A stretch of 64,000 nt of DNA from positions 558,001-622,000 of the forward strand of contig NZ_SOAU01000001.1 in the NCBI RefSeq assembly GCF_004364865.1, read 5' to 3'. Both the position numbers and the translations under genes were made by a program. The notes below the pieces were generated by a model. The model did not search any database and was not told the DNA's origin. It saw nothing but the letters and a program-made list of their open reading frames with translations. The DNA comes from Ilumatobacter fluminis. Its GTDB lineage: Bacteria > Actinomycetota > Acidimicrobiia > Acidimicrobiales > Ilumatobacteraceae. The first letter of the stretch is position 1; each line of letters starts with the position of its first letter. This document shows positions 1-64,000 of this stretch, piece after piece.

Positions 1-1149
1 GCGCTCGAGGATCGAGCAGTAGTTGGCGACACCGGAGCCGCCCATGTTGAACACGCAGCCGAGTTCGGCGTCGGCCTTCTGGAGATCGCCGGCCTCGCCG
101 TTGAGCTGCATCGCCGACATGACGTGCATCGACACGCCGGTCGCGCCGACCGGGTGTCCCTTCGCCTTCAGGCCGCCCGACAGGTTGATCGGCAGGTCGC
201 CGTCGGGGAAGACGGTGCCCTGCTCGAGCGCCGAGGCACCCTTGCCCTTGGGCGCCAGACCCATCGCCTCGTAGACGAGCAGCTCGGCGATCGTGAAGCA
301 GTCGTGGATCTCGGCGAAGTCGAGGTCGTCGACCTGGATGCCGGCTCGGTCGAACGCCGAGCCGAACGCCCTGGCCGGCCCTTCGAAGTCGGTGAGCTTG
401 CGGCGCGACATCGGGAGCACGTCCTGGACGTGGGCCGTCGAGCGGAAGCGGACGGCACGGTCGTACTGCTTGGCGACGTCGTCGGAGGCGATCACGATCG
501 CGGCGGCGCCGTCGGAAATGAGGGAGCAGTCGGTGACGCGGAGCGGGTCGGCGACGATCGGGTTCTTCTCGGACACGGTGTTGCAGAACTCGAAGCCGAC
601 GTCCTTGCGCATGTGCGCCAGCGGGTTCTTCACCCCGTTGGCGTGGTTCTTCGCGGCGATCGTGGCGAGCGTCGACGAGTGGTCGCCGAACTCGTCGAAG
701 TAGGCCTGCGCGAACTGGGCGAAGATCTGCGGGAACGACAGGCCGCCCTCTTCCTTCTGGTACGACGCACCACCGAGTGCGGCGGCCACGTCGGCGGTGC
801 TGTTGTTCGTCATCTTCTCGGCGCCGACGACGAGGACGATTTCGGCGTCGCCCGCCTTGATCGCATTGATGGCGTTGTAGATCGCCGCCGATCCCGACGC
901 GCACGCGTTCTCGACGCGGGTCGCCGGCTTCCAGCGGAGGCCTTCGTCGGCCTGGATCGTCAGCGAGGCCGGAAAGCCGTCGGCGACGAGCCCGCTATTG
1001 AAGTGGCCGAGCCACGTGGCGTCGATCTCGTTCGAGGAGATGCCGGCGTCCGCGATCGCGCCGCGTGCGACGCTGATGATCATCTCTTCGAGGGTGTCGT
1101 CGCGGCGGCCGAACGGCAGATGCGACCAGCCGATGATGCTCGGGTTCAT
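1..1149 (-). CDS. thiolase family protein (SCP-x/acetyl-CoA acetyltransferase type), C-terminus cut by window edge
   Basis: The first 383 codons of a thiolase-fold enzyme read leftward from ATG 1149-1147; the end lies outside the window. The nucleophile Cys is in NACASGS (about residue 83). The later family motifs EIHDCFT and GHPVGATG carry the catalytic His residues. The order of motifs fits SCP-x-like thiolases, which cleave or condense beta-ketoacyl-CoA, often in lipid or steroid side-chain breakdown. Such genes usually sit beside a DUF35 zinc-ribbon partner, as at 33801-34175 here; for this copy a partner would lie beyond base 1. Inference: cytoplasmic beta-oxidation enzyme with unknown substrate. 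Confidence 0.88.
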   Translation of the reverse strand, partial: MNPSIIGWSHLPFGRRDDTLEEMIISVARGAIADAGISSNEIDATWLGHFNSGLVADGFPASLTIQADEGLRWKPATRVENACASGSAAIYNAINAIKAGDAEIVLVVGAEKMTNNSTADVAAALGGASYQKEEGGLSFPQIFAQFAQAYFDEFGDHSSTLATIAAKNHANGVKNPLAHMRKDVGFEFCNTVSEKNPIVADPLRVTDCSLISDGAAAIVIASDDVAKQYDRAVRFRSTAHVQDVLPMSRRKLTDFEGPARAFGSAFDRAGIQVDDLDFAEIHDCFTIAELLVYEAMGLAPKGKGASALEQGTVFPDGDLPINLSGGLKAKGHPVGATGVSMHVMSAMQLNGEAGDLQKADAELGCVFNMGGSGVANYCSILER

Positions 1150-1237
1150 GAGTGCTCCGTCTCGTCGTCGCCCAACGCGTCGCCGGGCGTCACGACCCCC
1201 TTGGTAGTCGCCCACCCGACGACCAGCCAACTCCAGT

Positions 1238-1281
1238 TCTCGGCGGCTGTGGGCCGGGATACCGGACGGTGGCCGCCGAGA
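1238..1281. repeat. palindromic repeat, TCTCGGCGGC type, copy 1
   Basis: Perfect 10-bp arms TCTCGGCGGC (1238-1247) and GCCGCCGAGA (1272-1281) surround an inner CCGG-N4-CCGG palindrome, so the transcript could fold as a nested hairpin. It lies in the 220-bp gap between the thiolase start and the lipoprotein stop. There is no T-run, so it is not a classical intrinsic terminator. The same arm sequence recurs at 1306-1355 and 44060-44244. Confidence 0.75.
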
Positions 1282-1305
1282 TCTGATGGTGATACGACCT
1301 CAGGT

Positions 1306-1355
1306 CGTTCTCGGCGGTTGTGGTCCGGGATTTCGGACTACAGCCGCCGAGAACG
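1306..1355. repeat. palindromic repeat, TCTCGGCGG type, copy 2
   Basis: A second hairpin 25 bp after the first. Arms start CGTTCTCGGCGG at 1306 and end CCGCCGAGAACG at 1355; the inner part pairs GTCCG with CGGAC around GGATTT. Almost the whole 50 bp can pair. It may stop leftward transcription into the 3' end of the lipoprotein gene region, or be a REP-like element; the sequence alone cannot decide. Confidence 0.75.
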
Positions 1356-1369
1356 CTGGGGTGGAGATC

Positions 1370-1660
1370 TCAGCCGATGCAGCCGTTCAGGGCCTCGCCG
1401 ATGGTCTCGAGCACGTCGGCGTCGACGTCGTCGGGATCGACGGCGTTCGCGAAGTCCTCGACGTCGGAGAGCGAGATGCTGCCGGCGACCTTGTCGGCGA
1501 CGCAGGCGGCCTCGTCCTCCGGCGCGCCCTGGTCGACGAACGCCTGAGCGATCTGCTCCGCCGAGGCACCGCCGCCACCCGAATCATCGTCTCCACCGCA
1601 GGCGGCGAGGGGCAGTGCCAACGCCGCCAGGGTGATCGTCATCGTCGTGAGCGTCTTCAT
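1370..1660 (-). CDS. small secreted lipoprotein, unknown function
   Basis: A 96-residue protein with a lipoprotein signal: basic start MKTLTTM, hydrophobic stretch, lipobox LPLAAC with Cys 21, then an acidic, glycine-rich linker (GGDDDSGGGG). The rest is acidic and has three more cysteines (two around residues 52-53 and 93), so at least one disulfide is possible outside the cell. No family recognised. It is divergent from the MFS gene that starts about 170 bp away. Confidence 0.72.
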   Translation of the reverse strand: MKTLTTMTITLAALALPLAACGGDDDSGGGGASAEQIAQAFVDQGAPEDEAACVADKVAGSISLSDVEDFANAVDPDDVDADVLETIGEALNGCIG

Positions 1661-1826
1661 GGGTTTCCTCCACTGGTTCGGTCACCCCGTCGGTGACCAC
1701 ACGAGCGACGGTACGGACGACGCCCCACCCCGGGCATCGGGAGGATTCCCGAACCGAACCACCGACCCCGGCGTGCGTCGTCGCCCGCTGGGAGAGCGGA
1801 CCGGGTCGTTGCATAGGTTGGGCGCG

Positions 1827-3035
1827 GTGGCCGACGTCGACGACGACCGTCCGCCGGCGGGGGCGGGCCGGCTCGAGAGCGCGTGGCTCGTCGTCGCTCT
1901 CGTCATGGCTGCCGCGTGTGTGGCCCAGGCGTTCGGGCGCTTCACCTGGGGTGTGGTGCTCCCCGGTGCTCGTGACGACGTGCTCGGCGGGTCGAACACC
2001 CTCGCCGGGTTCTTCGGCACGCTGAACGTCACCGCCTACATGATCGGCACGCTCGCCGTCTCGTGGGCGTCGAGCCGGTTCAGCCTCGTGCAACTGATGC
2101 GCATCGGGCTGTCGATCTCCACCACCGCGCTGGCGCTCGCCGCATTCGCACCCAGTGGCCCGGTGCTCGGTATCGCACTGTTCGCGATGGGCCTCGGTGG
2201 TGCCACGATCTGGATCCCGTCTCCGGCGATCTCCGCCCGTGCGCTGCCCCCGGATCGAGCCGGCATGGCGGTCGGGCTGGTCGGCTCCGGGATCGGGGTC
2301 GGGCTCGTCTTCGCCGGTCAGCTGTCCGCCTTCCTCGATCGTCGCAGCGACGCACCCGACCTCTGGCAGACCGTGTACCGGGTCGAGTTGGCGATCGCCG
2401 TCGTCGTGCTGATCGGTGCCTTCACGCTGCTGCGTTCGCGTGGCGACCGCCCGGCGCTGAGCGGTGGGTTCGGCGGCGTCGCCGCGCTGAAGACCGTCCG
2501 GGGCTGGATCCCGCTCACGATCTGCTACGCCGCCTTCGGCTTCGCGTACATCCTGGTGCTCGCCTTCCTCGTCGCCCGCCTGGAGGACGACTCGGGTTTC
2601 TCATCGGGTGCGGCGACGGCGACGTTCTCCCTGGTCGGCGCCGGCTCGGTGTTCGGCGGGATGCTGCTCGGTCCTCTGTCCGACCGGATCGGTCGTCGGG
2701 TCGCGCTCACCGCAGCCTTCACCATCTTCGCCGGGTGCGGTCTCCTCGTGCTGACCGGCAGTCAGCCGTCGGTGGCGATCGCGGCGATCGGCGTCGGCCT
2801 CATGTTCTCGGGGATGCCGGCGCTGATCATCGCCCACATCGTCGATCACACCGACACCGACAACTACGGGCCGGCGTTCAGTGCCGCCACGCTCGCGTTC
2901 GGGGTCATGCAGATGATCTCCCCGCAGATCGGCGGAGCGATCGCCGACGCGCTCGGCTCGTTCACCTGGGTCTTCGTACTCTCGGCCGTCGTCTCGGTTG
3001 CCGGCGCCGTCTCGGCGAGCCGACTGCCGCGCTGA
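1827..3035 (+). CDS. MFS transporter, YbfB/YjiJ-like
   Basis: An integral membrane carrier of about 402 residues with roughly 12 hydrophobic segments. The first repeat starts FGRFTWGVVLPG, as in YbfB/YjiJ-type MFS proteins; the second half holds the cytoplasmic-loop motif GPLSDRIGRR, the MFS motif-A equivalent. GTG 1827 was chosen because the longer reading frame upstream is proline/arginine-rich and unlike a transporter N-terminus; ATG 1905 would cut into the first membrane segment. Substrate unknown. It converges on the GMC gene with a 12-bp gap. Confidence 0.83.
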   Translation: MADVDDDRPPAGAGRLESAWLVVALVMAAACVAQAFGRFTWGVVLPGARDDVLGGSNTLAGFFGTLNVTAYMIGTLAVSWASSRFSLVQLMRIGLSISTTALALAAFAPSGPVLGIALFAMGLGGATIWIPSPAISARALPPDRAGMAVGLVGSGIGVGLVFAGQLSAFLDRRSDAPDLWQTVYRVELAIAVVVLIGAFTLLRSRGDRPALSGGFGGVAALKTVRGWIPLTICYAAFGFAYILVLAFLVARLEDDSGFSSGAATATFSLVGAGSVFGGMLLGPLSDRIGRRVALTAAFTIFAGCGLLVLTGSQPSVAIAAIGVGLMFSGMPALIIAHIVDHTDTDNYGPAFSAATLAFGVMQMISPQIGGAIADALGSFTWVFVLSAVVSVAGAVSASRLPR

Positions 3036-3047
3036 TCCTGGTGCCGT

Positions 3048-4751
3048 TCAGCTCATGTAGCGGCCGGCGTCGGGCGCTCGGTACACCTCGGTGTGGTCGG
3101 GCGGGAGCGGCTCGTTGCCGAGGATCAAGTCGGCGGCCCGCTCGGCGATCATCATGGTCGGGGCGTAGATGTTGCCGTTGCTGACCGCCGGCATGACCGA
3201 CGCGTCGACGGCGTACAAACCCTCGGTGTGGTGCACTTGCATCGTGTCCGGGTCGACGACCGCCATCGGATCGGACACCGGCCCCATCTTCGCGGTGCAC
3301 GACGGGTGGAGTGCGGTCTCGGCGTCGCGGCGGACCCAGTCGAGGATCTCCTCGTCGGTCTCCACGGACGGCCCCGGTGAGATCTCGCCGCCGTCGTACG
3401 GCGCGAACGCCGGCTGGCTCAGGATGTGACGGGTGGTGCGGATCGCCTCGATCCACTCCCGCCGGTCGTCCTCGGTCGACAGGTAGTTGAACCGCACGGC
3501 CGGGTGCTCGCGCGGGTCGGTCGATCGGATCTTCACGGTGCCGCGGACGTCGCTGTACATCGGGCCGACGTGCACCTGGTAGCCGTGCCCGCCCTCGGGC
3601 GACGACCCGTCGTAGCGGATCGCGATCGGCAGGAAGTGGAACATCAGGTTCGGGTACTCGACGTCGTCGTTGCTGCGCACGAACGCCCCGGCCTCGAAGT
3701 GGTTGGTCGCCGCCGGTCCGCGTCGGAACAGCCACTGCAGTCCGATGAACGGGCGGCGCCACGTCGCGTTGTACGGCTGCATCGAGACCGGCTGCGTGCA
3801 CGCGTGTTGCACGTACACCTCGAGGTGGTCCTGCAGGTTCTCGCCCACGCCGGGCACCTCGGCCACGACGTCGATCCCGAGCGATTCCAGATGGTCGCGT
3901 TCGCCGACGCCGCTCAACTGCAACAGCTGCGGTGTGTTGAACGCCCCGCCGCAGCACACGACGTTCGACGCTCGCACCGTGTGGGTGCGCCGTCCGCGTC
4001 GGTACTCGACGCCGACGGCGCGGTTGCCCTCGAACAGGATCTTGTTCGCCTGGGCGAGGGTGCGCACGGTCAGGTTCGGTCGGTCGAGCACCGGGTGCAG
4101 GTACGCCCGTGCCGCGCTGAGGCGGCGGCCCCTGGTCATGTTCTTGTCGAACACGGCGAAGCCTTCCTGGCGGAACCCGTTGACGTCGCTGGTCGACGCG
4201 AACCCCGCCTGCGGTCCGGCTTCGAGCCAGGCCCGGAAGAGGGGAGTGCTGGCGGGCCCGGTTTCGAGCTGCAGCGGCCCGTCGTCGCCACGCCACGCGT
4301 CACCGCCGAGGAGGCGATGCTCCATCCGCTTGAAATAGGGGAGGCAGTGGGCGTAGTCCCACTGCTCCAGCCCGGGCGTGGCGCCCCACTTGTCGAAGTC
4401 CATCGGGTTCCCCCGCTGGAAGATCATCCCGTTGATGCTCGACGACCCGCCGAGCACCTTGCCGCGAGCGTGATAGACCCGCCGCCCGTTCATGTGCGGC
4501 TCGGGCTCGCTCTCGTACTTCCAGTCGTAGAAGCGGCTACCGATGGGGAAGGTGAGCGCGGCCGGCATGTGGATGAAGACGTCCCACTTCCAGTCGGTCC
4601 GTCCGGCCTCGAGCACGAGCACCCGGTTCGACGGGTCGGCGCTCAACCGGTTGGCCAGCGCACACCCGGCGCTGCCGCCGCCCACGATCACGTAGTCCCA
4701 GGGCCGGTCGTCGTCACCGGCGCCGCGTCGAAGCCGGTCGAGCATCTTCAT
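3048..4751 (-). CDS. GMC-family FAD oxidoreductase (choline dehydrogenase-like)
   Basis: A 567-residue flavoenzyme. The Rossmann motif is at the N-terminus ([11 protein letters not shown], near residues 18-28); the GMC signature follows ([15 protein letters not shown]). The C-terminal domain carries the active-site His of HPSCTAKMG and the Asn of SNGNIYAP. Members oxidise alcohols with FAD; BetA (choline) is the best-known relative, but many actinobacterial paralogues act on polyethylene glycol or other alcohols, so the substrate is open. ATG 4751-4749 overlaps the DUF2200 stop (ATGA), which fixes the start and suggests coupled translation. No signal peptide is seen. Confidence 0.88.
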
Positions 4752-5104
4752 GAGGCACTCCGCAGGATCTTGTCCATCGCCTTGCCCTTGGCGAGCTCGT
4801 CGATCAGCTTGTCGGCGTAGCGGATTTCCTGCATCAGCGGTTCTTCGACGTTCTCGACCCGAACCCCGCACACGACGCCGGTGATCCGGTGGCGATCGGG
4901 GTTGAGGGGCGCTGTATCGAAGAAGGTGCGGAAGTCGGTCTCGTCGGCCAGGTGACGATCGAGCGTCGCCTGATCGAAGCCGGTGAGCCAGCGCAGGATC
5001 TCGTCGACCTCGTCCTTCGTGCGGCCCTTCCGTTCGGCCTTCGCCACGTAGTGCACGTACACGCTCGCCACGCTCATCGAGTAGATGCGGTGCTCGTCAG
5101 GCAT
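4748..5104 (-). CDS. DUF2200 family protein
   Basis: A 118-residue protein matching DUF2200 along its length: [20 protein letters not shown] at the start, a central GVVCGVRVE and a C-terminal basic stretch [16 protein letters not shown]. The family is small, soluble and of unknown function. It is the first gene of a two-gene leftward unit with the GMC oxidoreductase (4-bp overlap), an unexpected pairing because DUF2200 genes are not known to me as oxidoreductase partners. Confidence 0.85.
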
Positions 5105-5209
5105 GGCGATTCACCGTACCGAGACCAGCCCGTCGTGCGGCGCGCAGCCTCGCCGCGGGAAACGGCTGGCTCGGGGCCGGCCCGAACGTCCTCGGCTACG
5201 TTCGGTCGA

Positions 5210-6109
5210 ATGACCTCCCTCGTTCGTTCTCAGCCACGCAAGCTCGGCAACCTCCCCGTGGTCGGCCCCATCGCTTACGGCCAGTGGCGGCTCGAATCGC
5301 AGGAAGTCGACCGGGCGCGAGAACTCGTCGAGGCGGCGCTCGAAGCAGGCATGAACCTGATCGACACCGCCGACATCTACGGGTTCGACGGACAGCACGG
5401 GTTCGGCGACGCCGAGCAGATGCTCGGCGCCGTCCTCGCCTCGACGCCCTCGCTTCGCGACCGGATGGTGCTCGCGACCAAAGGCGGAATCACACCGCCG
5501 ACGCCCTACAACTCGTCACCTGAGTGGCTCACGACAGCTTGCGAGGCGTCCCTTCGTCGCTTGCAGACCGATCGAATCGACCTCTACCAGGTTCATCGGC
5601 CGGACAGCTACACCCATCCAGAAGCGGTCGCTGAGACGCTCACGAACCTTCGAGAGAGCGGCAAGGTGCGTGAGGTCGGCGTCTCGAACTACACCGTGCG
5701 GCAGACGGAGGCGCTGCAGCGCTTCCTCGACTTTCCGTTGGCCACGACGCAACCCGAGTTCTCGGCGGTCGAGCTCGGACCGATGCGCGACGGCACCCTC
5801 GACTACAGCATGGCCAATGGGACGGTACCCCTGGCGTGGAGTCCGCTGGCGGGAGGAGCGCTCGCCACGGGGCACGGACTCTCGAGCGAGCTGCTCGACG
5901 TCCTCGACCGGCTCGCCGAGCGCGAGGGGCTCGAGCGGTCGCACATCGCCCTCGCCTTCGTGCTGTCTCACCCTGCAGGCGTCATCCCGATCGTCGGAAC
6001 GCAGAAGGTTGCCCGCATCGGGGCTTCACTCCGAGCGCTGGACGTGCACCTCGACCGAGAGGACGTCTATGCGATCGTCCAGGCATCGGACGGCGCTCCG
6101 CTGCCGTAG
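5210..6109 (+). CDS. aldo/keto reductase (YdhF-like)
   Basis: A 299-residue TIM-barrel oxidoreductase. The catalytic tetrad is visible: Asp and Tyr in DTADIYG, Lys in LATKGG and His in LYQVHRPD. C-terminal VPIVGTQKVARI is the NADP-phosphate binding segment. ATG 5210 was chosen because the upstream frame lacks family sequence. It stands 100 bp before the Gfo/Idh operon on the same strand, so it may share its regulation. In the sulfoquinovose monooxygenase pathway an AKR reduces the 6-oxo sugar after an SsuD-like desulfonation; a similar role here is inference from gene order only. Confidence 0.88.
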   Translation: MTSLVRSQPRKLGNLPVVGPIAYGQWRLESQEVDRARELVEAALEAGMNLIDTADIYGFDGQHGFGDAEQMLGAVLASTPSLRDRMVLATKGGITPPTPYNSSPEWLTTACEASLRRLQTDRIDLYQVHRPDSYTHPEAVAETLTNLRESGKVREVGVSNYTVRQTEALQRFLDFPLATTQPEFSAVELGPMRDGTLDYSMANGTVPLAWSPLAGGALATGHGLSSELLDVLDRLAEREGLERSHIALAFVLSHPAGVIPIVGTQKVARIGASLRALDVHLDREDVYAIVQASDGAPLP

Positions 6110-6209
6110 ACGTCGCTGAACCGGATCGATTCAGGCCCAAGGTACGGGCTATGACCCCACAGCCAAGTTGCCCATGGTTGCCCGACGAGGAGTGTGCTTT
6201 CGTGGTGTC

Positions 6210-7322
6210 ATGAAACGAGGCGAGGTGATCCGCTACGGGGTGATCGGCACCGGAATGATGGGGGTCGAGCACATCGAGAACATCAATGCCCTCGACGAAG
6301 CGGTCGTCACGGCGGTGTCCGACACGAACGCCGACTCGCGGGCTCGCGGCGTTCAGGCAGCCGATGGCGAGGTGGCGGCGTTCGAGGACCACGTCGACCT
6401 GCTCGACAGCAAGCTGTGCGATGCCGTCGTCATCGCGACGCCCAACTTCACTCACGTCGACGTACTGGCCGACGTTCTCCAACGACCGGTGCACGTGCTG
6501 ATCGAGAAGCCGCTCTGCACCACCGTCGAAGACTGTGAGCGCATCCTCGCCCTCGCCGCCGATCGACCAGACGGGGTCGTCACCTGGATGGCGATGGAGT
6601 ACCGCTACATGCCGGCCGTCGCTGCTCTCGTCGAACACGTCCACGACGGCGCCGTCGGTCAGCCGCGCATGGTCGCCATCCGCGAGCATCGGTTCCCGTT
6701 CCTGCAGAAGGTCGGTGACTGGAACCGGTTCAGCGAGAACACCGGCGGCACCCTCGTCGAGAAGACCTGCCACTACTTCGACCTGATGAACCTCGTCCTG
6801 CGAGAGCGACCGGTCCGCGTGATGGCGTCGGGAGCACAAGACGTCAACCATCTCGACGAGGAATACGACGGTCGTACGCCCGACATCCTCGACAACGCCT
6901 TCGTGATCGTCGACTACCCGAGCGGGGCACGCGCGCTGCTCGACCTGTGCATGTTCGCCGAGGCGACCGACGAGCAGGAAGAGATGTCGGTCGTCGGCGC
7001 GCGCGGCAAGGTCGAGGCCCGCATGCCGTCGAACACCGTCCACCTCGGACGACGCGGTGAGCACTTCATCGGCAACGTGGAGAAGTCGACCGCCGGCGAC
7101 GATCGCATCACCTACCAAGGGCTCCACCACGGCTCCAGTCTCATCGAGCACGTGGAGTTCGCCGAGGCGATCCGTACGGGCGGTCAGCCGGCCGTGACCC
7201 TCGACGACGGTTACTGGGCCGTGGCGATGGGGGCTGCGGCACACCGCAGCATCGACCTCGGCCGACCGGTCGAACTGTCCGAGATCATGCAACGAGACGA
7301 CGACCGGGAGGCCGTGCGATGA
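6210..7322 (+). CDS. Gfo/Idh/MocA family oxidoreductase
   Basis: About 370 residues. The N-terminal Rossmann fold begins YGVIGTGMMG, the nicotinamide/catalytic motif EKPLC follows, and the C-terminal sheet domain carries EKTCHYFDLM. Family members oxidise or reduce sugars, inositols and related polyols with NAD(P). ATG 6210 is favoured; in-frame starts at 6192 and 6168 cannot be excluded because a GAGGAG at 6187 could serve neither well. The stop overlaps the next ATG (ATGA), so it is translationally coupled to the LLM monooxygenase. Confidence 0.87.
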   Translation: MKRGEVIRYGVIGTGMMGVEHIENINALDEAVVTAVSDTNADSRARGVQAADGEVAAFEDHVDLLDSKLCDAVVIATPNFTHVDVLADVLQRPVHVLIEKPLCTTVEDCERILALAADRPDGVVTWMAMEYRYMPAVAALVEHVHDGAVGQPRMVAIREHRFPFLQKVGDWNRFSENTGGTLVEKTCHYFDLMNLVLRERPVRVMASGAQDVNHLDEEYDGRTPDILDNAFVIVDYPSGARALLDLCMFAEATDEQEEMSVVGARGKVEARMPSNTVHLGRRGEHFIGNVEKSTAGDDRITYQGLHHGSSLIEHVEFAEAIRTGGQPAVTLDDGYWAVAMGAAAHRSIDLGRPVELSEIMQRDDDREAVR

Positions 7323-8398
7323 CCGTCGAGATGTCCTGGTTCAGCGCCCTGTGCGACGACGACTACGAGTTCCTCGGGGTGCCCGATCCCGATCTCGCCA
7401 GCTCGTTCGAGCACTGCCGCAACATCGTGCTGACGGCCGACCGCTACGGCTACGACAACGTCCTGCTGCCGTCGGGCTACGCACTCGGCATCGACAACAC
7501 GGCCTTCGCCGCCGGCATGGCATCGATGACGTCGATGCGCATGCTGCTCGCCGTCCGCTGCGGTGAGCTGATCGTGCCGCAGCTCGCCCGCCAGGTCGCG
7601 ACGCTCGACCAGATGATGGGCGGCCGCCTGACCATCAACATCATCTCGTCCGACCGCCCGGGCGAACAGCTCGAGAGCGAGCCGCGCTATCGCCGCTCGA
7701 CCGAGATCATGTATTGCCTCCGCGAGCTGCTCGACGGCAAACCCGTCGACTTCCACGGTGAGCACGTCGACCTGTCGGTCGATCCGCCTCGTGCTCGCAC
7801 CGTCAGCGGACGCAGCCCGCTCTTCTACTTCGGCGGTTTGTCGCCCGCCGCACGTGAGTGCGCCGCACGCGGTGCCGACGTGTTCTTGATGTGGCCGGAC
7901 ACGACCGACAAGGTCCTGGCGGTCAAGGCCGACATGGATGCCCGAGCCGCCGAGTACGGCCGCACCCTGCGCTACGGGTGGCGATCGCACGTCATCGTTC
8001 GTGAGACCGAGGACGAGGCGCGTGCCGCCGCACGTCGCCTGCTGTCTCGCCTCGACGTCGAGACCGGTGAGGCGATCCGCAAGCAGTCGCTCGACTCGAC
8101 GTCGGCGGGTGTGGCGAACCAGGCGGCACTGCGCGAATCGTCGGACGACGAGGGCTACGTCGAGCGCCACCTCTGGACCGGCGTCGGCCGAGCCCGGTCG
8201 GGCGCAGGAGCGGCGATCGTCGGTGACCCCGACCAGGTGCACGCCAAGATCGAAGAACTGATCGACGCCGGCATCGAGTCGTTCATCTTCTCCGGCTATC
8301 CCCACGCCGCCGAATGCGACCTGTTCGCCCGGCACGTCCTCGGACGCATCGACCACGGAGCACTCCGATTCGACCCGCACCCGGTCGCAGTCGTCTGA
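7319..8398 (+). CDS. LLM-class FMN monooxygenase, SsuD (alkanesulfonate)-like
   Basis: A 359-residue bacterial-luciferase-like TIM barrel. The stretch LLAVRCGELIVPQLARQVAT followed by a TLDQMMGGRLTINI-type segment is typical of SsuD and relatives, which use reduced FMN and oxygen to split C-S bonds and release sulfite. Residues around YRRSTEI correspond to the helix after the active-site loop. No flavin reductase gene is in the window, so FMNH2 would come from elsewhere. Downstream YeiH-family exporter genes are associated with sulfur-oxyanion export, which fits desulfonation. Other LLM substrates remain possible. Confidence 0.83.
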   Translation: MTVEMSWFSALCDDDYEFLGVPDPDLASSFEHCRNIVLTADRYGYDNVLLPSGYALGIDNTAFAAGMASMTSMRMLLAVRCGELIVPQLARQVATLDQMMGGRLTINIISSDRPGEQLESEPRYRRSTEIMYCLRELLDGKPVDFHGEHVDLSVDPPRARTVSGRSPLFYFGGLSPAARECAARGADVFLMWPDTTDKVLAVKADMDARAAEYGRTLRYGWRSHVIVRETEDEARAAARRLLSRLDVETGEAIRKQSLDSTSAGVANQAALRESSDDEGYVERHLWTGVGRARSGAGAAIVGDPDQVHAKIEELIDAGIESFIFSGYPHAAECDLFARHVLGRIDHGALRFDPHPVAVV

Positions 8399-9411
8399 CG
8401 CCCCGAACGTTCGACGACCGCACCGCAACCCCCCGCAGCATCCTCACGGGCCTCGCGCTCGTGGGGGTGCTGGCGGTCGGCGCGACGGTGGTCGCCGGCT
8501 TCGGCCCGTCGGTGCTGTCGCCGCTCGTGGTCGGGGTGATCGCCGGTGCCGTCGTCGCGAACTGCATCGAGCTGCCGAGTCGGTTCGAGCCCGGCATCGC
8601 CTTCTGCGCCCGGACGATTCTGCGTGCGGGCCTCGTGCTGCTCGGCCTTCGACTGTCGCTCGGCGATCTCGGAGCGCTCGGTGTACGTGGACTCGGCGTG
8701 GTGGCCGGCGTGGTCACCGTGACGTTCCTCGGCACGCAATGGCTCGCTCGCCGCATGGGCGTCGACGACCGACTCGGCCTGTTGATCGCAACCGGCTACT
8801 CGATCTGCGGAGCATCCGCGATCGCGGCGATGGACGGAGTCGTCGACGCCGACGAAGAAGAAACTGCCTACGCGATCGCACTCGTCACGCTGTGCGGCTC
8901 GTTGTCGATCATCGTGCTCCCGTCGATCGCCTCCGCGGTCGACCTCACCGGAGCAGCGTTCGGCACCTGGGTCGGCGCCGCCGTGCACGACGTCGGCCAG
9001 GTCGTGGCGACCGCCGGAACCGGGGGCAGCGAAGCGCTCGCTGCAGCGACGGTCGTCAAACTGACGCGGGTCGTCCTGCTGGCACCCCTGGTGGCAATCG
9101 TCGCCCTGCGCCGGCGACCCGTTCGGGTCGGACCGAGCGACGAGACGGAACGGCCGCCCTTGGTCCCGCTCTTCGTCGTCGGGTTCCTTGTCGCAGTGCT
9201 CGTGCGGAGCGCAGGGCTGCTCGGCCCGAACGCACTGACGCTCGGCGCCGATCTGGAGAAGATCGCTCTGACCGTCGCACTCGTCGCACTGGGGCTCGGC
9301 GTGCGCATCGACCGGTTGCGGCGCTTGAGCGGGCGACCGCTCGCGCTCGGCATGGCAGCCTGGGTGCTCGTGGCCGGAGCCGCATTCGTCGGTACGTCGA
9401 TCGCCGTTTGA
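8395..9411 (+). CDS. YeiH/UPF0324 family membrane protein (putative sulfate/sulfite exporter)
   Basis: A polytopic protein with about ten hydrophobic segments and the family motifs GYSICGASAIAAM, HDVGQV and ALGLGVRIDRL. UPF0324 proteins such as YeiH are classed as putative sulfate exporters, and yeiH often sits beside a LysR gene sensing sulfite. The start is uncertain. CTG 8395 gives a CTGA overlap with the LLM stop and a normal short N-terminus. ATG 8314 would add 27 Arg/Pro-rich residues read through the LLM gene, and GTG 8461 would fall inside the first membrane helix. Position after an SsuD-like enzyme suggests removal of released sulfite. Confidence 0.82.
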   Translation: MTPRTFDDRTATPRSILTGLALVGVLAVGATVVAGFGPSVLSPLVVGVIAGAVVANCIELPSRFEPGIAFCARTILRAGLVLLGLRLSLGDLGALGVRGLGVVAGVVTVTFLGTQWLARRMGVDDRLGLLIATGYSICGASAIAAMDGVVDADEEETAYAIALVTLCGSLSIIVLPSIASAVDLTGAAFGTWVGAAVHDVGQVVATAGTGGSEALAAATVVKLTRVVLLAPLVAIVALRRRPVRVGPSDETERPPLVPLFVVGFLVAVLVRSAGLLGPNALTLGADLEKIALTVALVALGLGVRIDRLRRLSGRPLALGMAAWVLVAGAAFVGTSIAV

Positions 9412-9610
9412 CGATGAGTGACCTGCCGATAGTGACCGCCTATGACGGTACAGCGAGGTGCAGGGTTCAGCCGTCGGGCGTCGATTGTCAAGATGTCGCC
9501 ATGCGATTGGAGCTGCGGAAGGCGAACAATCGGGGGAACGCGACGACGGCTCGTCGGCTGAGCGAGATCCCGACCGTGACAGACCGAATCCCGTCCGCGG
9601 GGTCGGCGTC

Positions 9611-10642
9611 ATGACGTACCACGCCACCGACGCCGATCGCGCCGCCGGCACGCTGCCGCCCGCCACGCTGTCGCAGATCCGCGACGACCTCCGCACGATC
9701 GGTTTTGCCGTCGTCGGCAACCTGGTGTCGGCCGAAACGCGTGAGGTGCTGCTGGCATCGATGCTCGACGACACGGCAGCGGTTCGTGAAGCAGCGACGA
9801 TGACGCCGCACGAGCAGCGGACCGGCAAGGGGCACCTCCAGCTCGGACCCCGTCGCTCTGCGCTGTACGTCTCGGCTGACATCGTGGCGAATCCCCTGAT
9901 CGAGAGTGTCGTGGCGACGGTGCTCGGCGACGGCGCCTGGCTCGGCTTCTACAACGGCAACGTGAACTGCCCTGGCAGCGGAGCCCAACCCCTGCACGCC
10001 GACCGTCCATACTCCTGGACGACGGAGGCGGAAGCCCTCGCCGCAGGCGAGGAGTGGCCGCCGCGCACCACGACGCTGTCGTGTTCGACGGCGCTCACCG
10101 ACATCACGATCGAGACCGGTGCGACCGAGATCTACCCGGGGTCGCACCGCGAGACCATCGTCACCACCTGGGAGCCGGGAGAGCGTCCTGCGTCGCACCC
10201 CGATCTGCTCGAGAAGTGGGGTCCGCCCGCATCGATGGAGATACCGGCAGGTGGCGTCTGCTTCCGCGATCCCCGCATGTGGCACCGCGGGGTGCCCAAT
10301 CCGTCCGACACGCCGCGTCCGATGCTGGCGCTGACCTATCACGAGGCCATCGCCAAGCACTATCGCGGCGTCGTCCTCCACGACATCGACCCCGAGATCC
10401 GGCGGCAGCTCGACGTTGACCCGACGCTGCGTCTGCTCGACTCCGGCGAACTCGCCGACGGCCGACTCGTTTTCGACGAGAGCGCTCGGCAGGCGTTCGA
10501 GGTGCCGTCGCCGCACGGGATCGATCGGAACGTCCGGTTCGTCAGTCCGCCGCAGCGCGTGAACCACTTCCTCGACGCCCATCTCGTCGGCGGCGCCCGC
10601 CTGGTCGATGACGGCGCCGAGCTGCTCGTGGCCGATCCGTGA
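9611..10642 (+). CDS. phytanoyl-CoA dioxygenase (PhyH) family Fe(II)/2-oxoglutarate oxygenase
   Basis: A 343-residue non-heme iron oxygenase. The facial triad is clear: HAD (His 129, Asp 131) and the distal His 225 in MWHRGVPN, followed by an Arg in TPRPM that fits 2-oxoglutarate binding. PhyH members hydroxylate diverse small molecules, including sulfonated sugars in a recently described dioxygenase route. ATG 9611 is the first start of the family-like sequence. About 200 bp upstream hold no clear gene, so an internal promoter is possible. The stop overlaps the next GTG. Confidence 0.86.
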   Translation: MTYHATDADRAAGTLPPATLSQIRDDLRTIGFAVVGNLVSAETREVLLASMLDDTAAVREAATMTPHEQRTGKGHLQLGPRRSALYVSADIVANPLIESVVATVLGDGAWLGFYNGNVNCPGSGAQPLHADRPYSWTTEAEALAAGEEWPPRTTTLSCSTALTDITIETGATEIYPGSHRETIVTTWEPGERPASHPDLLEKWGPPASMEIPAGGVCFRDPRMWHRGVPNPSDTPRPMLALTYHEAIAKHYRGVVLHDIDPEIRRQLDVDPTLRLLDSGELADGRLVFDESARQAFEVPSPHGIDRNVRFVSPPQRVNHFLDAHLVGGARLVDDGAELLVADP

Positions 10643-11628
10643 CCCGGGTCCTGTACGTCGGCGGCACCGGCGAAATCTCGCACGCCTGTGTCGAGCGGTC
10701 ACTTGCTGCCGGTCACGATGTCGCAGTCCTCAATCGGGGCAACCGGAGCGAGTTGCTGCCCGACGGTGTGGAGTCGATCGTGGGTGATCTGCGCTCTGAT
10801 GAGCCGTATGCGGCTCTCGGCGGCCGCACGTTCGATGTGGTGTGCCAGTTCATGGCGTTCGACGGTGCGGATGCAGTCCGTGACATCGAGGCGTTCTCCG
10901 GTCGCTGTGGTCAGTTCGTGTTCGTGTCGTCCGCAGCGGTCTACCGCCGGCCGATCGCCGACGAGCGAGTCACCGAGTCGACCCCGGTCGGGAATTCGTT
11001 CTCGGCGTACGGCCTGGCCAAGCTGGCGTGTGAGCGAACGTTGCTCGATGCTCAGCAAGCCGGCGTCCTCCCCGTCACCATCGTGCGCCCGAGCCACACC
11101 TACCGAACCCGCCTTCCGAGCGCGGTGCTGCAGAGCGAACACCAGACCTGGCGGATGCTCGCCGGGAAACCGATCCTCGTCCACGATGACGGTGACTCGA
11201 TGTGGACCCTCACGCATGCCGCCGACTTCGCATCCGCCTTCGTCGGACTCTTCGAGAGCGGTGCAACCGTCGGCTCGACGTTCAACATCACGAGCGAGAC
11301 GGCGTTGTCGTGGAACACGATCCTTCGCCAGGTCGGTGGTGCGCTCGATCTCGACGTCGAACTCGTCCACGTCCCCACCGACACACTCGTCGAGTACGAG
11401 CCGCAGTGGTCGGCGCCCTTGCGTGGCGACAAGGCGGACTCGATGATTTTCGACACGTCACATGTCCGGTCGGTCGTCGACGGGTGGCGGTGTGAGGTGA
11501 CACTGGCGGAGGGCCTCCGACGCACGGCCGAGTTCGGTCGGGCACGGCTGGCCTCCGGCTATCAACCCGATTCGGCGGTCGATCGGCTGGTCGACCGCAT
11601 CATCAGCGAACACGCGTCGGTCGTCTGA
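10639..11628 (+). CDS. NAD-dependent epimerase/dehydratase-like protein
   Basis: A 329-residue extended-SDR protein starting with GTG 10639, in a GTGA overlap with PhyH. The N-terminal dinucleotide motif reads YVGGTGEIS, and the catalytic pair appears as SSAAVYRR with YGLAK (Tyr and Lys). The C-terminal half holds HAADFASAF, typical of isoflavone-reductase/UDP-sugar epimerase relatives. The exact reaction is unknown; in this operon it may process a sugar or cyclitol intermediate. Confidence 0.82.
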   Translation: MTRVLYVGGTGEISHACVERSLAAGHDVAVLNRGNRSELLPDGVESIVGDLRSDEPYAALGGRTFDVVCQFMAFDGADAVRDIEAFSGRCGQFVFVSSAAVYRRPIADERVTESTPVGNSFSAYGLAKLACERTLLDAQQAGVLPVTIVRPSHTYRTRLPSAVLQSEHQTWRMLAGKPILVHDDGDSMWTLTHAADFASAFVGLFESGATVGSTFNITSETALSWNTILRQVGGALDLDVELVHVPTDTLVEYEPQWSAPLRGDKADSMIFDTSHVRSVVDGWRCEVTLAEGLRRTAEFGRARLASGYQPDSAVDRLVDRIISEHASVV

Positions 11629-11659
11629 CCGACGACGCCGAGCGTCCCAAGGAGCTGTC

Positions 11660-12049
11660 ATGTCCATCGACCTCGACCGGCTACGAGCCGAACTGCACGC
11701 TTCCCACGAACTCGGGGACCGCCGCCGATACGGCGAGCTCATGGCCGAGCACTGGGGTCCGTCGGTGACCGTGATGCACGAGCCGGCGAACCCCAACGAC
11801 AAGAGTCTCACCGTCGACGAGATGCTCGAGGCCCGCCGCCGCACGGAAGAGCGGATGAAGACGAACATGCCCGATGCTCGGTACGTCCGCATCTACTCGC
11901 GAGTGATCGCCAACGTGATCTACCTCATGTTCGACCGGGTCGGCACCAGTTCCGACGGCGACGAGGTCGTCACCCCGATCTGCACGCGCATCACCATCGA
12001 AGACGATCGCATCTCCCAGGTCGTCTTCAACATCGCACCCGACAACTGA
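11660..12049 (+). CDS. NTF2-like / SnoaL-type small protein
   Basis: A 129-residue protein whose helix-then-sheet layout resembles the NTF2-like (SnoaL, ketosteroid isomerase) fold: two N-terminal helices with HWGPSVTVMHEP, then strands ending TRITIEDDRISQVVFNI. AAGGAG sits just before ATG 11660, so the start is well supported. It is the last gene of the forward operon and is followed after 27 bp by the LysR gene on the other strand. Could be an isomerase, a lyase or a binding protein. Confidence 0.68.
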   Translation: MSIDLDRLRAELHASHELGDRRRYGELMAEHWGPSVTVMHEPANPNDKSLTVDEMLEARRRTEERMKTNMPDARYVRIYSRVIANVIYLMFDRVGTSSDGDEVVTPICTRITIEDDRISQVVFNIAPDN

Positions 12050-12076
12050 TCTGCCCGCAGCTCTGACGCGCAGCGA

Positions 12077-13000
12077 TCAACCGAGTAGCGCTGGTGCCCG
12101 TGCGGCGAGCACCGCATCGAGCAGGCGCGCCGCGGCCTTGATCGACGGACGGGCACCCCGCCAGATCGCTCGCACGGGTTGGATGATCGTGGTGTCCTTC
12201 ACCTCGATGAGGTGCAGACGTCCAGCTGCGAGGTCGTCTTCGACGCGGCTGGCCGGCAGAAAAGCGATGCCCGCCCCGTTGATCGCAGCGAGCCTGGCGG
12301 CAGAACCGGTCGATACCTCGAAGTGGTTCGACTCCGCCGTCCGCGGCTCGTCGTGCAGCGCCGCCTCCACCACGTCGCGTGTGCCGGATCCGGGCCGAGG
12401 CAGCACCATCGTCGTCTTCATCAGATCGGCGGGTGTCACGGCGCGCCGTCGGTTCGACCACGGGTGCGACGATCCGACCACCGGCACGAGTTCCTCCGTC
12501 GCAACGACCTCGGAGCTGAGACCGATGGGCGGGTGCGGGCCTTCGATGAAACCGATGGCCACGCCGCGGTTGCGAACCTCTTGAGCGACGCCGAGCGTGT
12601 TCGTTTCGACCAGGTCGAGGCGGATGTCGTGGAGTCCGGCGGCGATGATCCACCCGGGGAGGCGGTGCTCGGCGACGTGTCGGGTGGTCGCAACCGCGAG
12701 TCGGGTGGCCTCGTTGCGCAGCGCATCGGCTCGCTCGACGAGTTCCGACGCCGTCGTGAGTACTTCGGCGCACGCTGGTGCAAGGCCGATGCCGGCCGCG
12801 GTCGGCTTCGAGCCGGTCGGGCTGCGTTCGAGGATCGCGACGCCGAGCTGGCGTTCGAGCTTCTGCAGCTTGGCAGTGGCGGACGGCTGCGCCAACACGT
12901 GGCGCTCAGCTGCCTTCGAGACGCTCCCGAGCTCGATGACGGACAGGAAGAGTCGGATCGCGGAGATGTCGATCCCGTCGACGATCGTGGGGGAGGCCAT
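12077..13000 (-). CDS. LysR-family transcriptional regulator
   Basis: A 307-residue protein with the LysR winged helix at residues about 12-70 (LFLSVIELGSVSKAAER, then QPSATAKLQKLERQLG) and a two-lobed effector domain. It ends 27 bp from the forward catabolic operon and diverges from the peptide-type ABC importer. By the usual LysR rule it controls itself and the divergent operon, and possibly the catabolic genes behind it. A palindrome lies 11 bp before its start (13012-13027). Confidence 0.9.
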   Translation of the reverse strand: MASPTIVDGIDISAIRLFLSVIELGSVSKAAERHVLAQPSATAKLQKLERQLGVAILERSPTGSKPTAAGIGLAPACAEVLTTASELVERADALRNEATRLAVATTRHVAEHRLPGWIIAAGLHDIRLDLVETNTLGVAQEVRNRGVAIGFIEGPHPPIGLSSEVVATEELVPVVGSSHPWSNRRRAVTPADLMKTTMVLPRPGSGTRDVVEAALHDEPRTAESNHFEVSTGSAARLAAINGAGIAFLPASRVEDDLAAGRLHLIEVKDTTIIQPVRAIWRGARPSIKAAARLLDAVLAARAPALLG

Positions 13001-13011
13001 GCGTTCAGCCT

Positions 13012-13027
13012 ATGACCTTCTAGTCAT
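13012..13027. promoter_or_regulatory. candidate LysR operator palindrome
   Basis: Inverted repeat ATGAC-N6-GTCAT between the LysR start (13000) and the TTG start of the divergent solute-binding protein (13191). Size and position fit a LysR autoregulatory site. No consensus promoter could be assigned with confidence in the remaining 160 bp. Confidence 0.45.
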
Positions 13028-13190
13028 CCTGGCGGTTCCGTCGGGGCGACCGACTTGGGATGGTGTCACCACACGTCAGCGGTACGACGCAGCCAGAGGG
13101 GCCTCACCCGGTCGTCTCGGAGTGCCCGTCGTCCGCGGCCGAATATTCCCCGGAGTCCGATCCGAGGGAGCACCGAGAAGGGGGACGACG

Positions 13191-14972
13191 TTGCGTCGAA
13201 CGATCAGTAGGCAAGCAGTGGCGATCACGATCGCCACAGGACTCATCGCCGTCGGCTGCGGCTCGGACGACGAGTCGTCCGATTCGGAGTCCACCGAAGC
13301 GGAAGCCGACGACGGTGGCGACACCGACGAAGGTGGCGACAGCGACAGCGGCGACGTCGCCGACACCACAGAAGCGGCCGGCGACGATGCCGGCGATGCC
13401 GACAGCGATGGTGGCGACCGTTACGGCGGCTCGATCATCGTCGGCGTCGACGGCGAACCGGCGGGCTGGAGCCCGACCGTCGACGGCTGCAGCGATGCGT
13501 GCCTGACCGTCGCACGCCATGTCTACGACCCGCTGGTCGAGACCGACGCGAATGGCGTCCCGCAGCCGTACCTCGCCGAATCGATCGTGCCCAACGAGGA
13601 CGCGAGCGAGTGGACGATCACGCTGCCTGCCGGCATCACCTTCTCGAACGGCGTCCCGCTCGATGCAGCAACGCTCATCGAGATGCTCGAGGTGTCGACC
13701 GCCGAAGACTCGCGGCTGCTCGGTCGCCTCGGCAACATCACCGAGATGACCCCCGACGGCGACCTGGCCGTGACGATCACCCTGGCCGGGCCCGACGCCT
13801 CGTTCACGCAGACGCTCGCGTCGGTGGCCGGACTCGTGTTCGAACCCGGTGCATTCAAGGCCGACCCGGTTGCGTTCAGCGAGAACCCGATCGGAACGGG
13901 ACCGTTCGTGATGGAGAAGTGGGACCGTGGCTCGGAGATCGTCCTGACCCGCAACGCCGACTACTGGCGCACGGACGACAGCGGGGCACAGTTGCCGTAC
14001 CTGGACAGCATCACCTTCCGTCCGATCCCCGACGAGGACACCCGCCTCGCAGCCCTCGAGTCGGGCGACATCGACATGATGAACACGTACTCGGGCAGCA
14101 CCGTGCGCGCACTCGACGGCATCGGTGGCGTCTCGGTCGGTCGCAATCTCGGCAATCAGAGCACGGGCACCCTGCTCAACATGATGAACGCACCGACCGA
14201 CGACATGCGCGTGCGATACGGGCTGATCGGTCTGTCCGACCAGCCGGGCCTGATCGCCGTGCTCGGCGGCGAAGACATCAGCCCGCCCGCGAGCCAACTC
14301 GTCGGCCCCGAACACCCGCACCACTCGCTCGACGCTGCCGCGACCTACGACGCACTGCAGGCCGACGACGAGGGCGCCCAGGCGATGCTCCAGGAGTACA
14401 TCGACGACCCCGAACGGTCCGATGGCAAGGAGCCGGGTAGTTCGATCGACCTTACGCTCAACTGCCTGCCTGAAGGCGACTTCGTGGAGTTCGCCCAGGC
14501 GGCCCAGGCGATGTGGAGCAGCACCGGCCAGGTGAACGTGGAGATCAACCAGCTCGAGAGCGCAGCACTCGGTCAGGAAGTCGTCGGTGAGGCGCCCGAC
14601 TTCATCGGTTCGTTCCAGGCGTCGTGCTGGCGTCAGGGCAGCGACCAGGACCCGTTCGCCTTCTGGGGCGGCGAGCCCGCAGTCGGCAACTCGACGAACT
14701 ACGCCAACATCTACGACGAGACCACCGACGAACTCCTGAACCAGGGCCGCTCGACCGTGGATGTCGACGAACGTCAGGCCGTCTACATGGCCTTCAACGA
14801 GCACATGGTCGAACTGGCCCCGATCGTCTACGCCGGCTACACGGTGTCGGCACTTGCTCACGCCGACGACATCGCCGGCGTCGACGGCTGGACGTATCCC
14901 GACGGCACGCCCGGCAACGGACACGCCCAGGCCCAGGCCCGCCTCGTGCAGGCGTACCTCACCGGCCAGTGA
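13191..14972 (+). CDS. ABC transporter solute-binding lipoprotein, peptide/nickel (SBP_bac_5) type
   Basis: A 593-residue extracytoplasmic binding protein. TTG 13191 was chosen because GAAGGGGG lies just upstream and the first 23 residues form a lipoprotein signal ending IAVGC. A very acidic Asp/Glu/Ser linker (about 24-75) tethers the domain. Family landmarks follow: DPLVETDANGVPQPYLAES, ITFSNGVPLDA and GTGPFVMEKW. It feeds the permeases behind it (GTGA overlap). Ligand may be an oligopeptide or another small conjugate; divergent LysR control suggests an inducible substrate. Confidence 0.9.
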   Translation: MRRTISRQAVAITIATGLIAVGCGSDDESSDSESTEAEADDGGDTDEGGDSDSGDVADTTEAAGDDAGDADSDGGDRYGGSIIVGVDGEPAGWSPTVDGCSDACLTVARHVYDPLVETDANGVPQPYLAESIVPNEDASEWTITLPAGITFSNGVPLDAATLIEMLEVSTAEDSRLLGRLGNITEMTPDGDLAVTITLAGPDASFTQTLASVAGLVFEPGAFKADPVAFSENPIGTGPFVMEKWDRGSEIVLTRNADYWRTDDSGAQLPYLDSITFRPIPDEDTRLAALESGDIDMMNTYSGSTVRALDGIGGVSVGRNLGNQSTGTLLNMMNAPTDDMRVRYGLIGLSDQPGLIAVLGGEDISPPASQLVGPEHPHHSLDAAATYDALQADDEGAQAMLQEYIDDPERSDGKEPGSSIDLTLNCLPEGDFVEFAQAAQAMWSSTGQVNVEINQLESAALGQEVVGEAPDFIGSFQASCWRQGSDQDPFAFWGGEPAVGNSTNYANIYDETTDELLNQGRSTVDVDERQAVYMAFNEHMVELAPIVYAGYTVSALAHADDIAGVDGWTYPDGTPGNGHAQAQARLVQAYLTGQ

Positions 14973-15994
14973 CCGAGCCAGCTGCCGGGTCGGGCCTAGC
15001 GTCCGGCCCGGCACGGCCGCTCCGGGTGCCGCCCGTCGTCCGACAGATCGGCCACCGGCTGCTGGTCCTGGTCGGCGTGCTGTTCGCCGTCTCGGTGCTC
15101 ACCTTCATGCTGACGAGCCTGCTGCCCGGCGACCCGGCGCTGCAGGTGCTCGGCACCGAGGACGCGACACCCGAGGCGCTCGAACGGGTCCGTGACGAGC
15201 TCGGTCTCGACGAGCCCCTGCCGCTGCGTTACCTCGACTGGCTGTCTGGCGTGGTGCGCGGCGACTTCGGGAGTTCGTACATCACGAACCAGCCCGTCGC
15301 CGGTGAGATCGCCAACCGGGCGCCGGTCACGCTCGAGATCGGTGCGCTGGCACTCGCCATCTCACTCCTGTCGATCCCCCTGGCGGTCGGCTCGGCCCAT
15401 TGGGTCGGCCGAGCGTTCGACCAGGTCACGTCGACCGTCTCGTTCGGGATGCTCTCGGTCCCGACCTTCGTGCTCGCCCTCGTGTTGATCTACACGTTGG
15501 CGGTCGAGACCTCGCTACTTCCAGCGACCGGCTGGACGCGCCTGACACCGTTCCCGGAGAACCTCGCCGACAACCTGCGGGGGGCGATCTTGCCGGCGCT
15601 CACGCTGGCGATCGGCAACATCGCCGTGCTGACCCGAGTGCTTCGTACCGACATGCTCGCAACACTTCAGCAGGACTACCTGGTGATGGCGCGTTCGATG
15701 GGCGTGTCGACCCGCCGGCTCCTGTTCGTCAACGCGCTCCGCCCGTCCAGCTTCACCCTGTTGACGGTGCTCGGCGTGCAGATCGGAGCGATGATCGGAG
15801 GGGCGGTGATCGTGGAGACGCTGTTCGCCGTGCCCGGCATGGGCCGGTTGCTCGTCGACGCGATCTTCCAGCGCGACCTGATGGTCGTGCAGGGCGTGGT
15901 CCTCGTCATGGCTGCGAGTTTCGTCATCGTCAACTTCCTCGCCGACCTCGCTTACCTCGTCGTCGATCCGAGACTCAGGAGCCTGAATCCGTGA
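14969..15994 (+). CDS. ABC permease, DppB/OppB type
   Basis: A 341-residue inner-membrane permease starting at GTG 14969 (GTGA overlap with the binding protein). It has about six membrane spans, the N-terminal signature FMLTSLLPGDPALQVLG and the cytoplasmic EAA loop around DYLVMARSMGVSTRRLLF, which docks on the ATPase. First of two permease subunits of the peptide-type importer. Confidence 0.92.
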   Translation: MTEPAAGSGLASGPARPLRVPPVVRQIGHRLLVLVGVLFAVSVLTFMLTSLLPGDPALQVLGTEDATPEALERVRDELGLDEPLPLRYLDWLSGVVRGDFGSSYITNQPVAGEIANRAPVTLEIGALALAISLLSIPLAVGSAHWVGRAFDQVTSTVSFGMLSVPTFVLALVLIYTLAVETSLLPATGWTRLTPFPENLADNLRGAILPALTLAIGNIAVLTRVLRTDMLATLQQDYLVMARSMGVSTRRLLFVNALRPSSFTLLTVLGVQIGAMIGGAVIVETLFAVPGMGRLLVDAIFQRDLMVVQGVVLVMAASFVIVNFLADLAYLVVDPRLRSLNP

Positions 15995-16866
15995 CCCTCG
16001 CCCAACCGCTCGCCGCGTCCGACGACACCGTCGTCCGTCGTCGGCGCAGCCCGATCCGCAGGGTCCTCGGCTACTGGAGTGCCGGTTGGCTCGTTCTGCT
16101 CGTCGTGGTCGCGGTCGCCGCGCCGATCCTGCCGATCGACGACCCGCTCGCCATCGACATCGCAAACAAATTGTCGCCTCCGGGTACGGACGGCCACCTG
16201 CTCGGTACCGACGGCCTCGGTCGCGACATCCTGTCGCGGCTCGTCTACGGCGCACGAGTGTCGCTCTTCGTGTCGGTCGTCGCCGTCGGGATCGGCTTCA
16301 CCCTCGGCGGACTACTCGGCCTGGTCGCCGGCTACTTCCGCGGTCATCTCGACACAGGTTTGAGCGCGGTCATCGACGTCATCCTGGCGTTCCCCGGCAT
16401 GGTCCTGCTGCTCGGGGTGATCGCATTCGTCGGCCAGAGCTTGACCACGGTGACCATCACGATCGGGCTGCTCTCGATCCCGATCTACATGCGGATCTCC
16501 CGGGCGAACTCGATGGGTGTGGCCGACCGCGACTACGTGCTCGCCTCGCGCCTCTACGGTGCGCGTGACCGGCGGATCCTCCGTCGCGACATCCTGCCCA
16601 ACGTCGTCATGCCCGTCGTCGCCTTTGCGCTCGTGTCGCTCGGCGTCGTGATCGTGCTGGAGGGCGGCCTCGCCTTCCTCGGCTTGAGCGTGCCGCCACC
16701 CACCGCCAGTTGGGGCACCATGATCTCCGAGGGCAAGCGCCACCTGCGCACCGACCCGTATCTGGTCGTGATGCCGTCGCTCGCCATGTTCATCACCGTC
16801 ATGGCCCTGAACGTGCAGGGCGAACGGCTCCGCGCTCGATGGAGCATCAAGAGGACGGCCGACTGA
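15991..16866 (+). CDS. ABC permease, DppC/OppC type
   Basis: A 291-residue second permease, GTG 15991 overlapping the previous stop. It shows the DppC pattern HLLGTDGLGRDILSRLVYGA, about six spans, the EAA loop ADRDYVLASRLYGARDRRIL and the C-terminal GGLAFLGLSVPPPTASWG segment. Together with the preceding gene it forms the membrane channel. Confidence 0.92.
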   Translation: MTLAQPLAASDDTVVRRRRSPIRRVLGYWSAGWLVLLVVVAVAAPILPIDDPLAIDIANKLSPPGTDGHLLGTDGLGRDILSRLVYGARVSLFVSVVAVGIGFTLGGLLGLVAGYFRGHLDTGLSAVIDVILAFPGMVLLLGVIAFVGQSLTTVTITIGLLSIPIYMRISRANSMGVADRDYVLASRLYGARDRRILRRDILPNVVMPVVAFALVSLGVVIVLEGGLAFLGLSVPPPTASWGTMISEGKRHLRTDPYLVVMPSLAMFITVMALNVQGERLRARWSIKRTAD

Positions 16867-16914
16867 TGGCCACTCGACCAGGTATCCGTCCCAAAGCCGA
16901 ACGGAGGTGCCCAG

Positions 16915-19341
16915 ATGGCCGGATCAGGTGACGCCCACCTCCGTCGTGATTCCTCGCGGGTTGCGCTCAGCGTCGACGACATCACCGTCGAGTTCCCGAT
17001 CCACGGCACGCACGATCGCGTGCGCGCCCTGTCGGGCGTCAGCTTCGACGTCCTCGAGAACGAGGTGCTCGGCATCGTCGGTGAGTCGGGCTGTGGCAAG
17101 TCGACGGCCGGCCGCACCGTGGCCGGCATCTGGCGACCCAGCAGCGGCACGGTCAGCCTTCGCGGCGAAGACGTGACCGCGTTGCGGATCGGCGACGAGC
17201 GCCGCGCTCACCTCGAGATGGTGTTCCAAGACCCCATCGGCTCGCTCAACCCCCGCCGCACGATCGGCGAGAGCCTGATCGATCCGCTGGAGATCCAGTG
17301 GCGGTCCCGGTTCGATCGTTCGGCACCGTCGCGTTGGGCAAGTCGACTGTGGACCTCCACAGTCCGAAGCCTCACGACGCGCTCGGTCGTCGCCGCAGCG
17401 AAGGTCGGGCTCGGCCTGCTCGTCGGTGCGCTGCTCGTCCAACTGCTCTTGGGCTACGACATGAGCGACGGATCGCCGACCGTGCCGGTGATCGTCGCCG
17501 CGGTCGTCGGCATCGTGCTCGCAGCACCGCTGGTTGCAGGCGGCTTGCTCGCCGCCGTTCTGTGGTCGGCGCTCGCCGTCGTCGGCGCAATGGTCGAGGC
17601 AGTGACGGCGCTGACGCGTCGGACACAGCTGTCGACGTTCCGGAGCGAAGCCGAGCAACGCGCCCGAACGGCGCTGCTCGAGGTCGGCATCGATCCCGAC
17701 CAGACCCTCCACAAGCGGCCGCACGAGTTCTCCGGCGGTCAGGCCCAGCGCATCTGCATCGCGCGCAGTCTGGTTCGGGAACCCTCGGTGCTCATCTGTG
17801 ACGAGCCGGTCTCGGCGCTCGACGTGTCGGTTCAGGCGCAGGTCTTGAACGTGCTGCACGACCTGACCGAGCGGCGCGACCTGGCGCTCGTGCTGATCGC
17901 GCACGATCTCGCCGTGGTCAAGGCCATGTCCGATCGCATCGCCGTGATGTACCTAGGCAAGATCTGCGAGGTCGGCACCCCCGACGAGGTCTTCGAGCAG
18001 CCGCGTCACCCGTACACCCGCATGCTCCTCGATGCGATCCCGCTACCGGACCCGTCGGTGGTGGTCGGTGACGAGGTCCACGAGCTCGGTGAGTTGCCGT
18101 CGCCCGTCAACCCGCCGTCGGGGTGCCGGTTTCGGACCCGATGCGAACGGGCGACGACGCTGTGTGCCGAGGTCGAGCCGACGATCGAGCCGACGAGCGA
18201 GCAGTCCTTCGTCGCCTGCCACCATCCGATCGACACCGAGCCACGAACCGTTGCGCCCTCGGTGACCGTCGAGGCCCGTGCATCGCAGTCGGCGTCGAGT
18301 GATCGGCCGGTGCCTGATCGACCCCTCGTTTCTGTCCGTTCGTTGCGGACCAGCTTCGACACGCCGCGTGGGCTCGTGCGGGCGGTCGACGGCGTCGATC
18401 TCGACATCTGGCCGGGTCGCACGCTCGGGGTCGTCGGCGAGTCGGGCTCGGGCAAGACGGTGTTGTCGCGTTCGATCATGAACCTGTTGCCGCCCAACGG
18501 TGTGCACCGCTCGGGCACGATCACGTTCGGGGAGCGGCGGATCGACGATCTGAGCAACCGGGCGATGCGCTCGTTGTGGGGCGGCGACATGGCGATGATC
18601 TTCCAGGATCCCTCCCAGTCGCTCCACCCGATGTACAAGATCGGTCGACAGATCACCGACGCGATCGCCGCCAACCTGGATCTCGACGATCGCGCCGCCC
18701 GTGAACGCGGCATCGAACTCCTCCGCTCCGTTCGGATTCCCGATCCGGAACGCCGCTTCGACGAGTACCCGCACCAGTTGTCCGGTGGCATGCGGCAGCG
18801 GGCGATGATCGCGATCGCCCTGTCGTGTGACCCGCATCTGCTCTTCGCCGACGAGCCGACCACGGCACTCGACGTGACGGTGCAGGCCCAGGTGCTCGAC
18901 CTGCTGCAGGTGCAACGACGCGAGCGGCACATGGCGATGGTGCTCGTCACCCACGACCTCGGCGTGGTTGCCGGTCGGGCCGACGACGTGGCGGTCATGT
19001 ACGCCGGTCGCGTCGTCGAGCACACCGACGTCTCGAGCCTGTTCGCCGAGCCGAAGCATCCCTACACCAGGGCGCTGCTGCGTTCGATCCCGCGCCTCGA
19101 CGACGCCCCGGGGGCGCTCCCGACTGCGATCGAGGGTCGTCCACCGGAGTTGGTGGACCGTGCGCCCGGATGTGCGTTCGCGCCTCGCTGCGACGTTGCG
19201 ACCGATCGCTGCCGCGTCGACGACCCTGCGCTGACCGAACTGGGAGTCGGTCACGCCGTTGCCTGCCACCACCCCATCGAGACCCCGGTCTCGATCGACG
19301 TGCGTCCTGACCCCGAATCGCCATCGCTCTCGGGCCGCTGA
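16915..19341 (+). CDS. fused double ABC ATPase of a peptide-type importer, with a membrane-segment insert in domain 1
   Basis: An 808-residue fusion of two ATPase domains. Domain 1: Walker A GESGCGKST (57-65), Q-loop FQDP (about 104-107), signature SGGQ (273-276), Walker B LICDEP (293-298). Domain 2: Walker A GESGSGKT (508-515), signature SGGM (623-626), Walker B LLFADEP (642-648). Each ends in an oligo-HPY module with a Cys cluster (for example Cys 404, 410, 417, 435). Odd: residues about 128-245 of domain 1, between Q-loop and signature, hold some 115 extra residues with two or three strongly hydrophobic stretches (about 159-181 and 190-233). The usual helical subdomain there is soluble and much shorter. 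GGAGGTG at 16903 fixes ATG 16915. Confidence 0.9.
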   Translation: MAGSGDAHLRRDSSRVALSVDDITVEFPIHGTHDRVRALSGVSFDVLENEVLGIVGESGCGKSTAGRTVAGIWRPSSGTVSLRGEDVTALRIGDERRAHLEMVFQDPIGSLNPRRTIGESLIDPLEIQWRSRFDRSAPSRWASRLWTSTVRSLTTRSVVAAAKVGLGLLVGALLVQLLLGYDMSDGSPTVPVIVAAVVGIVLAAPLVAGGLLAAVLWSALAVVGAMVEAVTALTRRTQLSTFRSEAEQRARTALLEVGIDPDQTLHKRPHEFSGGQAQRICIARSLVREPSVLICDEPVSALDVSVQAQVLNVLHDLTERRDLALVLIAHDLAVVKAMSDRIAVMYLGKICEVGTPDEVFEQPRHPYTRMLLDAIPLPDPSVVVGDEVHELGELPSPVNPPSGCRFRTRCERATTLCAEVEPTIEPTSEQSFVACHHPIDTEPRTVAPSVTVEARASQSASSDRPVPDRPLVSVRSLRTSFDTPRGLVRAVDGVDLDIWPGRTLGVVGESGSGKTVLSRSIMNLLPPNGVHRSGTITFGERRIDDLSNRAMRSLWGGDMAMIFQDPSQSLHPMYKIGRQITDAIAANLDLDDRAARERGIELLRSVRIPDPERRFDEYPHQLSGGMRQRAMIAIALSCDPHLLFADEPTTALDVTVQAQVLDLLQVQRRERHMAMVLVTHDLGVVAGRADDVAVMYAGRVVEHTDVSSLFAEPKHPYTRALLRSIPRLDDAPGALPTAIEGRPPELVDRAPGCAFAPRCDVATDRCRVDDPALTELGVGHAVACHHPIETPVSIDVRPDPESPSLSGR

Positions 19342-19367
19342 CGAGTCCGACGATCTATCCTCCCCGG

Positions 19368-19388
19368 TCGGTAGTTCTTGACTACCGA
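19368..19388. promoter_or_regulatory. candidate HxlR operator, tautomerase promoter
   Basis: Inverted repeat TCGGTAGT-N5-ACTACCGA, 50 bp before the tautomerase GTG start. The same GGTAG/CTACC half-sites recur in the promoter of the HxlR gene and its divergent neighbour (20372-20388). HxlR proteins bind such dyads as dimers; the match of two sites around one regulator makes this a likely operator. Confidence 0.6.
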
Positions 19389-19437
19389 CGCGGATCGGTT
19401 CTACGGTGCTCATCGTCGGTGAACGAGGAGGAGTGCC

Positions 19438-19839
19438 GTGCCGCTGTACCGAACCCTGACCCGCCCGGGTCTGCTCTCGCTCGAGCAACGCCAGGCCTTT
19501 GCGAACGATGTGGTCGACATCCATTGCGGCATCACCGGGGCGCCCCGATCGTTCGTGCACGTCCTCTTCGCCGACGATGACGACGGCCGACTCGACGAGG
19601 GGCAGAGCGCCCTGGTGTTCGGCACGATCCGGCACGGTCGCACCGACGCGCAGAAGCAACAGCTCACCGACCGGTTGGCCGCCGCGCTGGCCGACCGCGC
19701 CAGCATCGCGACCTCGTCGGTCACCGCGGTCTCGGTCGACGTCGACGCCTCGTACACGATGGAGGGCGGCGTTCTCCTGCCCGAGCCGGGCTCGGCCGAC
19801 GAGGAGGCCTGGAAGGCGATCGGCAGCTCGGCCGAGTAG
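19438..19839 (+). CDS. tautomerase superfamily protein (cis-CaaD/MSAD-like)
   Basis: A 133-residue protein starting with GTG 19438 after GAGGAG. After Met removal it would expose Pro 1 (MPLYRTL), the catalytic base of tautomerases. Its length of two beta-alpha-beta units fits cis-3-chloroacrylic acid dehalogenase or malonate semialdehyde decarboxylase relatives rather than the 60-residue 4-OT. It converges with an HxlR gene 19 bp away, and the shared palindrome suggests control by it. Substrate unknown. Confidence 0.75.
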   Translation: MPLYRTLTRPGLLSLEQRQAFANDVVDIHCGITGAPRSFVHVLFADDDDGRLDEGQSALVFGTIRHGRTDAQKQQLTDRLAAALADRASIATSSVTAVSVDVDASYTMEGGVLLPEPGSADEEAWKAIGSSAE

Positions 19840-19858
19840 GCCGGGCGGTCGGCGGGGA

Positions 19859-20320
19859 TCAGCCGGGTGAACCGGTCTGGTGCCGGCTGAACCGGGCCGT
19901 GATCGACCCGTCCGCCACGCGATCTCCGCACTCGGCACACTGGAGTTGCGGCCGCAGGTCGTGTTCGCACGGGGCGTGCACGAGCGTCACCTCCGGTTCG
20001 TCGCGGTCGACCCATCGCCGTCCCCACTCGGTCAGCATGACCATCACGCCGGCGAGATCGCGGCCCTTCTCCGTCAGTACGTAGTGGTGGCGAGTCGGTG
20101 CTTCGCTGTACCGCTCGCGCTCGAGGATCCCGGCGCCGACGAGCTGCTTGAGGCGCGCCGACACCACCGTCTTCTGGGCCTCGGTGTGCTCGACGAACTC
20201 GGAGAAACGTCGGCGGCCGTAGAACGCCTCGCGCAGGATGAGCAGGCTCCACGCGTCGCCGATCTCGCCGAGGGCCTGTGCCATCGGGCAGCGCTGCTCA
20301 CCGAGTTCGGTCAGCTTCAT
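19859..20320 (-). CDS. HxlR-family transcriptional regulator
   Basis: A 153-residue winged-helix regulator. The family opening with a conserved Cys is seen (EQRCPMAQAL, Cys 11), then GDAWSLLILREAFYGRRRF and KTVVSARLKQL, the recognition helix. The C-terminus adds a CAEC pair that could bind metal. HxlR proteins sense thiol-reactive or aldehyde compounds through Cys. It diverges from the small gene at 20455 and converges with the tautomerase; palindromes at both promoters suggest it controls both. Confidence 0.88.
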   Translation of the reverse strand: MKLTELGEQRCPMAQALGEIGDAWSLLILREAFYGRRRFSEFVEHTEAQKTVVSARLKQLVGAGILERERYSEAPTRHHYVLTEKGRDLAGVMVMLTEWGRRWVDRDEPEVTLVHAPCEHDLRPQLQCAECGDRVADGSITARFSRHQTGSPG

Positions 20321-20371
20321 GGCGCTGACGATAGTGCCAGTAGTCGAGCGCTACCGATCGTTGACGCCGAA

Positions 20372-20388
20372 GGTAGCTCACAGCTACC
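20372..20388. promoter_or_regulatory. candidate HxlR operator between divergent genes
   Basis: Perfect inverted repeat GGTAGCT-N3-AGCTACC in the 134-bp gap between the HxlR start and the forward gene at 20455. An additional CTACCG half-site lies at 20351. It resembles the dyad at 19368-19388. Confidence 0.6.
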
Positions 20389-20454
20389 ATCGCCTCGGAC
20401 CGGTTCGTACGGATCGGTTCGCGGTCGAACACTCGTCGAGCCGTCGGAGGGCAC

Positions 20455-20778
20455 ATGGGACACTTCAGCTGCGTCATCCAGGACGGGGGAGCCGCCCACG
20501 CCGCAACCGGCGAACTGGAGCGTCGCCTCGAGGAGCTCCACGGTTCGCACTATCCCGGCGAGTCGGTGTCCGTGTCGTGGCGAGCGGTTCCCGAGGGCTA
20601 CATGTTCACGGAAGGACGACCGAGTACGTCGTCGATCGTGGCGTGCGTCGTCGGGCACCCGACCCAGCTCGCGGAGCGCGAGGCGTACATGCGCGGCGTC
20701 TGCGACATCTGGACCGACGTGACGGGCTGTACCGATCACGAGGTCGTCGTCGCCGTGACCGAGATCGACCCGATGTAG
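20455..20778 (+). CDS. small tautomerase-like hypothetical protein
   Basis: A 107-residue protein; GGAGGG precedes ATG 20455. The C-terminal half (VVGHPTQLAEREAYMRGVCD, then HEVVVAVTEIDPM) resembles the second half of tautomerase-fold proteins, but there is no Pro after Met (MGHFSC), so classic tautomerase chemistry is unlikely. Its divergent position from HxlR with a shared operator suggests a function linked to the tautomerase at 19438. The assignment is tentative. Confidence 0.6.
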   Translation: MGHFSCVIQDGGAAHAATGELERRLEELHGSHYPGESVSVSWRAVPEGYMFTEGRPSTSSIVACVVGHPTQLAEREAYMRGVCDIWTDVTGCTDHEVVVAVTEIDPM

Positions 20779-20962
20779 GCAGCCGGCGCCGACAACCGGC
20801 GAGGTGCCCTGGCGGGCGGCCACTGCGTGCGCGATGCTCGGCGCCGTGGGGAACTCGTCAGACGCGCACGCACCGTCATCCGGCCTCAGCCTCCGGATTC
20901 CGCAACCTGCCCGAGGACATCAACCCGCCGATCAGGTGCGGTACGTGTCGAAGGCGGGCGAG

Positions 20963-22093
20963 ATGAAGAAGCCCGATCTCGACGAGAAGGTCGAACGGGT
21001 CGCGCTGATGCGCAAGCAGATGGTGCGGGTGCTCGACGACGACGGCCGAGCCGTCGGTGAGTGGGTACCCGACCTGTCGTTCGACGACAAGCTCACCGGG
21101 CTGCGCGACATGATGACCGTCCGGGCGTTCGACGCCCGCATGTTGCGAGCCCACCGCCAGGGCAAGATCTCGTTCTACATGCAGGCGCTCGGGGAAGAGG
21201 CGATCGCGTGTAGCCAGAAGCGAGCACTGCGTCCGGGCGACATGCACTTCCCGACCTACCGACAGCAGGGTCTGCTCATCGCCGGCGGCTACCCGATCGT
21301 GCAGATGATGAACCAGATCCTGTCGAACGAGCACGACCCGCTGAAGGGGCGTCAGCTGCCGGTGCTCTACTCCGCCAAGTCGCACGGCTTCTTCTCGATC
21401 TCGGGCAACCTCGCAACCCAGTTCCCGCAAGCCGTCGGGTGGGCGATGGCGTCGGCGATGCGTGGCGACACGGCGATCGCGTCGGCCTGGATCGGTGAGG
21501 GATCGTCGGCCGAGAACGACTTCCACGCGGCGCTCGTCATGGCGTCCACGTACCAGGCACCCGTGATCTTGAACATCGTCAACAACCACTGGGCGATCTC
21601 GACCCCCGAAGACTTCGCCCGCGGCGCGTCCGCCACCTTCGCCGACCGTGGATACGGCTTCAGCATCCCGGCCATTCGCGTCGACGGCAACGACTATCTC
21701 GCCGCCTACGCGGCCTCACAGTGGGCCGAGCAGCGGGCCCGGTCGAACCTCGGCCCGACCCTGCTCGAGTGGATCACACTCCGGCGCGGCGCCCACTCGA
21801 CGTCCGACGACCCATCGGTGTACCGGCCGGACCACGAGTCCGAACAGTTCCCGCTCGGCGATCCGATCGACCGCCTCAAGCAGCACCTCGTCGTCGACGG
21901 TGACTGGGACGACGAGCGGCACGCCGCGCTCGAGCAGGAGATCGCCGCCGAGATCGACGCTGCGCTCGCCGAGGCCGACTCGCACGGGTCCGTGAAGAGC
22001 GGCGTCGTGCCGAGCGCGTCCACCATGTTCGACGACGTGTACGCCGAACTGCCCCGTCATCTCCGCGAGCAGCGCGACCAGGTTGGTGAATGA
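20963..22093 (+). CDS. 2-oxoacid (branched-chain type) dehydrogenase E1 alpha subunit
   Basis: A 376-residue thiamine-diphosphate enzyme subunit. The ThDP motif runs from GEGSSAEND to NNHWAIST, and the substrate-side TYRQQGLLIAGG is typical of branched-chain E1 alpha. It decarboxylates a 2-oxoacid and passes the acyl group to E2. ATG 20963 is favoured; GTG 20945 or 20936 would add a few residues. The 184 bp upstream contain no gene and should carry the operon promoter. E1 beta follows one base after the stop. Confidence 0.86.
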   Translation: MKKPDLDEKVERVALMRKQMVRVLDDDGRAVGEWVPDLSFDDKLTGLRDMMTVRAFDARMLRAHRQGKISFYMQALGEEAIACSQKRALRPGDMHFPTYRQQGLLIAGGYPIVQMMNQILSNEHDPLKGRQLPVLYSAKSHGFFSISGNLATQFPQAVGWAMASAMRGDTAIASAWIGEGSSAENDFHAALVMASTYQAPVILNIVNNHWAISTPEDFARGASATFADRGYGFSIPAIRVDGNDYLAAYAASQWAEQRARSNLGPTLLEWITLRRGAHSTSDDPSVYRPDHESEQFPLGDPIDRLKQHLVVDGDWDDERHAALEQEIAAEIDAALAEADSHGSVKSGVVPSASTMFDDVYAELPRHLREQRDQVGE

Positions 22094-22094
22094 C

Positions 22095-23108
22095 ATGCCG
22101 ACGATGACGATGGTCGAAGCGATCCGCGACGCCCATGCGGTCGCGATGGAGCGAGACGACCGGGTGGTCGTGTTCGGCGAGGACGTCGGTTTCTTCGGCG
22201 GCGTGTTCCGATGCACGCAGGGCTTGCAGGAACGCTTCGGCGACCACCGTTGCTTCGACGCACCGATCAACGAGTCGGCGATCGTCGGGGCCGCGATCGG
22301 CATGGCCGCCTACGGCCTCCGGCCGTGCGTCGAGATCCAGTTCGCCGACTACATGTATCCCGCCTACGACCAGATCGTGTCCGAGGCCGCCCGACTGCGT
22401 CACCGTTCGGCGGGCGACTTCTCGGCGCCGATCGTCGTTCGCATGCCGACCGGCGGCGGCATCTTCGGCGGACAGACACACTCCCAGAGTCCCGAGGCAC
22501 TCTTCACCCACGTCGCCGGGCTCACGACGGTCGTCCCCTCGAACCCGTACGACGCGAAGGGCTTGCTGATCTCGGCGATCGAGGACGACGACCCGGTCGT
22601 GTTCCTCGAACCGAAGCGGGTCTACAACGGACCCTTCGACGGTCACCACGATCGGCCGATCGTCCCCTGGACGAACCACCCGCTCGGCGAGGTGCCGGAC
22701 GGCCACTACACCGTGCCGCTCGGCAAGGCCCGCATCCACCGTGCGGGCGCCGACCTGACGGTGCTCACCTACGGCACCCTCGTCCACGTGGCGCAGGCCG
22801 CGGCCGAGGAGCAGGGCCTCGACGTCGAGATCATCGACCTGCGCACGCTCGTCCCGCTCGACGTCGACGCGATCGTCGAGTCGGTGAGCAAGACCGGTCG
22901 TTGCGTCGTCCTCCACGAGGCCACTCGCACCTCCGGCTTCGGCGCCGAACTGAGTGCGACGGTGCAGGAGCGCTGCTTCTTCCACCTCGAAGCACCCATC
23001 GTGCGGGTCTGTGGGTGGGACACGCCCTACCCGCATGCGCTCGAGTGGTCGTACTTCCCCGGCCCCGATCGGGTCGGACGCGCGATGCAGGAGGTGATGG
23101 AGGCGTGA
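22095..23108 (+). CDS. 2-oxoacid dehydrogenase E1 beta subunit
   Basis: A 337-residue transketolase-like partner of E1 alpha, with VFGEDVGFFGGVF, QIVSEAARLRHRS and the C-terminal VLHEATRTSGFGAE swivel segment. GTG 22086 is an alternative start overlapping the E1 alpha stop. Its own stop overlaps the E2 start (GTGA). E1 alpha and beta form a heterotetramer whose ThDP sits at the subunit interface. Confidence 0.92.
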   Translation: MPTMTMVEAIRDAHAVAMERDDRVVVFGEDVGFFGGVFRCTQGLQERFGDHRCFDAPINESAIVGAAIGMAAYGLRPCVEIQFADYMYPAYDQIVSEAARLRHRSAGDFSAPIVVRMPTGGGIFGGQTHSQSPEALFTHVAGLTTVVPSNPYDAKGLLISAIEDDDPVVFLEPKRVYNGPFDGHHDRPIVPWTNHPLGEVPDGHYTVPLGKARIHRAGADLTVLTYGTLVHVAQAAAEEQGLDVEIIDLRTLVPLDVDAIVESVSKTGRCVVLHEATRTSGFGAELSATVQERCFFHLEAPIVRVCGWDTPYPHALEWSYFPGPDRVGRAMQEVMEA

Positions 23109-24334
23109 GCTCGTTCACGATGAAGCTGCCCGACGTCGGCGAGGGCGTGGCCGAGGCCGAGTTGGTCGAATGGCTCGTCGCCGTCGGTGACGAGGTCACC
23201 CCCGACTCGCCCGTCGCCGAAGTCCTCACCGACAAAGCAACCGTCGAGATCTCGGCGCCGATGTCCGGCACGGTCGCCGCGCTCCACGGCGAGCCTGGTG
23301 AGATCCTCGCCGTCGGGTCCGACTTCCTCGAGATCGCCACCGACGGTGCGGTGCCGCCCGAAGAAGCCGCCGACGACGATCCTGCACCGGAGCCTGCCCC
23401 GGCCCCGACCCCTGCGCCGGAGCCGGCTGCACCGCCGCCCGCTCCGGCCCGTTCTGCCGAGGCCGGACGAAGGCCGACCGCGGCGCCGGCCGTCCGCGCC
23501 CGTGCGAAGGACCTGGGCGTCGACCTGGCCGACGTCGACGGGTCCGGTCCGGAGGGTCGCGTCGTCCACGCCGACCTCGACCGGATCGCCGGCCGCTCCG
23601 CCCGCGCGGCTCCGCGTCCGACTGCCGCCGCATCGGGTGCCGGTACGGCCCAGCCGGTCCGGGGCGTTCGGCGGCGGATCGCCGAACGACTCACGTCGGC
23701 GTGGACCGAGATCCCACACATCACCTACGTCGATGCCGTCGACGTGACCGAACTCGAACGGTTGCGCGGCGAGTTGAACGGCCGTGACGGAGCCACACGG
23801 CTGACGCTGCTGCCGTTCCTCGCCACCGCGATCGTCGTCGCCGTTCGTGACCAGCCGAACATCAACGCCCACTATGACCACGCCGCCGAGACACTGACGA
23901 CGTTCGACGCCGTCCACGTCGGCGTCGCCACCCAGACCGACGACGGTCTCCGGGTCCCCGTCGTGCGCCACGCCGAGGCACTGGGCCTGGACGACCTGTC
24001 CGACGAGATCGGGCGTGTCACCGGTGCCGCCCGAGACGGCCGTGCTACCCGAGACGAGCTGACCGGTTCGACCATCACGATCACCTCCCTCGGAGCGCTC
24101 GGCGGTCTGGTGACGACGCCGATCCTCAACCCGCCCGAGGTCGCCATCATCGGGGTGAACAAGATCGAGGTCCGGCCCGTCTGGCAGGACGGCGCCTGGC
24201 TGCCGCGCTCGATGATGAACCTGTCGTCGAGCTTCGATCACCGGATGGTCGACGGATGGGACGCCGCCGTGTTCGTGCAACGCATCAAGACCCTCCTGGA
24301 GACACCGGCTCTGCTCTTCGTCGACGACCGCTGA
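23105..24334 (+). CDS. 2-oxoacid dehydrogenase E2 (dihydrolipoamide acyltransferase)
   Basis: A 409-residue core enzyme from GTG 23105. One lipoyl domain (about 1-80) has the target Lys 44 in LTDKATVE; an Ala/Pro linker (about 85-120) and a peripheral-subunit binding domain (about 123-160) follow. The catalytic domain ends with the signature SFDHRMVDGWDA (His and Asp). No E3 (lipoamide dehydrogenase) gene is present, so the complex must borrow one. The branched-chain (BCKDH) complex is more likely than pyruvate dehydrogenase because E1 is split and there is a single lipoyl domain. Confidence 0.92.
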   Translation: MSSFTMKLPDVGEGVAEAELVEWLVAVGDEVTPDSPVAEVLTDKATVEISAPMSGTVAALHGEPGEILAVGSDFLEIATDGAVPPEEAADDDPAPEPAPAPTPAPEPAAPPPAPARSAEAGRRPTAAPAVRARAKDLGVDLADVDGSGPEGRVVHADLDRIAGRSARAAPRPTAAASGAGTAQPVRGVRRRIAERLTSAWTEIPHITYVDAVDVTELERLRGELNGRDGATRLTLLPFLATAIVVAVRDQPNINAHYDHAAETLTTFDAVHVGVATQTDDGLRVPVVRHAEALGLDDLSDEIGRVTGAARDGRATRDELTGSTITITSLGALGGLVTTPILNPPEVAIIGVNKIEVRPVWQDGAWLPRSMMNLSSSFDHRMVDGWDAAVFVQRIKTLLETPALLFVDDR

Positions 24335-24353
24335 CTCGGCCAGACTCTCGGGC

Positions 24354-24683
24354 ATGCAACGAGCGGTGCCCTTCCTCGTCGTCGGCGGGGCGCTCGCCGT
24401 AGCCCTCGGCCTGCTCACGTCGATCGGGTGGGTGCTGTCGTGGCTGCTCGGTCTCGGGCTGACGACGTTCGCCGTCTACGGCTGGGACAAGGCGCGTGCC
24501 AAGACCGGCGGATGGCGGGTGCCGGAGACGACGCTGCACGTCCTGGCGTTGGCGGGCGGTGTCGTCGGGGCCTGGGCCGGCCGTGCCGTGTTCCGTCACA
24601 AGACCCGTAAGCGCGAGTTCACCGTCGTGCTCACGATCGCAACGGTGGCCTGGGCGGCGGTGCTCGTCGTCACCACGGACTGA
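24354..24683 (+). CDS. DUF1294 small membrane protein
   Basis: A 109-residue protein with three hydrophobic segments and the DUF1294 pattern: YGWDKARAK, then RVPETTLHVLALAGGVVGAW and FRHKTRKREF. Function unknown. It begins 19 bp after E2 and may be read through from that operon. Confidence 0.83.
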   Translation: MQRAVPFLVVGGALAVALGLLTSIGWVLSWLLGLGLTTFAVYGWDKARAKTGGWRVPETTLHVLALAGGVVGAWAGRAVFRHKTRKREFTVVLTIATVAWAAVLVVTTD

Positions 24684-24702
24684 CCGGTCGGCGGACGAGG
24701 CG

Positions 24703-26868
24703 TCAGAGCAGTCCGTTGTCGCGGGCTACCTGAACGGCGGCCTTGCGACCGTCGACGCCGAGTTTGCGATAGATCGATTTCGAGTGGGTCTTCACCGTGT
24801 TCAGCGACACGTACAACTCGGCCGCGATCTCGCGCTGCGACAGCGTCGACGGGAGGTAGCGCAGCACCGACAGCTCACGCTCGGTCAGTTCCTCGACCTG
24901 GCCGTCGACCGCCGGTCGTTCGGCTCGTCCGTGGCGCGCCTCGACGCGGCCGAGGTAGCGGCCGGCGATGCCGGGGTCGACGCAGCGATTGACGATCGAA
25001 CGGGCCTCGGCGAGCCATTCCTCCGCCTCGGGTCGCTCGTGCGCGAAGCCGACGTCGGCGGCGCTCGCGAGGGCGTAGGTGAGCATCACGTTCTCCGGTG
25101 AGCGGCGTGCGAGCTGAACGCCCCGGGCCGCGGCGTCGACGGCGAGTTCTCCGTCGGACGTGCGGGCGACGATGCTGTGGGCCAGCGACACCTGTGCCAG
25201 CTCACTCAACCGGCGGTCGTCCGCGTAGGCCAGCGCCCCGTCGGCCAGTGTTCGTGCCGCGTCGCTCCGCCCGGTTTCGATCGCTGCGACCGCCTCGAAC
25301 ACCGGCGTGACCGCCGCGACGAAATGGTCGGGGCGTGTGGCCGCCATCTCGTTCGCCGTGCGGAGGTACGGCACGGCGTCGTCGAACAAGCCGGCCATCA
25401 CTCGGATCCCCCCGAGCACCATCGGGTGCGTCGGGTCGGACATCGGGACGTCGTCCCGGATCGCAGCGAGCCCGCCCGCCACGTCGCCCTCCGCCAGGTG
25501 GATCATCCCGGTGAGCGACTGGATGAGCCCTGCCTCGACGCCGTCGGTGTCGAGTCGCTTCGCCGTCGCGAGGGACTGCTTGGCCTCGGCGAACCGCCCC
25601 ATCACGAACGACAACCAGCCGTGGACGATCGCGAGGCCCTGGTGGCTGTCGAGCAGATCGCTGAGCTGCTCGATGTAGCGGCTCACCGTGTACGACCGAC
25701 CGACGTTGAGCAGCATCGTCGCGTGATTGGCGACGAGATCGGCCGCCTCGACGCGAGCACCGGCGGCGAGCAGGTGCTCCACCGCTGCGGTGTAGTCGCC
25801 CTGCTCCTCGAAGGCGTGCCCGGCTGCGGCATGGAGTTCGGCTCGGCGCGTCGGGTCGCGGCGCTCGAGCTCGACGCGCAACACGTCGCGGAGGAGGTGA
25901 TGGAAGCGGAACCACGTGCCGGTGCGGTCGAGCGCGATCACGAGCTGGTTGGTGCTCGCGAGCGCCTGCAGCCAGATCGCACCGTCGGAACTCCCGGTGA
26001 CCGCGTCGAGCAGCGGTCCCGACATCCGGTCGAGCACCGATGCGTCGAGCAGCCGCTCGAGGTCGGCGTCGTCGAGCGAGTCGAGGAACTCCTCACCGAG
26101 ATAGTCGGCGACGAGCTGGTCGTCACCGTGGAACGAGTCGACGAAGGCCTCGAGATCGACCCCGTCGCGCAGCGACAGGCTCGCGAGCACCAGACCGGCG
26201 GCCCAACCCTCGGTGCGTTGCCGGAGCCGAGCGACGGCATCGTGGTCGAGCCCGACGTTGTCGGCGTCGAGGAGCCAACCCGCTTCGGTGTCGTCGAAAC
26301 GCAGATCGTCGGCGCGGACCTCGGTCAGCTCGTCCCGCACGCGGAGTCGCCCGAGCCGGATGGGTGGGTCGAAGCGGGTCACCAGGACCACCGTGAGGTT
26401 CGTCGGTCGGAGACCGATCAGCCGCTCGACGCTGGTGTGCACGTCGGGGTTCGTGACGAGGTGGTAGTCGTCGATCACCAACACGATCTCGTCGCCGGTT
26501 GCGGCGATCGTGTTCACCATGACGTCGACCACCTCGTCGAGCCCGGCCGCCAGTGCGTCCGCCACGGAAGCCGGCGACACCGGCGCCGTGTCGGCGAGGG
26601 CGGCCGACACGTACGTCCAGAAACGCGCCGGGTCGTCGTCGCCCTCGTCGACCTGCAACCACGCCGGCTGGCCAGGACGTCCGTCGAGCCACCCGTTCAC
26701 CAACGTCGACTTTCCCGAACCGGCCGGGGCACTCACCAGCACGACGCCTCGCCCCGCCCGCACGGACTCCTCGAGACGGTCGACCAGTCGCGCGCGCCCG
26801 AGATAACGGCGCGGCGGCCGCGGCGGGGTGACCTTGGTGGCGGTGACGACCGCAGGGGGACCGGCCAT
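24703..26868 (-). CDS. MalT-like (LAL) LuxR-family transcriptional activator
   Basis: A 721-residue STAND-type regulator. The N-terminal ATPase has Walker A PAGSGKST (about 47-54) and VLVIDDYH as Walker B. The middle is a TPR-like helical region rich in Ala/Leu. The C-terminus is a LuxR helix-turn-helix (LTERELSVLRYLPSTLSQRE, then SLNTVKTHSKSIYRKLGV). ATP and an inducer switch such proteins to oligomers that activate target genes. It faces away from the sigma-factor region; targets cannot be read from this sequence. Confidence 0.9.
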   Translation of the reverse strand: MAGPPAVVTATKVTPPRPPRRYLGRARLVDRLEESVRAGRGVVLVSAPAGSGKSTLVNGWLDGRPGQPAWLQVDEGDDDPARFWTYVSAALADTAPVSPASVADALAAGLDEVVDVMVNTIAATGDEIVLVIDDYHLVTNPDVHTSVERLIGLRPTNLTVVLVTRFDPPIRLGRLRVRDELTEVRADDLRFDDTEAGWLLDADNVGLDHDAVARLRQRTEGWAAGLVLASLSLRDGVDLEAFVDSFHGDDQLVADYLGEEFLDSLDDADLERLLDASVLDRMSGPLLDAVTGSSDGAIWLQALASTNQLVIALDRTGTWFRFHHLLRDVLRVELERRDPTRRAELHAAAGHAFEEQGDYTAAVEHLLAAGARVEAADLVANHATMLLNVGRSYTVSRYIEQLSDLLDSHQGLAIVHGWLSFVMGRFAEAKQSLATAKRLDTDGVEAGLIQSLTGMIHLAEGDVAGGLAAIRDDVPMSDPTHPMVLGGIRVMAGLFDDAVPYLRTANEMAATRPDHFVAAVTPVFEAVAAIETGRSDAARTLADGALAYADDRRLSELAQVSLAHSIVARTSDGELAVDAAARGVQLARRSPENVMLTYALASAADVGFAHERPEAEEWLAEARSIVNRCVDPGIAGRYLGRVEARHGRAERPAVDGQVEELTERELSVLRYLPSTLSQREIAAELYVSLNTVKTHSKSIYRKLGVDGRKAAVQVARDNGLL

Positions 26869-26937
26869 GCGGTCAGCGTAGGCGCGACCGGAGAACGACC
26901 CGCGATGGCCAACGCGGCGGCCGGAGGGGAGGCAGGC

Positions 26938-27138
26938 ATGAGTCGAGGGACGGCGGGGTACAGACGTCCCATGGCTCTCCTGGTCATCCTCTTGCTCGCC
27001 GCCCTCGTCTTCGGTGTCGGCGCCGTCATCGAAGGACTGCTCTGGCTGTTCCTGATCACCGCCGTCCTACTCGCCGCCGCAGTCTGGTTGGGCTGGCGGA
27101 AGCTCCGCAGCTTCTCGTCGTCGGCGCTCGGCAGCTGA
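26938..27138 (+). CDS. small membrane protein, unknown function
   Basis: A 66-residue protein. A very strong ribosome site GGAGGGGAGG lies five bases before ATG 26938, which decides this start over the internal ATG at 26971. Two tight hydrophobic segments (about residues 12-28 and 31-50) are followed by a basic tail WRKLRSF. Proteins of this kind are common in actinobacteria and unannotated. Divergent from the LuxR gene. Confidence 0.65.
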   Translation: MSRGTAGYRRPMALLVILLLAALVFGVGAVIEGLLWLFLITAVLLAAAVWLGWRKLRSFSSSALGS

Positions 27139-27190
27139 CGCGTTCGTCCGCCTCCGCAGCGCGAGGACGCCGCTCTGGAACACTGATGTC

Positions 27191-27667
27191 GTGGCGCGCC
27201 GTCTGGAGGAGATCTACGACGATCTGGCGCCTGCCGTCACCGGGTACTTCCGAGGGCGTGGCTCGTCGGATCCGGAGGCTGCGTGCGGTGACGTGTTCGT
27301 CAGCGTCGCCGGCGCGTTGCCGTCGTTTCGGGGCAACGATGCAGCGCTCCGCCGCTGGGTGTTCACGATCGCCCATCACCGCCTCGTCGATGAACTGAAG
27401 TCGGCCCGCCGGGAACGGGAGGTCGTCACCGACACGCTGCCCGAGACCGACGGGTCGACGGGCGGAGATCCGATCGATGGCGACCTGGTCGCCGCGCTCG
27501 GTTCGCTCACCGACGAACAGCGTGAGGTCGTCGTGCTTCGCTACGTCGCCGACCTCCCGATTCGCGACGTCGCCAGGATCGTCGGGAAGAAGACCGGCGC
27601 GGTGAAGATGCTGCAGGCGAGGGGCCTCGACGAGCTTCGCACGAGATTGGCCGAACCCGACGCGTGA
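27191..27667 (+). CDS. ECF-type RNA polymerase sigma factor
   Basis: A 158-residue sigma factor starting at GTG 27191. Region 2 is visible as FRGNDAALRRWVFTIAHHRL (residues about 46-65) and region 4 as LTDEQREVVVLRYVADLPIRDVARI-type helices (about 105-130), ending GAVKMLQARGL. The next gene (31 bp on) has a single membrane segment and is a candidate anti-sigma partner, though it lacks a recognisable zinc-binding anti-sigma motif. Confidence 0.87.
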   Translation: MARRLEEIYDDLAPAVTGYFRGRGSSDPEAACGDVFVSVAGALPSFRGNDAALRRWVFTIAHHRLVDELKSARREREVVTDTLPETDGSTGGDPIDGDLVAALGSLTDEQREVVVLRYVADLPIRDVARIVGKKTGAVKMLQARGLDELRTRLAEPDA

Positions 27668-27698
27668 CCTTTTCGGCCGGTCGATCGTTGACCGGGAC

Positions 27699-28445
27699 AT
27701 GAGCCACGAATCCGACCACACGGAAGAGCGTCTCGCGGCGCTCGGCCGCCAGTCGATCGATCCGGAGGTGCGCGCTGCGCATCTCCGCCGGGCCGATGTG
27801 GCCGTGCCGGCGACGGCACCGCGCCGCTTCGGCCCGGCAGCGATCGCTGCCGCCGCGGTGCTCGGGTTCTTCGTCGGGTCCGCCGGCCTCGCGTCGGCGG
27901 GGGCGTTGCCCGACCCGGCCCAGAACGTCGCGCACGACGTGTTGGGCGTCGTCAAGGTCGAGGTGCCGGAGGGCGGCAACCGCGGCGCATGCGTGTCGCA
28001 GGCCGCCAAGATCGAGGACAAGGACGCCAAGCAGGCGGCGAAAGACGCGTGCCCGAAGGGCGACGACGACGATCCGGACACCGACGACGATCCGGAGACC
28101 GACGACGAACCCGGTGGCGACGACACCGACGACGCTCCGGGCAAGTCGGGTGACGCTCCGGGCAAGTCGGGTGAGGCGCCGGGCAAGTCGGGTGAGGCAC
28201 CGGGTCGGTCGGGAGAAGCGCCGGGCCAGTCGGGGGAAGCCCCGGGCAAGTCCGGAGACGCTCCCGGTCAGACGAAGCATGCCGATGATCCGTGCAAGGG
28301 CAAGCCGCCGTGGGCCGGGAAGATGTCGAAGGACGAGCGCGACGCCCTGAAGGAGCAGTTCGACCGCAGCGCCTGCGCCGACGACGACGACACCGAACTC
28401 GACGACACCGAACTCGACGACACCGAACTCGACGACGACGACTGA
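27699..28445 (+). CDS. single-pass membrane protein with GKSGEAP heptad repeats, possible anti-sigma partner
   Basis: A 248-residue protein. A basic cytoplasmic N-terminus (about 1-45) is followed by one membrane segment (about 46-68) and an outer part with two repeat zones. Near residues 145-190 a seven-residue unit APGKSGE occurs about seven times with K/R/Q variation. The end consists of DDTEL units in an acidic tail. Between them lie four Cys. The position behind an ECF sigma factor suggests an anti-sigma or surface-sensing role; no known domain is recognised. Repeat length may vary between strains. Confidence 0.7.
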   Translation: MSHESDHTEERLAALGRQSIDPEVRAAHLRRADVAVPATAPRRFGPAAIAAAAVLGFFVGSAGLASAGALPDPAQNVAHDVLGVVKVEVPEGGNRGACVSQAAKIEDKDAKQAAKDACPKGDDDDPDTDDDPETDDEPGGDDTDDAPGKSGDAPGKSGEAPGKSGEAPGRSGEAPGQSGEAPGKSGDAPGQTKHADDPCKGKPPWAGKMSKDERDALKEQFDRSACADDDDTELDDTELDDTELDDDD

Positions 28446-28540
28446 CGCTGCGACCGATCCCGGGGTGGCCCGCCCGATACGACGCGGGTCGGGGCGATCG
28501 GCGAAACTGAGGCCGTTCGCCGTCTTCCCGGAGGAAACCG

Positions 28541-29806
28541 ATGCCCATCGCCCCCAGTCGCCTCGCCGAGTCGACGTTCTGGCACCAGCCCCTCGACGCC
28601 CGCATGGCCCAGTTCGCCGAACTGCGCGAGCAAGGGCCGGTGCTCCCGGTGCCCGTGCACAACATGCTCACCGACACCGAGGACACGGTGTACGCGCTCA
28701 CGCGCTACGAGGACGTCGCCGCGGTGAGCAAGAACCCGAACGACTATTGCTCGGGCAAAGGGGCGACTGCGCTGTTCGACCTGCCGATGGAGATGCTCGA
28801 GTTCTTCGGCGGGTTCATCAACATGGACAACCCGAGGCACGCCCATCAGCGTCGCATCGTCGCCAAGACGTTCACGCCGACCGAGCTCGCCGGCGTCCTC
28901 GACATGGTGGAGACGATCTGCACCGAGGTCATCGACGACTTCTGCGAACGGGGCGAGGTCGACCTCGTCGAGGTGCTCTCGCAGCCGTTCCCGCTGCTCA
29001 TCATCTGCGACATGATGGGCATCCCGCGCAGCGAGTTCAAGACGGTGCTCGACGCGACGAACGTCATCCTCGGCGGCGGCGACCCCGAGTTCATGGGCGA
29101 AGACGGCGGCATCGAGAAGCTGATCGAGGCCGGCATGTCGCTCGCCACCCTGATGGGTGAGCTGATCGAGGAGCGCCGGGCGAACCCGACCGACGACCTC
29201 ACCTCGAAGCTCGTCCACAACGACCTGTCCGAAGACCTGCTCACGCCGGCCGAGATCACCTCGTTCTTCGTGCTCCTCGCCGTCGCCGGCAACGACACGA
29301 CCCGGAACGCGATCACGTACGGCGTCGATCTGCTCTCACGCAATCCCGACCAGCGTGAGATCTGGCGGGCCGACGTCCCCGGCGTCACCCCGACCGCCGT
29401 CGAGGAGATCGTCCGAGTGGCGTCGCCCGTCACCTTCATGCGTCGCACCTCGACCCGAGACCAGATGCTGGGCGACCACGCCGTCAGCGAAGGCGACCGG
29501 ATGGTGCTCTTCTACGGCGCCGCCAACCGAGACCCGCGCGTGTTCGAGAACCCGGAGTCGTTCGACGTGCTCCGTCAGCCGAACCAGCACGTCGGTTTCG
29601 GTGGGCCCGGCCCGCACTTCTGCCTCGGTGCCCACCTGGCCCGTCGCGAGGTCGCGGTCGTGTTCCGCGAGCTGTTCGCTCGCCTGCCCGACCTCGAGGT
29701 CGCCGGCGACCCGGTGCCGCTCGAGTCGCAGGGCATCCCGCTCGTGGCGGGCATCAAACGCCTGCCGGTGCGCTTCACACCGAGCGCACCGATCGGCACC
29801 AGCTGA
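28541..29806 (+). CDS. cytochrome P450, CYP124/125/142-like
   Basis: A 421-residue soluble P450. I-helix oxygen-binding motif AGNDTTR (249-255), K-helix ExxR in EEIVR, and heme loop FGGPGPHFCLG with Cys 361. The GPGPHFCLGAHLAR variant and AGN(D/E)TTR are usual in mycobacterial CYPs that oxidise methyl-branched lipids or sterol side chains. GGAGG lies upstream of ATG 28541. First gene of a P450-P450-acyl-CoA ligase run. Redox partners are not in the window. Confidence 0.9.
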   Translation: MPIAPSRLAESTFWHQPLDARMAQFAELREQGPVLPVPVHNMLTDTEDTVYALTRYEDVAAVSKNPNDYCSGKGATALFDLPMEMLEFFGGFINMDNPRHAHQRRIVAKTFTPTELAGVLDMVETICTEVIDDFCERGEVDLVEVLSQPFPLLIICDMMGIPRSEFKTVLDATNVILGGGDPEFMGEDGGIEKLIEAGMSLATLMGELIEERRANPTDDLTSKLVHNDLSEDLLTPAEITSFFVLLAVAGNDTTRNAITYGVDLLSRNPDQREIWRADVPGVTPTAVEEIVRVASPVTFMRRTSTRDQMLGDHAVSEGDRMVLFYGAANRDPRVFENPESFDVLRQPNQHVGFGGPGPHFCLGAHLARREVAVVFRELFARLPDLEVAGDPVPLESQGIPLVAGIKRLPVRFTPSAPIGTS

Positions 29807-29828
29807 CCGAGCCCGATCGACCAGTTCG

Positions 29829-31055
29829 ATGTCCGGAGCAGACGACCTCGACCTCGTCGGCGAGCTCGCCGTCAACGACCCGTACGCCGCCTTCGGTGCA
29901 CTGCGCGACACCGAACCGGTCTGCTGGAACGAACGGCATCGCGCCTGGGTGCTGACCCGCCACGCCGACGTGTCGGCCGAACTGCGGGGTCCGAACCTCA
30001 CGGCCGAACGGATCTCGCCGTTCGTGCGCTCGATCGAACAACAGGCGCCGTCCGAGGAGGTCGTCGAGACCTTTCGGATCCTCGAGAACTGGCTCGTGTT
30101 CCGCGACCCGCCCGAGCACACACGGCTCCGCCGACTCGTGGCGAGAGCGTTCACCCCGTCGGTGGTGAAGGCCAACGTCGACGGTGTCTCCGCCACGGTC
30201 GATCAGCTGGCCGCCGACCTCGCCGATCACGAGACGGTCGATCTCATCGACGCGTTCGCGGCGCCGCTCCCGGCGATCGTCATCGCACAGATGCTGGGCG
30301 TGCCGCCCGACGATCGCCGACTGTTCAAGGCGTGGTCCGATCAGATCACGGCGCTCGTGTTCGGCGCGTACGGCCGGGCCGACCGGTTCGCCACCGGCGC
30401 CCGCGGCATGATCGAGCTGCGCGACTACCTGGTCGGCCTCATCGAGTACTACGAGGCGCATCCGGCTGACAACCTGATGAGCGTCCTGCTCGAACACGAA
30501 GGGGACGATGCACTGAGCCGTGACGAACTCGTCGCCACCTGCACGCTCTTGCTGTTCGGCGGCCACGAGACGACGACCAACCTGATCGGCAACGGCACGT
30601 TGGCGCTGCTGACGAACCCCGATCAGCGAGCGCTGCTCACCAGCGAACCCGACCGCATCGGCCCGGCGATCGAGGAGATGCTGCGCTTCGACGGACCGGC
30701 ACGCGCCACGATGCGCCTGGTCGCCGAACGCCACACCATCGACGAGGCCGTCCTCGAGCCGGGCGATCGTGTCTTCCTGATCAATGCCGCGGCCAACCGT
30801 GATCCCGACGTCTACGACGAGCCCGACCGGTTCGACATCGAACGCAACCCGGCGAGCCACCTCGGTTTTGGGGTCGGCATCCACTACTGCCTCGGCGCTC
30901 CGCTGGCGCGACTCGAAGGCCAGCTGGCGATCCGTGCGCTGATCGACCGATGCCCGGAGGCGGCCCTGGCCGTCGATCCGGCCGAACTCACGTGGCATCC
31001 GACGATGCTCTCGAGGGGGCTCACCGAACTCCCGGTCGCGCTGCGGCCGGGCTGA
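29829..31055 (+). CDS. cytochrome P450 (second, bacterial class I type)
   Basis: A 408-residue P450. Motifs: GGHETT at 244-249 on the I-helix, EEMLR for ExxR, and HLGFGVGIHYCLGAPLAR with heme Cys 354. This pattern resembles many bacterial CYPs rather than CYP125, so it probably acts on a different carbon or intermediate from its neighbour. It lies 22 bp after the first P450 on the same strand. Confidence 0.9.
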   Translation: MSGADDLDLVGELAVNDPYAAFGALRDTEPVCWNERHRAWVLTRHADVSAELRGPNLTAERISPFVRSIEQQAPSEEVVETFRILENWLVFRDPPEHTRLRRLVARAFTPSVVKANVDGVSATVDQLAADLADHETVDLIDAFAAPLPAIVIAQMLGVPPDDRRLFKAWSDQITALVFGAYGRADRFATGARGMIELRDYLVGLIEYYEAHPADNLMSVLLEHEGDDALSRDELVATCTLLLFGGHETTTNLIGNGTLALLTNPDQRALLTSEPDRIGPAIEEMLRFDGPARATMRLVAERHTIDEAVLEPGDRVFLINAAANRDPDVYDEPDRFDIERNPASHLGFGVGIHYCLGAPLARLEGQLAIRALIDRCPEAALAVDPAELTWHPTMLSRGLTELPVALRPG

Positions 31056-31098
31056 CCGACTCTGCGACGACGACCAGCACGAACGAGGGGGATCAACG

Positions 31099-32655
31099 AT
31101 GGACGTCACCGGACTCATGCGCCAGTCGGCGCAGTTCAACCAGCACCGCACTGCCGTGGTCCACGGCGAGCGGCGGCTCACGTTCGCGGAGGCGTGGGAT
31201 CGCGGCGTGCGGATGGCCAACGGGCTGCTCGCGCTCGGCCTGCAACCCGGCGATCGCGTCGGCGTGCTGGAGGACAACTCGGTCGAGGCGCAGGACTTCT
31301 TCGCCGGCGCAGCGATCGCCGGTCTCGTCCGGGTGCCGCTCTACGCCCGCAACAGCATCGAGAGTCACGACCACATGCTGTCGCACACCGGATGTCGGGC
31401 GGTCGTGGTGAGTGCGAACCACGCCGTCGACCTCGACGGTGTCCGCGAGCGTGTGCCGTCGCTCGAACACGTGATGGTCCGAGGCGACGGCTACGAGTCA
31501 TGGCTGGCCGAGCAGTCGGCGGTCGACCCCCACGTCGAGATCGACCCCGACGACTGGTACATCATCCGGCACACCGGTGGCACGACCGGGAAGTCGAAAG
31601 GCGTCGCCTACTCCCATCGGTCGTGGATCGCCGCCGGCCGTGACTGGTTCTACAACTTCCCGCCGATGCAGGTCGGCGACGCCTGCCTGCACGTCGGTCC
31701 GATCTCCCACGGCTCGGGCTACCTCTACACGCCGACGTGGCTGAGCGGCGGCTGCAATGTGTTGCTCGACCACTTCGACCCGGCCGACACGATCGAGGTG
31801 ATGGAGCGCGAACGGATCGGCTACATGTTCGCCGTGCCGGCGATGCTCAACGCTCTCGCCCGTGAGCCGTCGGCGAGCGGTCGCGATTGGTCGAGCCTGC
31901 GCGTCATCCAGATCGGCGGGGCGCCGATCACCGACGAGACGGCGCTGCTCGGCCGCGAGGTGTTCGGCGACGTGCTGTATCAGGGGTACGGGCAGACCGA
32001 GGCGCTCCCGGTCTGCATGATGGGTCCCGAGGAATGGTTCTCAGAGGTCGACGGTTCGAACCCGCTGCGCTCCGCCGGCCGGGCACTGCCGTTCGCCTAC
32101 CTACAGATCCGCGACCCGGAACATCCCGAGACCGTGTTGCCGCTCGGTGAGGAAGGCGAGATCGCCATCAAGTGCGACGGTAAGATGCTCGGCTTCTGGG
32201 GCGACGACGAGGCCACCGCCGCCCGGATGACGAGCGACGGGTTCGTGCTGACCGGCGACGTCGGGATGCTCGACGAGAACGCCTACCTCTACGTGCTCGA
32301 CCGCAAGGACGACATGATCATCTCCGGCGGTTACAACATCTGGCCCGCCGAACTCGAGAACGTGATCCAGGATCATCCGGCCGTCGTCGAGGTCGCCGTC
32401 GTCTCCGCTCCCGACGACCGTTGGGGCGAGACGCCCATCGCACTGTGCGTCCTCGCCGACGGACACGAGGCCAGCGACGATCTCGCCGCCGAGGTCATCC
32501 GCCTGTGTACCGACCGACTCGGCAGCTACAAGAAGCCGTCACGGGTCGAGTTCCGTCACGACGACCTGCCGAAGAGCCCGGTCGGCAAGTTGCAGCGCAA
32601 GGTGCTCCGCGAGCCCTACTGGGCCGGCCACGACCGTCGCGTCGCGGGCAACTGA
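31099..32655 (+). CDS. acyl-CoA synthetase / AMP-dependent ligase (FadD-like)
   Basis: A 518-residue adenylating enzyme. P-loop TGGTTGKSKG at about 159, A5 motif YQGYGQTE, A7 TGDVGML and A8 RKDDMIISGGYNI, and the catalytic Lys in KSPVGKLQRK near the end. It activates a carboxylic acid to its CoA thioester, the natural step after P450 oxidation of a terminal methyl group. GAGGGGG lies before ATG 31099. It converges with a thiolase gene 9 bp away. Confidence 0.9.
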   Translation: MDVTGLMRQSAQFNQHRTAVVHGERRLTFAEAWDRGVRMANGLLALGLQPGDRVGVLEDNSVEAQDFFAGAAIAGLVRVPLYARNSIESHDHMLSHTGCRAVVVSANHAVDLDGVRERVPSLEHVMVRGDGYESWLAEQSAVDPHVEIDPDDWYIIRHTGGTTGKSKGVAYSHRSWIAAGRDWFYNFPPMQVGDACLHVGPISHGSGYLYTPTWLSGGCNVLLDHFDPADTIEVMERERIGYMFAVPAMLNALAREPSASGRDWSSLRVIQIGGAPITDETALLGREVFGDVLYQGYGQTEALPVCMMGPEEWFSEVDGSNPLRSAGRALPFAYLQIRDPEHPETVLPLGEEGEIAIKCDGKMLGFWGDDEATAARMTSDGFVLTGDVGMLDENAYLYVLDRKDDMIISGGYNIWPAELENVIQDHPAVVEVAVVSAPDDRWGETPIALCVLADGHEASDDLAAEVIRLCTDRLGSYKKPSRVEFRHDDLPKSPVGKLQRKVLREPYWAGHDRRVAGN

Positions 32656-32664
32656 CGCAGTCGG

Positions 32665-33804
32665 TCAGGCCGACGGCCCCTCGAGGACGGCGACCGCACA
32701 CGCGTTGCCGTCGATGCCGGCGACGCCGCCACCCATCGTCTCGACGACGGCGAGGCGGGCGCCGTCCACTTGGCGGTCACCCGCTCGACCGAGGAGCTGC
32801 CACGTCAGTTCGGCCACCTGGGCCAGACCGGTCGCGCCGAGTGGATGACCGCGCGACAGCAGCCCTCCCGACGGGTTGACCGGCTGCGGCCCACCCACCC
32901 GGGTGTGCCCGTCGTGCAGCAGACGCGCCCCCTCGCCGACCGGGGCGAGTCCGATTGCTTCGGTCGTGACGATCTCGCCGATGGTGAACGCGTCGTGGCA
33001 CTCGAACACGTCGATGTCGGACGGTGCGACGCCGGCCAGCTCGTACGCCTCGGCAGCGGTGTCGCGGATGACGTCGAACCCCCAGACGTGCTGGCTGCGG
33101 TGGTCCCACAGCCGGCCGGATCGGAGCACCGACGACCGGATCGTCACCGAGCGGCGACCTGGCGTGGTCCGCCCGACGACGGCGGCTGCGGCTCCGTCGG
33201 CGATCGGGCAGCACTGGAGGAGGGTCAGTGGATCGGCGATCATGCGAGACGCCAGGATCTCCTCGACCGTGTGCGGCGTTCGATGCTGCGCCCGCTCGTT
33301 GAACCGCGCATGCGCATGGTTCTTCTCGGCGACCATCGCCAACTCGGCATCGGTGAGTCCGTACTCGTGCTGGTAGCGGGTGGCCGCCATCGCGTACAGG
33401 CTCGGGAGAGCGAGACCGGTGCGGCCCTCGATGTCGGTCGACTCGGGGTGGATCGCGCCGGCGAACTGATCGGTCATCTTCTCGACCCCGACGGCGAGCA
33501 CGTGCTCCCACCGGCCGAGTCGCACCGCCTCTGCTGCCTCGTGGAGTGCGGTCGTGCCGCTGGCGCAGGCGTTCTCGACCGTGATGATCGGCACGCCGAC
33601 GACGCCGAGCGCGTGGAGCGCCCGCTGTGCGACGCCTGGTGCGCCGAACACCGTGCCGAGATAGACGGCGTCGAGGTCGGCGGGGGCGATCTCGGCCGAT
33701 CGCAGCGCCTCGTCGACCGCACGCCACACGAGTTCGGACGGGTGCAGGTCGGGCTGCTTGCCGAACAGCGACGTGCCGACGCCGAGGATCGCCGCTGTCG
33801 TCAT
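32665..33804 (-). CDS. thiolase family protein paired with DUF35
   Basis: A 379-residue thiolase-fold protein. Nucleophile Cys 80 in NACASGT; ECHDAFT and SRGHPLGATG hold the conserved His residues. This SCP-x-like subgroup is usually a complex with a DUF35 zinc-ribbon protein, and the DUF35 gene lies directly upstream in an ATGA overlap (start 33804-33802). Likely role: thiolytic cleavage in lipid or steroid side-chain degradation, next to P450s and a ligase read from the other strand. Confidence 0.88.
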   Translation of the reverse strand: MTTAAILGVGTSLFGKQPDLHPSELVWRAVDEALRSAEIAPADLDAVYLGTVFGAPGVAQRALHALGVVGVPIITVENACASGTTALHEAAEAVRLGRWEHVLAVGVEKMTDQFAGAIHPESTDIEGRTGLALPSLYAMAATRYQHEYGLTDAELAMVAEKNHAHARFNERAQHRTPHTVEEILASRMIADPLTLLQCCPIADGAAAAVVGRTTPGRRSVTIRSSVLRSGRLWDHRSQHVWGFDVIRDTAAEAYELAGVAPSDIDVFECHDAFTIGEIVTTEAIGLAPVGEGARLLHDGHTRVGGPQPVNPSGGLLSRGHPLGATGLAQVAELTWQLLGRAGDRQVDGARLAVVETMGGGVAGIDGNACAVAVLEGPSA

Positions 33805-34175
33805 GACGTCACGATCTCGACGAGCGGGTCGCCGGCGTCGGTCGTCCCCACGACTTCGACCGGTGTACCCGGCGCGACGCGGTCGACGGCGTCGGTGGGT
33901 TGGCGCACGTGGGCGAGCAGTCGGGGACCGTCGTCGAGGTCGACGTAGGCAACGGCGTAGGGCGGCGTGCGACCCGGCACCGGAACGCGAACCACGGTCG
34001 ACGACCAGACGACGCCCCGAGGTCCGAACGTCGTCGGGGCGAGCGTGCCGCCGCAGGAGGGGCAACGGGGGCTGGCCCACCATGACGCATGGCCGCAGGC
34101 CGCGCATCGTGATCCACGCACGCTGCCCGGATGCTCCGGATCGGCGCTCGGACGAGGGTCCGGCACCGTGGTCAC
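33801..34175 (-). CDS. DUF35 (Zn-ribbon/OB-fold) protein
   Basis: A 124-residue protein from GTG 34175. Zinc ribbon Cys 24, 27, 38 and 41 (CAAC and CPSC), then a small OB-fold (VVRVPVPGRTPPYAVAYVDL). DUF35 proteins bind thiolases and supply part of the active site or a CoA-handling domain. Coupled to the thiolase by overlap. Confidence 0.9.
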   Translation of the reverse strand: MTTVPDPRPSADPEHPGSVRGSRCAACGHASWWASPRCPSCGGTLAPTTFGPRGVVWSSTVVRVPVPGRTPPYAVAYVDLDDGPRLLAHVRQPTDAVDRVAPGTPVEVVGTTDAGDPLVEIVTS

Positions 34176-34240
34176 GGTTTCGCTCCCATGCCCGGGAGCG
34201 TAGTGACGACGCCTCGCGCCGCCGGGGCCGGACGGCGGCG

Positions 34241-35044
34241 TCAGCGCTGCAGCAGATCCTTCATCTGGCGCTGGATCAGCTTGGCAGCCTGCTTGGGCGC
34301 CAGCCGGACGAGCGCGCCCATCGCCTTGCTGTCCTTGCCGATGTAGACGTGCAACCGCTTCTTCTCGATGCCGGCGATGATCTGCTTCGCTGCCTCGTTC
34401 GGTGTCGTCATCGGGAACTTCGACTCGTTCGCGTCCGCGTCGGCCGGCATGTCGACGCCAGAGTTGGTGGTGATGTCGGTGCTGACGCCGCCGGGCATCA
34501 CGACGCTCACCCCGATGTTCGTCTCACGGAGCTCGGTCCACAACGCCTCGGTCAGCAGCTTCACCGCGGCCTTGCTGGCGCCGTACACGGTCTGGCCGGG
34601 CACTGGGAGGAAGCCGCCCATGCTCGACACGTTGACGATGTGCGCTTCGGGGCGGTCGAGCAGGTGGGGGAGCACCGCGCGGATCGGGTGGATCGTGCCC
34701 CACAGGTTGACGTCGACGACCCGTCGCATCGTGTCCTCGTCGAGTTCGGCGAACGGGATGAACGGTTGGATGATGCCGGCGACATTGATCAACCCGTCGA
34801 TCGGGCCGAGTTCGGCCACGACGCGATCGGGGAGCGCGAACACGGCGTTTCGGTCGGTGATGTCGAGCTCGAACGTGGCCAACTTCGCCGCTGCGCCAGC
34901 CAGTTCGGCCGTCTCGGCGAGCGAGTCGGCGCGCAGGTCGACCGCAGCGACACCGGCGCCCCGCCGCAGCAGCTCCACGACCACTTCACGGCCGATGCCG
35001 TTGCCGCCGCCGGTCACGATCCAGTTCTTGCCGTTCACATCCAT
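34241..35044 (-). CDS. short-chain dehydrogenase/reductase
   Basis: A 267-residue classical SDR. Cofactor motif TGGGNGIG (11-18), NVAG at 87-90, catalytic Ser 140/141 and YGASK (Tyr 154, Lys 158). The C-terminal part is basic (KQAAKLIQRQMKDLL). Probably NAD(P)-dependent oxidation of a hydroxyl; its position behind the thiolase/DUF35 unit, with a 65-bp gap, fits the same lipid pathway. Confidence 0.88.
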   Translation of the reverse strand: MDVNGKNWIVTGGGNGIGREVVVELLRRGAGVAAVDLRADSLAETAELAGAAAKLATFELDITDRNAVFALPDRVVAELGPIDGLINVAGIIQPFIPFAELDEDTMRRVVDVNLWGTIHPIRAVLPHLLDRPEAHIVNVSSMGGFLPVPGQTVYGASKAAVKLLTEALWTELRETNIGVSVVMPGGVSTDITTNSGVDMPADADANESKFPMTTPNEAAKQIIAGIEKKRLHVYIGKDSKAMGALVRLAPKQAAKLIQRQMKDLLQR

Positions 35045-35104
35045 ACCTCCGACCGTACGGAAGGCCCCGGGCGGGATCCAGGGCCTTCCGCCACGATCAG
35101 CCCG

Positions 35105-36310
35105 TCAGGCGCTGCCGGCCAAGAGTTGGTCGACGATGCCGAGGGCGTGATCGATCGAGATCGCGAAGCCGATGTTGGATGCCTGGATCGTGCCGCCGCT
35201 CGACGCCACGGCGGTGTTGATCCCGATGACCTGACCGTCCGCGTTGACGAGTGGGCCACCCGAGTTGCCGGAGCTGATGGCGGCGTCGGTCTGGATCAGC
35301 TCCGTCAGCGTGCCGGAGTCGGTGGCGATCGAACGATCCATCGCCGACACGATGCCGCTCGTCACGGTCATGCTGCCCTCGAGGGCGAGCGCGTTGCCGA
35401 CGGCGATCACCGAATCGCCGACGTCGACCGTGTCGGCCGACGCGGTCTCGGCGGCGACCAAGCCGGTGGTGTCGTCGACCCGCAGGACCGCGACATCGGA
35501 CGCGGCATCGCTCGCGATCAACGTGGCGGCGCGAGGCGTCGTGTCGGCATCGAGCGTCACCTCGACGGTCGTCGCGCCGTCGACGACGTGGGCGTTGGTC
35601 AGGATCAGCCCGTTCACCGCGTCGATCACCACACCGGTGCCGGCGCCTTCGCCCTGCTGCACGACGTCGCCGCGTGGCGTGCGGAGCACCGTCTCGACGG
35701 TGGTGCTCACCGAGACGACCGATTGGTCGACGAGGTCGATCACCGCGGCGACGTCGAGATCGGCCGTCGTCGCCGACGTCGCCAACGCGGTGGCGGTCGT
35801 CGCAGCGGCCGACGTGTCGTCGTCGGCCGACGCGGCGAGGTAGCCGGCCGCCGCACCACCGAACACGGACGCCCCGACCGTGAGCGCCGCGAGCGCGATC
35901 ACGCCCCATGGGCGGGTGCGGCGCCGTGGCCGCGGATCGCCTCCCTCGCGCCGGGTGGTGTGATGGAGCGGTGGCGGCGGGGGAGGAGCGAGCGGCTCAC
36001 CGGCGACGGGTCGCGGCGCGGCGGGCCACCACACGTCGTCGCCGTCAGGTTCGAGGTCCGCCTCTGTGCCGGTCCCGGTAGCGGGTTCGAGCTCGCTCGG
36101 GTCAGGATCGGTTCGGCCGCGTGTGGTGCCGCCGAGACCGGTTGCGTCGGGCCGGGTGCCGCCGAGTCCGGTTGCTTCGGGTCGGGCGGGATCGAAGCGT
36201 TCGGCGGGTTCGGGCGCGGCGTCGGCGGTTCGGGCGGGGTCGAGCTGGGGGCGGTCGAAGCCCGTGTGGACGGTATCGGTGTGGGCGGTTCCGGGGGTTG
36301 CCATGACCAC
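35105..36310 (-). CDS. membrane-anchored trypsin-like serine protease (HtrA/DegP-like, no PDZ)
   Basis: A 401-residue protein. A long Pro/Asp-rich cytoplasmic N-terminus (about 1-130) precedes one membrane segment (about 135-160), so the protease domain is outside. Triad motifs: TNAHVVDG (His), SDVAVLRV (Asp) and SSGNSGGP (Ser). The chain stops right after the protease domain, without the PDZ domain typical of HtrA. ATG 36304 is an equally possible start. Likely envelope stress or processing protease. Confidence 0.86.
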   Translation of the reverse strand: MVMATPGTAHTDTVHTGFDRPQLDPARTADAAPEPAERFDPARPEATGLGGTRPDATGLGGTTRGRTDPDPSELEPATGTGTEADLEPDGDDVWWPAAPRPVAGEPLAPPPPPPLHHTTRREGGDPRPRRRTRPWGVIALAALTVGASVFGGAAAGYLAASADDDTSAAATTATALATSATTADLDVAAVIDLVDQSVVSVSTTVETVLRTPRGDVVQQGEGAGTGVVIDAVNGLILTNAHVVDGATTVEVTLDADTTPRAATLIASDAASDVAVLRVDDTTGLVAAETASADTVDVGDSVIAVGNALALEGSMTVTSGIVSAMDRSIATDSGTLTELIQTDAAISSGNSGGPLVNADGQVIGINTAVASSGGTIQASNIGFAISIDHALGIVDQLLAGSA

Positions 36311-36382
36311 ACCGTGCGCCGTGAACCCAAGAGCCCCGCAAGACCCACCACAGAGTTCGCTGTGAATCCACCCCCACCTCCC

Positions 36383-36555
36383 GGACGCCTGGTGGATTAC
36401 ATCGCCTGGGTGTCCACGGGTGGACGCCTGGTGGATTTAATCGCCTGGGTGTCCGGGGTGGGTTGTGGCGTCGGGTGGGGTGCGGACGCCTGGTGGATTA
36501 AATCGCCTGGGTGTCCACGGGTGGACGCCTGGTGGATTTAATCGCCTGGGCGTCC
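36383..36555. repeat. four 33-bp near-palindromic units in two tandem 101-bp blocks
   Basis: Units at 36383-36415, 36422-36454, 36484-36516 and 36523-36555 each begin GGACGCCTGGTGGATT, have an AT-rich centre and end GCCTGGGTGTCC (last copy CGTCC). Units 1/3 and 2/4 are each 101 bp apart, so a pair was duplicated. Ends are complementary (GGAC/GTCC) and the centre GATTTAATC is nearly self-complementary. The block fills most of the 352-bp gap between protease and LigB starts. No coding sense seen; regulatory or recombination role unknown. Confidence 0.85.
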
Positions 36556-36617
36556 GGGTGGGTTGTGGTGTCGGGTGGTGTCGGGTGAGCGGGTGACGGA
36601 CCGATCGGGACGATATA

Positions 36618-36631
36618 GTTCAGAATTGAAC
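36618..36631. promoter_or_regulatory. candidate operator/promoter of the LigB gene
   Basis: Perfect dyad GTTCA-N4-TGAAC, overlapping a TATAGTT hexamer at about 36614, 31 bp before the ATG of the LigB dioxygenase. The type of site is used by MarR- or TetR-like repressors; no such gene is adjacent. Confidence 0.45.
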
Positions 36632-36662
36632 AGTTGCTCGAACCCGGTGGAACGGAGCCCCC

Positions 36663-37493
36663 ATGACGAACCGACTTCCCGTCTACGCCATCTCCCACGG
36701 TGGCGGACCATGGCCCTGGATCAAAGACCTGATGCCCGTCGACTGGGCTCCGCTCGAGCAGTCGCTCCAGGCGATCCCGAGCGAGGCCGGTGTGGCCCCG
36801 AAGGCCGTCCTCGTCATCAGCGGGCATTGGGAGCAGCACGCGTTCACCGTGCAGACCAGCCCGAACCCGCCGATGCTGTACGACTACGGCGGCTTCCCCG
36901 ACTTCACGTACCAGATCCAATACCCGGCACCCGGCGCACCGGCGATCGCCGAACGAACCCAGCAGCTCCTCGCCGACGCCGGACTCCCCGCCGCCGCCGA
37001 CCCGAACCGCGGCTTCGACCACGGTGTGTTCGCACCGCTGTACGTGATGTACCCCGACGCCGAAGTGCCCGTGTTCCAGCTGTCGATGCTGCGCGGCTAC
37101 GACCCGGCGGCACACCTCGCCGCCGGCCGCGCGCTCGCACCGCTGCGCGACGAAGGCGTTCTGATCGTCGGGAGCGGACTGCCGAGCTTCCACGACCTGT
37201 CGAAGTTCGGACCGGCGTCGAGCGGTCCGTCGATCGAGTTCGACGACTGGCTCACCGAGACGATGGTCGAGTTCACCGGCGCCGAGCGCAGCGAACGTCT
37301 GCTCGACTGGGCCAAGGCGCCGAGCGCCCGTGTCTGCCATCCGCGCGAAGACCACTTCATCCCGCTACTCGTCGCCGTCGGCGCCGCCGAGGACGAGCCG
37401 GGTGTGCGCCAGTATCACGAGGACGGGTTCATGGGTGGGCACACCGCCTCGTCGGGCTACCGCATCGGCGAACCCATCGCAGCGATGGCCTGA
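36663..37493 (+). CDS. class III extradiol dioxygenase, LigB/DODA type
   Basis: A 276-residue enzyme. Metal-site residues fit the DODA family: His 12 in ISHGGG, His 55 in SGHWEQ, His 120 in FDHGVFAPL and a late His in REDHFIPLL. Bacterial members cleave catechols or related enediols with Fe(II) or Zn(II). Monocistronic. A palindrome at 36618-36631 covers its promoter. Confidence 0.87.
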   Translation: MTNRLPVYAISHGGGPWPWIKDLMPVDWAPLEQSLQAIPSEAGVAPKAVLVISGHWEQHAFTVQTSPNPPMLYDYGGFPDFTYQIQYPAPGAPAIAERTQQLLADAGLPAAADPNRGFDHGVFAPLYVMYPDAEVPVFQLSMLRGYDPAAHLAAGRALAPLRDEGVLIVGSGLPSFHDLSKFGPASSGPSIEFDDWLTETMVEFTGAERSERLLDWAKAPSARVCHPREDHFIPLLVAVGAAEDEPGVRQYHEDGFMGGHTASSGYRIGEPIAAMA

Positions 37494-37684
37494 GGAGTCG
37501 AGCGGCTCGGCCCGGCACGACCAGGGCGGGCCGGTCAGCTCTCGAAGGGAAGGGCGGCCCCGACGGGCGCAACGATGACCGGCTCAACGTCTGCGTTTGG
37601 TTCGTCGCGCGACGCGTCGACCGGCCTGCCGATATATCTCCAGTCGACCCGTGATCAACGGCGTCGTCGTGCGTGTGCACAGGC
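37494..37684. other. gap without recognisable gene
   Basis: Together with the short candidate gene at 37685-37852 and the following 80 bp, this forms a 439-bp stretch between the LigB and thiolase genes. I see no family-like protein, tRNA or clear hairpin with a T-run in these first 191 bases. Confidence 0.5.
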
Positions 37685-37852
37685 ATGCTTGCTCCCTTCT
37701 ACCGCAGTTCGGATCGACGGTCTGCTTCCTCGGCACGTCGCTCGACGAGCCGGCGCCCCCGCTACGTCGTGACCACGGTGGTGGTCGGCGGGATCGTGGT
37801 CACCATGGCGGTCGTGGCAACCAACCGCGAGACGCCGCGCCACAACGCCTGA
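37685..37852 (+). CDS. possible 55-residue single-pass membrane protein
   Basis: A short reading frame from ATG 37685 to TGA 37850-37852. A basic, Ser/Arg-rich N-terminus (residues 7-26) is followed by one clean membrane segment (about 28-46, VVTTVVVGGIVVTMAVVAT) and a short polar tail. Arg-rich start plus one Val/Thr segment looks like a real small protein, but there is no good ribosome site, so it could be chance. Confidence 0.35.
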   Translation: MLAPFYRSSDRRSASSARRSTSRRPRYVVTTVVVGGIVVTMAVVATNRETPRHNA

Positions 37853-37932
37853 CGTCGTGTGCTCCGACTCTCGGGTGACCACCGCGTCGCGAAAGACTGC
37901 GAAGCGTCAACCCGGATGAACAGGAGCAACAC

Positions 37933-39153
37933 ATGGCCGACGCGTACATCATCGATGCGGTTCGGACCCCGCGCGGGATCGGGAAACAGGGCAAAGGCGC
38001 TCTCGCCCACCTGCACCCGCAGCACCTGGCGCGCACCGTGCTCGAGGCCCTCGTCGACCGCAACGGGTTCGACACCGCCGACGTCGACGACGTGATCTGG
38101 GGAACCAGCGCACAGCAGGGTCCGCAGAGCGGCGACCTCGGGCGCATGGCGGCGCTCGATGCCGGCTACGACATCACCGCCAGTGGTGTCACCCTCGACC
38201 GCTTCTGTGGATCTGGTATCACCGCCAACAACCTCGCCGCGCACTCGATCATGGCCGGCATGGAAGACCTCGTCGTCGGCGGCGGTACCGAGATGATGTC
38301 GATCAAGCACCCGAACATGCTCCCGATGGGTGCCCTGAACGAGCACCTCCGTGATCTGCATCCGCAATCGAACCAGGGGGTGTGCGCCGACGCGATCGCC
38401 ACGATCGAGGGCATCGATCGCGACGCACTCGACGCACTCGCCGTCGAGTCGCAGAACCGTGCGGCCCGTGCGATCGACGAGGGTCGATTCGACAAGAGCC
38501 TGATCCCGGTGCTGAACCCCGACGGCTCGGTGGCGCTCGACCGCGAAGAGTTCCCGCGGCCCAACACGACGATGGAGTCGCTCGCGCAGCTGCCGCCGAG
38601 CTTCGAGAAGCTCGCCGACATGGCGTACCCGGGTGAGCCGACGTTCCGCGAGCTGATCAACCAGCGCTATCCCGACCTCGACATCCAGCACGTCCACCAC
38701 GCCGGCAACTCGTCCGGCGTGGTCGACGGCGCGGCGGCAATCTTGTGGGCGAGCGACGACTACGCGAAGCAGCACGGCCTGAAGCCGCGTGCGCGGGTCG
38801 TCGCCACGGCGAACATGGGCGACGACCCGACGCTGATGTTGAACGCCCCGGTGCCGGCAGCGAAGAAGGTGCTCGCTCGAGCCGGGATGACGCTCGACGA
38901 CATCGACATCTTCGAAGTCAACGAAGCGTTCGCCGTCGTCGCGGAGAAGTTCATCCGCGACCTCGAACTCGATCGCGACAAGGTCAACGTGAACGGCGGC
39001 GCGATGGCGCTCGGCCATCCCATCGGGGCGACCGGAGCGATCCTGATCGGCACCGTGCTCGACGAGCTCGAGCGCACCGACCAGCAGGTCGGCCTGATCA
39101 CCATGTGCGCCGGCGGCGGCATGGCCCCCGCCATCATCATCGAACGAGTCTGA
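37933..39153 (+). CDS. acetyl-CoA C-acyltransferase (FadA5/FadA6-like thiolase)
   Basis: A 406-residue degradative thiolase. Cys 92 in DRFCGSG is the nucleophile, His is in ALGHPIGATGA and the second Cys in TMCAGGGMA. FNEAFAVV-type NEAF motif is present (VNEAFAVVAE). Overall layout matches mycobacterial FadA5/FadA6 (beta-ketoacyl or steroid-derived CoA). AGGAG at 37922 supports ATG 37933. Single gene, followed by palindromic repeats. Confidence 0.9.
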   Translation: MADAYIIDAVRTPRGIGKQGKGALAHLHPQHLARTVLEALVDRNGFDTADVDDVIWGTSAQQGPQSGDLGRMAALDAGYDITASGVTLDRFCGSGITANNLAAHSIMAGMEDLVVGGGTEMMSIKHPNMLPMGALNEHLRDLHPQSNQGVCADAIATIEGIDRDALDALAVESQNRAARAIDEGRFDKSLIPVLNPDGSVALDREEFPRPNTTMESLAQLPPSFEKLADMAYPGEPTFRELINQRYPDLDIQHVHHAGNSSGVVDGAAAILWASDDYAKQHGLKPRARVVATANMGDDPTLMLNAPVPAAKKVLARAGMTLDDIDIFEVNEAFAVVAEKFIRDLELDRDKVNVNGGAMALGHPIGATGAILIGTVLDELERTDQQVGLITMCAGGGMAPAIIIERV

Positions 39154-39168
39154 GCGACCAACCAGCTT

Positions 39169-39228
39169 CGGGTCGGGTGTCGGAGGTGACGGCGAGAAAC
39201 GAGCCGTTACCGGAGATCACCTGACCCG
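39169..39228. repeat. nested palindromic repeat A (GGGTG...CACC family)
   Basis: Outer arms CGGGTCGGGTG (39169-39179) and CACCTGACCCG (39218-39228) pair with one G-T; inner arms GGTGACGGC (39185-39193) and GCCGTTACC (39203-39211) pair with one G-T. It lies 16 bp after the thiolase stop. The same outer arms occur in elements B to F. Confidence 0.75.
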
Positions 39229-39284
39229 GGACGGGTGCGCGAACCCACTCGCTCGAGCCGCTTGGCCAACTCGAGGACACCGGA

Positions 39285-39344
39285 GTCAGGTGACTGCCGG
39301 TAACGCCTCGCCCAGAGGGCGAGTCGTCACCTCTGGCACCTGAC
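39285..39344. repeat. nested palindromic repeat B, left copy flanking the PhyH gene
   Basis: Three nested stems: outer GTCAGGTG/CACCTGAC, middle GGTAACG/CGTCACC and inner CTCGCCC/GGGCGAG with an AGA loop. Nearly identical to element C at 40265-40324; together they bracket one gene. No T-run follows. Confidence 0.8.
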
Positions 39345-39373
39345 CCGCGGTGCTCGTCGGGCAGACTCGGGGC

Positions 39374-40198
39374 ATGGGGATTCAACGGTTCACGGTGGAG
39401 TCGTCGGCCGACGAGGTCGCGGCGGCGTTGGCTGCCGACGGAGTCGCGATCGTCGAGCGGGCGGTGCCCGAGTCGGTGATCGACGCCGTACTCACCGAGA
39501 TGGAGCCGCACATCGAGGCGACGCCGACCGGTATCGACGACTTCATGGGACACAACACCCGTCGGACCGGCAGCCTCCTCACCCGGTCGACCGCGTCGCA
39601 CGATCTCGTGATGCATCCCCTCGTCATCGGCGTCTGCGATCGCGTGCTCGGTGAACGAGCGAGCACCTATCAGCTCCATCTCACCCAGGTCATCGACGTC
39701 GGTCCGGGCTCTCCGAAGCAGATGTTGCATCGCGATCAATGGGCGTGGGACTTCTATCCGTTCCCGGTCGGCTTCGAGGTCGAGGTCTCCACCATCTGGG
39801 CCGGTGTCGACTTCAGCGTGGAGAACGGTGCGACACGGGTGATCCCCGGGAGTCACCGCTGGGACCCCGAGCGCAAGGGCGCCGACGACGAGACCGTCTC
39901 GGCCGAGATGCCGAAGGGGTCGGTCGTGCTGTACACGGGTTCGCTCATTCATGGTGCGGGCACGAACGACTCCGACGCTCGGCGGACCGGCATCAACATC
40001 GACTACTGCCTCGGATGGCTCCGCCAAGAGGAGAATCAGTACTTGTCGTGTCCGCCGGAACAGGCTCGCGATCTCCCTGTCGAGTTGGCGAAGCTCGCCG
40101 GCTACTCGCGAGCGGCGATCGCGCTCGGCTACTACGGCGACACCCTCGACCCGCTCGAGGCCGTCCACCCCGGCACCACCACTGGCCCCAGCTTCTGA
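39374..40198 (+). CDS. PhyH-family Fe(II)/2-oxoglutarate dioxygenase (second copy)
   Basis: A 274-residue oxygenase. Iron ligands His 119 and Asp 121 (LHRDQW) and His 193 (IHGAGTN); a later Arg in ARRTGIN fits 2-oxoglutarate binding. Only weakly similar by eye to the PhyH at 9611, so not a local duplicate. It stands alone between two direct copies of a nested palindrome (B and C). Substrate unknown. Confidence 0.85.
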   Translation: MGIQRFTVESSADEVAAALAADGVAIVERAVPESVIDAVLTEMEPHIEATPTGIDDFMGHNTRRTGSLLTRSTASHDLVMHPLVIGVCDRVLGERASTYQLHLTQVIDVGPGSPKQMLHRDQWAWDFYPFPVGFEVEVSTIWAGVDFSVENGATRVIPGSHRWDPERKGADDETVSAEMPKGSVVLYTGSLIHGAGTNDSDARRTGINIDYCLGWLRQEENQYLSCPPEQARDLPVELAKLAGYSRAAIALGYYGDTLDPLEAVHPGTTTGPSF

Positions 40199-40264
40199 CC
40201 GACCCCGGGGTGGGTGCGCGAACCGGAGGGAACGAGTCGTCGGGCCGGACCACAGGGCCCCGGA

Positions 40265-40324
40265 GTCAGGCGACCGTTGGTAACGCCTCGCCCAGCGGGC
40301 GAGTCGTCACCTCTGGCACCTGAC
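40265..40324. repeat. nested palindromic repeat C, right copy flanking the PhyH gene
   Basis: Matches element B at about nine bases in ten over 70 bp (40261-40330 against 39281-39350), same orientation, 980 bp apart. Inner stem CTCGCCC/GGGCGAG is kept. Left of both copies a shared GGGTGCGCGAACC lies roughly 45-55 bp away, so the repeated block may be about 120 bp long. Confidence 0.8.
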
Positions 40325-40387
40325 CCGCGGACCTGACCGACCGCGGTGGTGCTCGGCTACGTTTGCGGCGCCGATCAGGAGGACCGG

Positions 40388-41674
40388 ATGGAAGCCGACA
40401 TCGCCGTCATCGCAGGGATGATCATCGCGTTCGCCTTGGTGTCGCGGCGCGTCGCATCGATGGCGCTCACGATGCCGATGGTCTTCGTCGCGGCGGGCGC
40501 TCTCACCGACTGGTTCGGTGTCGTCGAACTCGCCGTCGAGACCGAGGGCGTCGCCGTCCTCGGCGAGATCACCCTGGCGATCATCCTGTTCGGCGATTCG
40601 GCTCGCATGGACGTCCGCTCGCTCGAACGCCAGGTCGGGCTGCCGGCGCGCCTCCTCCTCATCGGGCTCCCGCTCACGGTGTTGCTCGGTGCCGTTCTGT
40701 TCGCGCTCCTCATCCCCGGATTGTCCGGCTGGGAAGCGGCGCTCGTCGCAGCGATCCTGTCGCCGACCGATGCCGCGCTCGGCCAGGCCGTGGTCGAGGA
40801 CCGGTCGGTGCCGAAATGGGTCCGTCAGGGTCTCAACGTCGAATCGGGTCTGAACGACGGTCTCGCCGTTCCGGCCGTGCTGCTGTTCATCGCTCTGGCC
40901 ACGGGCGAGGAGACGAAGCCGGGCTTCTGGGGCCGATTCATCGTCGAACAGATCGGGCTCGGGGTCGTCATCGGCGTCGCCTGCGGACTGGTCGGCGGCG
41001 CACTGCTCGTGCGGGCCCACCGTCACGGCCTCGTCCAGGGCATCTACGCCCAGCTCGCCACCCTGTCGATCGCCGTGCTCGCCTTCGCCGGCTCGGAAGT
41101 CGCCGGCGCCAACGGGTTCATCGCTGCGTTCACCGCCGGACTCGCATTCGGGGCTGCCACTGGACGCGAGAAGGCCGAGGAGTACGACGAGTACACCGAG
41201 GACACCGGCCGCCTGCTCGCGATCGCGTCCTTCTTCGTGTTCGGCAATCTGTTCGTCGTCGAGGCCGTCGGCGACACGACGGTCGCCGTCGTGGCGAGCG
41301 CCGTGCTGGCCCTGACGGTGATGCGGATGGCCCCGGTGGCCGTCGCGATGACGGGTATGGGTGCGGCGCCACAGACCAAGTTGTTCATCGGTTGGTTCGG
41401 CCCGCGTGGCCTGGCGTCGATGCTGTTCGGTCTGCAGCTGCTGGAAGAAGGCGTCGCCGAAGGGCTGTCCGATGCCGACGAGCTGTTCGCGATCATCGCC
41501 TGGACCGTCGTGGCGAGCGTGGTGGCCCACGGAGCGACGGCGACCTGGGGCGCCCACCGGTACGGCGAGTGGTATGCAGCGATGCCCGACCACGAACGCG
41601 ACGCGATGCCCGAGTCGGCCGAGGTGCGAGACCGGCGGGTGCGATGGTCGCTCCATCGGGCCCCGAAGGTCTGA
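40388..41674 (+). CDS. Na+/H+ antiporter, CPA1 type
   Basis: A 428-residue polytopic protein with about 12 hydrophobic segments. The ion-binding ND motif is in NVESGLNDGLAVP, and LSPTDAALGQAVV and GWFGPRGLASMLF are also characteristic of CPA1 exchangers. The C-terminus is short, without a TrkA domain. AGGAGG precedes ATG 40388. Role: exchange of sodium or potassium for protons at the cell membrane. Confidence 0.9.
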   Translation: MEADIAVIAGMIIAFALVSRRVASMALTMPMVFVAAGALTDWFGVVELAVETEGVAVLGEITLAIILFGDSARMDVRSLERQVGLPARLLLIGLPLTVLLGAVLFALLIPGLSGWEAALVAAILSPTDAALGQAVVEDRSVPKWVRQGLNVESGLNDGLAVPAVLLFIALATGEETKPGFWGRFIVEQIGLGVVIGVACGLVGGALLVRAHRHGLVQGIYAQLATLSIAVLAFAGSEVAGANGFIAAFTAGLAFGAATGREKAEEYDEYTEDTGRLLAIASFFVFGNLFVVEAVGDTTVAVVASAVLALTVMRMAPVAVAMTGMGAAPQTKLFIGWFGPRGLASMLFGLQLLEEGVAEGLSDADELFAIIAWTVVASVVAHGATATWGAHRYGEWYAAMPDHERDAMPESAEVRDRRVRWSLHRAPKV

Positions 41675-41716
41675 CTCACCGGTTTCGCTCGGCGCCTCTC
41701 GGGGGACAGGCGAACC

Positions 41717-41986
41717 ATGGCTGCGACCTACTCCGTCGTCGTCGACCCCGAGGTCGGGCTCGACGAGATCGAGCTCGACGATCTGGGCGTCGAGCAACGC
41801 CTGTCGTCATCGCACGCACTGGTCGAGACCGAGTTCACCCAGTCGGAGCTCTATCACGACATCAAGTGGCGCCTGCCGGACGACACCGCTCTGTTCGTCG
41901 GTCGGCTGGCCGCGACCCCGAAGATGAAGGGCCAGCGCCCTGGGTCGGTGAGCTGGTCGCGCGCCGACCTCGACACTCAGGCGTAG
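41717..41986 (+). CDS. hypothetical protein, 89 residues
   Basis: A small acidic protein without signal or membrane segment; no family recognised. The start ATG 41717 follows GGGGGACAGG. It sits 42 bp behind the antiporter gene and its last 10 bp overlap the end of the convergent LLM gene, so the two share their 3' ends. Confidence 0.55.
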   Translation: MAATYSVVVDPEVGLDEIELDDLGVEQRLSSSHALVETEFTQSELYHDIKWRLPDDTALFVGRLAATPKMKGQRPGSVSWSRADLDTQA

Positions 41987-42885
41987 GCGGCGACGAGTTC
42001 CTCGACCGCCTTGGCCTGGCCGCCGCTCGTCGAGGACGGCACGATGATCGGGTCGGTGACGCCGGCGTCGAACCAGGCGTCGATGCCGTCGCGGACCCGT
42101 CCGGCCGGACCGGACAGCGTGCAGTCGTCGAGCCAGGCGTCGGACATGGCGACCATCAGTGCGGCGTCGTCCTTGGCGTCGAGAGCTGCCTTCGCTGCGT
42201 GCATCTCGTCGGCGTAGCCGGCATCGATCCAGTAGTTGCGGTAGTTCGGCAGCGCCACGTAGCCCTTCAGCGTCGCCCGGTTGCGGGCCCGGGCCGCTTC
42301 GAGATCGTCGTCGATGACGGTGGGGATCATGTTCCCGATGCGGAATCCGTCGCCGAGTCGGGCGTCGGGCACCAGCCCCAGCGAGTGCGCCATCCGACTG
42401 CGTGACGCGTTCGCCCACACAGCGCCGTCGCCGACCTCGACGGAGAGGTCGACCATCTTGTCGCGCAGGGTCGCCAGGTCGATCGGGGGCAGGTCGCCCA
42501 TCCGCTCGGCGGCGGCCCGCATCGTCGTCACGTACTCGCGCATGTCGGAGAGCGGCTTGCCCGTGTCGACGCCGAGCCGCTTGACGACCGGGCCGTGGGT
42601 GACGCCGACGCCGAGTCGGAACCGGCCGCCCGAGACCTCGTGGAGGTAGGTCGCCGACGTCGCCAGTGCGATGGGGTGCTGGAGGTAGATCGGTTGGATC
42701 GACGTGCCGACGTGCAGCGTCTCGGTCGTGTGGGCGATCGACAGGCAGAGGCCGATGGCATCACCGAACGACGGGCAGTAGATGCCGGTGAACCCCGCCG
42801 CCTCGATCTCGGTGGCCATGGCGATCGTGCGGGTTCGCTTGCCCGGTGTGGCGGCGAGCGAGACGGAAGGCATGCGGTCGGTCAT
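41977..42885 (-). CDS. LLM-class F420-dependent-type oxidoreductase
   Basis: A 302-residue luciferase-like TIM barrel. ALATSATYLHEVSGGRFRLG and the GVGVTHGPVVKRLGV loop are typical of actinobacterial F420-dependent LLM proteins. No partner gene. ATG 42885 is preferred to ATG 42873 because it gives the longer family-like start. Cofactor F420 rather than FMN is inferred from family resemblance. Confidence 0.83.
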   Translation of the reverse strand: MTDRMPSVSLAATPGKRTRTIAMATEIEAAGFTGIYCPSFGDAIGLCLSIAHTTETLHVGTSIQPIYLQHPIALATSATYLHEVSGGRFRLGVGVTHGPVVKRLGVDTGKPLSDMREYVTTMRAAAERMGDLPPIDLATLRDKMVDLSVEVGDGAVWANASRSRMAHSLGLVPDARLGDGFRIGNMIPTVIDDDLEAARARNRATLKGYVALPNYRNYWIDAGYADEMHAAKAALDAKDDAALMVAMSDAWLDDCTLSGPAGRVRDGIDAWFDAGVTDPIIVPSSTSGGQAKAVEELVAAYA

Positions 42886-42958
42886 GCCGCCGACCGTACC
42901 CGTGCGCCGTCGGCGGGCCCGATCCCGGGCGGCAGCTCCATCGCGCAGCAGGCGGGGA

Positions 42959-44026
42959 TCAGCCGAGTTGTTCCAAGGCGGCGGTGACGACCGAGTGGTA
43001 CCGCGGCAGGCAGGTCTCGAGCCAGGACGGGTCGTCGTCGAGGAACGCGGCCCGGACCTGGTCGCGCACTTCGACCGCGTCGTCGGCGGTCGGGTCGCGG
43101 TGCCCGTGGAGCACGGCATCGGCGCGCAGGCTCTGCAGCACGGTGATCGGATCGACGGTGCCGTACTCGATCGCGATCCCGGTGATCTCGGTGTCGCCGG
43201 CGAACTCGGGGGCCGCTCCGAGCCAGTCACCGCTGAGATCGGCCGAGACGCTGGCGTCGTCGGCCATCGAGATCACGTCACCCCACCACGCTTGTTGCCG
43301 GTCGAACCCGTCGCTGTCCGGGCGTTCGCTCGAGATCAGTTCGCCGTGGCCCCACGGCCCGAGGCCGGTGTGCAGGTCGATGATCGCCGCTCGGGAGCCG
43401 CCGTCGAGTCGATCGTGCATGAACGATCGCAGCCAGTCGTTCGACCAGGTGGGTCCGGTGCCACCGTAGAACACGCCGGTCGGGTGCTCGTACTGGCCGC
43501 CGGACACGATCTGTTGGAGTCGCTCGATACCGAGTGACTCGACCTTGCCCATCAGCTCGAGCAAGGTGCGTTCCTGCGTCTCCGCCGACCAGTCACCGGG
43601 CACGAGGGCGTCGGCCAGATCGGCGTAGTCGTCGTTCGTCGGCGTCGGCTGCGACCAGTCGACGAAGTTGCGGTTGAGATCGACGTTGTCCTCGTTGACC
43701 CGGCGGACCCAGGAGAAGCCGTACGGGTTGAGCGCATGCACGAAGACGATCGCAGCACCGCCGTCGCGATCGGTGTCGTACGTCTCCAGGTGGTGGCGCT
43801 GCAGGGCCGAACCGAGGTAGCCCTCCACGCCGTGCGTGCCGGACACGACGATCACCACGTGCTCGGCGTCGGCGGGTCCGACTTCGGCCACATCGACGAA
43901 GAGTTCCTCGTCCTCGAGCCCGGTCAGCGGATGCGGGAACGATCGGATGCGAGCCTGTGCCGTGGCCGCGGCATCGAGGAAGGCGGCGCGAGCGTCGGCG
44001 TACGAACGGGACAGCGGTGCGATCAC
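42959..44026 (-). CDS. DUF2817 family protein (M14 carboxypeptidase-like)
   Basis: A 355-residue protein. SGTHGVEGYLGSALQ holds the first zinc ligands (His and Glu), and NPYGFSWVRRVNEDNVDLNR and DLHTGLGPWG complete the M14-like site. Start set at GTG 44026, since the reading frame upstream runs through the 69-bp repeat. No signal peptide. Function of the family is unknown. Confidence 0.83.
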   Translation of the reverse strand: MIAPLSRSYADARAAFLDAAATAQARIRSFPHPLTGLEDEELFVDVAEVGPADAEHVVIVVSGTHGVEGYLGSALQRHHLETYDTDRDGGAAIVFVHALNPYGFSWVRRVNEDNVDLNRNFVDWSQPTPTNDDYADLADALVPGDWSAETQERTLLELMGKVESLGIERLQQIVSGGQYEHPTGVFYGGTGPTWSNDWLRSFMHDRLDGGSRAAIIDLHTGLGPWGHGELISSERPDSDGFDRQQAWWGDVISMADDASVSADLSGDWLGAAPEFAGDTEITGIAIEYGTVDPITVLQSLRADAVLHGHRDPTADDAVEVRDQVRAAFLDDDPSWLETCLPRYHSVVTAALEQLG

Positions 44027-44059
44027 CCGAGCGAACCTACTCCCCGCCGCCGCGCCGGA

Positions 44060-44244
44060 TCTCGGTGAACCTGGGTGCGGTTTCCGCAAGCGGAGCCGCC
44101 GAGATCAACTCGTCACCGGTCGGGGAGTTCTCGGTGAACCTGGGTGCGGTTTCCGCAAGCGAGGCCGCCGAGATCAACTCGTCACCGGTCGGGGAGTTCT
44201 CGGCGAATGCGGGTGAGGTTTCCGCAACCGGAGCCGCCGAGATC
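44060..44244. repeat. 69-bp tandem repeat, three copies, TCTCGG/CCGCCGAGA palindrome type
   Basis: Copies begin TCTCGG at 44060, 44129 and 44198; the third ends near 44244. Each has outer arms of TCTCGG and CCGAGA type and an inner hairpin TGCGG-TTT-CCGCA (third copy slightly changed). Arms equal those of the hairpins at 1238 and 1306. The array lies before the DUF2817 gene and 80 bp behind the YceI stop. Confidence 0.85.
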
Positions 44245-44326
44245 GGGCCGGGCGCGGCGGTGCCCCGGCCGGGCCGTCACGATGGACGGTCGGCCGGGGC
44301 ACCCGGGGGGAGGAGAGTGGGTGGCG

Positions 44327-45175
44327 TCAGCGGGTGAAGAACAGCTGGAGCTCGATCGGTCCGTTGTCCTCGGCCGAGACGACGATCGGTGCGCTCGGCA
44401 CCTCGACGTCGTAGTCGGCGAAGACGACGTCGAGCGAGCCCACGACCACGATCGTGTTCTCGACGAGCTGCGCCGTGAGCGGGAACGTCACCGACTGCGT
44501 CACGCCGTTGATCGTGAGATCGCCGGCCGCGTCGAGCGTGACAGGTTCGCCGTCGAAGGCGGCGTCGTCGAGCGTGATCGGTGAGGTCAACACGAACGTG
44601 GCAGTGGGGTTCTCCGACGTGTTGAGGGCGCTCTGCACCCGATTGTCGCGACGGCTGTCGTCGGTGGTGATCGATGTCATGTCGGCCTCGACCGACACCT
44701 CGGTGATCGTCGAGCCGTCGATGACCAGCGTGCCGCTCACCTCGGGCGTGCGTCCGACCGCCGTCGTCGAACCGATGCTCGACAGTTCTTCCTGGACCCG
44801 GAACCCGACGAAGGTGCCGGTCGAGTCGGCGAAGCTGAACTCACCGATCGAGGTGTCGACGCTCCACGTGCCGCTCAGGTCGCCATCGGCCGCAGGGGCG
44901 TCGGTCGAGTCGGCGCCGGTCGTGGCGGTCGTGCCGTCGGTCGACGGTGCGTCGGTCGCCGCCGTGGTGTCGTCGGTGGTGCTGTCGCTCGTGGTGTCGT
45001 CGGTGGTCTCGGCGCCGGCGGCCACCTGGGCGGCGGCGCTGTCGATCGCCACCTCGTCGGGGGCGTCGTCTTGCAGGAACCACACGGCGAAGGCGATGAA
45101 GGCGACCACGCCGAGTGCGACGAGTCCACCGCCGATCAGCAGCAGGCGTTTGCGGTTGTTGGAGGCTTCGGTCAT
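44327..45175 (-). CDS. membrane-anchored YceI-like domain protein
   Basis: A 282-residue protein. A membrane segment at about 11-33 and a Thr/Asp/Ala linker (about 45-98) lead to a YceI-type lipocalin domain (about 100-282; GTWSVDTSIGEFSF, NPTATFVLTSPI, LTINGVTQSVTFPL). YceI barrels bind isoprenoid-like lipids outside the cytoplasm. The linker is threonine-rich, as in cell-surface actinobacterial proteins. Diverges from the CblS-like gene. Confidence 0.85.
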   Translation of the reverse strand: MTEASNNRKRLLLIGGGLVALGVVAFIAFAVWFLQDDAPDEVAIDSAAAQVAAGAETTDDTTSDSTTDDTTAATDAPSTDGTTATTGADSTDAPAADGDLSGTWSVDTSIGEFSFADSTGTFVGFRVQEELSSIGSTTAVGRTPEVSGTLVIDGSTITEVSVEADMTSITTDDSRRDNRVQSALNTSENPTATFVLTSPITLDDAAFDGEPVTLDAAGDLTINGVTQSVTFPLTAQLVENTIVVVGSLDVVFADYDVEVPSAPIVVSAEDNGPIELQLFFTR

Positions 45176-45331
45176 CGGGTGTCTCCCTCGGGTCGTGCCC
45201 GTCGTTCGGGGCGAAGTGGGTGGTGGATGGGACGAACAGCAGATTCGCACGCCTTCCACCGATTCTTCCGTGTGCCCGCTGTGAGTTTCCTGTGAGTCGA
45301 TGCAACCGGTTCGGCGGCCACACTGTTCCCG

Positions 45332-46126
45332 ATGTCCCGACTCGCTCACCGTCTCGCCACCGCCGATCCGTGGTCGGTCGTCACCGAACGCGATGTCTCG
45401 TACCTGTCGCTCGGCGGGGAGCGGGTGCTCGTCGTCGCCTGCGACTCCCAGGGCGGGCTGGGGCCGAAGCCGCACGACACCATTGCGGTCGACCCGGGTG
45501 TGTTGGGGCAGTTCGCGCTGCGAGTCCCGCTGCTCGAGGTCGTCGCGACCGGAGCGACGCCTCGTCTCGTCGTCGACGCACTCGCCGTCGAACGCAATCC
45601 GACCGGCGATCTGATCCTCGAAGGTGTCCGTGCCGAAGCGGTTGCCGGCGGGCTCGATCCGGCCAGCATCACCGGCAGCACCGAGGAGAACGTGCCGACC
45701 GTCTCCACCGGCGTCGGCGTGACGGTTATCGGCGACGTCGCGCTGAGTGCACTCCGGGTCGGGGTGGCGCGGCCGCCGTTCGAGGTGGTGTTGTTCGGTC
45801 GGCCGATGAGTGCACCGGCCGACATCTTCGGACCCGACCACCCGGACATCCTCACCGTGCCGACGTTGGCCGCCGTATTGGCGTTCGACGGCGTCGTCGA
45901 AGCGCTGCCGATCGGGTCGAGCGGCGTGGCCAGCGAGTTCGCGGCGATGGCCCGCACCGCCGCCGGCACCCCCGAGATGAACGACCACTGGCCGTGCGAC
46001 CGGGACCAGAGTGGCGGCCCGTCGACCGCTGCACTGCTCGCCGTGACGCCGCATCGTCTCGCCGAGGTCCTGCACCGCCTGACCGACACGGGTCGGCCTG
46101 CCTGGCACCTCGGTCGCGTCGTCTGA
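45332..46126 (+). CDS. AIR synthase/PurM-like protein, CblS (alpha-ribazole kinase)-like
   Basis: A 264-residue protein. ACDSQGGLGPKPHDTI, RVPLLEVVATGATPRLVV and TGSTEENVPTVSTGVGVTV fit the PurM-like fold and, within it, CblS-type proteins by my memory of their GSTEEN motif. CblS phosphorylates alpha-ribazole in cobamide salvage. No other cobamide gene is in the window, so the substrate assignment is tentative; the ATP-binding PurM fold is firmer. Confidence 0.6.
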   Translation: MSRLAHRLATADPWSVVTERDVSYLSLGGERVLVVACDSQGGLGPKPHDTIAVDPGVLGQFALRVPLLEVVATGATPRLVVDALAVERNPTGDLILEGVRAEAVAGGLDPASITGSTEENVPTVSTGVGVTVIGDVALSALRVGVARPPFEVVLFGRPMSAPADIFGPDHPDILTVPTLAAVLAFDGVVEALPIGSSGVASEFAAMARTAAGTPEMNDHWPCDRDQSGGPSTAALLAVTPHRLAEVLHRLTDTGRPAWHLGRVV

Positions 46127-46235
46127 CGTCCTGCTCGCATCGATCGATCTGACGATCGCCGATCCGGCCGACGTGCCGTTCGGCGCCTACGCTCCGGCCA
46201 GCGCGGTCGAGTGGGTCGCCGCAGGAAAGGACGAC

Positions 46236-47879
<1,644 letters not shown>

Positions 47880-47893
47880 CCGTCCGACCCATT

Positions 47894-47957
47894 CGGGTCG
47901 GGTGTCGGACGGAACGGCGAGGCGCAGCCGAGGCGTTTCGGGAGATCACCCGACCCG
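47894..47957. repeat. nested palindromic repeat D
   Basis: Perfect 11-bp outer arms CGGGTCGGGTG and CACCCGACCCG, sharing the left arm with element A. The inner part pairs only partly. It lies 14 bp behind the carboxylesterase stop. Confidence 0.75.
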
Positions 47958-47979
47958 GCCGCGAACCCGCGTCCTCGGC

Positions 47980-48034
47980 GTCGAGTGATCTTTCGGAAAC
48001 GTCGACTCCGTCGCCGTTCCCTGCGACACTCGAC
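47980..48034. repeat. nested palindromic repeat E, left copy flanking the molybdenum hydroxylase gene
   Basis: Outer arms GTCGAGTG and CACTCGAC, inner CGAC-TCC-GTCG. A 28-bp core starting GGAAACGTCGACTCC is the same in element F at the other side of the following gene, same orientation. Confidence 0.78.
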
Positions 48035-48087
48035 CCGAAGCTGCGACACCCGACCCGGGTTGGTCGGAGGGTTACGGTGGCGTCACC

Positions 48088-50358
48088 ATGAGCATGCTCG
48101 GCACCAGCGTCGTCCGCAAAGAAGATCCCCAACTGTTGACCGAGGGCGGGAGCTACGTCGACGACCTCCCGATGGAGGGCGCCCTCCACGTGGCGTTCGT
48201 GCGGTCGCAGCTCGCCCACGGGGTGATCGAGTCGATCGACATCGACGAAGCCGTCGGCATGCCCGGCGTCGTCGCCGTCCTCACCGCGGCCGACCTCGAG
48301 CTGACCCCGCAGCCGCCCGGCATGCCGATGTTCAACGCCGAGATGAAACGCACACACCTGGCGTCCGATCGCGTCCGCTTCGTCGGTGAACCCGTCGCGG
48401 TGGTGCTCGCCGAGTCACATACCCAGGCCGTCGACGCGGCCGAGATGGTCTGGGTCGACGTCGACCCGCTGCCCGCCGTCGTCTCGGTCCACGACTCGCT
48501 CACCGACGAGACGCTGCTGTTCCCCGATGCCGGGACCAACACCGTGTTCGGCATGCCGCCGTCCGGCGATGACGTGTTCGCCGACTGCGAGGTCACGGTC
48601 GAGCTGTCGTTCCGTAACCACCGGCTCGCCCCGTGCCCGCTCGAGACCCGGGCGACGATCGCTCGGTGGGAGACGATCGACGGGCAGGAGCACCTGACCC
48701 AGTGGTCCGAGAACCAGGGAGCCCACGGCACCCGCGACGGCCTCGCCGCCGCACTCGGTGTCGACACGGCACAGGTACGTGTGATCACCCCCGACGTCGG
48801 CGGTGGCTTCGGCGCCAAGAACGGCATCTATCCCGAAGACATCGTGGTGGCCATGGCGGCCCGCCGTCTCGGTCGACCGGTGCGCTGGGTCGAGACCCGA
48901 ACCGAGTCGATGCTCGGACTCGTGCACGGACGCGGCCAGGAGATCACCGCCACGATCGGCGGCACCCGCGATGGCCGGGTGCTCGGCTTCCGCTCGCACG
49001 TGATCCAGGACGGCGGTGCGTATCCGATGGTCGGCAGCGTGCTGCCGATCTTCGCGAAGAACCTGGCCACCGGTCCGTACGACATCGGCAAGGTCGACGT
49101 CTCGACCGCCTCGGTGGTCACGAACACGGTGCCGGTCGGCGCCTACCGCGGCGCCGGTCGCCCCGAGGCCGCACAGATCGTCGACCGGATGGTCGACGCG
49201 TTCGCCCGCGAGATCGGCAAGGACCCGGCCGAGGTCCGCCGCATGAACTACGTCCAGCCCGATCAGTTCCCGTACACGAACGCGTCGGGCACCACCCTCG
49301 ACTCCGGCAACTACGAAGGCGCCCTCGACGAAGTGCTCGCCCAGGTCGACTACGACGACCTGCGCGCCGAGCAGGCCCGCCGGCGCGACGACCCGAACGC
49401 CAAGCTGCTCGGGCTCGGTTTCTCGTCGTACATCGAGATCACGAACCCGGTGACGACCCCCGACTTCGGGTCGATCGAGGTGCGCCCCGACGGTTCCGCG
49501 CTCCTCCTCACGGGCGTGTCGCCGCACGGTCAGGGGCACTACACGGTGTTCGCCCAGATCGCCGCCGATCTGACCGGCATCCCGTTCGAGCAGATCGAGG
49601 TGCGCCACGGCGACACCGACCTCGTCGCCCGCGGCAACGGCACCGGTGGCTCCCGTTCGCTCCAGATCGGCGGATCGGCGATCAAGCTCGCCACCGAGTC
49701 GCTGATCGACCGGGCGCGTGAACTCGCCGCCGACCTGCTCGAGGCCGCGGTCGACGACGTCGTGCTCGATCCTGCGACCGGCAACTTCTCGGTCGCCGGC
49801 ACCCCGGCGGTCGCCCGCTCGTGGGCCGACGTCGCCGAGGCTGCGGTGTCGGGCGGGGGCGAGGCGTTCCTCGCCGAGGCCGATTTCCAGCCGGAGGGTT
49901 CGGCGTTCCCGTTCGGTTCGCACCTCGCGATCGTCGAGGTCGACCGCGACACCGGCGAGGTCGACCTGGTGCGTCTCGTCACGTGCGACGACTGCGGTGT
50001 GATGGTCAATCCGATGCTCGTCGCCGGTCAGGTGCACGGCGGTGTGGCGTCGGGTGCCGCGCAGGCGTTGATGGAGGAGTTCGTCTACGACGAGGACGGC
50101 AACCCGAAGACCGCCACCTTCATGGACTACGCCCTCGTGTCCGCGGCGGAGTTGCCGAGCTTCGAGCGGCGCCCGCACGAGACCCCGTCGCCGCTCAACC
50201 CGCTCGGCGCGAAGGGGATCGGTGAGTCGGGCACGATCGGCGCCACCCCGGCGGTCCAGAACGCGGTGATCGACGCCGTTGCCCACCTCGGCATCCGCCA
50301 CGTCGACATCCCCGCCACGGCCGAGCGAGTCTGGCGAGCCATCACCGCCGCACGCTGA
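48088..50358 (+). CDS. xanthine dehydrogenase-family molybdopterin subunit, orphan (form II CoxL-like)
   Basis: A 756-residue large subunit of a molybdenum hydroxylase. Moco-binding segments include DVGGGFGAKNG and GTGGSRSLQIGGSAIK; the active-site loop reads AYRGAGR (352-358), as in form II enzymes, not the CO-dehydrogenase Cys loop; catalytic Glu 713 lies in GIGESGT. Such enzymes need a 2Fe-2S and an FAD subunit, but neither gene is adjacent on either side. Either partners are elsewhere or this is a stand-alone form. ATG 48088 chosen; ATG 48094 possible. Flanked by repeats E and F. Confidence 0.88.
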   Translation: MSMLGTSVVRKEDPQLLTEGGSYVDDLPMEGALHVAFVRSQLAHGVIESIDIDEAVGMPGVVAVLTAADLELTPQPPGMPMFNAEMKRTHLASDRVRFVGEPVAVVLAESHTQAVDAAEMVWVDVDPLPAVVSVHDSLTDETLLFPDAGTNTVFGMPPSGDDVFADCEVTVELSFRNHRLAPCPLETRATIARWETIDGQEHLTQWSENQGAHGTRDGLAAALGVDTAQVRVITPDVGGGFGAKNGIYPEDIVVAMAARRLGRPVRWVETRTESMLGLVHGRGQEITATIGGTRDGRVLGFRSHVIQDGGAYPMVGSVLPIFAKNLATGPYDIGKVDVSTASVVTNTVPVGAYRGAGRPEAAQIVDRMVDAFAREIGKDPAEVRRMNYVQPDQFPYTNASGTTLDSGNYEGALDEVLAQVDYDDLRAEQARRRDDPNAKLLGLGFSSYIEITNPVTTPDFGSIEVRPDGSALLLTGVSPHGQGHYTVFAQIAADLTGIPFEQIEVRHGDTDLVARGNGTGGSRSLQIGGSAIKLATESLIDRARELAADLLEAAVDDVVLDPATGNFSVAGTPAVARSWADVAEAAVSGGGEAFLAEADFQPEGSAFPFGSHLAIVEVDRDTGEVDLVRLVTCDDCGVMVNPMLVAGQVHGGVASGAAQALMEEFVYDEDGNPKTATFMDYALVSAAELPSFERRPHETPSPLNPLGAKGIGESGTIGATPAVQNAVIDAVAHLGIRHVDIPATAERVWRAITAAR

Positions 50359-50393
50359 CGACACCGGCGACCACGCGCGCCGTCGTCCCCGGA

Positions 50394-50447
50394 GTCGGGT
50401 GATCTCCGGAAACGTCGACTCCGTCGCCGTTCCCTACGACACCCGAC
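50394..50447. repeat. nested palindromic repeat F, right copy flanking the molybdenum hydroxylase gene
   Basis: Outer arms GTCGGGTG and CACCCGAC. Same core as element E with one base gap and few changes. Its right arm overlaps the last codons of the convergent alpha/beta hydrolase gene, including its stop codon region (50434-50436). Confidence 0.78.
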
Positions 50448-51288
50448 CCGGTTCTCGCGAGAGGTGGGTGAGGAGGGCTTCGTCGAAGCGGGTGGGTTGT
50501 TCGATGTTGGGGGAGTGGCCCGCGCCTTCGATCTCGACGAACGTCGCGTGGGGGATGGCGTCGCGGAGCGCCTCGGCGCCCTCGCGCAACCGAGCGATCT
50601 CGAACTCGCCCACCATGATCGTGGTCGGCAGCTCGACCGTCCGCACCGCCGGCCGGAGATCGTCGTGTTCGTTCAGGTGCGCACCGAACGCCACGAACGC
50701 GGCCGGGTCCATCGACGAGACCGATCGTTCGAGCCCCGCCAACCCTTCCTTGCGGTCTACCGTCGTCCGGTCGGGCGCGGAACCCGTCTTCACGTGGCGA
50801 AGGACGGGCGACGTCCACCGGATCAGGCGGGCGACGCCGAGCCGATAGCCGAGGAAGCGACGGACGCGGTCGGCGCGAATCGAATCGCCTCGACCGGGCA
50901 GTGGGGAACAGTCGACGAAGACCACCGATCGCAGACGTTCCGGGTCGCGGGTGGCGATCAGCTCCGCCACCAGCCCGCCCATCGAGTGCCCGACGAGGTG
51001 GACGGTCTCGTCGATCAACCCGTCGATCACCGCCAAGGCGTCTCGGTACAGGTGCTCGAACGTGTAGCTCGCCTCGTCGCCCGTGTTGGTGGAGCGGCCG
51101 TGGCCGCGATGGTCGGGCCGGACGACACGGAAGCCTGCATCGACCAGCGCCTCCACGTTGGCGTTCCACTGTTCGCCGCTGCCGAGGAACCCGTGGAGGA
51201 GCACGACGGGCTCACCGTCGGACGGGCCGTCGATGGCGACGTGGATCTCGACGCCCGGTTCGACCGTGACCCCGAATCGCTCCGTCAC
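50434..51288 (-). CDS. alpha/beta hydrolase
   Basis: A 284-residue hydrolase from GTG 51288 (GTGA overlap with the sulfatase). Oxyanion HGF in LLHGFLGSGEQW, nucleophile Ser in VGHSMGGLV and catalytic His in EGAGHSPNIEQP. Last gene of the leftward TetR-peptidase-rhamnosidase-sulfatase operon, so it may cleave an ester released by the earlier steps. The final residues and stop lie in repeat F. Confidence 0.88.
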   Translation of the reverse strand: MTERFGVTVEPGVEIHVAIDGPSDGEPVVLLHGFLGSGEQWNANVEALVDAGFRVVRPDHRGHGRSTNTGDEASYTFEHLYRDALAVIDGLIDETVHLVGHSMGGLVAELIATRDPERLRSVVFVDCSPLPGRGDSIRADRVRRFLGYRLGVARLIRWTSPVLRHVKTGSAPDRTTVDRKEGLAGLERSVSSMDPAAFVAFGAHLNEHDDLRPAVRTVELPTTIMVGEFEIARLREGAEALRDAIPHATFVEIEGAGHSPNIEQPTRFDEALLTHLSREPGRVS

Positions 51289-52796
51289 GACGAGGCCTTC
51301 GCTGCGATCCAGGCGAGCATGTCGCGCTGACCTTTCGCCTGGGCCTCGGTCATGATCCCGGCCTCCTCGAGTGTTGCTCGCCCTTGCCGGCCGACGACGA
51401 GTTCGCCAACGGCGACGTAGCCCTCTTCTCGACCGTCGAGCGCCGTCACGAGCTCGCCCCGGAGGCGCTCGAGTACCGGGCCACCGTCGGGAGCGAGATC
51501 GTTGCACTCGGTCGGATCGGTCGCGAGGTCGAACAGCTGCTCTCGGCCCGAGCGGGGGAACCACACGTACTTGTAGCGACCGTCGGTCACCCACTGGTTG
51601 TCGTCGTCCACCTCCGAGCTGAACGCCCAGTTGAAGTGCTCGCCGTGGAGGACGTCGCGCACCGACGAGGCGTCGCCCGCGGTGAGCGGCAGCATGCTGT
51701 GACCGTCGGCGGCGTCGGGTGGCTCGACGCCCGCCACGTCGCACAGGGTCGGGAGCACGTCCATCAGTTCGACGACGGCAGACGATCGGCGCACCTCGTG
51801 CGGGCGGCCGGGAAGTCGCATCATCATGGGCACCCGAGCCGACGCCTCGTACGGGAGATTCTTGGCGACGCGCCAGTGGTCGTAGAGCATCTCGCCGTGA
51901 TCGCCGACGAGCACGAATGCCGTCGTCTGCAAGAGGTTGTGCTCGGTGAGCGCCTGGACAAGCCGGTTGAGTTCGTGGTCGATGGCGGTCAACTGGGCGT
52001 AGTAGCCGCGCCGAGCCCGGTCGATCGCGGTCGGGCTCGTCGGGACCGGGCTGTCGAGGAAGTAGCCCGGCCGTGGCGGGGCATCCCGGTCGTTCCAGTC
52101 GGCTTGGACGAGCGGCGGCACCGTGACGTCGCGGTAGCGGTCGAGTGCCCACTGGGGTGGATCGATCGGTGGGTGGGGCCGGTGGAAGGACACCTTCAGG
52201 AAGAACGGCATCGTCGGGTCGCGTCGACGGAGGAAGTCGACGGACCGGCTGACCGCCCACGCGTTCGGATGGAGTCGGTCGTCCATCGGCCATGGGCGGA
52301 CGTCGTATCCGTTGCACCCGAGTGCGGCGTCGACGATGTCGGCCTCGGCGTGCGACCGGAGGCGGAGCCAGGTGCGGTAGTCGTCGACCTGGTCGAAGTT
52401 GTCGAGCTTGCGTCGCTCGTCGATGGTGTAGCCGTCGTGGAGGTCGACGTCGTGGAAACCCATCCGGCGGCGCGCCGGCCAGACGTGCATCTTGCCGACG
52501 GCGTGGCAGAGGTAGCCGGCGTCGGCGAGCACCGAGGCGAGCGTGAACGGATAGTCCCACGACACCTCGGGGTGGTAGCCGACGCGCCCGTGCCGTCGAT
52601 GGTTCAGCCCGGTGAGGAGCGAGGCGCGAGCGGCGATGCAACTCGGCACGGCGGCGTACGCACGGTCGAACACGGTGCCTTGTTCGAACAGCATGTCGAT
52701 GTTGGGCGTTTCGACGACCGGGTGGCCCTCGATGCCGAACGAGTCGGCTCGCCACTGGTCGACCATCAGCATGACGATGTTGGTGTCGCGGCTCAT
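51285..52796 (-). CDS. type I sulfatase
   Basis: A 503-residue arylsulfatase-like enzyme. N-terminal IVMLMVDQWRAD supplies metal ligands; the formylglycine site is Cys 53 in PSCIAARASLLTG (C-x-A-x-R variant); later GKMHVW and VLVGDHGEMLYDH fit the alkaline-phosphatase fold. The Cys needs a formylglycine-generating enzyme, not in the window. No signal peptide, so it acts in the cytoplasm. ATGA overlap with the rhamnosidase. Confidence 0.9.
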   Translation of the reverse strand: MSRDTNIVMLMVDQWRADSFGIEGHPVVETPNIDMLFEQGTVFDRAYAAVPSCIAARASLLTGLNHRRHGRVGYHPEVSWDYPFTLASVLADAGYLCHAVGKMHVWPARRRMGFHDVDLHDGYTIDERRKLDNFDQVDDYRTWLRLRSHAEADIVDAALGCNGYDVRPWPMDDRLHPNAWAVSRSVDFLRRRDPTMPFFLKVSFHRPHPPIDPPQWALDRYRDVTVPPLVQADWNDRDAPPRPGYFLDSPVPTSPTAIDRARRGYYAQLTAIDHELNRLVQALTEHNLLQTTAFVLVGDHGEMLYDHWRVAKNLPYEASARVPMMMRLPGRPHEVRRSSAVVELMDVLPTLCDVAGVEPPDAADGHSMLPLTAGDASSVRDVLHGEHFNWAFSSEVDDDNQWVTDGRYKYVWFPRSGREQLFDLATDPTECNDLAPDGGPVLERLRGELVTALDGREEGYVAVGELVVGRQGRATLEEAGIMTEAQAKGQRDMLAWIAAKASS

Positions 52797-55114
52797 TGAG
52801 ACTCCTCGATGGTGTGACGACCGGCGCAGTACTCGGTTCCCCGGTGGACGAAGGGAACGGGCGAGTCGACGACGGTGCGGCCGCGTTCGGCCCACACCTC
52901 GATCGGGCCGTGCGGTGTCGGCACCGATGCATCGACCCAGTCGAGGTCGCCGAGCGCCGGCGCGATCGACGCCATGGCGAACCCGGGTCGTGCAGGCGTC
53001 ACCCCGGCCACGTGTTGGACGAGATCGCGGGTCGGCGTGCTCGACCACCCGTGGCTGATCGTGCCGCCGAACCACGTTTCGGTCCACGACGTCGGGCATC
53101 GTTCGAGCGCGACCTCCCATCGCCTGCAGCGCTCGACGATCAGGTCGGCCCGTCCGGCGGCCGCCAAGGCGTCGTGGACGACGTACGAGAAGAAGGGCTG
53201 GGCGACGACGAGTCCGTCCACGTCCCACCACGGCTCGGGGTGTCCCTGACGCAGGTAGGCACCGCCGACGTCGAGGCCGCTGTTCGGTGACGCCTCGCGG
53301 CCGGGAGCCGACCAGGTCGCCCAGACCCGGCCCTCCGACGCTTGCAACACGTCGACGAGGCGCCCGACTCGCTCGGCGGGCACGACGCCGCCGACGAGCG
53401 CTGCGGCCTGGCCGTGTTCGGAGGCGGTGCGCCGTTCACCCGAGTCGGTGGCCGAGCGCCCGACGATCGAGTCGACGTAGCGTCCGCGCCCGGCGTCCCA
53501 GAAGGCCTCGAATCCGGCACGCAGACGATCGTGGCGCGCTCGGGCCCAGCTCGCCCGACCGGTATCGCCGAGCCAGTCGGCCATCTCGGCGAACTCGCGC
53601 ACTGCCCGCGCCAGCAATCCGTTGAGCGCCGATGAAGCGCCACGCGTGTCGATCGCCGACCAGTCGATGATCACCCAGCCGTAGACATCGCGGACGAGGC
53701 CGGTGTCGTCGGTGAACGGTTCGAACCACCGCACGACACCCTCCACCACGGGGAGCAGTTCGGCGATCTCGTCCCGATCGCCGACGTACCGGTACAGGTT
53801 CCACACGGCGTGAACCCAGTGCAGCGCCCAGTCGGGGATGATCGTGAAGTCGACCGCTTCGGCGTCGCCGGCGACCGCCATCGGCAACATGCCATCGGGG
53901 CGACGGGAGTCGGCGATCAGGCGCACATTGTGGCGTGCCAACAGCCAGTCGTCGCTGGTCGTCAGATCGACCAGTTGGTGGACCACGAAGTCGCCGGTCC
54001 ACGCTCGCTGCTCGCGAGTGGGGCAGTCGGTGTACGCGTCGGTGGAGTTGAGCGACACCGATCGTCGGCCCACGGCGTGGATCGTCTCGAGCGCTGCATC
54101 GCTGCACGCGAATCGGTGGGCGCCGGCGGGATACAAGCGTTCGACGATCGACACTGCGTGCACGGTCACACCGTCGTCGGCGGCGACCAGCGCACCCTGA
54201 CCGCCGTACCGGTCGAGTGACTCGACGACGCGACGTGTGCCGTCACACACGATGCGGACTGCGGCGTCGTGCTCGGTCGGCGTGGGCCAGCCGTCGATCG
54301 ACTCCTCCGCCACGCGGATCGTCACCTCGCCACCCGCCGGGCCGTCGACCTCGACGAGCAGCGTGCCGGCGACGATCCGGTCCGTGCTCCACGCAGTGTC
54401 GTCGACGGCCGCCAGTTCGACCGGTCGGGTCGTGAGATCGCTGATCGGCCTCGCGCCGAACGGGCCGATCGGATACGACGGAGGCGTGCTCCGCCCGGGC
54501 TCGCCGACGGCGTGTGCACGACGTACCACCGCCGCACCGGTCACGCCATCGGTCGCCCACTCGCTCCCGAGCGACCGTGCATCGATCGTCTCGATGCCGC
54601 GACCGGACACACCGGCTGCGGGTGTCGACCCCCACCCGTCGAGCACCGATCCCGACCAGGCCTCGTCCGTCACGAACCATCGGTCGCCGAGGTCGGCCTC
54701 GAGCACGAACGCGCCGTTCGCGAGATCCGTCGCGAACGGGGGCATCGGCAGGTACCACGGCGTCGCCCCGGCATACGTCAGAGCGAGGACGGCGATCCGG
54801 TTCGTGCCGGGAGTCAGGTGCGGCGCGAGGTCGGTGACCTCGTACGGCTGACGTCGGGGGTTCGACCGGATCGGCCCTCGGCCCACCTCGACGCCGTTCA
54901 CGTAGACGACCGCCCGCGACACGGCGCACCAGCGCGCGGGGACCGTGTCGGGAACCTCGTCGAGCACGAGCTCGGCCGTCAGGGCGACCACGTGCCGCTG
55001 TGCTGCGGGCGCGCCGTCGGCCCAGATCCACGATGCGCGCCACGGTCCGCCCGGGAAGTCGGGTGTGGTCCGCTCGAGCGACACGCTGCCGCTCGCTGTT
55101 CGTCCGTTCGTCAT
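52793..55114 (-). CDS. GH78 alpha-L-rhamnosidase
   Basis: A 773-residue glycosidase. N-terminal beta-sandwich domains (about 20-330; ASWIWADG, VYVNGVEVGRGP) precede the six-hairpin catalytic barrel with DCPTREQRAWTGD at 363-375, the GH78 motif holding acidic catalytic residues. C-terminal beta domain about 690-773. It removes terminal alpha-L-rhamnose. No secretion signal. In an operon with sulfatase and hydrolase, it probably strips an imported rhamnosylated, sulfated compound. Confidence 0.87.
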   Translation of the reverse strand: MTNGRTASGSVSLERTTPDFPGGPWRASWIWADGAPAAQRHVVALTAELVLDEVPDTVPARWCAVSRAVVYVNGVEVGRGPIRSNPRRQPYEVTDLAPHLTPGTNRIAVLALTYAGATPWYLPMPPFATDLANGAFVLEADLGDRWFVTDEAWSGSVLDGWGSTPAAGVSGRGIETIDARSLGSEWATDGVTGAAVVRRAHAVGEPGRSTPPSYPIGPFGARPISDLTTRPVELAAVDDTAWSTDRIVAGTLLVEVDGPAGGEVTIRVAEESIDGWPTPTEHDAAVRIVCDGTRRVVESLDRYGGQGALVAADDGVTVHAVSIVERLYPAGAHRFACSDAALETIHAVGRRSVSLNSTDAYTDCPTREQRAWTGDFVVHQLVDLTTSDDWLLARHNVRLIADSRRPDGMLPMAVAGDAEAVDFTIIPDWALHWVHAVWNLYRYVGDRDEIAELLPVVEGVVRWFEPFTDDTGLVRDVYGWVIIDWSAIDTRGASSALNGLLARAVREFAEMADWLGDTGRASWARARHDRLRAGFEAFWDAGRGRYVDSIVGRSATDSGERRTASEHGQAAALVGGVVPAERVGRLVDVLQASEGRVWATWSAPGREASPNSGLDVGGAYLRQGHPEPWWDVDGLVVAQPFFSYVVHDALAAAGRADLIVERCRRWEVALERCPTSWTETWFGGTISHGWSSTPTRDLVQHVAGVTPARPGFAMASIAPALGDLDWVDASVPTPHGPIEVWAERGRTVVDSPVPFVHRGTEYCAGRHTIEESQ

Positions 55115-55135
55115 GGTCCCCCTCGAACCGGTGGT

Positions 55136-56506
55136 TCAATCGTCGGTCGGCCAGCCGGCGACGGCGTCGAGTGTCAGCTGCAGCGCAGCCAGCGCGGTCG
55201 GCACCAGTGATGGTCGGTGCACCATGTCGATCGTGTCGGCCGGATCGAACAAGTACATCGGTGCCGCCAGCAGATTCACCATCGGGACACCGGCCGGATG
55301 GAAGAAGCCGCCATCGGTCGGCGGCATGGGCCCGAACACGTCGGGCGGCAGCACCATCGATCGGTCGAGCCGGTGCTCGTCGATCGCTCGTGCGGTCGAT
55401 GCAGTCAACGCCGCGGCCTCGTCCGGGTCGGGGGCCGACACGAACCACCACCGCACCTCGGGTCGATCGGTCGGCCGGATGCCGCCGTCGCCGTCGGGTT
55501 CGGCCTCGACGGCGATGTGTTCGAGGTGGAGAGCGAACCGGACACGATCGAGATGCGGCCACGAGGCGATGAACGCTCGTGTGCCGGCGCCTTCGGACAT
55601 GTGCGCGGCGGTGAGCAGGAACGCGAGCGAGATCGGTCGCTCGTCGGCGGGGATCTCCGACCAGGCCGCGGCTTGGGCGAGCACCTGTGCGATGCCGGAG
55701 CCGTCCTCCACGGCCGACGCCCACGGAGCGTCGTGGTGGCTGCCGATCACGACCCACTCGTCGTTGGTCGGCGACGGTGCCGTGGCGATCACGTTGTGGT
55801 CGACGGTCTCCCGGTGGTCGACGGTCGAACTGATCTCGACCGTCACGTCGCCCTCCTCGACGAGTTCGTCGAGGGCGGCGCCGCTGTCGCGATCGATCCA
55901 GACGGCGGGGAGCGGGCGGACGACACCGTCGTACGGGACGAAGTAGTCGGACGTCGACCACGGCGCGTCGACGACGCCGACCATCGCTCCGGCACCCGAC
56001 GCCACGACGACGTCGATCTCCTTGCCGAGCGCGCTGCCGAACGGCAGCACGTGGACGTGACTCGCGAACTCGCCGGCCGGGTCGTGGCGGGCGAGGATCC
56101 CGTTCTCGAGCAGCGACGTCGGTAGCGCCGTCAGCCGCACGTGTTCGAGGGCTGCATCGTCGGGATCGAGTCGATCGTCCGACGCCCGGTTGCGCAGACG
56201 GAAGCGTGCTCGATCGGTTGCCGTGCTGAACGGCATGGTGAGCCCGTGGACTTCGAGCCGTCGACTCGGCTCGGCGGTCAGCCACGCGGTGACCATCGCC
56301 GGGCCGGGATGGGAGGTCAGCGTTCGGACCGGTTGTAGCTCGACGTCGTAGCCCATCCGGCCGAACTCGGCGGCGAGCCATTCGACGGTGCGTGCGTTCT
56401 CGTCGGTGCCGGGGCGCCGAACGCCGAGTGCGCACACCGCATCGATCCACGCGAGCTGCTGATCGGCGTCGGGCACGGCGGCGGCGAGGCGGTCGAACAG
56501 ACTCAT
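55136..56506 (-). CDS. M28 peptidase-like protein with altered metal site
   Basis: A 456-residue protein with the M28/PA-domain layout: N-terminal cap, PA-like insertion (about 90-235) and the metallopeptidase fold starting VVIGSHHDAPW. The first ligand pair HHD and DGSG are kept, but the usual EE pair is replaced by HMSEG (in LTAAHMSEGAGTRAF) and the C-terminal YHT motif reads YLFDP. It may not be a normal aminopeptidase. ATG 56506 overlaps the TetR stop. No signal peptide. Confidence 0.75.
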   Translation of the reverse strand: MSLFDRLAAAVPDADQQLAWIDAVCALGVRRPGTDENARTVEWLAAEFGRMGYDVELQPVRTLTSHPGPAMVTAWLTAEPSRRLEVHGLTMPFSTATDRARFRLRNRASDDRLDPDDAALEHVRLTALPTSLLENGILARHDPAGEFASHVHVLPFGSALGKEIDVVVASGAGAMVGVVDAPWSTSDYFVPYDGVVRPLPAVWIDRDSGAALDELVEEGDVTVEISSTVDHRETVDHNVIATAPSPTNDEWVVIGSHHDAPWASAVEDGSGIAQVLAQAAAWSEIPADERPISLAFLLTAAHMSEGAGTRAFIASWPHLDRVRFALHLEHIAVEAEPDGDGGIRPTDRPEVRWWFVSAPDPDEAAALTASTARAIDEHRLDRSMVLPPDVFGPMPPTDGGFFHPAGVPMVNLLAAPMYLFDPADTIDMVHRPSLVPTALAALQLTLDAVAGWPTDD

Positions 56507-57246
56507 GTCGGGTCGCCGCCGTCGAACCACGTGCTGCCGGCACGATCGGCTCGGAGCGCTGCCAACGTCGGAGCGATCGCCGCCTCGAGGAACGCGACCA
56601 CGTCGTCGAGCGACAACTCATGGTGTTCGTCCCACCAACGGCCGACCGACTGGACGGCACCGGCGATGAGGTGGGCGATCGCTTCGATCTCCCGGTCGCC
56701 GGGTTCGACACCGGCGTTGAGATGGCCTCGCCTCACCGATTCGGCGACGATCGCGACCTGTTGCTCCTGCAGGCGTTGGACGGCGTCATCGACGGCGCTG
56801 TGCTGGCGGGAACCGAACACCGGGCCCCAGAGCCCGGCGTGATCGCGGGCATACGAGAGGAACGCTCGGATGCCGGCGGCGAGTGGCGTGTCGGTCTCGG
56901 CCGTCGCCACGGCGATGTTCTGCGCCATCTCGGCGCTCGCCAGGTCGACCACGGCGGCGAAGAGCCCCTCCTTCGATCCGAAGAGTCCGTAGACGACGGG
57001 CTTGGTCACGCCTGCCGCGGTGGCGATGCGATCCATCGACGCACCCTCGAACCCGTCGTTGACGAAGGCGATCGCTGCGACGGTCAGGACGTGCTCGCGC
57101 CGAAGGTCGGTCGGAACCGACCGTGGTCCGAACCGTCCGACCTGGTCGTTCAGTTCGTGCGCTCGTGTCTCGAGTCGGGCGAGTCGGGTGTCGGCGGTGG
57201 CCAGGATCGTGCTCCGTGTGTCGAGCCGCTCGACCCGATTGGACAA
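56503..57246 (-). CDS. TetR-family transcriptional regulator
   Basis: A 247-residue repressor. The helix-turn-helix (about 50-95: HVLTVAAIAFVNDGFEGASM, GVTKPVVYGLFGSKEGLF) is preceded by an unusually long, charged N-terminal arm of about 45 residues. The only suitable start for the full arm is TTG 57246, without ribosome site. It diverges from the lipoprotein importer with palindromes between, so it probably represses both arms of the locus until its substrate arrives. Confidence 0.87.
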   Translation of the reverse strand: MSNRVERLDTRSTILATADTRLARLETRAHELNDQVGRFGPRSVPTDLRREHVLTVAAIAFVNDGFEGASMDRIATAAGVTKPVVYGLFGSKEGLFAAVVDLASAEMAQNIAVATAETDTPLAAGIRAFLSYARDHAGLWGPVFGSRQHSAVDDAVQRLQEQQVAIVAESVRRGHLNAGVEPGDREIEAIAHLIAGAVQSVGRWWDEHHELSLDDVVAFLEAAIAPTLAALRADRAGSTWFDGGDPT

Positions 57247-57257
57247 GCGGCGTAAGT

Positions 57258-57289
57258 TACCGGCAGTATATTGAATCTACCGCCGGTAG
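57258..57289. promoter_or_regulatory. candidate TetR operator in divergent promoter
   Basis: Two overlapping dyads: TACCGGC-N18-GCCGGTA (outer, 57258-57288) and the perfect palindrome CTACCG-C-CGGTAG (57277-57289). It lies 11 bp before the TetR start and 32 bp before the lipoprotein ATG, in the 74-bp divergent gap. The TATATTGAAT stretch between the arms could be a -10 region. Confidence 0.6.
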
Positions 57290-57320
57290 TTAAAGCCGGA
57301 GCGTTTCACGAGGGGAACCC

Positions 57321-58811
57321 ATGCAGCACGCCACCACCGCCCGAGGACGTCGTCGAGTCGCCGTCGCCGCACTCGTCGCCATCGCAGCAGCGTGCTCGAC
57401 GCCCGCCGAGGACGCCGACGACACCGACGACGCCGACGTCAGTACGGATGATTCTGCTGCGACATCGGCGCCGGCCGACGACGAGGGCGAGTCGAGTCCC
57501 GACCCGACGGACGGAACGACCGCCGGCACGACGGCCGGCACCACGACCGACACGACGGCAGACACGGCGACATCGGGCGACGGGACGGGCGACACGCCGG
57601 CGACCTCGGCGCCCGCCGACGACGAGCCGGCCGGACCGGCAACGCTCGACCCGGTCACCGTTGCGGTGATGTACCCCGACCTCTCGGTCGCAGCACAGTT
57701 CGGATTCGCCGAGGAGATCGGAGACTTCACGCCGGTGTTCGAGGCGTTCGCCGCCGACGCGAACGAGCGAGGCGGCATCGCCGGACATCCGATCGAGCTG
57801 GAGATGGTCGAGTTCGACCTGCTCGTCGACGGCGACGCCGTCAGCGCCTGCCTCACGGCCACCCAGGATCTCGACGCCTTCGTCGTGATCGGCCTCGGCG
57901 GCGTCTACGGCGACCCGGTCGTGTGCGTCGCCGAGCAGAACGAGACGCTCCTGCTCCAGGACGACGGCTCGCCCGCCGAGTTCTACGAACGTGCCGACGG
58001 TCGCCTGTTCAGCCTCACGCCGAACAAGGCCGAGTCGCAGGTGGCCATCGTCGACGCGTTCGCCGACGAACTCGCCGCCGCACCGTTCGCCGTGTTCGCG
58101 ACCCTCGACACCGGCGGCGACTACGACACGATGCAGGAGTACCTGCTCCCCGCGCTCGACGGGGCCGGACTCGAACCCGCCGTGGTGGTCGTGATCGACA
58201 GCGACACCGACGTCGCCGCCAGCCAGATCCCGATCGAGGTCGAGGAGATCCGTGCCGCAGGGGTCGAGAACGTCATCGCGACGCCCGGCTTCTTCTCGAC
58301 GGCTGCGTTCGCGCAGGCCCTCGACGCCGGAGGCGTCGACGTCCGCTGGATCGGCAGCGACGCCGGCGGCTTCGCGAGCGATCTCTACGCCAGCCAGATG
58401 CCGCCGGCGCAGATGGACGGGGCCCTGGCCATCACGACCCGAACCGTCGGTTGGCGTGCAGCGGGGCTCGACGAACCCGCGAGCCGACTCGACTGCCGAG
58501 AGCGTGCCGCCGAGCTCGTGCCCGACGGTGACTTCTCGACCGAGTCGATCGACGTCGCCGCAGCGGTCCCGGCGTGCAACTTCGTCGACCTGCTGGTGCT
58601 CGCCGGTCAGGGCGTCGACGGCGACCTGACCACCGAGTCGCTCGCGACGGCCATCCACGGCCTCGCCGAGCTCGAGCTGGTGGAACGCGGCCCGTCCGGC
58701 TTCGGCATCGACAAGTTCACCGCCGCCGACGAAGCCCGCACGATCGAATGGTCGGCCGACTGCGAGTGCTGGACCGCGATCAGCGACTTCGAACCGCTGT
58801 TCGCCGAATGA
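57321..58811 (+). CDS. Liv-type ABC substrate-binding lipoprotein
   Basis: A 496-residue protein. Lipobox AIAAAC with Cys 25, a long Asp/Thr/Ser linker (about 26-115), then a periplasmic-binding-protein fold of the branched-chain amino acid type (ADANERGGIAGHPIELE, ASQIPIEVEEIRAAGVENVI). Four or more cysteines in the mature domain could form disulfides. GAGGGGA precedes ATG 57321. It captures the ligand for the fused permeases behind it; ATGA overlap with the next gene. Confidence 0.85.
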   Translation: MQHATTARGRRRVAVAALVAIAAACSTPAEDADDTDDADVSTDDSAATSAPADDEGESSPDPTDGTTAGTTAGTTTDTTADTATSGDGTGDTPATSAPADDEPAGPATLDPVTVAVMYPDLSVAAQFGFAEEIGDFTPVFEAFAADANERGGIAGHPIELEMVEFDLLVDGDAVSACLTATQDLDAFVVIGLGGVYGDPVVCVAEQNETLLLQDDGSPAEFYERADGRLFSLTPNKAESQVAIVDAFADELAAAPFAVFATLDTGGDYDTMQEYLLPALDGAGLEPAVVVVIDSDTDVAASQIPIEVEEIRAAGVENVIATPGFFSTAAFAQALDAGGVDVRWIGSDAGGFASDLYASQMPPAQMDGALAITTRTVGWRAAGLDEPASRLDCRERAAELVPDGDFSTESIDVAAAVPACNFVDLLVLAGQGVDGDLTTESLATAIHGLAELELVERGPSGFGIDKFTAADEARTIEWSADCECWTAISDFEPLFAE

Positions 58812-60928
58812 CCGCCACCGACGAACCCGGTACCGACGACCGCCAGGCCGTCGCCGACGAGCCGCCGTCGACCGCCCTGGGCCCGCGCGCGGCCGTCAAG
58901 GCCGGCGGTGTCGGAACCGTGGCGATCCTGAGCGGTCTGGCCACGGTGGACGAGCTCGACAACGCGCTGCTCGGCATCTTCGCACCCGAGATCCAGGACG
59001 CGCTCGGGATCAGCACGACCGGGCTGGCGGCCATCGGGACGGCCTCCGGTGCCGTCTTCGTTGCCGGCGCGATCCCGATCGCCCGACTCGCCGATCGCAC
59101 GAACCGCAGCGTGATCGCCGTGGTGGCCACGGTGATCTGGAGCGCCTCACTTGCGCTGCTCGGCTTCGTTCAGAACGTGTTCCAGTTCGTGCTCAGTCGC
59201 GTGGTGACCGGACTCGGCAAGTCGAACACACTCCCGATCCACGGTTCGATCCTCGCCGACGCATATCCCGAGGAGGCCCGAGGGTCGGTGTACGCGATCC
59301 ACGGCGCCTCCGGCCCGTTCGGCCGAGTCCTCGGCCCGCTCACGGTCGCGCTCCTCACCATCGTGATCACCGGCGACGACGCCTGGCGAACGATCGCGCT
59401 GATCGCCGCGATCCCCCCGTTCGTCATGGCGGGTGTCGCCGCGGTCTGGTTGCGCGAGCCCAAGCGTGGTGCTCACGAACGCGAGCGCGTCCTGGGCTCG
59501 GCGGCGGCTCTCGACACCGACGAACAACCGATCGCGATGTCGCTCGCCTTCGAGCGAATCCGACGCATCGCCACCTTCGACCGGATCGCGACCGGCATCG
59601 GTGTCATCGGGTTCACCATCTTCAGCGTTCCGATCTTCGTCAGCCTCGTGCTCGAAGACCACTTCGGGCTGAGCGCCGGGGAACGCGGCGTGATCGGCAC
59701 GGTCGGGGCCGTCGTGTCGCTCGTCGCCGTACCCGTCGGAGCGACCATCGGCGGCAAGATCTACGCCCGCGACCCGGCCCTGCTGCTCCGGATCATGGGC
59801 GTCTCCGTCGTGGTCACCAGCGCACTGCTGTCGATCGCGGTGTTCATGCCCAACGCCGTGCTCTACACGATCGTGGCGTCCGCCGGCGGCGCGATCAGTT
59901 CAGCGGCGTTCGTCACGTTGTTCGTCATCGTGTCGTCGATCGTGCCCGCGAACCTTCGCGCCCAGGGCTTCTCGCTCATCGGTGTGTACGTGTTCCTGAT
60001 CGGCGGATTCTTCGGTTCGATCGTCGCCGGCATCGTGGCCGACTCGATCGGGACCCGGCCGGCGATCCCGGTCGTCCTGCTGCCCGCGGCCATCGTCGGC
60101 GGCGTGCTCATCGCGAGCGCAGGACGCACCGTCCACGCCGACATGCAACGAGTGAGCGACGACCTGATCGAGGCTGCCTCGGAGCAGGAGCGACGGGCTC
60201 GCACCGGTGAGCACCCCGTGCTGCAGGTCAAGGACCTCCACGTCTCGATCGGCACGGTCCCCATCCTCCACGGCATCGATCTGGAGGTGAACGACGGAGA
60301 GATCCTCGCCATCGTCGGGACGAACGGATCGGGCAAGTCGACGCTGCTGCGCTCGATCTCCGGCCTGCAGAGCGCCGAGCGAGGCGTGATCCGCTTCGGC
60401 CCCACCGACATCACCCTGCAGTCGGCTCACGCACGGACCCGGGCCGGCATCGTCCAACTCGCCGGAGGTCGCTCGAGCTTCGGCCCGTTGACGGTTCGCG
60501 AGAATTTCGAGGTCGGCGGTCTGCACCTCGACGACGAGGTCCGACGCCGGCGCGTCGACGAGGCGCTCGAACTGTTCCCCGAACTCGATCGACTCCTCGA
60601 CCAACGCGCCGACCGGCTGTCGGGAGGTGAGCAGCAGATGCTCGGCTTGGCGAGAGCGCTGCTCCTCGATCCCGATCTGTTGCTGATCGACGAGCTCTCC
60701 CTGGGCCTGGCGCCGGTGGTCGTCGGCCGCCTCGTCGGCACCCTCGACCGGATCCGAGCCGACGGCACCGCGATCGTCATCGTCGAACAGTCGCTCAACG
60801 TCGCCGCCGCAACCGCAGACCGCGTCGTGTTCCTCGATCGTGGTCGCGTGCTGTTCGACGGTGCGGGCGACGACCTCCTCGCTCGACCGGATCTCGCCCG
60901 CGCCGTCTTCCTGGGAGGCGGCGCGTGA
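58808..60928 (+). CDS. MFS transporter fused to LivF-type ABC ATPase
   Basis: A 706-residue fusion. Residues about 30-445 form an MFS carrier: some 11-12 hydrophobic segments, PIARLADRTNRS matching the MFS loop 2-3 motif, and SRVVTGLGKSNTLPIHG. From about 469 a complete ATPase of LivF type follows: Walker A GTNGSGKST (about 504-512), signature LSGGEQQ (about 605) and DELSLGLAP. There is no frameshift or stop between them. ATG 58808 overlaps the lipoprotein stop; GTGA overlap with the next gene. This unites secondary and ABC transport parts in one chain; role inferred to be import. Confidence 0.87.
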   Translation: MTATDEPGTDDRQAVADEPPSTALGPRAAVKAGGVGTVAILSGLATVDELDNALLGIFAPEIQDALGISTTGLAAIGTASGAVFVAGAIPIARLADRTNRSVIAVVATVIWSASLALLGFVQNVFQFVLSRVVTGLGKSNTLPIHGSILADAYPEEARGSVYAIHGASGPFGRVLGPLTVALLTIVITGDDAWRTIALIAAIPPFVMAGVAAVWLREPKRGAHERERVLGSAAALDTDEQPIAMSLAFERIRRIATFDRIATGIGVIGFTIFSVPIFVSLVLEDHFGLSAGERGVIGTVGAVVSLVAVPVGATIGGKIYARDPALLLRIMGVSVVVTSALLSIAVFMPNAVLYTIVASAGGAISSAAFVTLFVIVSSIVPANLRAQGFSLIGVYVFLIGGFFGSIVAGIVADSIGTRPAIPVVLLPAAIVGGVLIASAGRTVHADMQRVSDDLIEAASEQERRARTGEHPVLQVKDLHVSIGTVPILHGIDLEVNDGEILAIVGTNGSGKSTLLRSISGLQSAERGVIRFGPTDITLQSAHARTRAGIVQLAGGRSSFGPLTVRENFEVGGLHLDDEVRRRRVDEALELFPELDRLLDQRADRLSGGEQQMLGLARALLLDPDLLLIDELSLGLAPVVVGRLVGTLDRIRADGTAIVIVEQSLNVAAATADRVVFLDRGRVLFDGAGDDLLARPDLARAVFLGGGA

Positions 60929-63675
60929 GTGTCGACCTCGTCACGATCGGCCTGATCACCGGGACGACCTACGGCCTGCTCGGCATCGGCCTCGCCCTCA
61001 TCTACCGGCTCGACCGGATCCTCAACCTCGCCCATGGCGAGATCGGCGCCTTCGGAGCGGCAGTCGTCGCGGTGCTCTCGATCCGGTACGGCTGGCCGTT
61101 CATCCCCGCGCTCGTCGTCGGCGTGCTCGGCGGAGCCGTCCTGGGTGGCCTGACCGAACTGGTCGTCATCAAGCGGCTCGGTGATCGTTCTGCCGTCGTC
61201 GTGATGGTGGCGACCCTCGGGGCAGGCCAACTGGCGTCACTCCTGCGGGTATCGCTGCCGGGCGTCGAGATGTTCGCCCCGTTCCCCACCCTCACGACGT
61301 CGACGTTCGCCATCGGCTCGCTCGAGTTGACCGGCGCCGAACTGGGGGCGCTCGTGTTCGCGCCGACGATCGCTCTGGCGGTCTGGTACGTCCTTGCTCG
61401 CACCACCGCCGGGGCAGTGGTGCGAGCGACATCGGCGAATCCGGAGGCGACTCGCCTCGCCGGCGTCAACGCGGCGGCCGTGTCGACGGTGGTGTGGGTC
61501 GCCGCCGGCGCGCTCGCCGCATTGGCGGCCACCGTCGCCATCCCGCTGCGGGGTGGGACGGCGGTGTCGATCGCCACGATCGGGCCGGGACTGCTGCTGC
61601 GCGGCTTCGCCGCGGCGGCGTTCGGGCGATTCCGGTCGGTCCCGATGACGCTCGTCGGCGGGCTCGTGCTCGGCGTCGTGGAAGCGTTGGTCATCCGGTG
61701 GTCGTCCGACCCGGGCGCCGCGAACCTCGTGGTGTTCCTCATGGTGATCGTCGGCCTGGCGACGCTCCCTCGTGACGCGAACAGCGACCCGGTGCGTCCC
61801 ACCGAGACGGCGCGTGCCTGGAGCGACTGGCCGTCGACGTGGCGAGTGCGAGCGGTCCGGTACGGGCCGCCGCTGTGCGGCGCCGCAGCACTCGTCGCGG
61901 CCCCGTACGTCGTGACCTCCGCCGGCAACACGTTCCAGCTCGCCCGCCTGGCGACGTTGGTGCTCGTCGTCGTGTCGGTCACCGTCCTCGCCGGGTGGTC
62001 GGGCCAGGTGTCCCTCGCCCAGTACGCACTGGCCGGGATCGGTGCGATCGTCTCGGCGCGGGTCGTCGAGGAGGGGTCGTCGTGGGAGGTGTCGCTGATC
62101 GCCGGTGTCGTCGTCGCGGCCGCCACCGCCGGGCTGGTCGCGCTGCCGACGTCCCGGCTGAACGGATCGATGCTCGCGATCGCCACTCTCGGACTGTCGG
62201 TGTTGGCCCCGGCCTGGCTCTTCCGGTTGGGCGTGACGGGTGAGTCGCTGGTGTTCGAAGTTCCCCGCGTCGACTTCGGATTGTTCGAGCTGCGTCCTCA
62301 GCGTGCCTACTACTTCTTCGTGCTGACCGTCGGCGCCGTGGTGCTCGTCGCGATCCGGGCGCTCGGCGCCCGAGCGACCGGTCGGCGTTGGCGAGCGGTT
62401 CGTGACAACGACCGCGCGGCCGCTGCGATGGGTGTCAGCCCGTGGCGGGCGCGGGTGTCGGCCTTCGTCGTCACCGGCGCACTCGCCGGACTGGCAGGTG
62501 GCCTGCTGGGTGGCCTGCTCGTCAACTTCCGTCGGGGTGAGTTCGCCGCCGAGGACTCGATCGAGGTGGTGGTCATGGCGGTGATCGGTGGGCTGGGGTC
62601 GATCGGAGGTGCGGTACTCGGCGTGCTGTACGTGGGTGCGCTCCCGGCATTCTTCTCCGACCTCCAGAGCTTGCAGCTGCTCGTGAGCGGCGTCGGCCTG
62701 CTGGTGCTCCTGCTCTACTTCCCGGACGGGCTCGTGTCGGTCGTGCGTCGCGTCCAGCAGCTCGCGGCCGGCCCGCCACTCCCGTCGGCCACCGGCGGTC
62801 GGGACGACTCGGTGGAGCTCGTCGTGCACGACACCGGCACCGACGACACCGTCGACACCGGCACCGTCGGCGATCACGCCGGCCGGGGGAGCGAGGTGGC
62901 GATCGAGGTGACCGACGTGGCGGTGGAGTTCGGTGGGTCGCGGGCCGTCGATGCAGTGAGCCTCACGATCGAGCGCGGGTCGATCGTCGGCCTGATCGGT
63001 CCGAACGGTGCGGGGAAGTCGACGCTGCTCAACACCATCAGCGGTTTCCAGCCGGCCGACGGGCAGTTCGTGATCGATGGCGTCGACGTCACGAGGTGGA
63101 GCGCCGACCGCAGGGCACGGGCCGGACTCGGCCGGACCTTCCAGGACGCCCGGCTGTTCCCTCAGATGACGCTTCGGGACACCGTCGCCGTCGCTGCCGC
63201 CGGACGGGAACGGTCGAGCGTCCTGCTCGACGGTCTGCTCCCGCCGCGCGCCCGGCGCTCCGAACGTCGCATCGCCGAGCGAACCGACGCCGCCATCGCG
63301 CTCACCGGACTGTCCGGCTACGCCGACCGCCCGTGTTCGGTGCTCAGCACCGGCACCCGTCGATTGGTCGAGATGGCGTGCCTGGTCGCCGGAGGGGGTC
63401 GGGTCCTCCTGCTGGACGAGCCGACCGCCGGGCTGGCACAGCGTGAGGTCGAAGCGTTCCCGGTTCTGCTCCGGTCGCTGCGCGACCGCCTCGACGCGAC
63501 CATCGTCATCGTCGAGCACGATGTCGCGATGTTGGCGCAGGTGTGCGATCGTCTGGTCTGTCTCGAACTCGGGCGCGTGATCGCCGACGGAACGCCCGAC
63601 GACGTTCGCCACGACCCGGCGGTCGTCGAGTCGTACCTCGGCACCGACGCCGTCGCCGTCGATCGATCCGGATGA
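60925..63675 (+). CDS. LivH-LivM-LivG fusion (branched-chain-type permeases plus ATPase)
   Basis: A 916-residue protein from GTG 60925. LivH-like permease about 1-290 (GLALIYRLDRILNLAHGEIG), LivM-like permease about 305-625 (AGWSGQVSLAQYALAGIGA; GLGSIGGAVLG) and LivG-like ATPase about 656-905: Walker A GPNGAGKST, FQDARLFPQMT and LLLDEPTAGL. The signature is unusual, LSTGTRR (about 807) instead of LSGGQ. With LivF in the previous protein this supplies a full Liv transporter in two membrane proteins. Confidence 0.9.
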   Translation: MSVDLVTIGLITGTTYGLLGIGLALIYRLDRILNLAHGEIGAFGAAVVAVLSIRYGWPFIPALVVGVLGGAVLGGLTELVVIKRLGDRSAVVVMVATLGAGQLASLLRVSLPGVEMFAPFPTLTTSTFAIGSLELTGAELGALVFAPTIALAVWYVLARTTAGAVVRATSANPEATRLAGVNAAAVSTVVWVAAGALAALAATVAIPLRGGTAVSIATIGPGLLLRGFAAAAFGRFRSVPMTLVGGLVLGVVEALVIRWSSDPGAANLVVFLMVIVGLATLPRDANSDPVRPTETARAWSDWPSTWRVRAVRYGPPLCGAAALVAAPYVVTSAGNTFQLARLATLVLVVVSVTVLAGWSGQVSLAQYALAGIGAIVSARVVEEGSSWEVSLIAGVVVAAATAGLVALPTSRLNGSMLAIATLGLSVLAPAWLFRLGVTGESLVFEVPRVDFGLFELRPQRAYYFFVLTVGAVVLVAIRALGARATGRRWRAVRDNDRAAAAMGVSPWRARVSAFVVTGALAGLAGGLLGGLLVNFRRGEFAAEDSIEVVVMAVIGGLGSIGGAVLGVLYVGALPAFFSDLQSLQLLVSGVGLLVLLLYFPDGLVSVVRRVQQLAAGPPLPSATGGRDDSVELVVHDTGTDDTVDTGTVGDHAGRGSEVAIEVTDVAVEFGGSRAVDAVSLTIERGSIVGLIGPNGAGKSTLLNTISGFQPADGQFVIDGVDVTRWSADRRARAGLGRTFQDARLFPQMTLRDTVAVAAAGRERSSVLLDGLLPPRARRSERRIAERTDAAIALTGLSGYADRPCSVLSTGTRRLVEMACLVAGGGRVLLLDEPTAGLAQREVEAFPVLLRSLRDRLDATIVIVEHDVAMLAQVCDRLVCLELGRVIADGTPDDVRHDPAVVESYLGTDAVAVDRSG

Positions 63676-63682
63676 AACTCTG

Positions 63683-63708
63683 CTGTTGAAGTCGGACTTC
63701 GACAACAG
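63683..63708. repeat. inverted repeat between importer and next gene
   Basis: Arms CTGTTGAAGTC and GACTT-CGA-CAACAG pair with a three-base bulge, just after the importer stop (63675) and 19 bp before ATG 63727. No T-run follows, so it may be an operator or a bidirectional stem rather than a classical terminator. Confidence 0.45.
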
Positions 63709-63726
63709 CGTCGCTAACGTGCCGTC

Positions 63727-64000
63727 ATGCGGGATTACGGCACGGGCTTCGACACCATCGACGCGGCGCTCGGCGGTCTGATCACCGGCGACAACGTCGT
63801 GTGGCTCACCGACGACGAGCAGCTCTACCGGCGGCTCGTCGCCGGTTTCGTGGGCGCAGCGGGCACCTCCGGTCTGGTCGTCGACTTCGGCGGCGGCCCG
63901 GCCGGCGAGGCGCCGGTGACCGTGCTCGACGCCGGCCCGACGAGCCCGTATCGCACGGCGGTGCCCCTGGCGGACGAACTGGAACGACGTGTGCGGGCCG
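63727..64000 (+). CDS. hypothetical protein with degenerate KaiC/RAD55-like N-terminus, cut by window edge
   Basis: The first 91 residues. GFDTIDAALGGLITGDNVVW resembles the opening of KaiC/RAD55 ATPases, but the expected P-loop (GxxGxGKT) is absent; WLTDDEQLYRRL stands there. Either a pseudo-ATPase or a chance likeness. The rest is outside the window. Confidence 0.5.
   Translation, partial: MRDYGTGFDTIDAALGGLITGDNVVWLTDDEQLYRRLVAGFVGAAGTSGLVVDFGGGPAGEAPVTVLDAGPTSPYRTAVPLADELERRVRA

Follow-up and report, generated by a model that had tools for sequence, protein, structure and literature searches.

A Liv-type ABC importer of Ilumatobacter fluminis whose LivF ATPase is fused to a Spinster-like MFS domain

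Introduction

Cells normally assign primary (ATP-driven) and secondary (gradient-driven) transport to separate proteins. The stretch of 64,000 nucleotides from Ilumatobacter fluminis analysed here (contig NZ_SOAU01000001.1, positions 558,001 to 622,000; referred to as the window) contains a gene set resembling the Liv or HAAT ABC importers (LivJ/K-LivHMGF, TC 3.A.1.4), in which a single open reading frame joins an MFS domain to the LivF ATPase. The locus thus raises the question of whether such a protein is real and, if it is, what an MFS domain does on the ATPase of an ABC importer.

Results

The fusion gene and its operon

The importer genes are located on the plus strand and are preceded by a divergently oriented gene group. 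The features discussed below are as follows:

50434..51288, minus strand, alpha/beta hydrolase of the divergent group (PF00561, 2.9e-30)
51285..52796, minus strand, sulfatase of the divergent group (PF00884, 1e-44)
52793..55114, minus strand, GH78-like (alpha-L-rhamnosidase family) protein of the divergent group (PF17389, 1.4e-26)
56503..57246, minus strand, divergent TetR-type regulator (PF00440, 3.9e-12)
57248..57298, between the divergent gene groups, candidate TetR operator, a 25-nt imperfect palindrome (76%, 1-nt centre)
57277-57289, perfect 6+6 palindrome inside the candidate operator
57321..58811, plus strand, Liv-type substrate-binding lipoprotein, 496 aa (ORF and PDB profile match)
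58808..60928, plus strand, MFS-LivF fusion, 706 aa counted from the ATG (Pfam MFS_1 and ABC_tran)
58883..60127, plus strand, Spinster-like MFS domain, about residues 26-440, with 12 membrane helices (model, PDB matches)
60131..60205, plus strand, linker helix, residues 442-466, from membrane helix 12 to LivF (secondary structure of the model)
60221..60928, plus strand, LivF ATPase domain (motif positions, NCBIfam, 1ji0 match)
60925..63675, plus strand, LivH-LivM-LivG single chain, 916 aa (BPD_transp_2 twice, ABC_tran, BCA_ABC_TP_C)
about 60925-61779, plus strand, LivH part of that chain
about 61855-62754, plus strand, LivM part
about 62899-63645, plus strand, LivG part

The ORF coordinates confirm the order lipoprotein, MFS-LivF and LivHMG with 4-bp overlaps that had been proposed from the letters alone; the overlaps are ATGA between the binding-protein ORF and MFS-LivF and GTGA between MFS-LivF and LivH-LivM-LivG. 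The MFS-LivF arrangement is real. A frameshift or assembly error that fused two ordinary genes, which the sequence-only reading had considered, is practically ruled out by relatives carrying the same in-frame fusion, in genomes of several families, and by the source genome, which was assembled in a single contig and is 99.97% complete. The apparent natural splits of the fusion in loci L091 and L209 proved to be runs of N in the assemblies.

Distribution of the fusion

When the MFS half by itself was used as query, the same MFS-LivF fusion was found in 80 of 80 loci, the best of 119 confirmed ones that were retained; the search patterns were built from fused relatives and this count therefore describes the fused clade. 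The question of whether LivHMG always follows the fusion, raised in the sequence-only reading, received a positive answer: a LivH-bearing ORF, scored when immediately next on the same strand, was found directly downstream in 74 of these best 80 loci, that is in all 74 uncut ones, the other six stopping at a contig end. LivHMG was complete as one ORF in 67 loci of the same set, and a sister architecture consists of LivHM plus MFS-LivF-LivG. No viral contigs were found.

The fusion is not the rarity that it was first taken for, since at least 42 of the 149 class genomes, the I. fluminis genome included, gave a match and one genome (G048) contains nine full-length copies. The possibility that it was widespread and already described had also been considered; the former is the case, whereas our literature search found no description of an MFS-LivF fusion. 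The fusion is thus common in related bacteria and apparently undescribed.

The ABC parts

Pfam assigned residues 47-403 of the fusion protein to MFS_1 (7.7e-38) and residues 487-629 to ABC_tran (2.9e-28). The LivF domain contains Walker A (GTNGSGKST), the signature LSGGE and Walker B with DE, and both the LivF- and the LivG-type ATPase possess the catalytic motifs. At the usual H-switch position of LivF there is Q661, which is invariant in 20 of 20 rows. The best NCBIfam matches were UrtE and LivF for the LivF domain and LivG and UrtD for the LivG domain; the scores of 172 bits against LivF (cut-off 441) and 192 bits against LivG (cut-off 362) are both under the curated cut-offs and do not indicate equivalog-level orthology with E. 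coli LivF and LivG. Among solved structures, the LivF half matched the Thermotoga ABC ATPase 1ji0 (Z 32.2 over 239 residues). Inspection by eye also found a GTG in frame at the LivF start, which could in principle give free LivF. Two stretches of BPD_transp_2 (PF02653, 2.8e-58) in the LivH-LivM-LivG chain represent the two permeases.

The binding protein gave no Pfam match when searched as a single sequence, but a profile of 13 sequences, including that of the window, matched Leu/Ile/Val-binding-type PDB proteins (3lop, 1.7e-10; 4n03, 2.8e-07), which identifies it as a type-I binding protein. A lipobox-like AAAC was recognized by eye. A relative of the binding protein is present somewhere in 75 of the 80 fusion loci (the best 80 of 119 confirmed), and in the remaining five the fusion starts at most 1.3 kb from a contig end.

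The MFS half

The model of the fusion protein (mean pLDDT 86.2, pTM 0.81) shows 12 membrane helices, counted from the helix list, followed by the helix 442-466 leading into LivF. The best structural match of the MFS half was Spns1 (9boi, Z 39.3 over 409 residues). The other MFS chains SV2A and SLC37A4 scored within about 1 Z unit of this value and the fold alone therefore cannot tell Spns from other MFS proteins. The 50 matches listed by Foldseek for the fusion model were ABC proteins; the structural assignment of the MFS half comes from the separate comparison that gave 9boi. The best PDB sequence match was 6e8j (1.5e-33), which we take to be HnSPNS. Judged by these matches and by the model, the MFS half is Spinster-like and complete; the 12 modelled helices and the full-length match to solved Spns1 agree with the complete carrier suggested by the first reading.

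The residues D41, E129 and D142 of 6e8j agree with the numbering in PMC9440201, where Glu129 is described as the proton switch of Spinster. The window protein contains D51, D96, R97, R100 and D151, i.e. the Asp41 equivalent and the motif-A charge relay. All 122 tabulated fused copies retain the gating residues R100 and D151, and 109 of them the motif-A aspartate D96. The 13 losses of D96 all fall in one clade, in which the D41 and R122 equivalents are mostly gone too. At the proton-switch position, Glu was found in none of 123 fused copies (the 122 of the group table plus L049) and Asp in four, and the window protein has K138. Only two of 25 unfused relatives (26 rows without the gap-split L209) have Glu at this position. 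The loss of the proton switch is therefore no mark of the fusion, and the fusion as its cause was ruled out.

Linkers and evolution

Measured as profile-to-profile spacing, the MFS-LivF linker is of nearly constant length: 114 of the 120 fusions fall within 18-22 residues, namely 85 of the 88 type-A fusions within 19-22 and 29 of the 32 type-B fusions within 18-20, with an interquartile range of 1. The LivF-LivG linkers, by contrast, span 15 to 101 residues (interquartile range 23-26). The lengths of the LivH-LivM and LivM-LivG linkers vary rather little too (interquartile range 4), albeit with wider extremes (40-71 and 24-168, respectively), and a steady length is therefore not special to the MFS linker.

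In a second type of fusion, the MFS-LivF linkers have 44 and 50 residues. The MFS halves of this type are sister to unfused proteins (100/99 support), apart from the main group, in a tree of 53 chosen representatives. The second fusion thus seems to have arisen independently, which suggests at least two fusion events. The trees and counts exclude the exporter ATPases in L073 and L077, duplicate domain sequences and domains below the length thresholds. The same Liv chassis was also found in MFS-free versions and the ABC part can therefore do without the MFS.

Rates and distances were compared in 23 operons having all six parts (39 before dereplication, which excluded operons less than 15% distant from a kept one). 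Mean identity was 42% for the MFS half, 43% for LivH, 46% for LivM and 62% for the ATPases; the MFS half diverges at the permease rate, unlike the ATPases. With the ATPases controlled for, the distances of the binding protein correlated about equally with those of the MFS half (partial r 0.23, p 0.04) and of LivH (partial r 0.20, p 0.015). The MFS correlation was 0.17 (p 0.09) when LivH and LivM were controlled for as well. Despite the fusion, no special correlation between the MFS and LivF distances was observed in these operons (0.08, p 0.24).

The notion that the unfused MFS relatives generally lie beside ABC importers was not upheld, as only those in L092 and L093 did. In L093, two BPD_transp_2 permease genes and a gene for an amidohydrolase precede the MFS gene on its strand; in L092, the MFS gene is divergent to a gene group with a four-part Liv fusion. 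No Liv system was present within the fetched stretch of L088, L211 or L212, and L089 gave only weak LivG- and LivH-like matches at least 3 kb distant. In a set of 20 fetched stretches, several of them stopping near a contig end, no LivH or LivM domain was found, barring the gap-split L209 and L226, which belongs to the second fusion. Arg-rich N-terminal extensions on some unfused LivF ORFs, considered as extra domains, were read by eye as over-long ORFs.

Neighbourhood and cargo

Genes for a GH78-like protein and a sulfatase lie divergent from the operon and point to a glycoside of the rhamnose type, which may be sulfated, as the most likely cargo in this genome. No signal peptide was seen by eye in the GH78-like protein, which is probably cytoplasmic. 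It is 60% identical, across 766 aligned positions, to a GH78-like protein encoded beside the fusion operon of Embleya, a strain from another class, Actinomycetes. A GH78 neighbour occurs in four of 128 loci of at least 9 kb (all locus kinds, counting the window); these four also supplied the search profile, which found no fifth one among the 128. Three of the four operons form a clade (100/100) in a tree of 32 chosen representatives, while that of the window stands apart on a long branch. As a guide to the cargo of the whole family, the conserved neighbourhood failed: only the binding protein and blocks common to close relatives were conserved. Other family members may well carry other cargoes. 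Expression of the operon is probably set by the TetR protein.

Discussion

The reading that we favour, at about even chances, is that a second membrane carrier has been built, by rigid attachment, into a Liv-type ABC importer. The binding protein would pass the solute to LivHM, which would import it using ATP, and the glycoside would then be cut in the cytoplasm by the GH78-like enzyme and the sulfatase. The MFS half, placed beside LivHM in the membrane, would offer a related solute a second way across, e.g. let a breakdown product leave the cell, and the movement of this half may be coupled to the LivFG cycle via the rigid linker helix. That the LivFG cycle actually drives or gates the alternating access of the Spinster-like domain through this fixed-length helix, making it an ATP-energised MFS, seems quite improbable. 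If it were true, one ATPase pair would power two unrelated transport folds and replace the proton switch absent from these MFS domains.

The MFS half might instead be a sensor or brake and no carrier, binding the cargo or product and toggling the LivF ATPase via the helix. The clade of 13, which retained the fusion and the operon yet lost D96 and most D41 and R122 equivalents, argues by its residues for such a non-carrier role there and against ordinary carrier function. The replacement of the switch Glu in 123 of 123 fused copies points in the same direction, a constrained linker would suit signalling, and fusions of the Sensor-kinase-MFS type are already known (TC 2.A.1.34, listed in a table of PMC3924187). 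A pure sensor, however, need not keep residues such as D96, R100 and D151, which are kept by 109 of 122 copies, and the permease-speed divergence of the MFS half also speaks against this explanation, which we regard as doubtful. It is unlikely that the MFS half works as a separate carrier, for the importer's solute or one akin to it, and is tethered merely for co-expression and co-location. This would fit the unfused MFS relatives near importer genes in L093 and L092, a chassis that can dispense with the MFS, and LivF and MFS distances without a special link. A loose tether should nevertheless differ in length between loci, much as the LivF-LivG linker differs; the near-fixed length of the MFS-LivF linker, as measured from the profiles, speaks against it, as does the finding that most of the other unfused MFS relatives have no Liv system within the fetched stretch.

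The system resembles the Liv or HAAT importers in its type-I binding protein, two BPD_transp_2 permeases, LivG-like ATPase with BCA_ABC_TP_C and LivF-like ATPase. It differs from them in the MFS domain on LivF, the single LivH-LivM-LivG chain and the scores of LivF and LivG under the equivalog cut-offs. The MFS half is similar to the Spinster proteins HnSPNS, Spns1 and Spns2 in sequence and fold, and most copies have the D142 equivalent and motif A; in contrast to Spinster, it is fused to an ABC ATPase and the Glu129 switch is replaced. In the Sensor-kinase-MFS family, to go by its name, an MFS domain is likewise covalently joined to another module; there the module is a kinase, whereas the present one is an ATPase belonging to a complete ABC importer.

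MFS-LivF unites in one chain an ATPase domain from a primary importer with an entire secondary carrier, and the distance between the two varies by only a few residues in both architectures. Whether a single ATPase can govern two transport folds can thereby be put to a direct test. The finding is relevant to the uptake of organic matter by Acidimicrobiia, which are known here mostly from MAGs.

Organization of the importer operon

The genome of I. fluminis is a single contig of 4.78 Mb. The importer operon and the features upstream of it in the window are:

55136-56506, protein of 456 residues with no Pfam match at E 1e-5, encoded between TetR and the GH78-like gene
TetR gene, divergent from the importer operon
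57248-57298, imperfect palindrome of 25 nt that may serve as an operator, in the space separating the TetR gene from the importer operon
57321-63675, three ORFs with 4-bp overlaps: binding lipoprotein, MFS-LivF fusion (706 residues) and LivH-LivM-LivG chain (916 residues)

Beyond TetR, the genes for the Pfam-less protein, the GH78-like protein, a sulfatase and an alpha/beta hydrolase follow each other with overlapping or tightly spaced ends. The ORFs at 57321-63675 and the recurrence of the fusion in relatives confirmed the sequence-only reading that an MFS carrier is joined to LivF beside the other Liv parts.

Distribution and architectures of the fusion

The whole fusion used as a query matched 26 of 61 genomes, its own included (E <= 1e-50); three of these (G043, G054 and G055) matched in LivF only, and the result rows gave 23 genomes with a match across both halves. 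Within the class, 42 of 149 genomes matched, the own one included (E <= 1e-66, seven candidates scored per genome), and the fusion is thus not the rarity it had been taken for. At least 18 of 396 genomes of the phylum matched, again including the own one (E <= 1e-65), which is a lower bound with only two candidates scored per genome. The window's operon is patchy, since the sole match among nine other genomes of the genus (G003; 18 candidates scored per genome) has the other of the two architectures, type B below. A plasmid collection yielded one matching record, a 5.7-Mb Embleya replicon with the gene order of the window (binding protein, MFS-LivF, LivH-LivM-LivG).

An alignment of only the MFS half, run against named genomes, identified 119 loci that were confirmed; the 80 best of them were retained. 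Their titles indicated Actinomycetota, chiefly Acidimicrobiia, together with a few unplaced bacteria and four MAGs titled Bifidobacterium breve (L192, L194, L204 and L205); the operon of these four is otherwise found in Acidimicrobiia-type records, and their names look wrong. Among these best 80 of 119 loci, MFS was fused to LivF in all 80, and a binding protein occurred anywhere in the locus in 75, most commonly upstream on the other strand. The expectation that LivH-LivM-LivG follows the fusion was borne out: immediately after the fusion, and on its strand, 74 of the 80 loci have a LivH-bearing ORF (a complete LivH-LivM-LivG in 67), and the remaining six stop at a contig end.

Type A, to which the window's operon belongs, consists of MFS-LivF and LivH-LivM-LivG. 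In type B, LivH-LivM precedes MFS-LivF-LivG; the I. fluminis genome carries one of these as its second MFS-LivF fusion (L074, G000:C1:2777104-2779086), with LivH-LivM separate. Both chassis were also found without MFS, and the MFS half is therefore optional but long-kept. Single chains of LivH-LivM-LivF-LivG (1234-1253 residues) were found in L092 (11360-15097), L108 (3946-7650) and L125 (4924-8685). An unfused Spinster-like MFS gene lies near the L092 ORF on the opposite strand, and in L093 (528-5362) an unfused relative of the MFS half comes shortly after two BPD_transp_2 permease genes and an amidohydrolase gene.

After correction for model ends, the MFS and LivF profiles were 19-22 residues apart in 85 of 88 type A and 18-20 in 29 of 32 type B fusions, with an interquartile range of 1. 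The LivF-LivG spacing varied from 15 to 83 with MFS (interquartile range 23, 32 proteins) and from 16 to 101 without it (26, 15 proteins); LivH-LivM (extremes 40-71) and LivM-LivG (extremes 24-168), both with an interquartile range of 4, were intermediate in constancy. The predicted structure of the fusion shows a helix (442-466) after the final membrane helix (416-440), ending shortly ahead of LivF.

L094 and L226 have spacings of 50 and 44, respectively. Unfused proteins form the sister group of their MFS halves (support 100/99), and more unfused proteins stand between these and the main group (100/98), an arrangement suggesting that fusion occurred a second time, independently; alternatively, one ancient fusion may have been followed by many losses. 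Unfused proteins are also nested within the type B portion of the MFS tree, so there the domain probably underwent splitting or fusion on more than one occasion.

Function of the MFS half

The best PDB match of the MFS-half profile was 6e8j (1.5e-33), which we take to be HnSPNS. The predicted structure matched Spns1 and Spns2 best, with SV2A and SLC37A4 within about one Z unit. PMC9440201 describes HnSPNS Glu129 as the intracellular proton switch, Asp41 as a second protonation site and Asp142 as belonging to the motif-A relay; PMC13192786 names Glu126, Asp38 and Asp57 in mycobacterial MsSpns. In the alignment to 6e8j, K138 occupies the Glu129 position of the window's fusion, and, in contrast to HnSPNS, none of the 123 fused copies has E there (D in four). 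Motif-A D96 is kept in 75/75 A1, 32/32 type B and 2/2 second-fusion copies and in 0/13 copies of the A2 clade, while R100 and D151 are kept in all tabulated copies of these groups. On these counts, the majority of fused MFS halves seem capable of conformational change, and the usual Spinster proton switch is missing from all. The retained residues speak against the main rival to a carrier, that the MFS half is a sensor, whereas the missing switch and the A2 clade speak for it: in A2 the Asp41 and Arg122 equivalents are mostly absent too, the fusion to LivF is kept, and ordinary carrier function has probably been left behind. Its members are:

A2 clade (13): L041, L024, L046, L097, L052, L053, L020, L036, L057, L099, L098, L100, L208

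In 23 dereplicated type A operons, mean identity was lowest for the binding protein (26%), followed by MFS (42%), LivH (43%) and LivM (46%), and highest for the two ATPases (62% each). With the ATPases controlled, the correlation with binding-protein distances was 0.23 for MFS distances (p 0.04), 0.20 for LivH (p 0.015) and, above MFS, 0.33 for LivM (p 0.005), the p values being approximate (permutation test of 200 shuffles, several pairs tried). When LivH and LivM were controlled for in addition, MFS stood at 0.17 (p 0.09). These correlations lend modest support to a role of the MFS half in cargo handling. Its strongest partial partner was LivG (0.45, p 0.005); the value for LivF, with the other parts controlled, was 0.08 (p 0.24), and distance correlations in these 23 operons gave no support for a special tie to LivF.

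Possible cargo

Neighbour genes vary from member to member. In the type A locus L068 (3976-17328), an adenosine deaminase gene separates the binding-protein gene from the fusion, and three genes of the nucleoside-hydrolase family lie close by (one with a confirming Pfam match, two assigned by BLAST grouping), which suggests a nucleoside importer. Elsewhere, neighbours include GH78 and GH2 enzymes (L062), GH78 (L064) and sulfatases (L072). The GH78-like protein of the window is 60% identical to a counterpart adjoining the Embleya operon, on the basis of which a rhamnose-type glycoside is proposed as the window importer's cargo; identity between the MFS-LivF proteins of the two operons is only 41%, and the operons do not group in the tree.

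The possibility that the fusion is both widespread and already described held in its first part only: no description was found in titles and abstract beginnings of the open-literature papers listed, and the search terms had no occurrence in the passages of PMC2448597 covered. Domain databases may list the architecture. The MFS-LivF system is a widespread and apparently undescribed variant of the Liv importer, and our first choice for its MFS half is a putative second carrier rigidly coupled to the importer.
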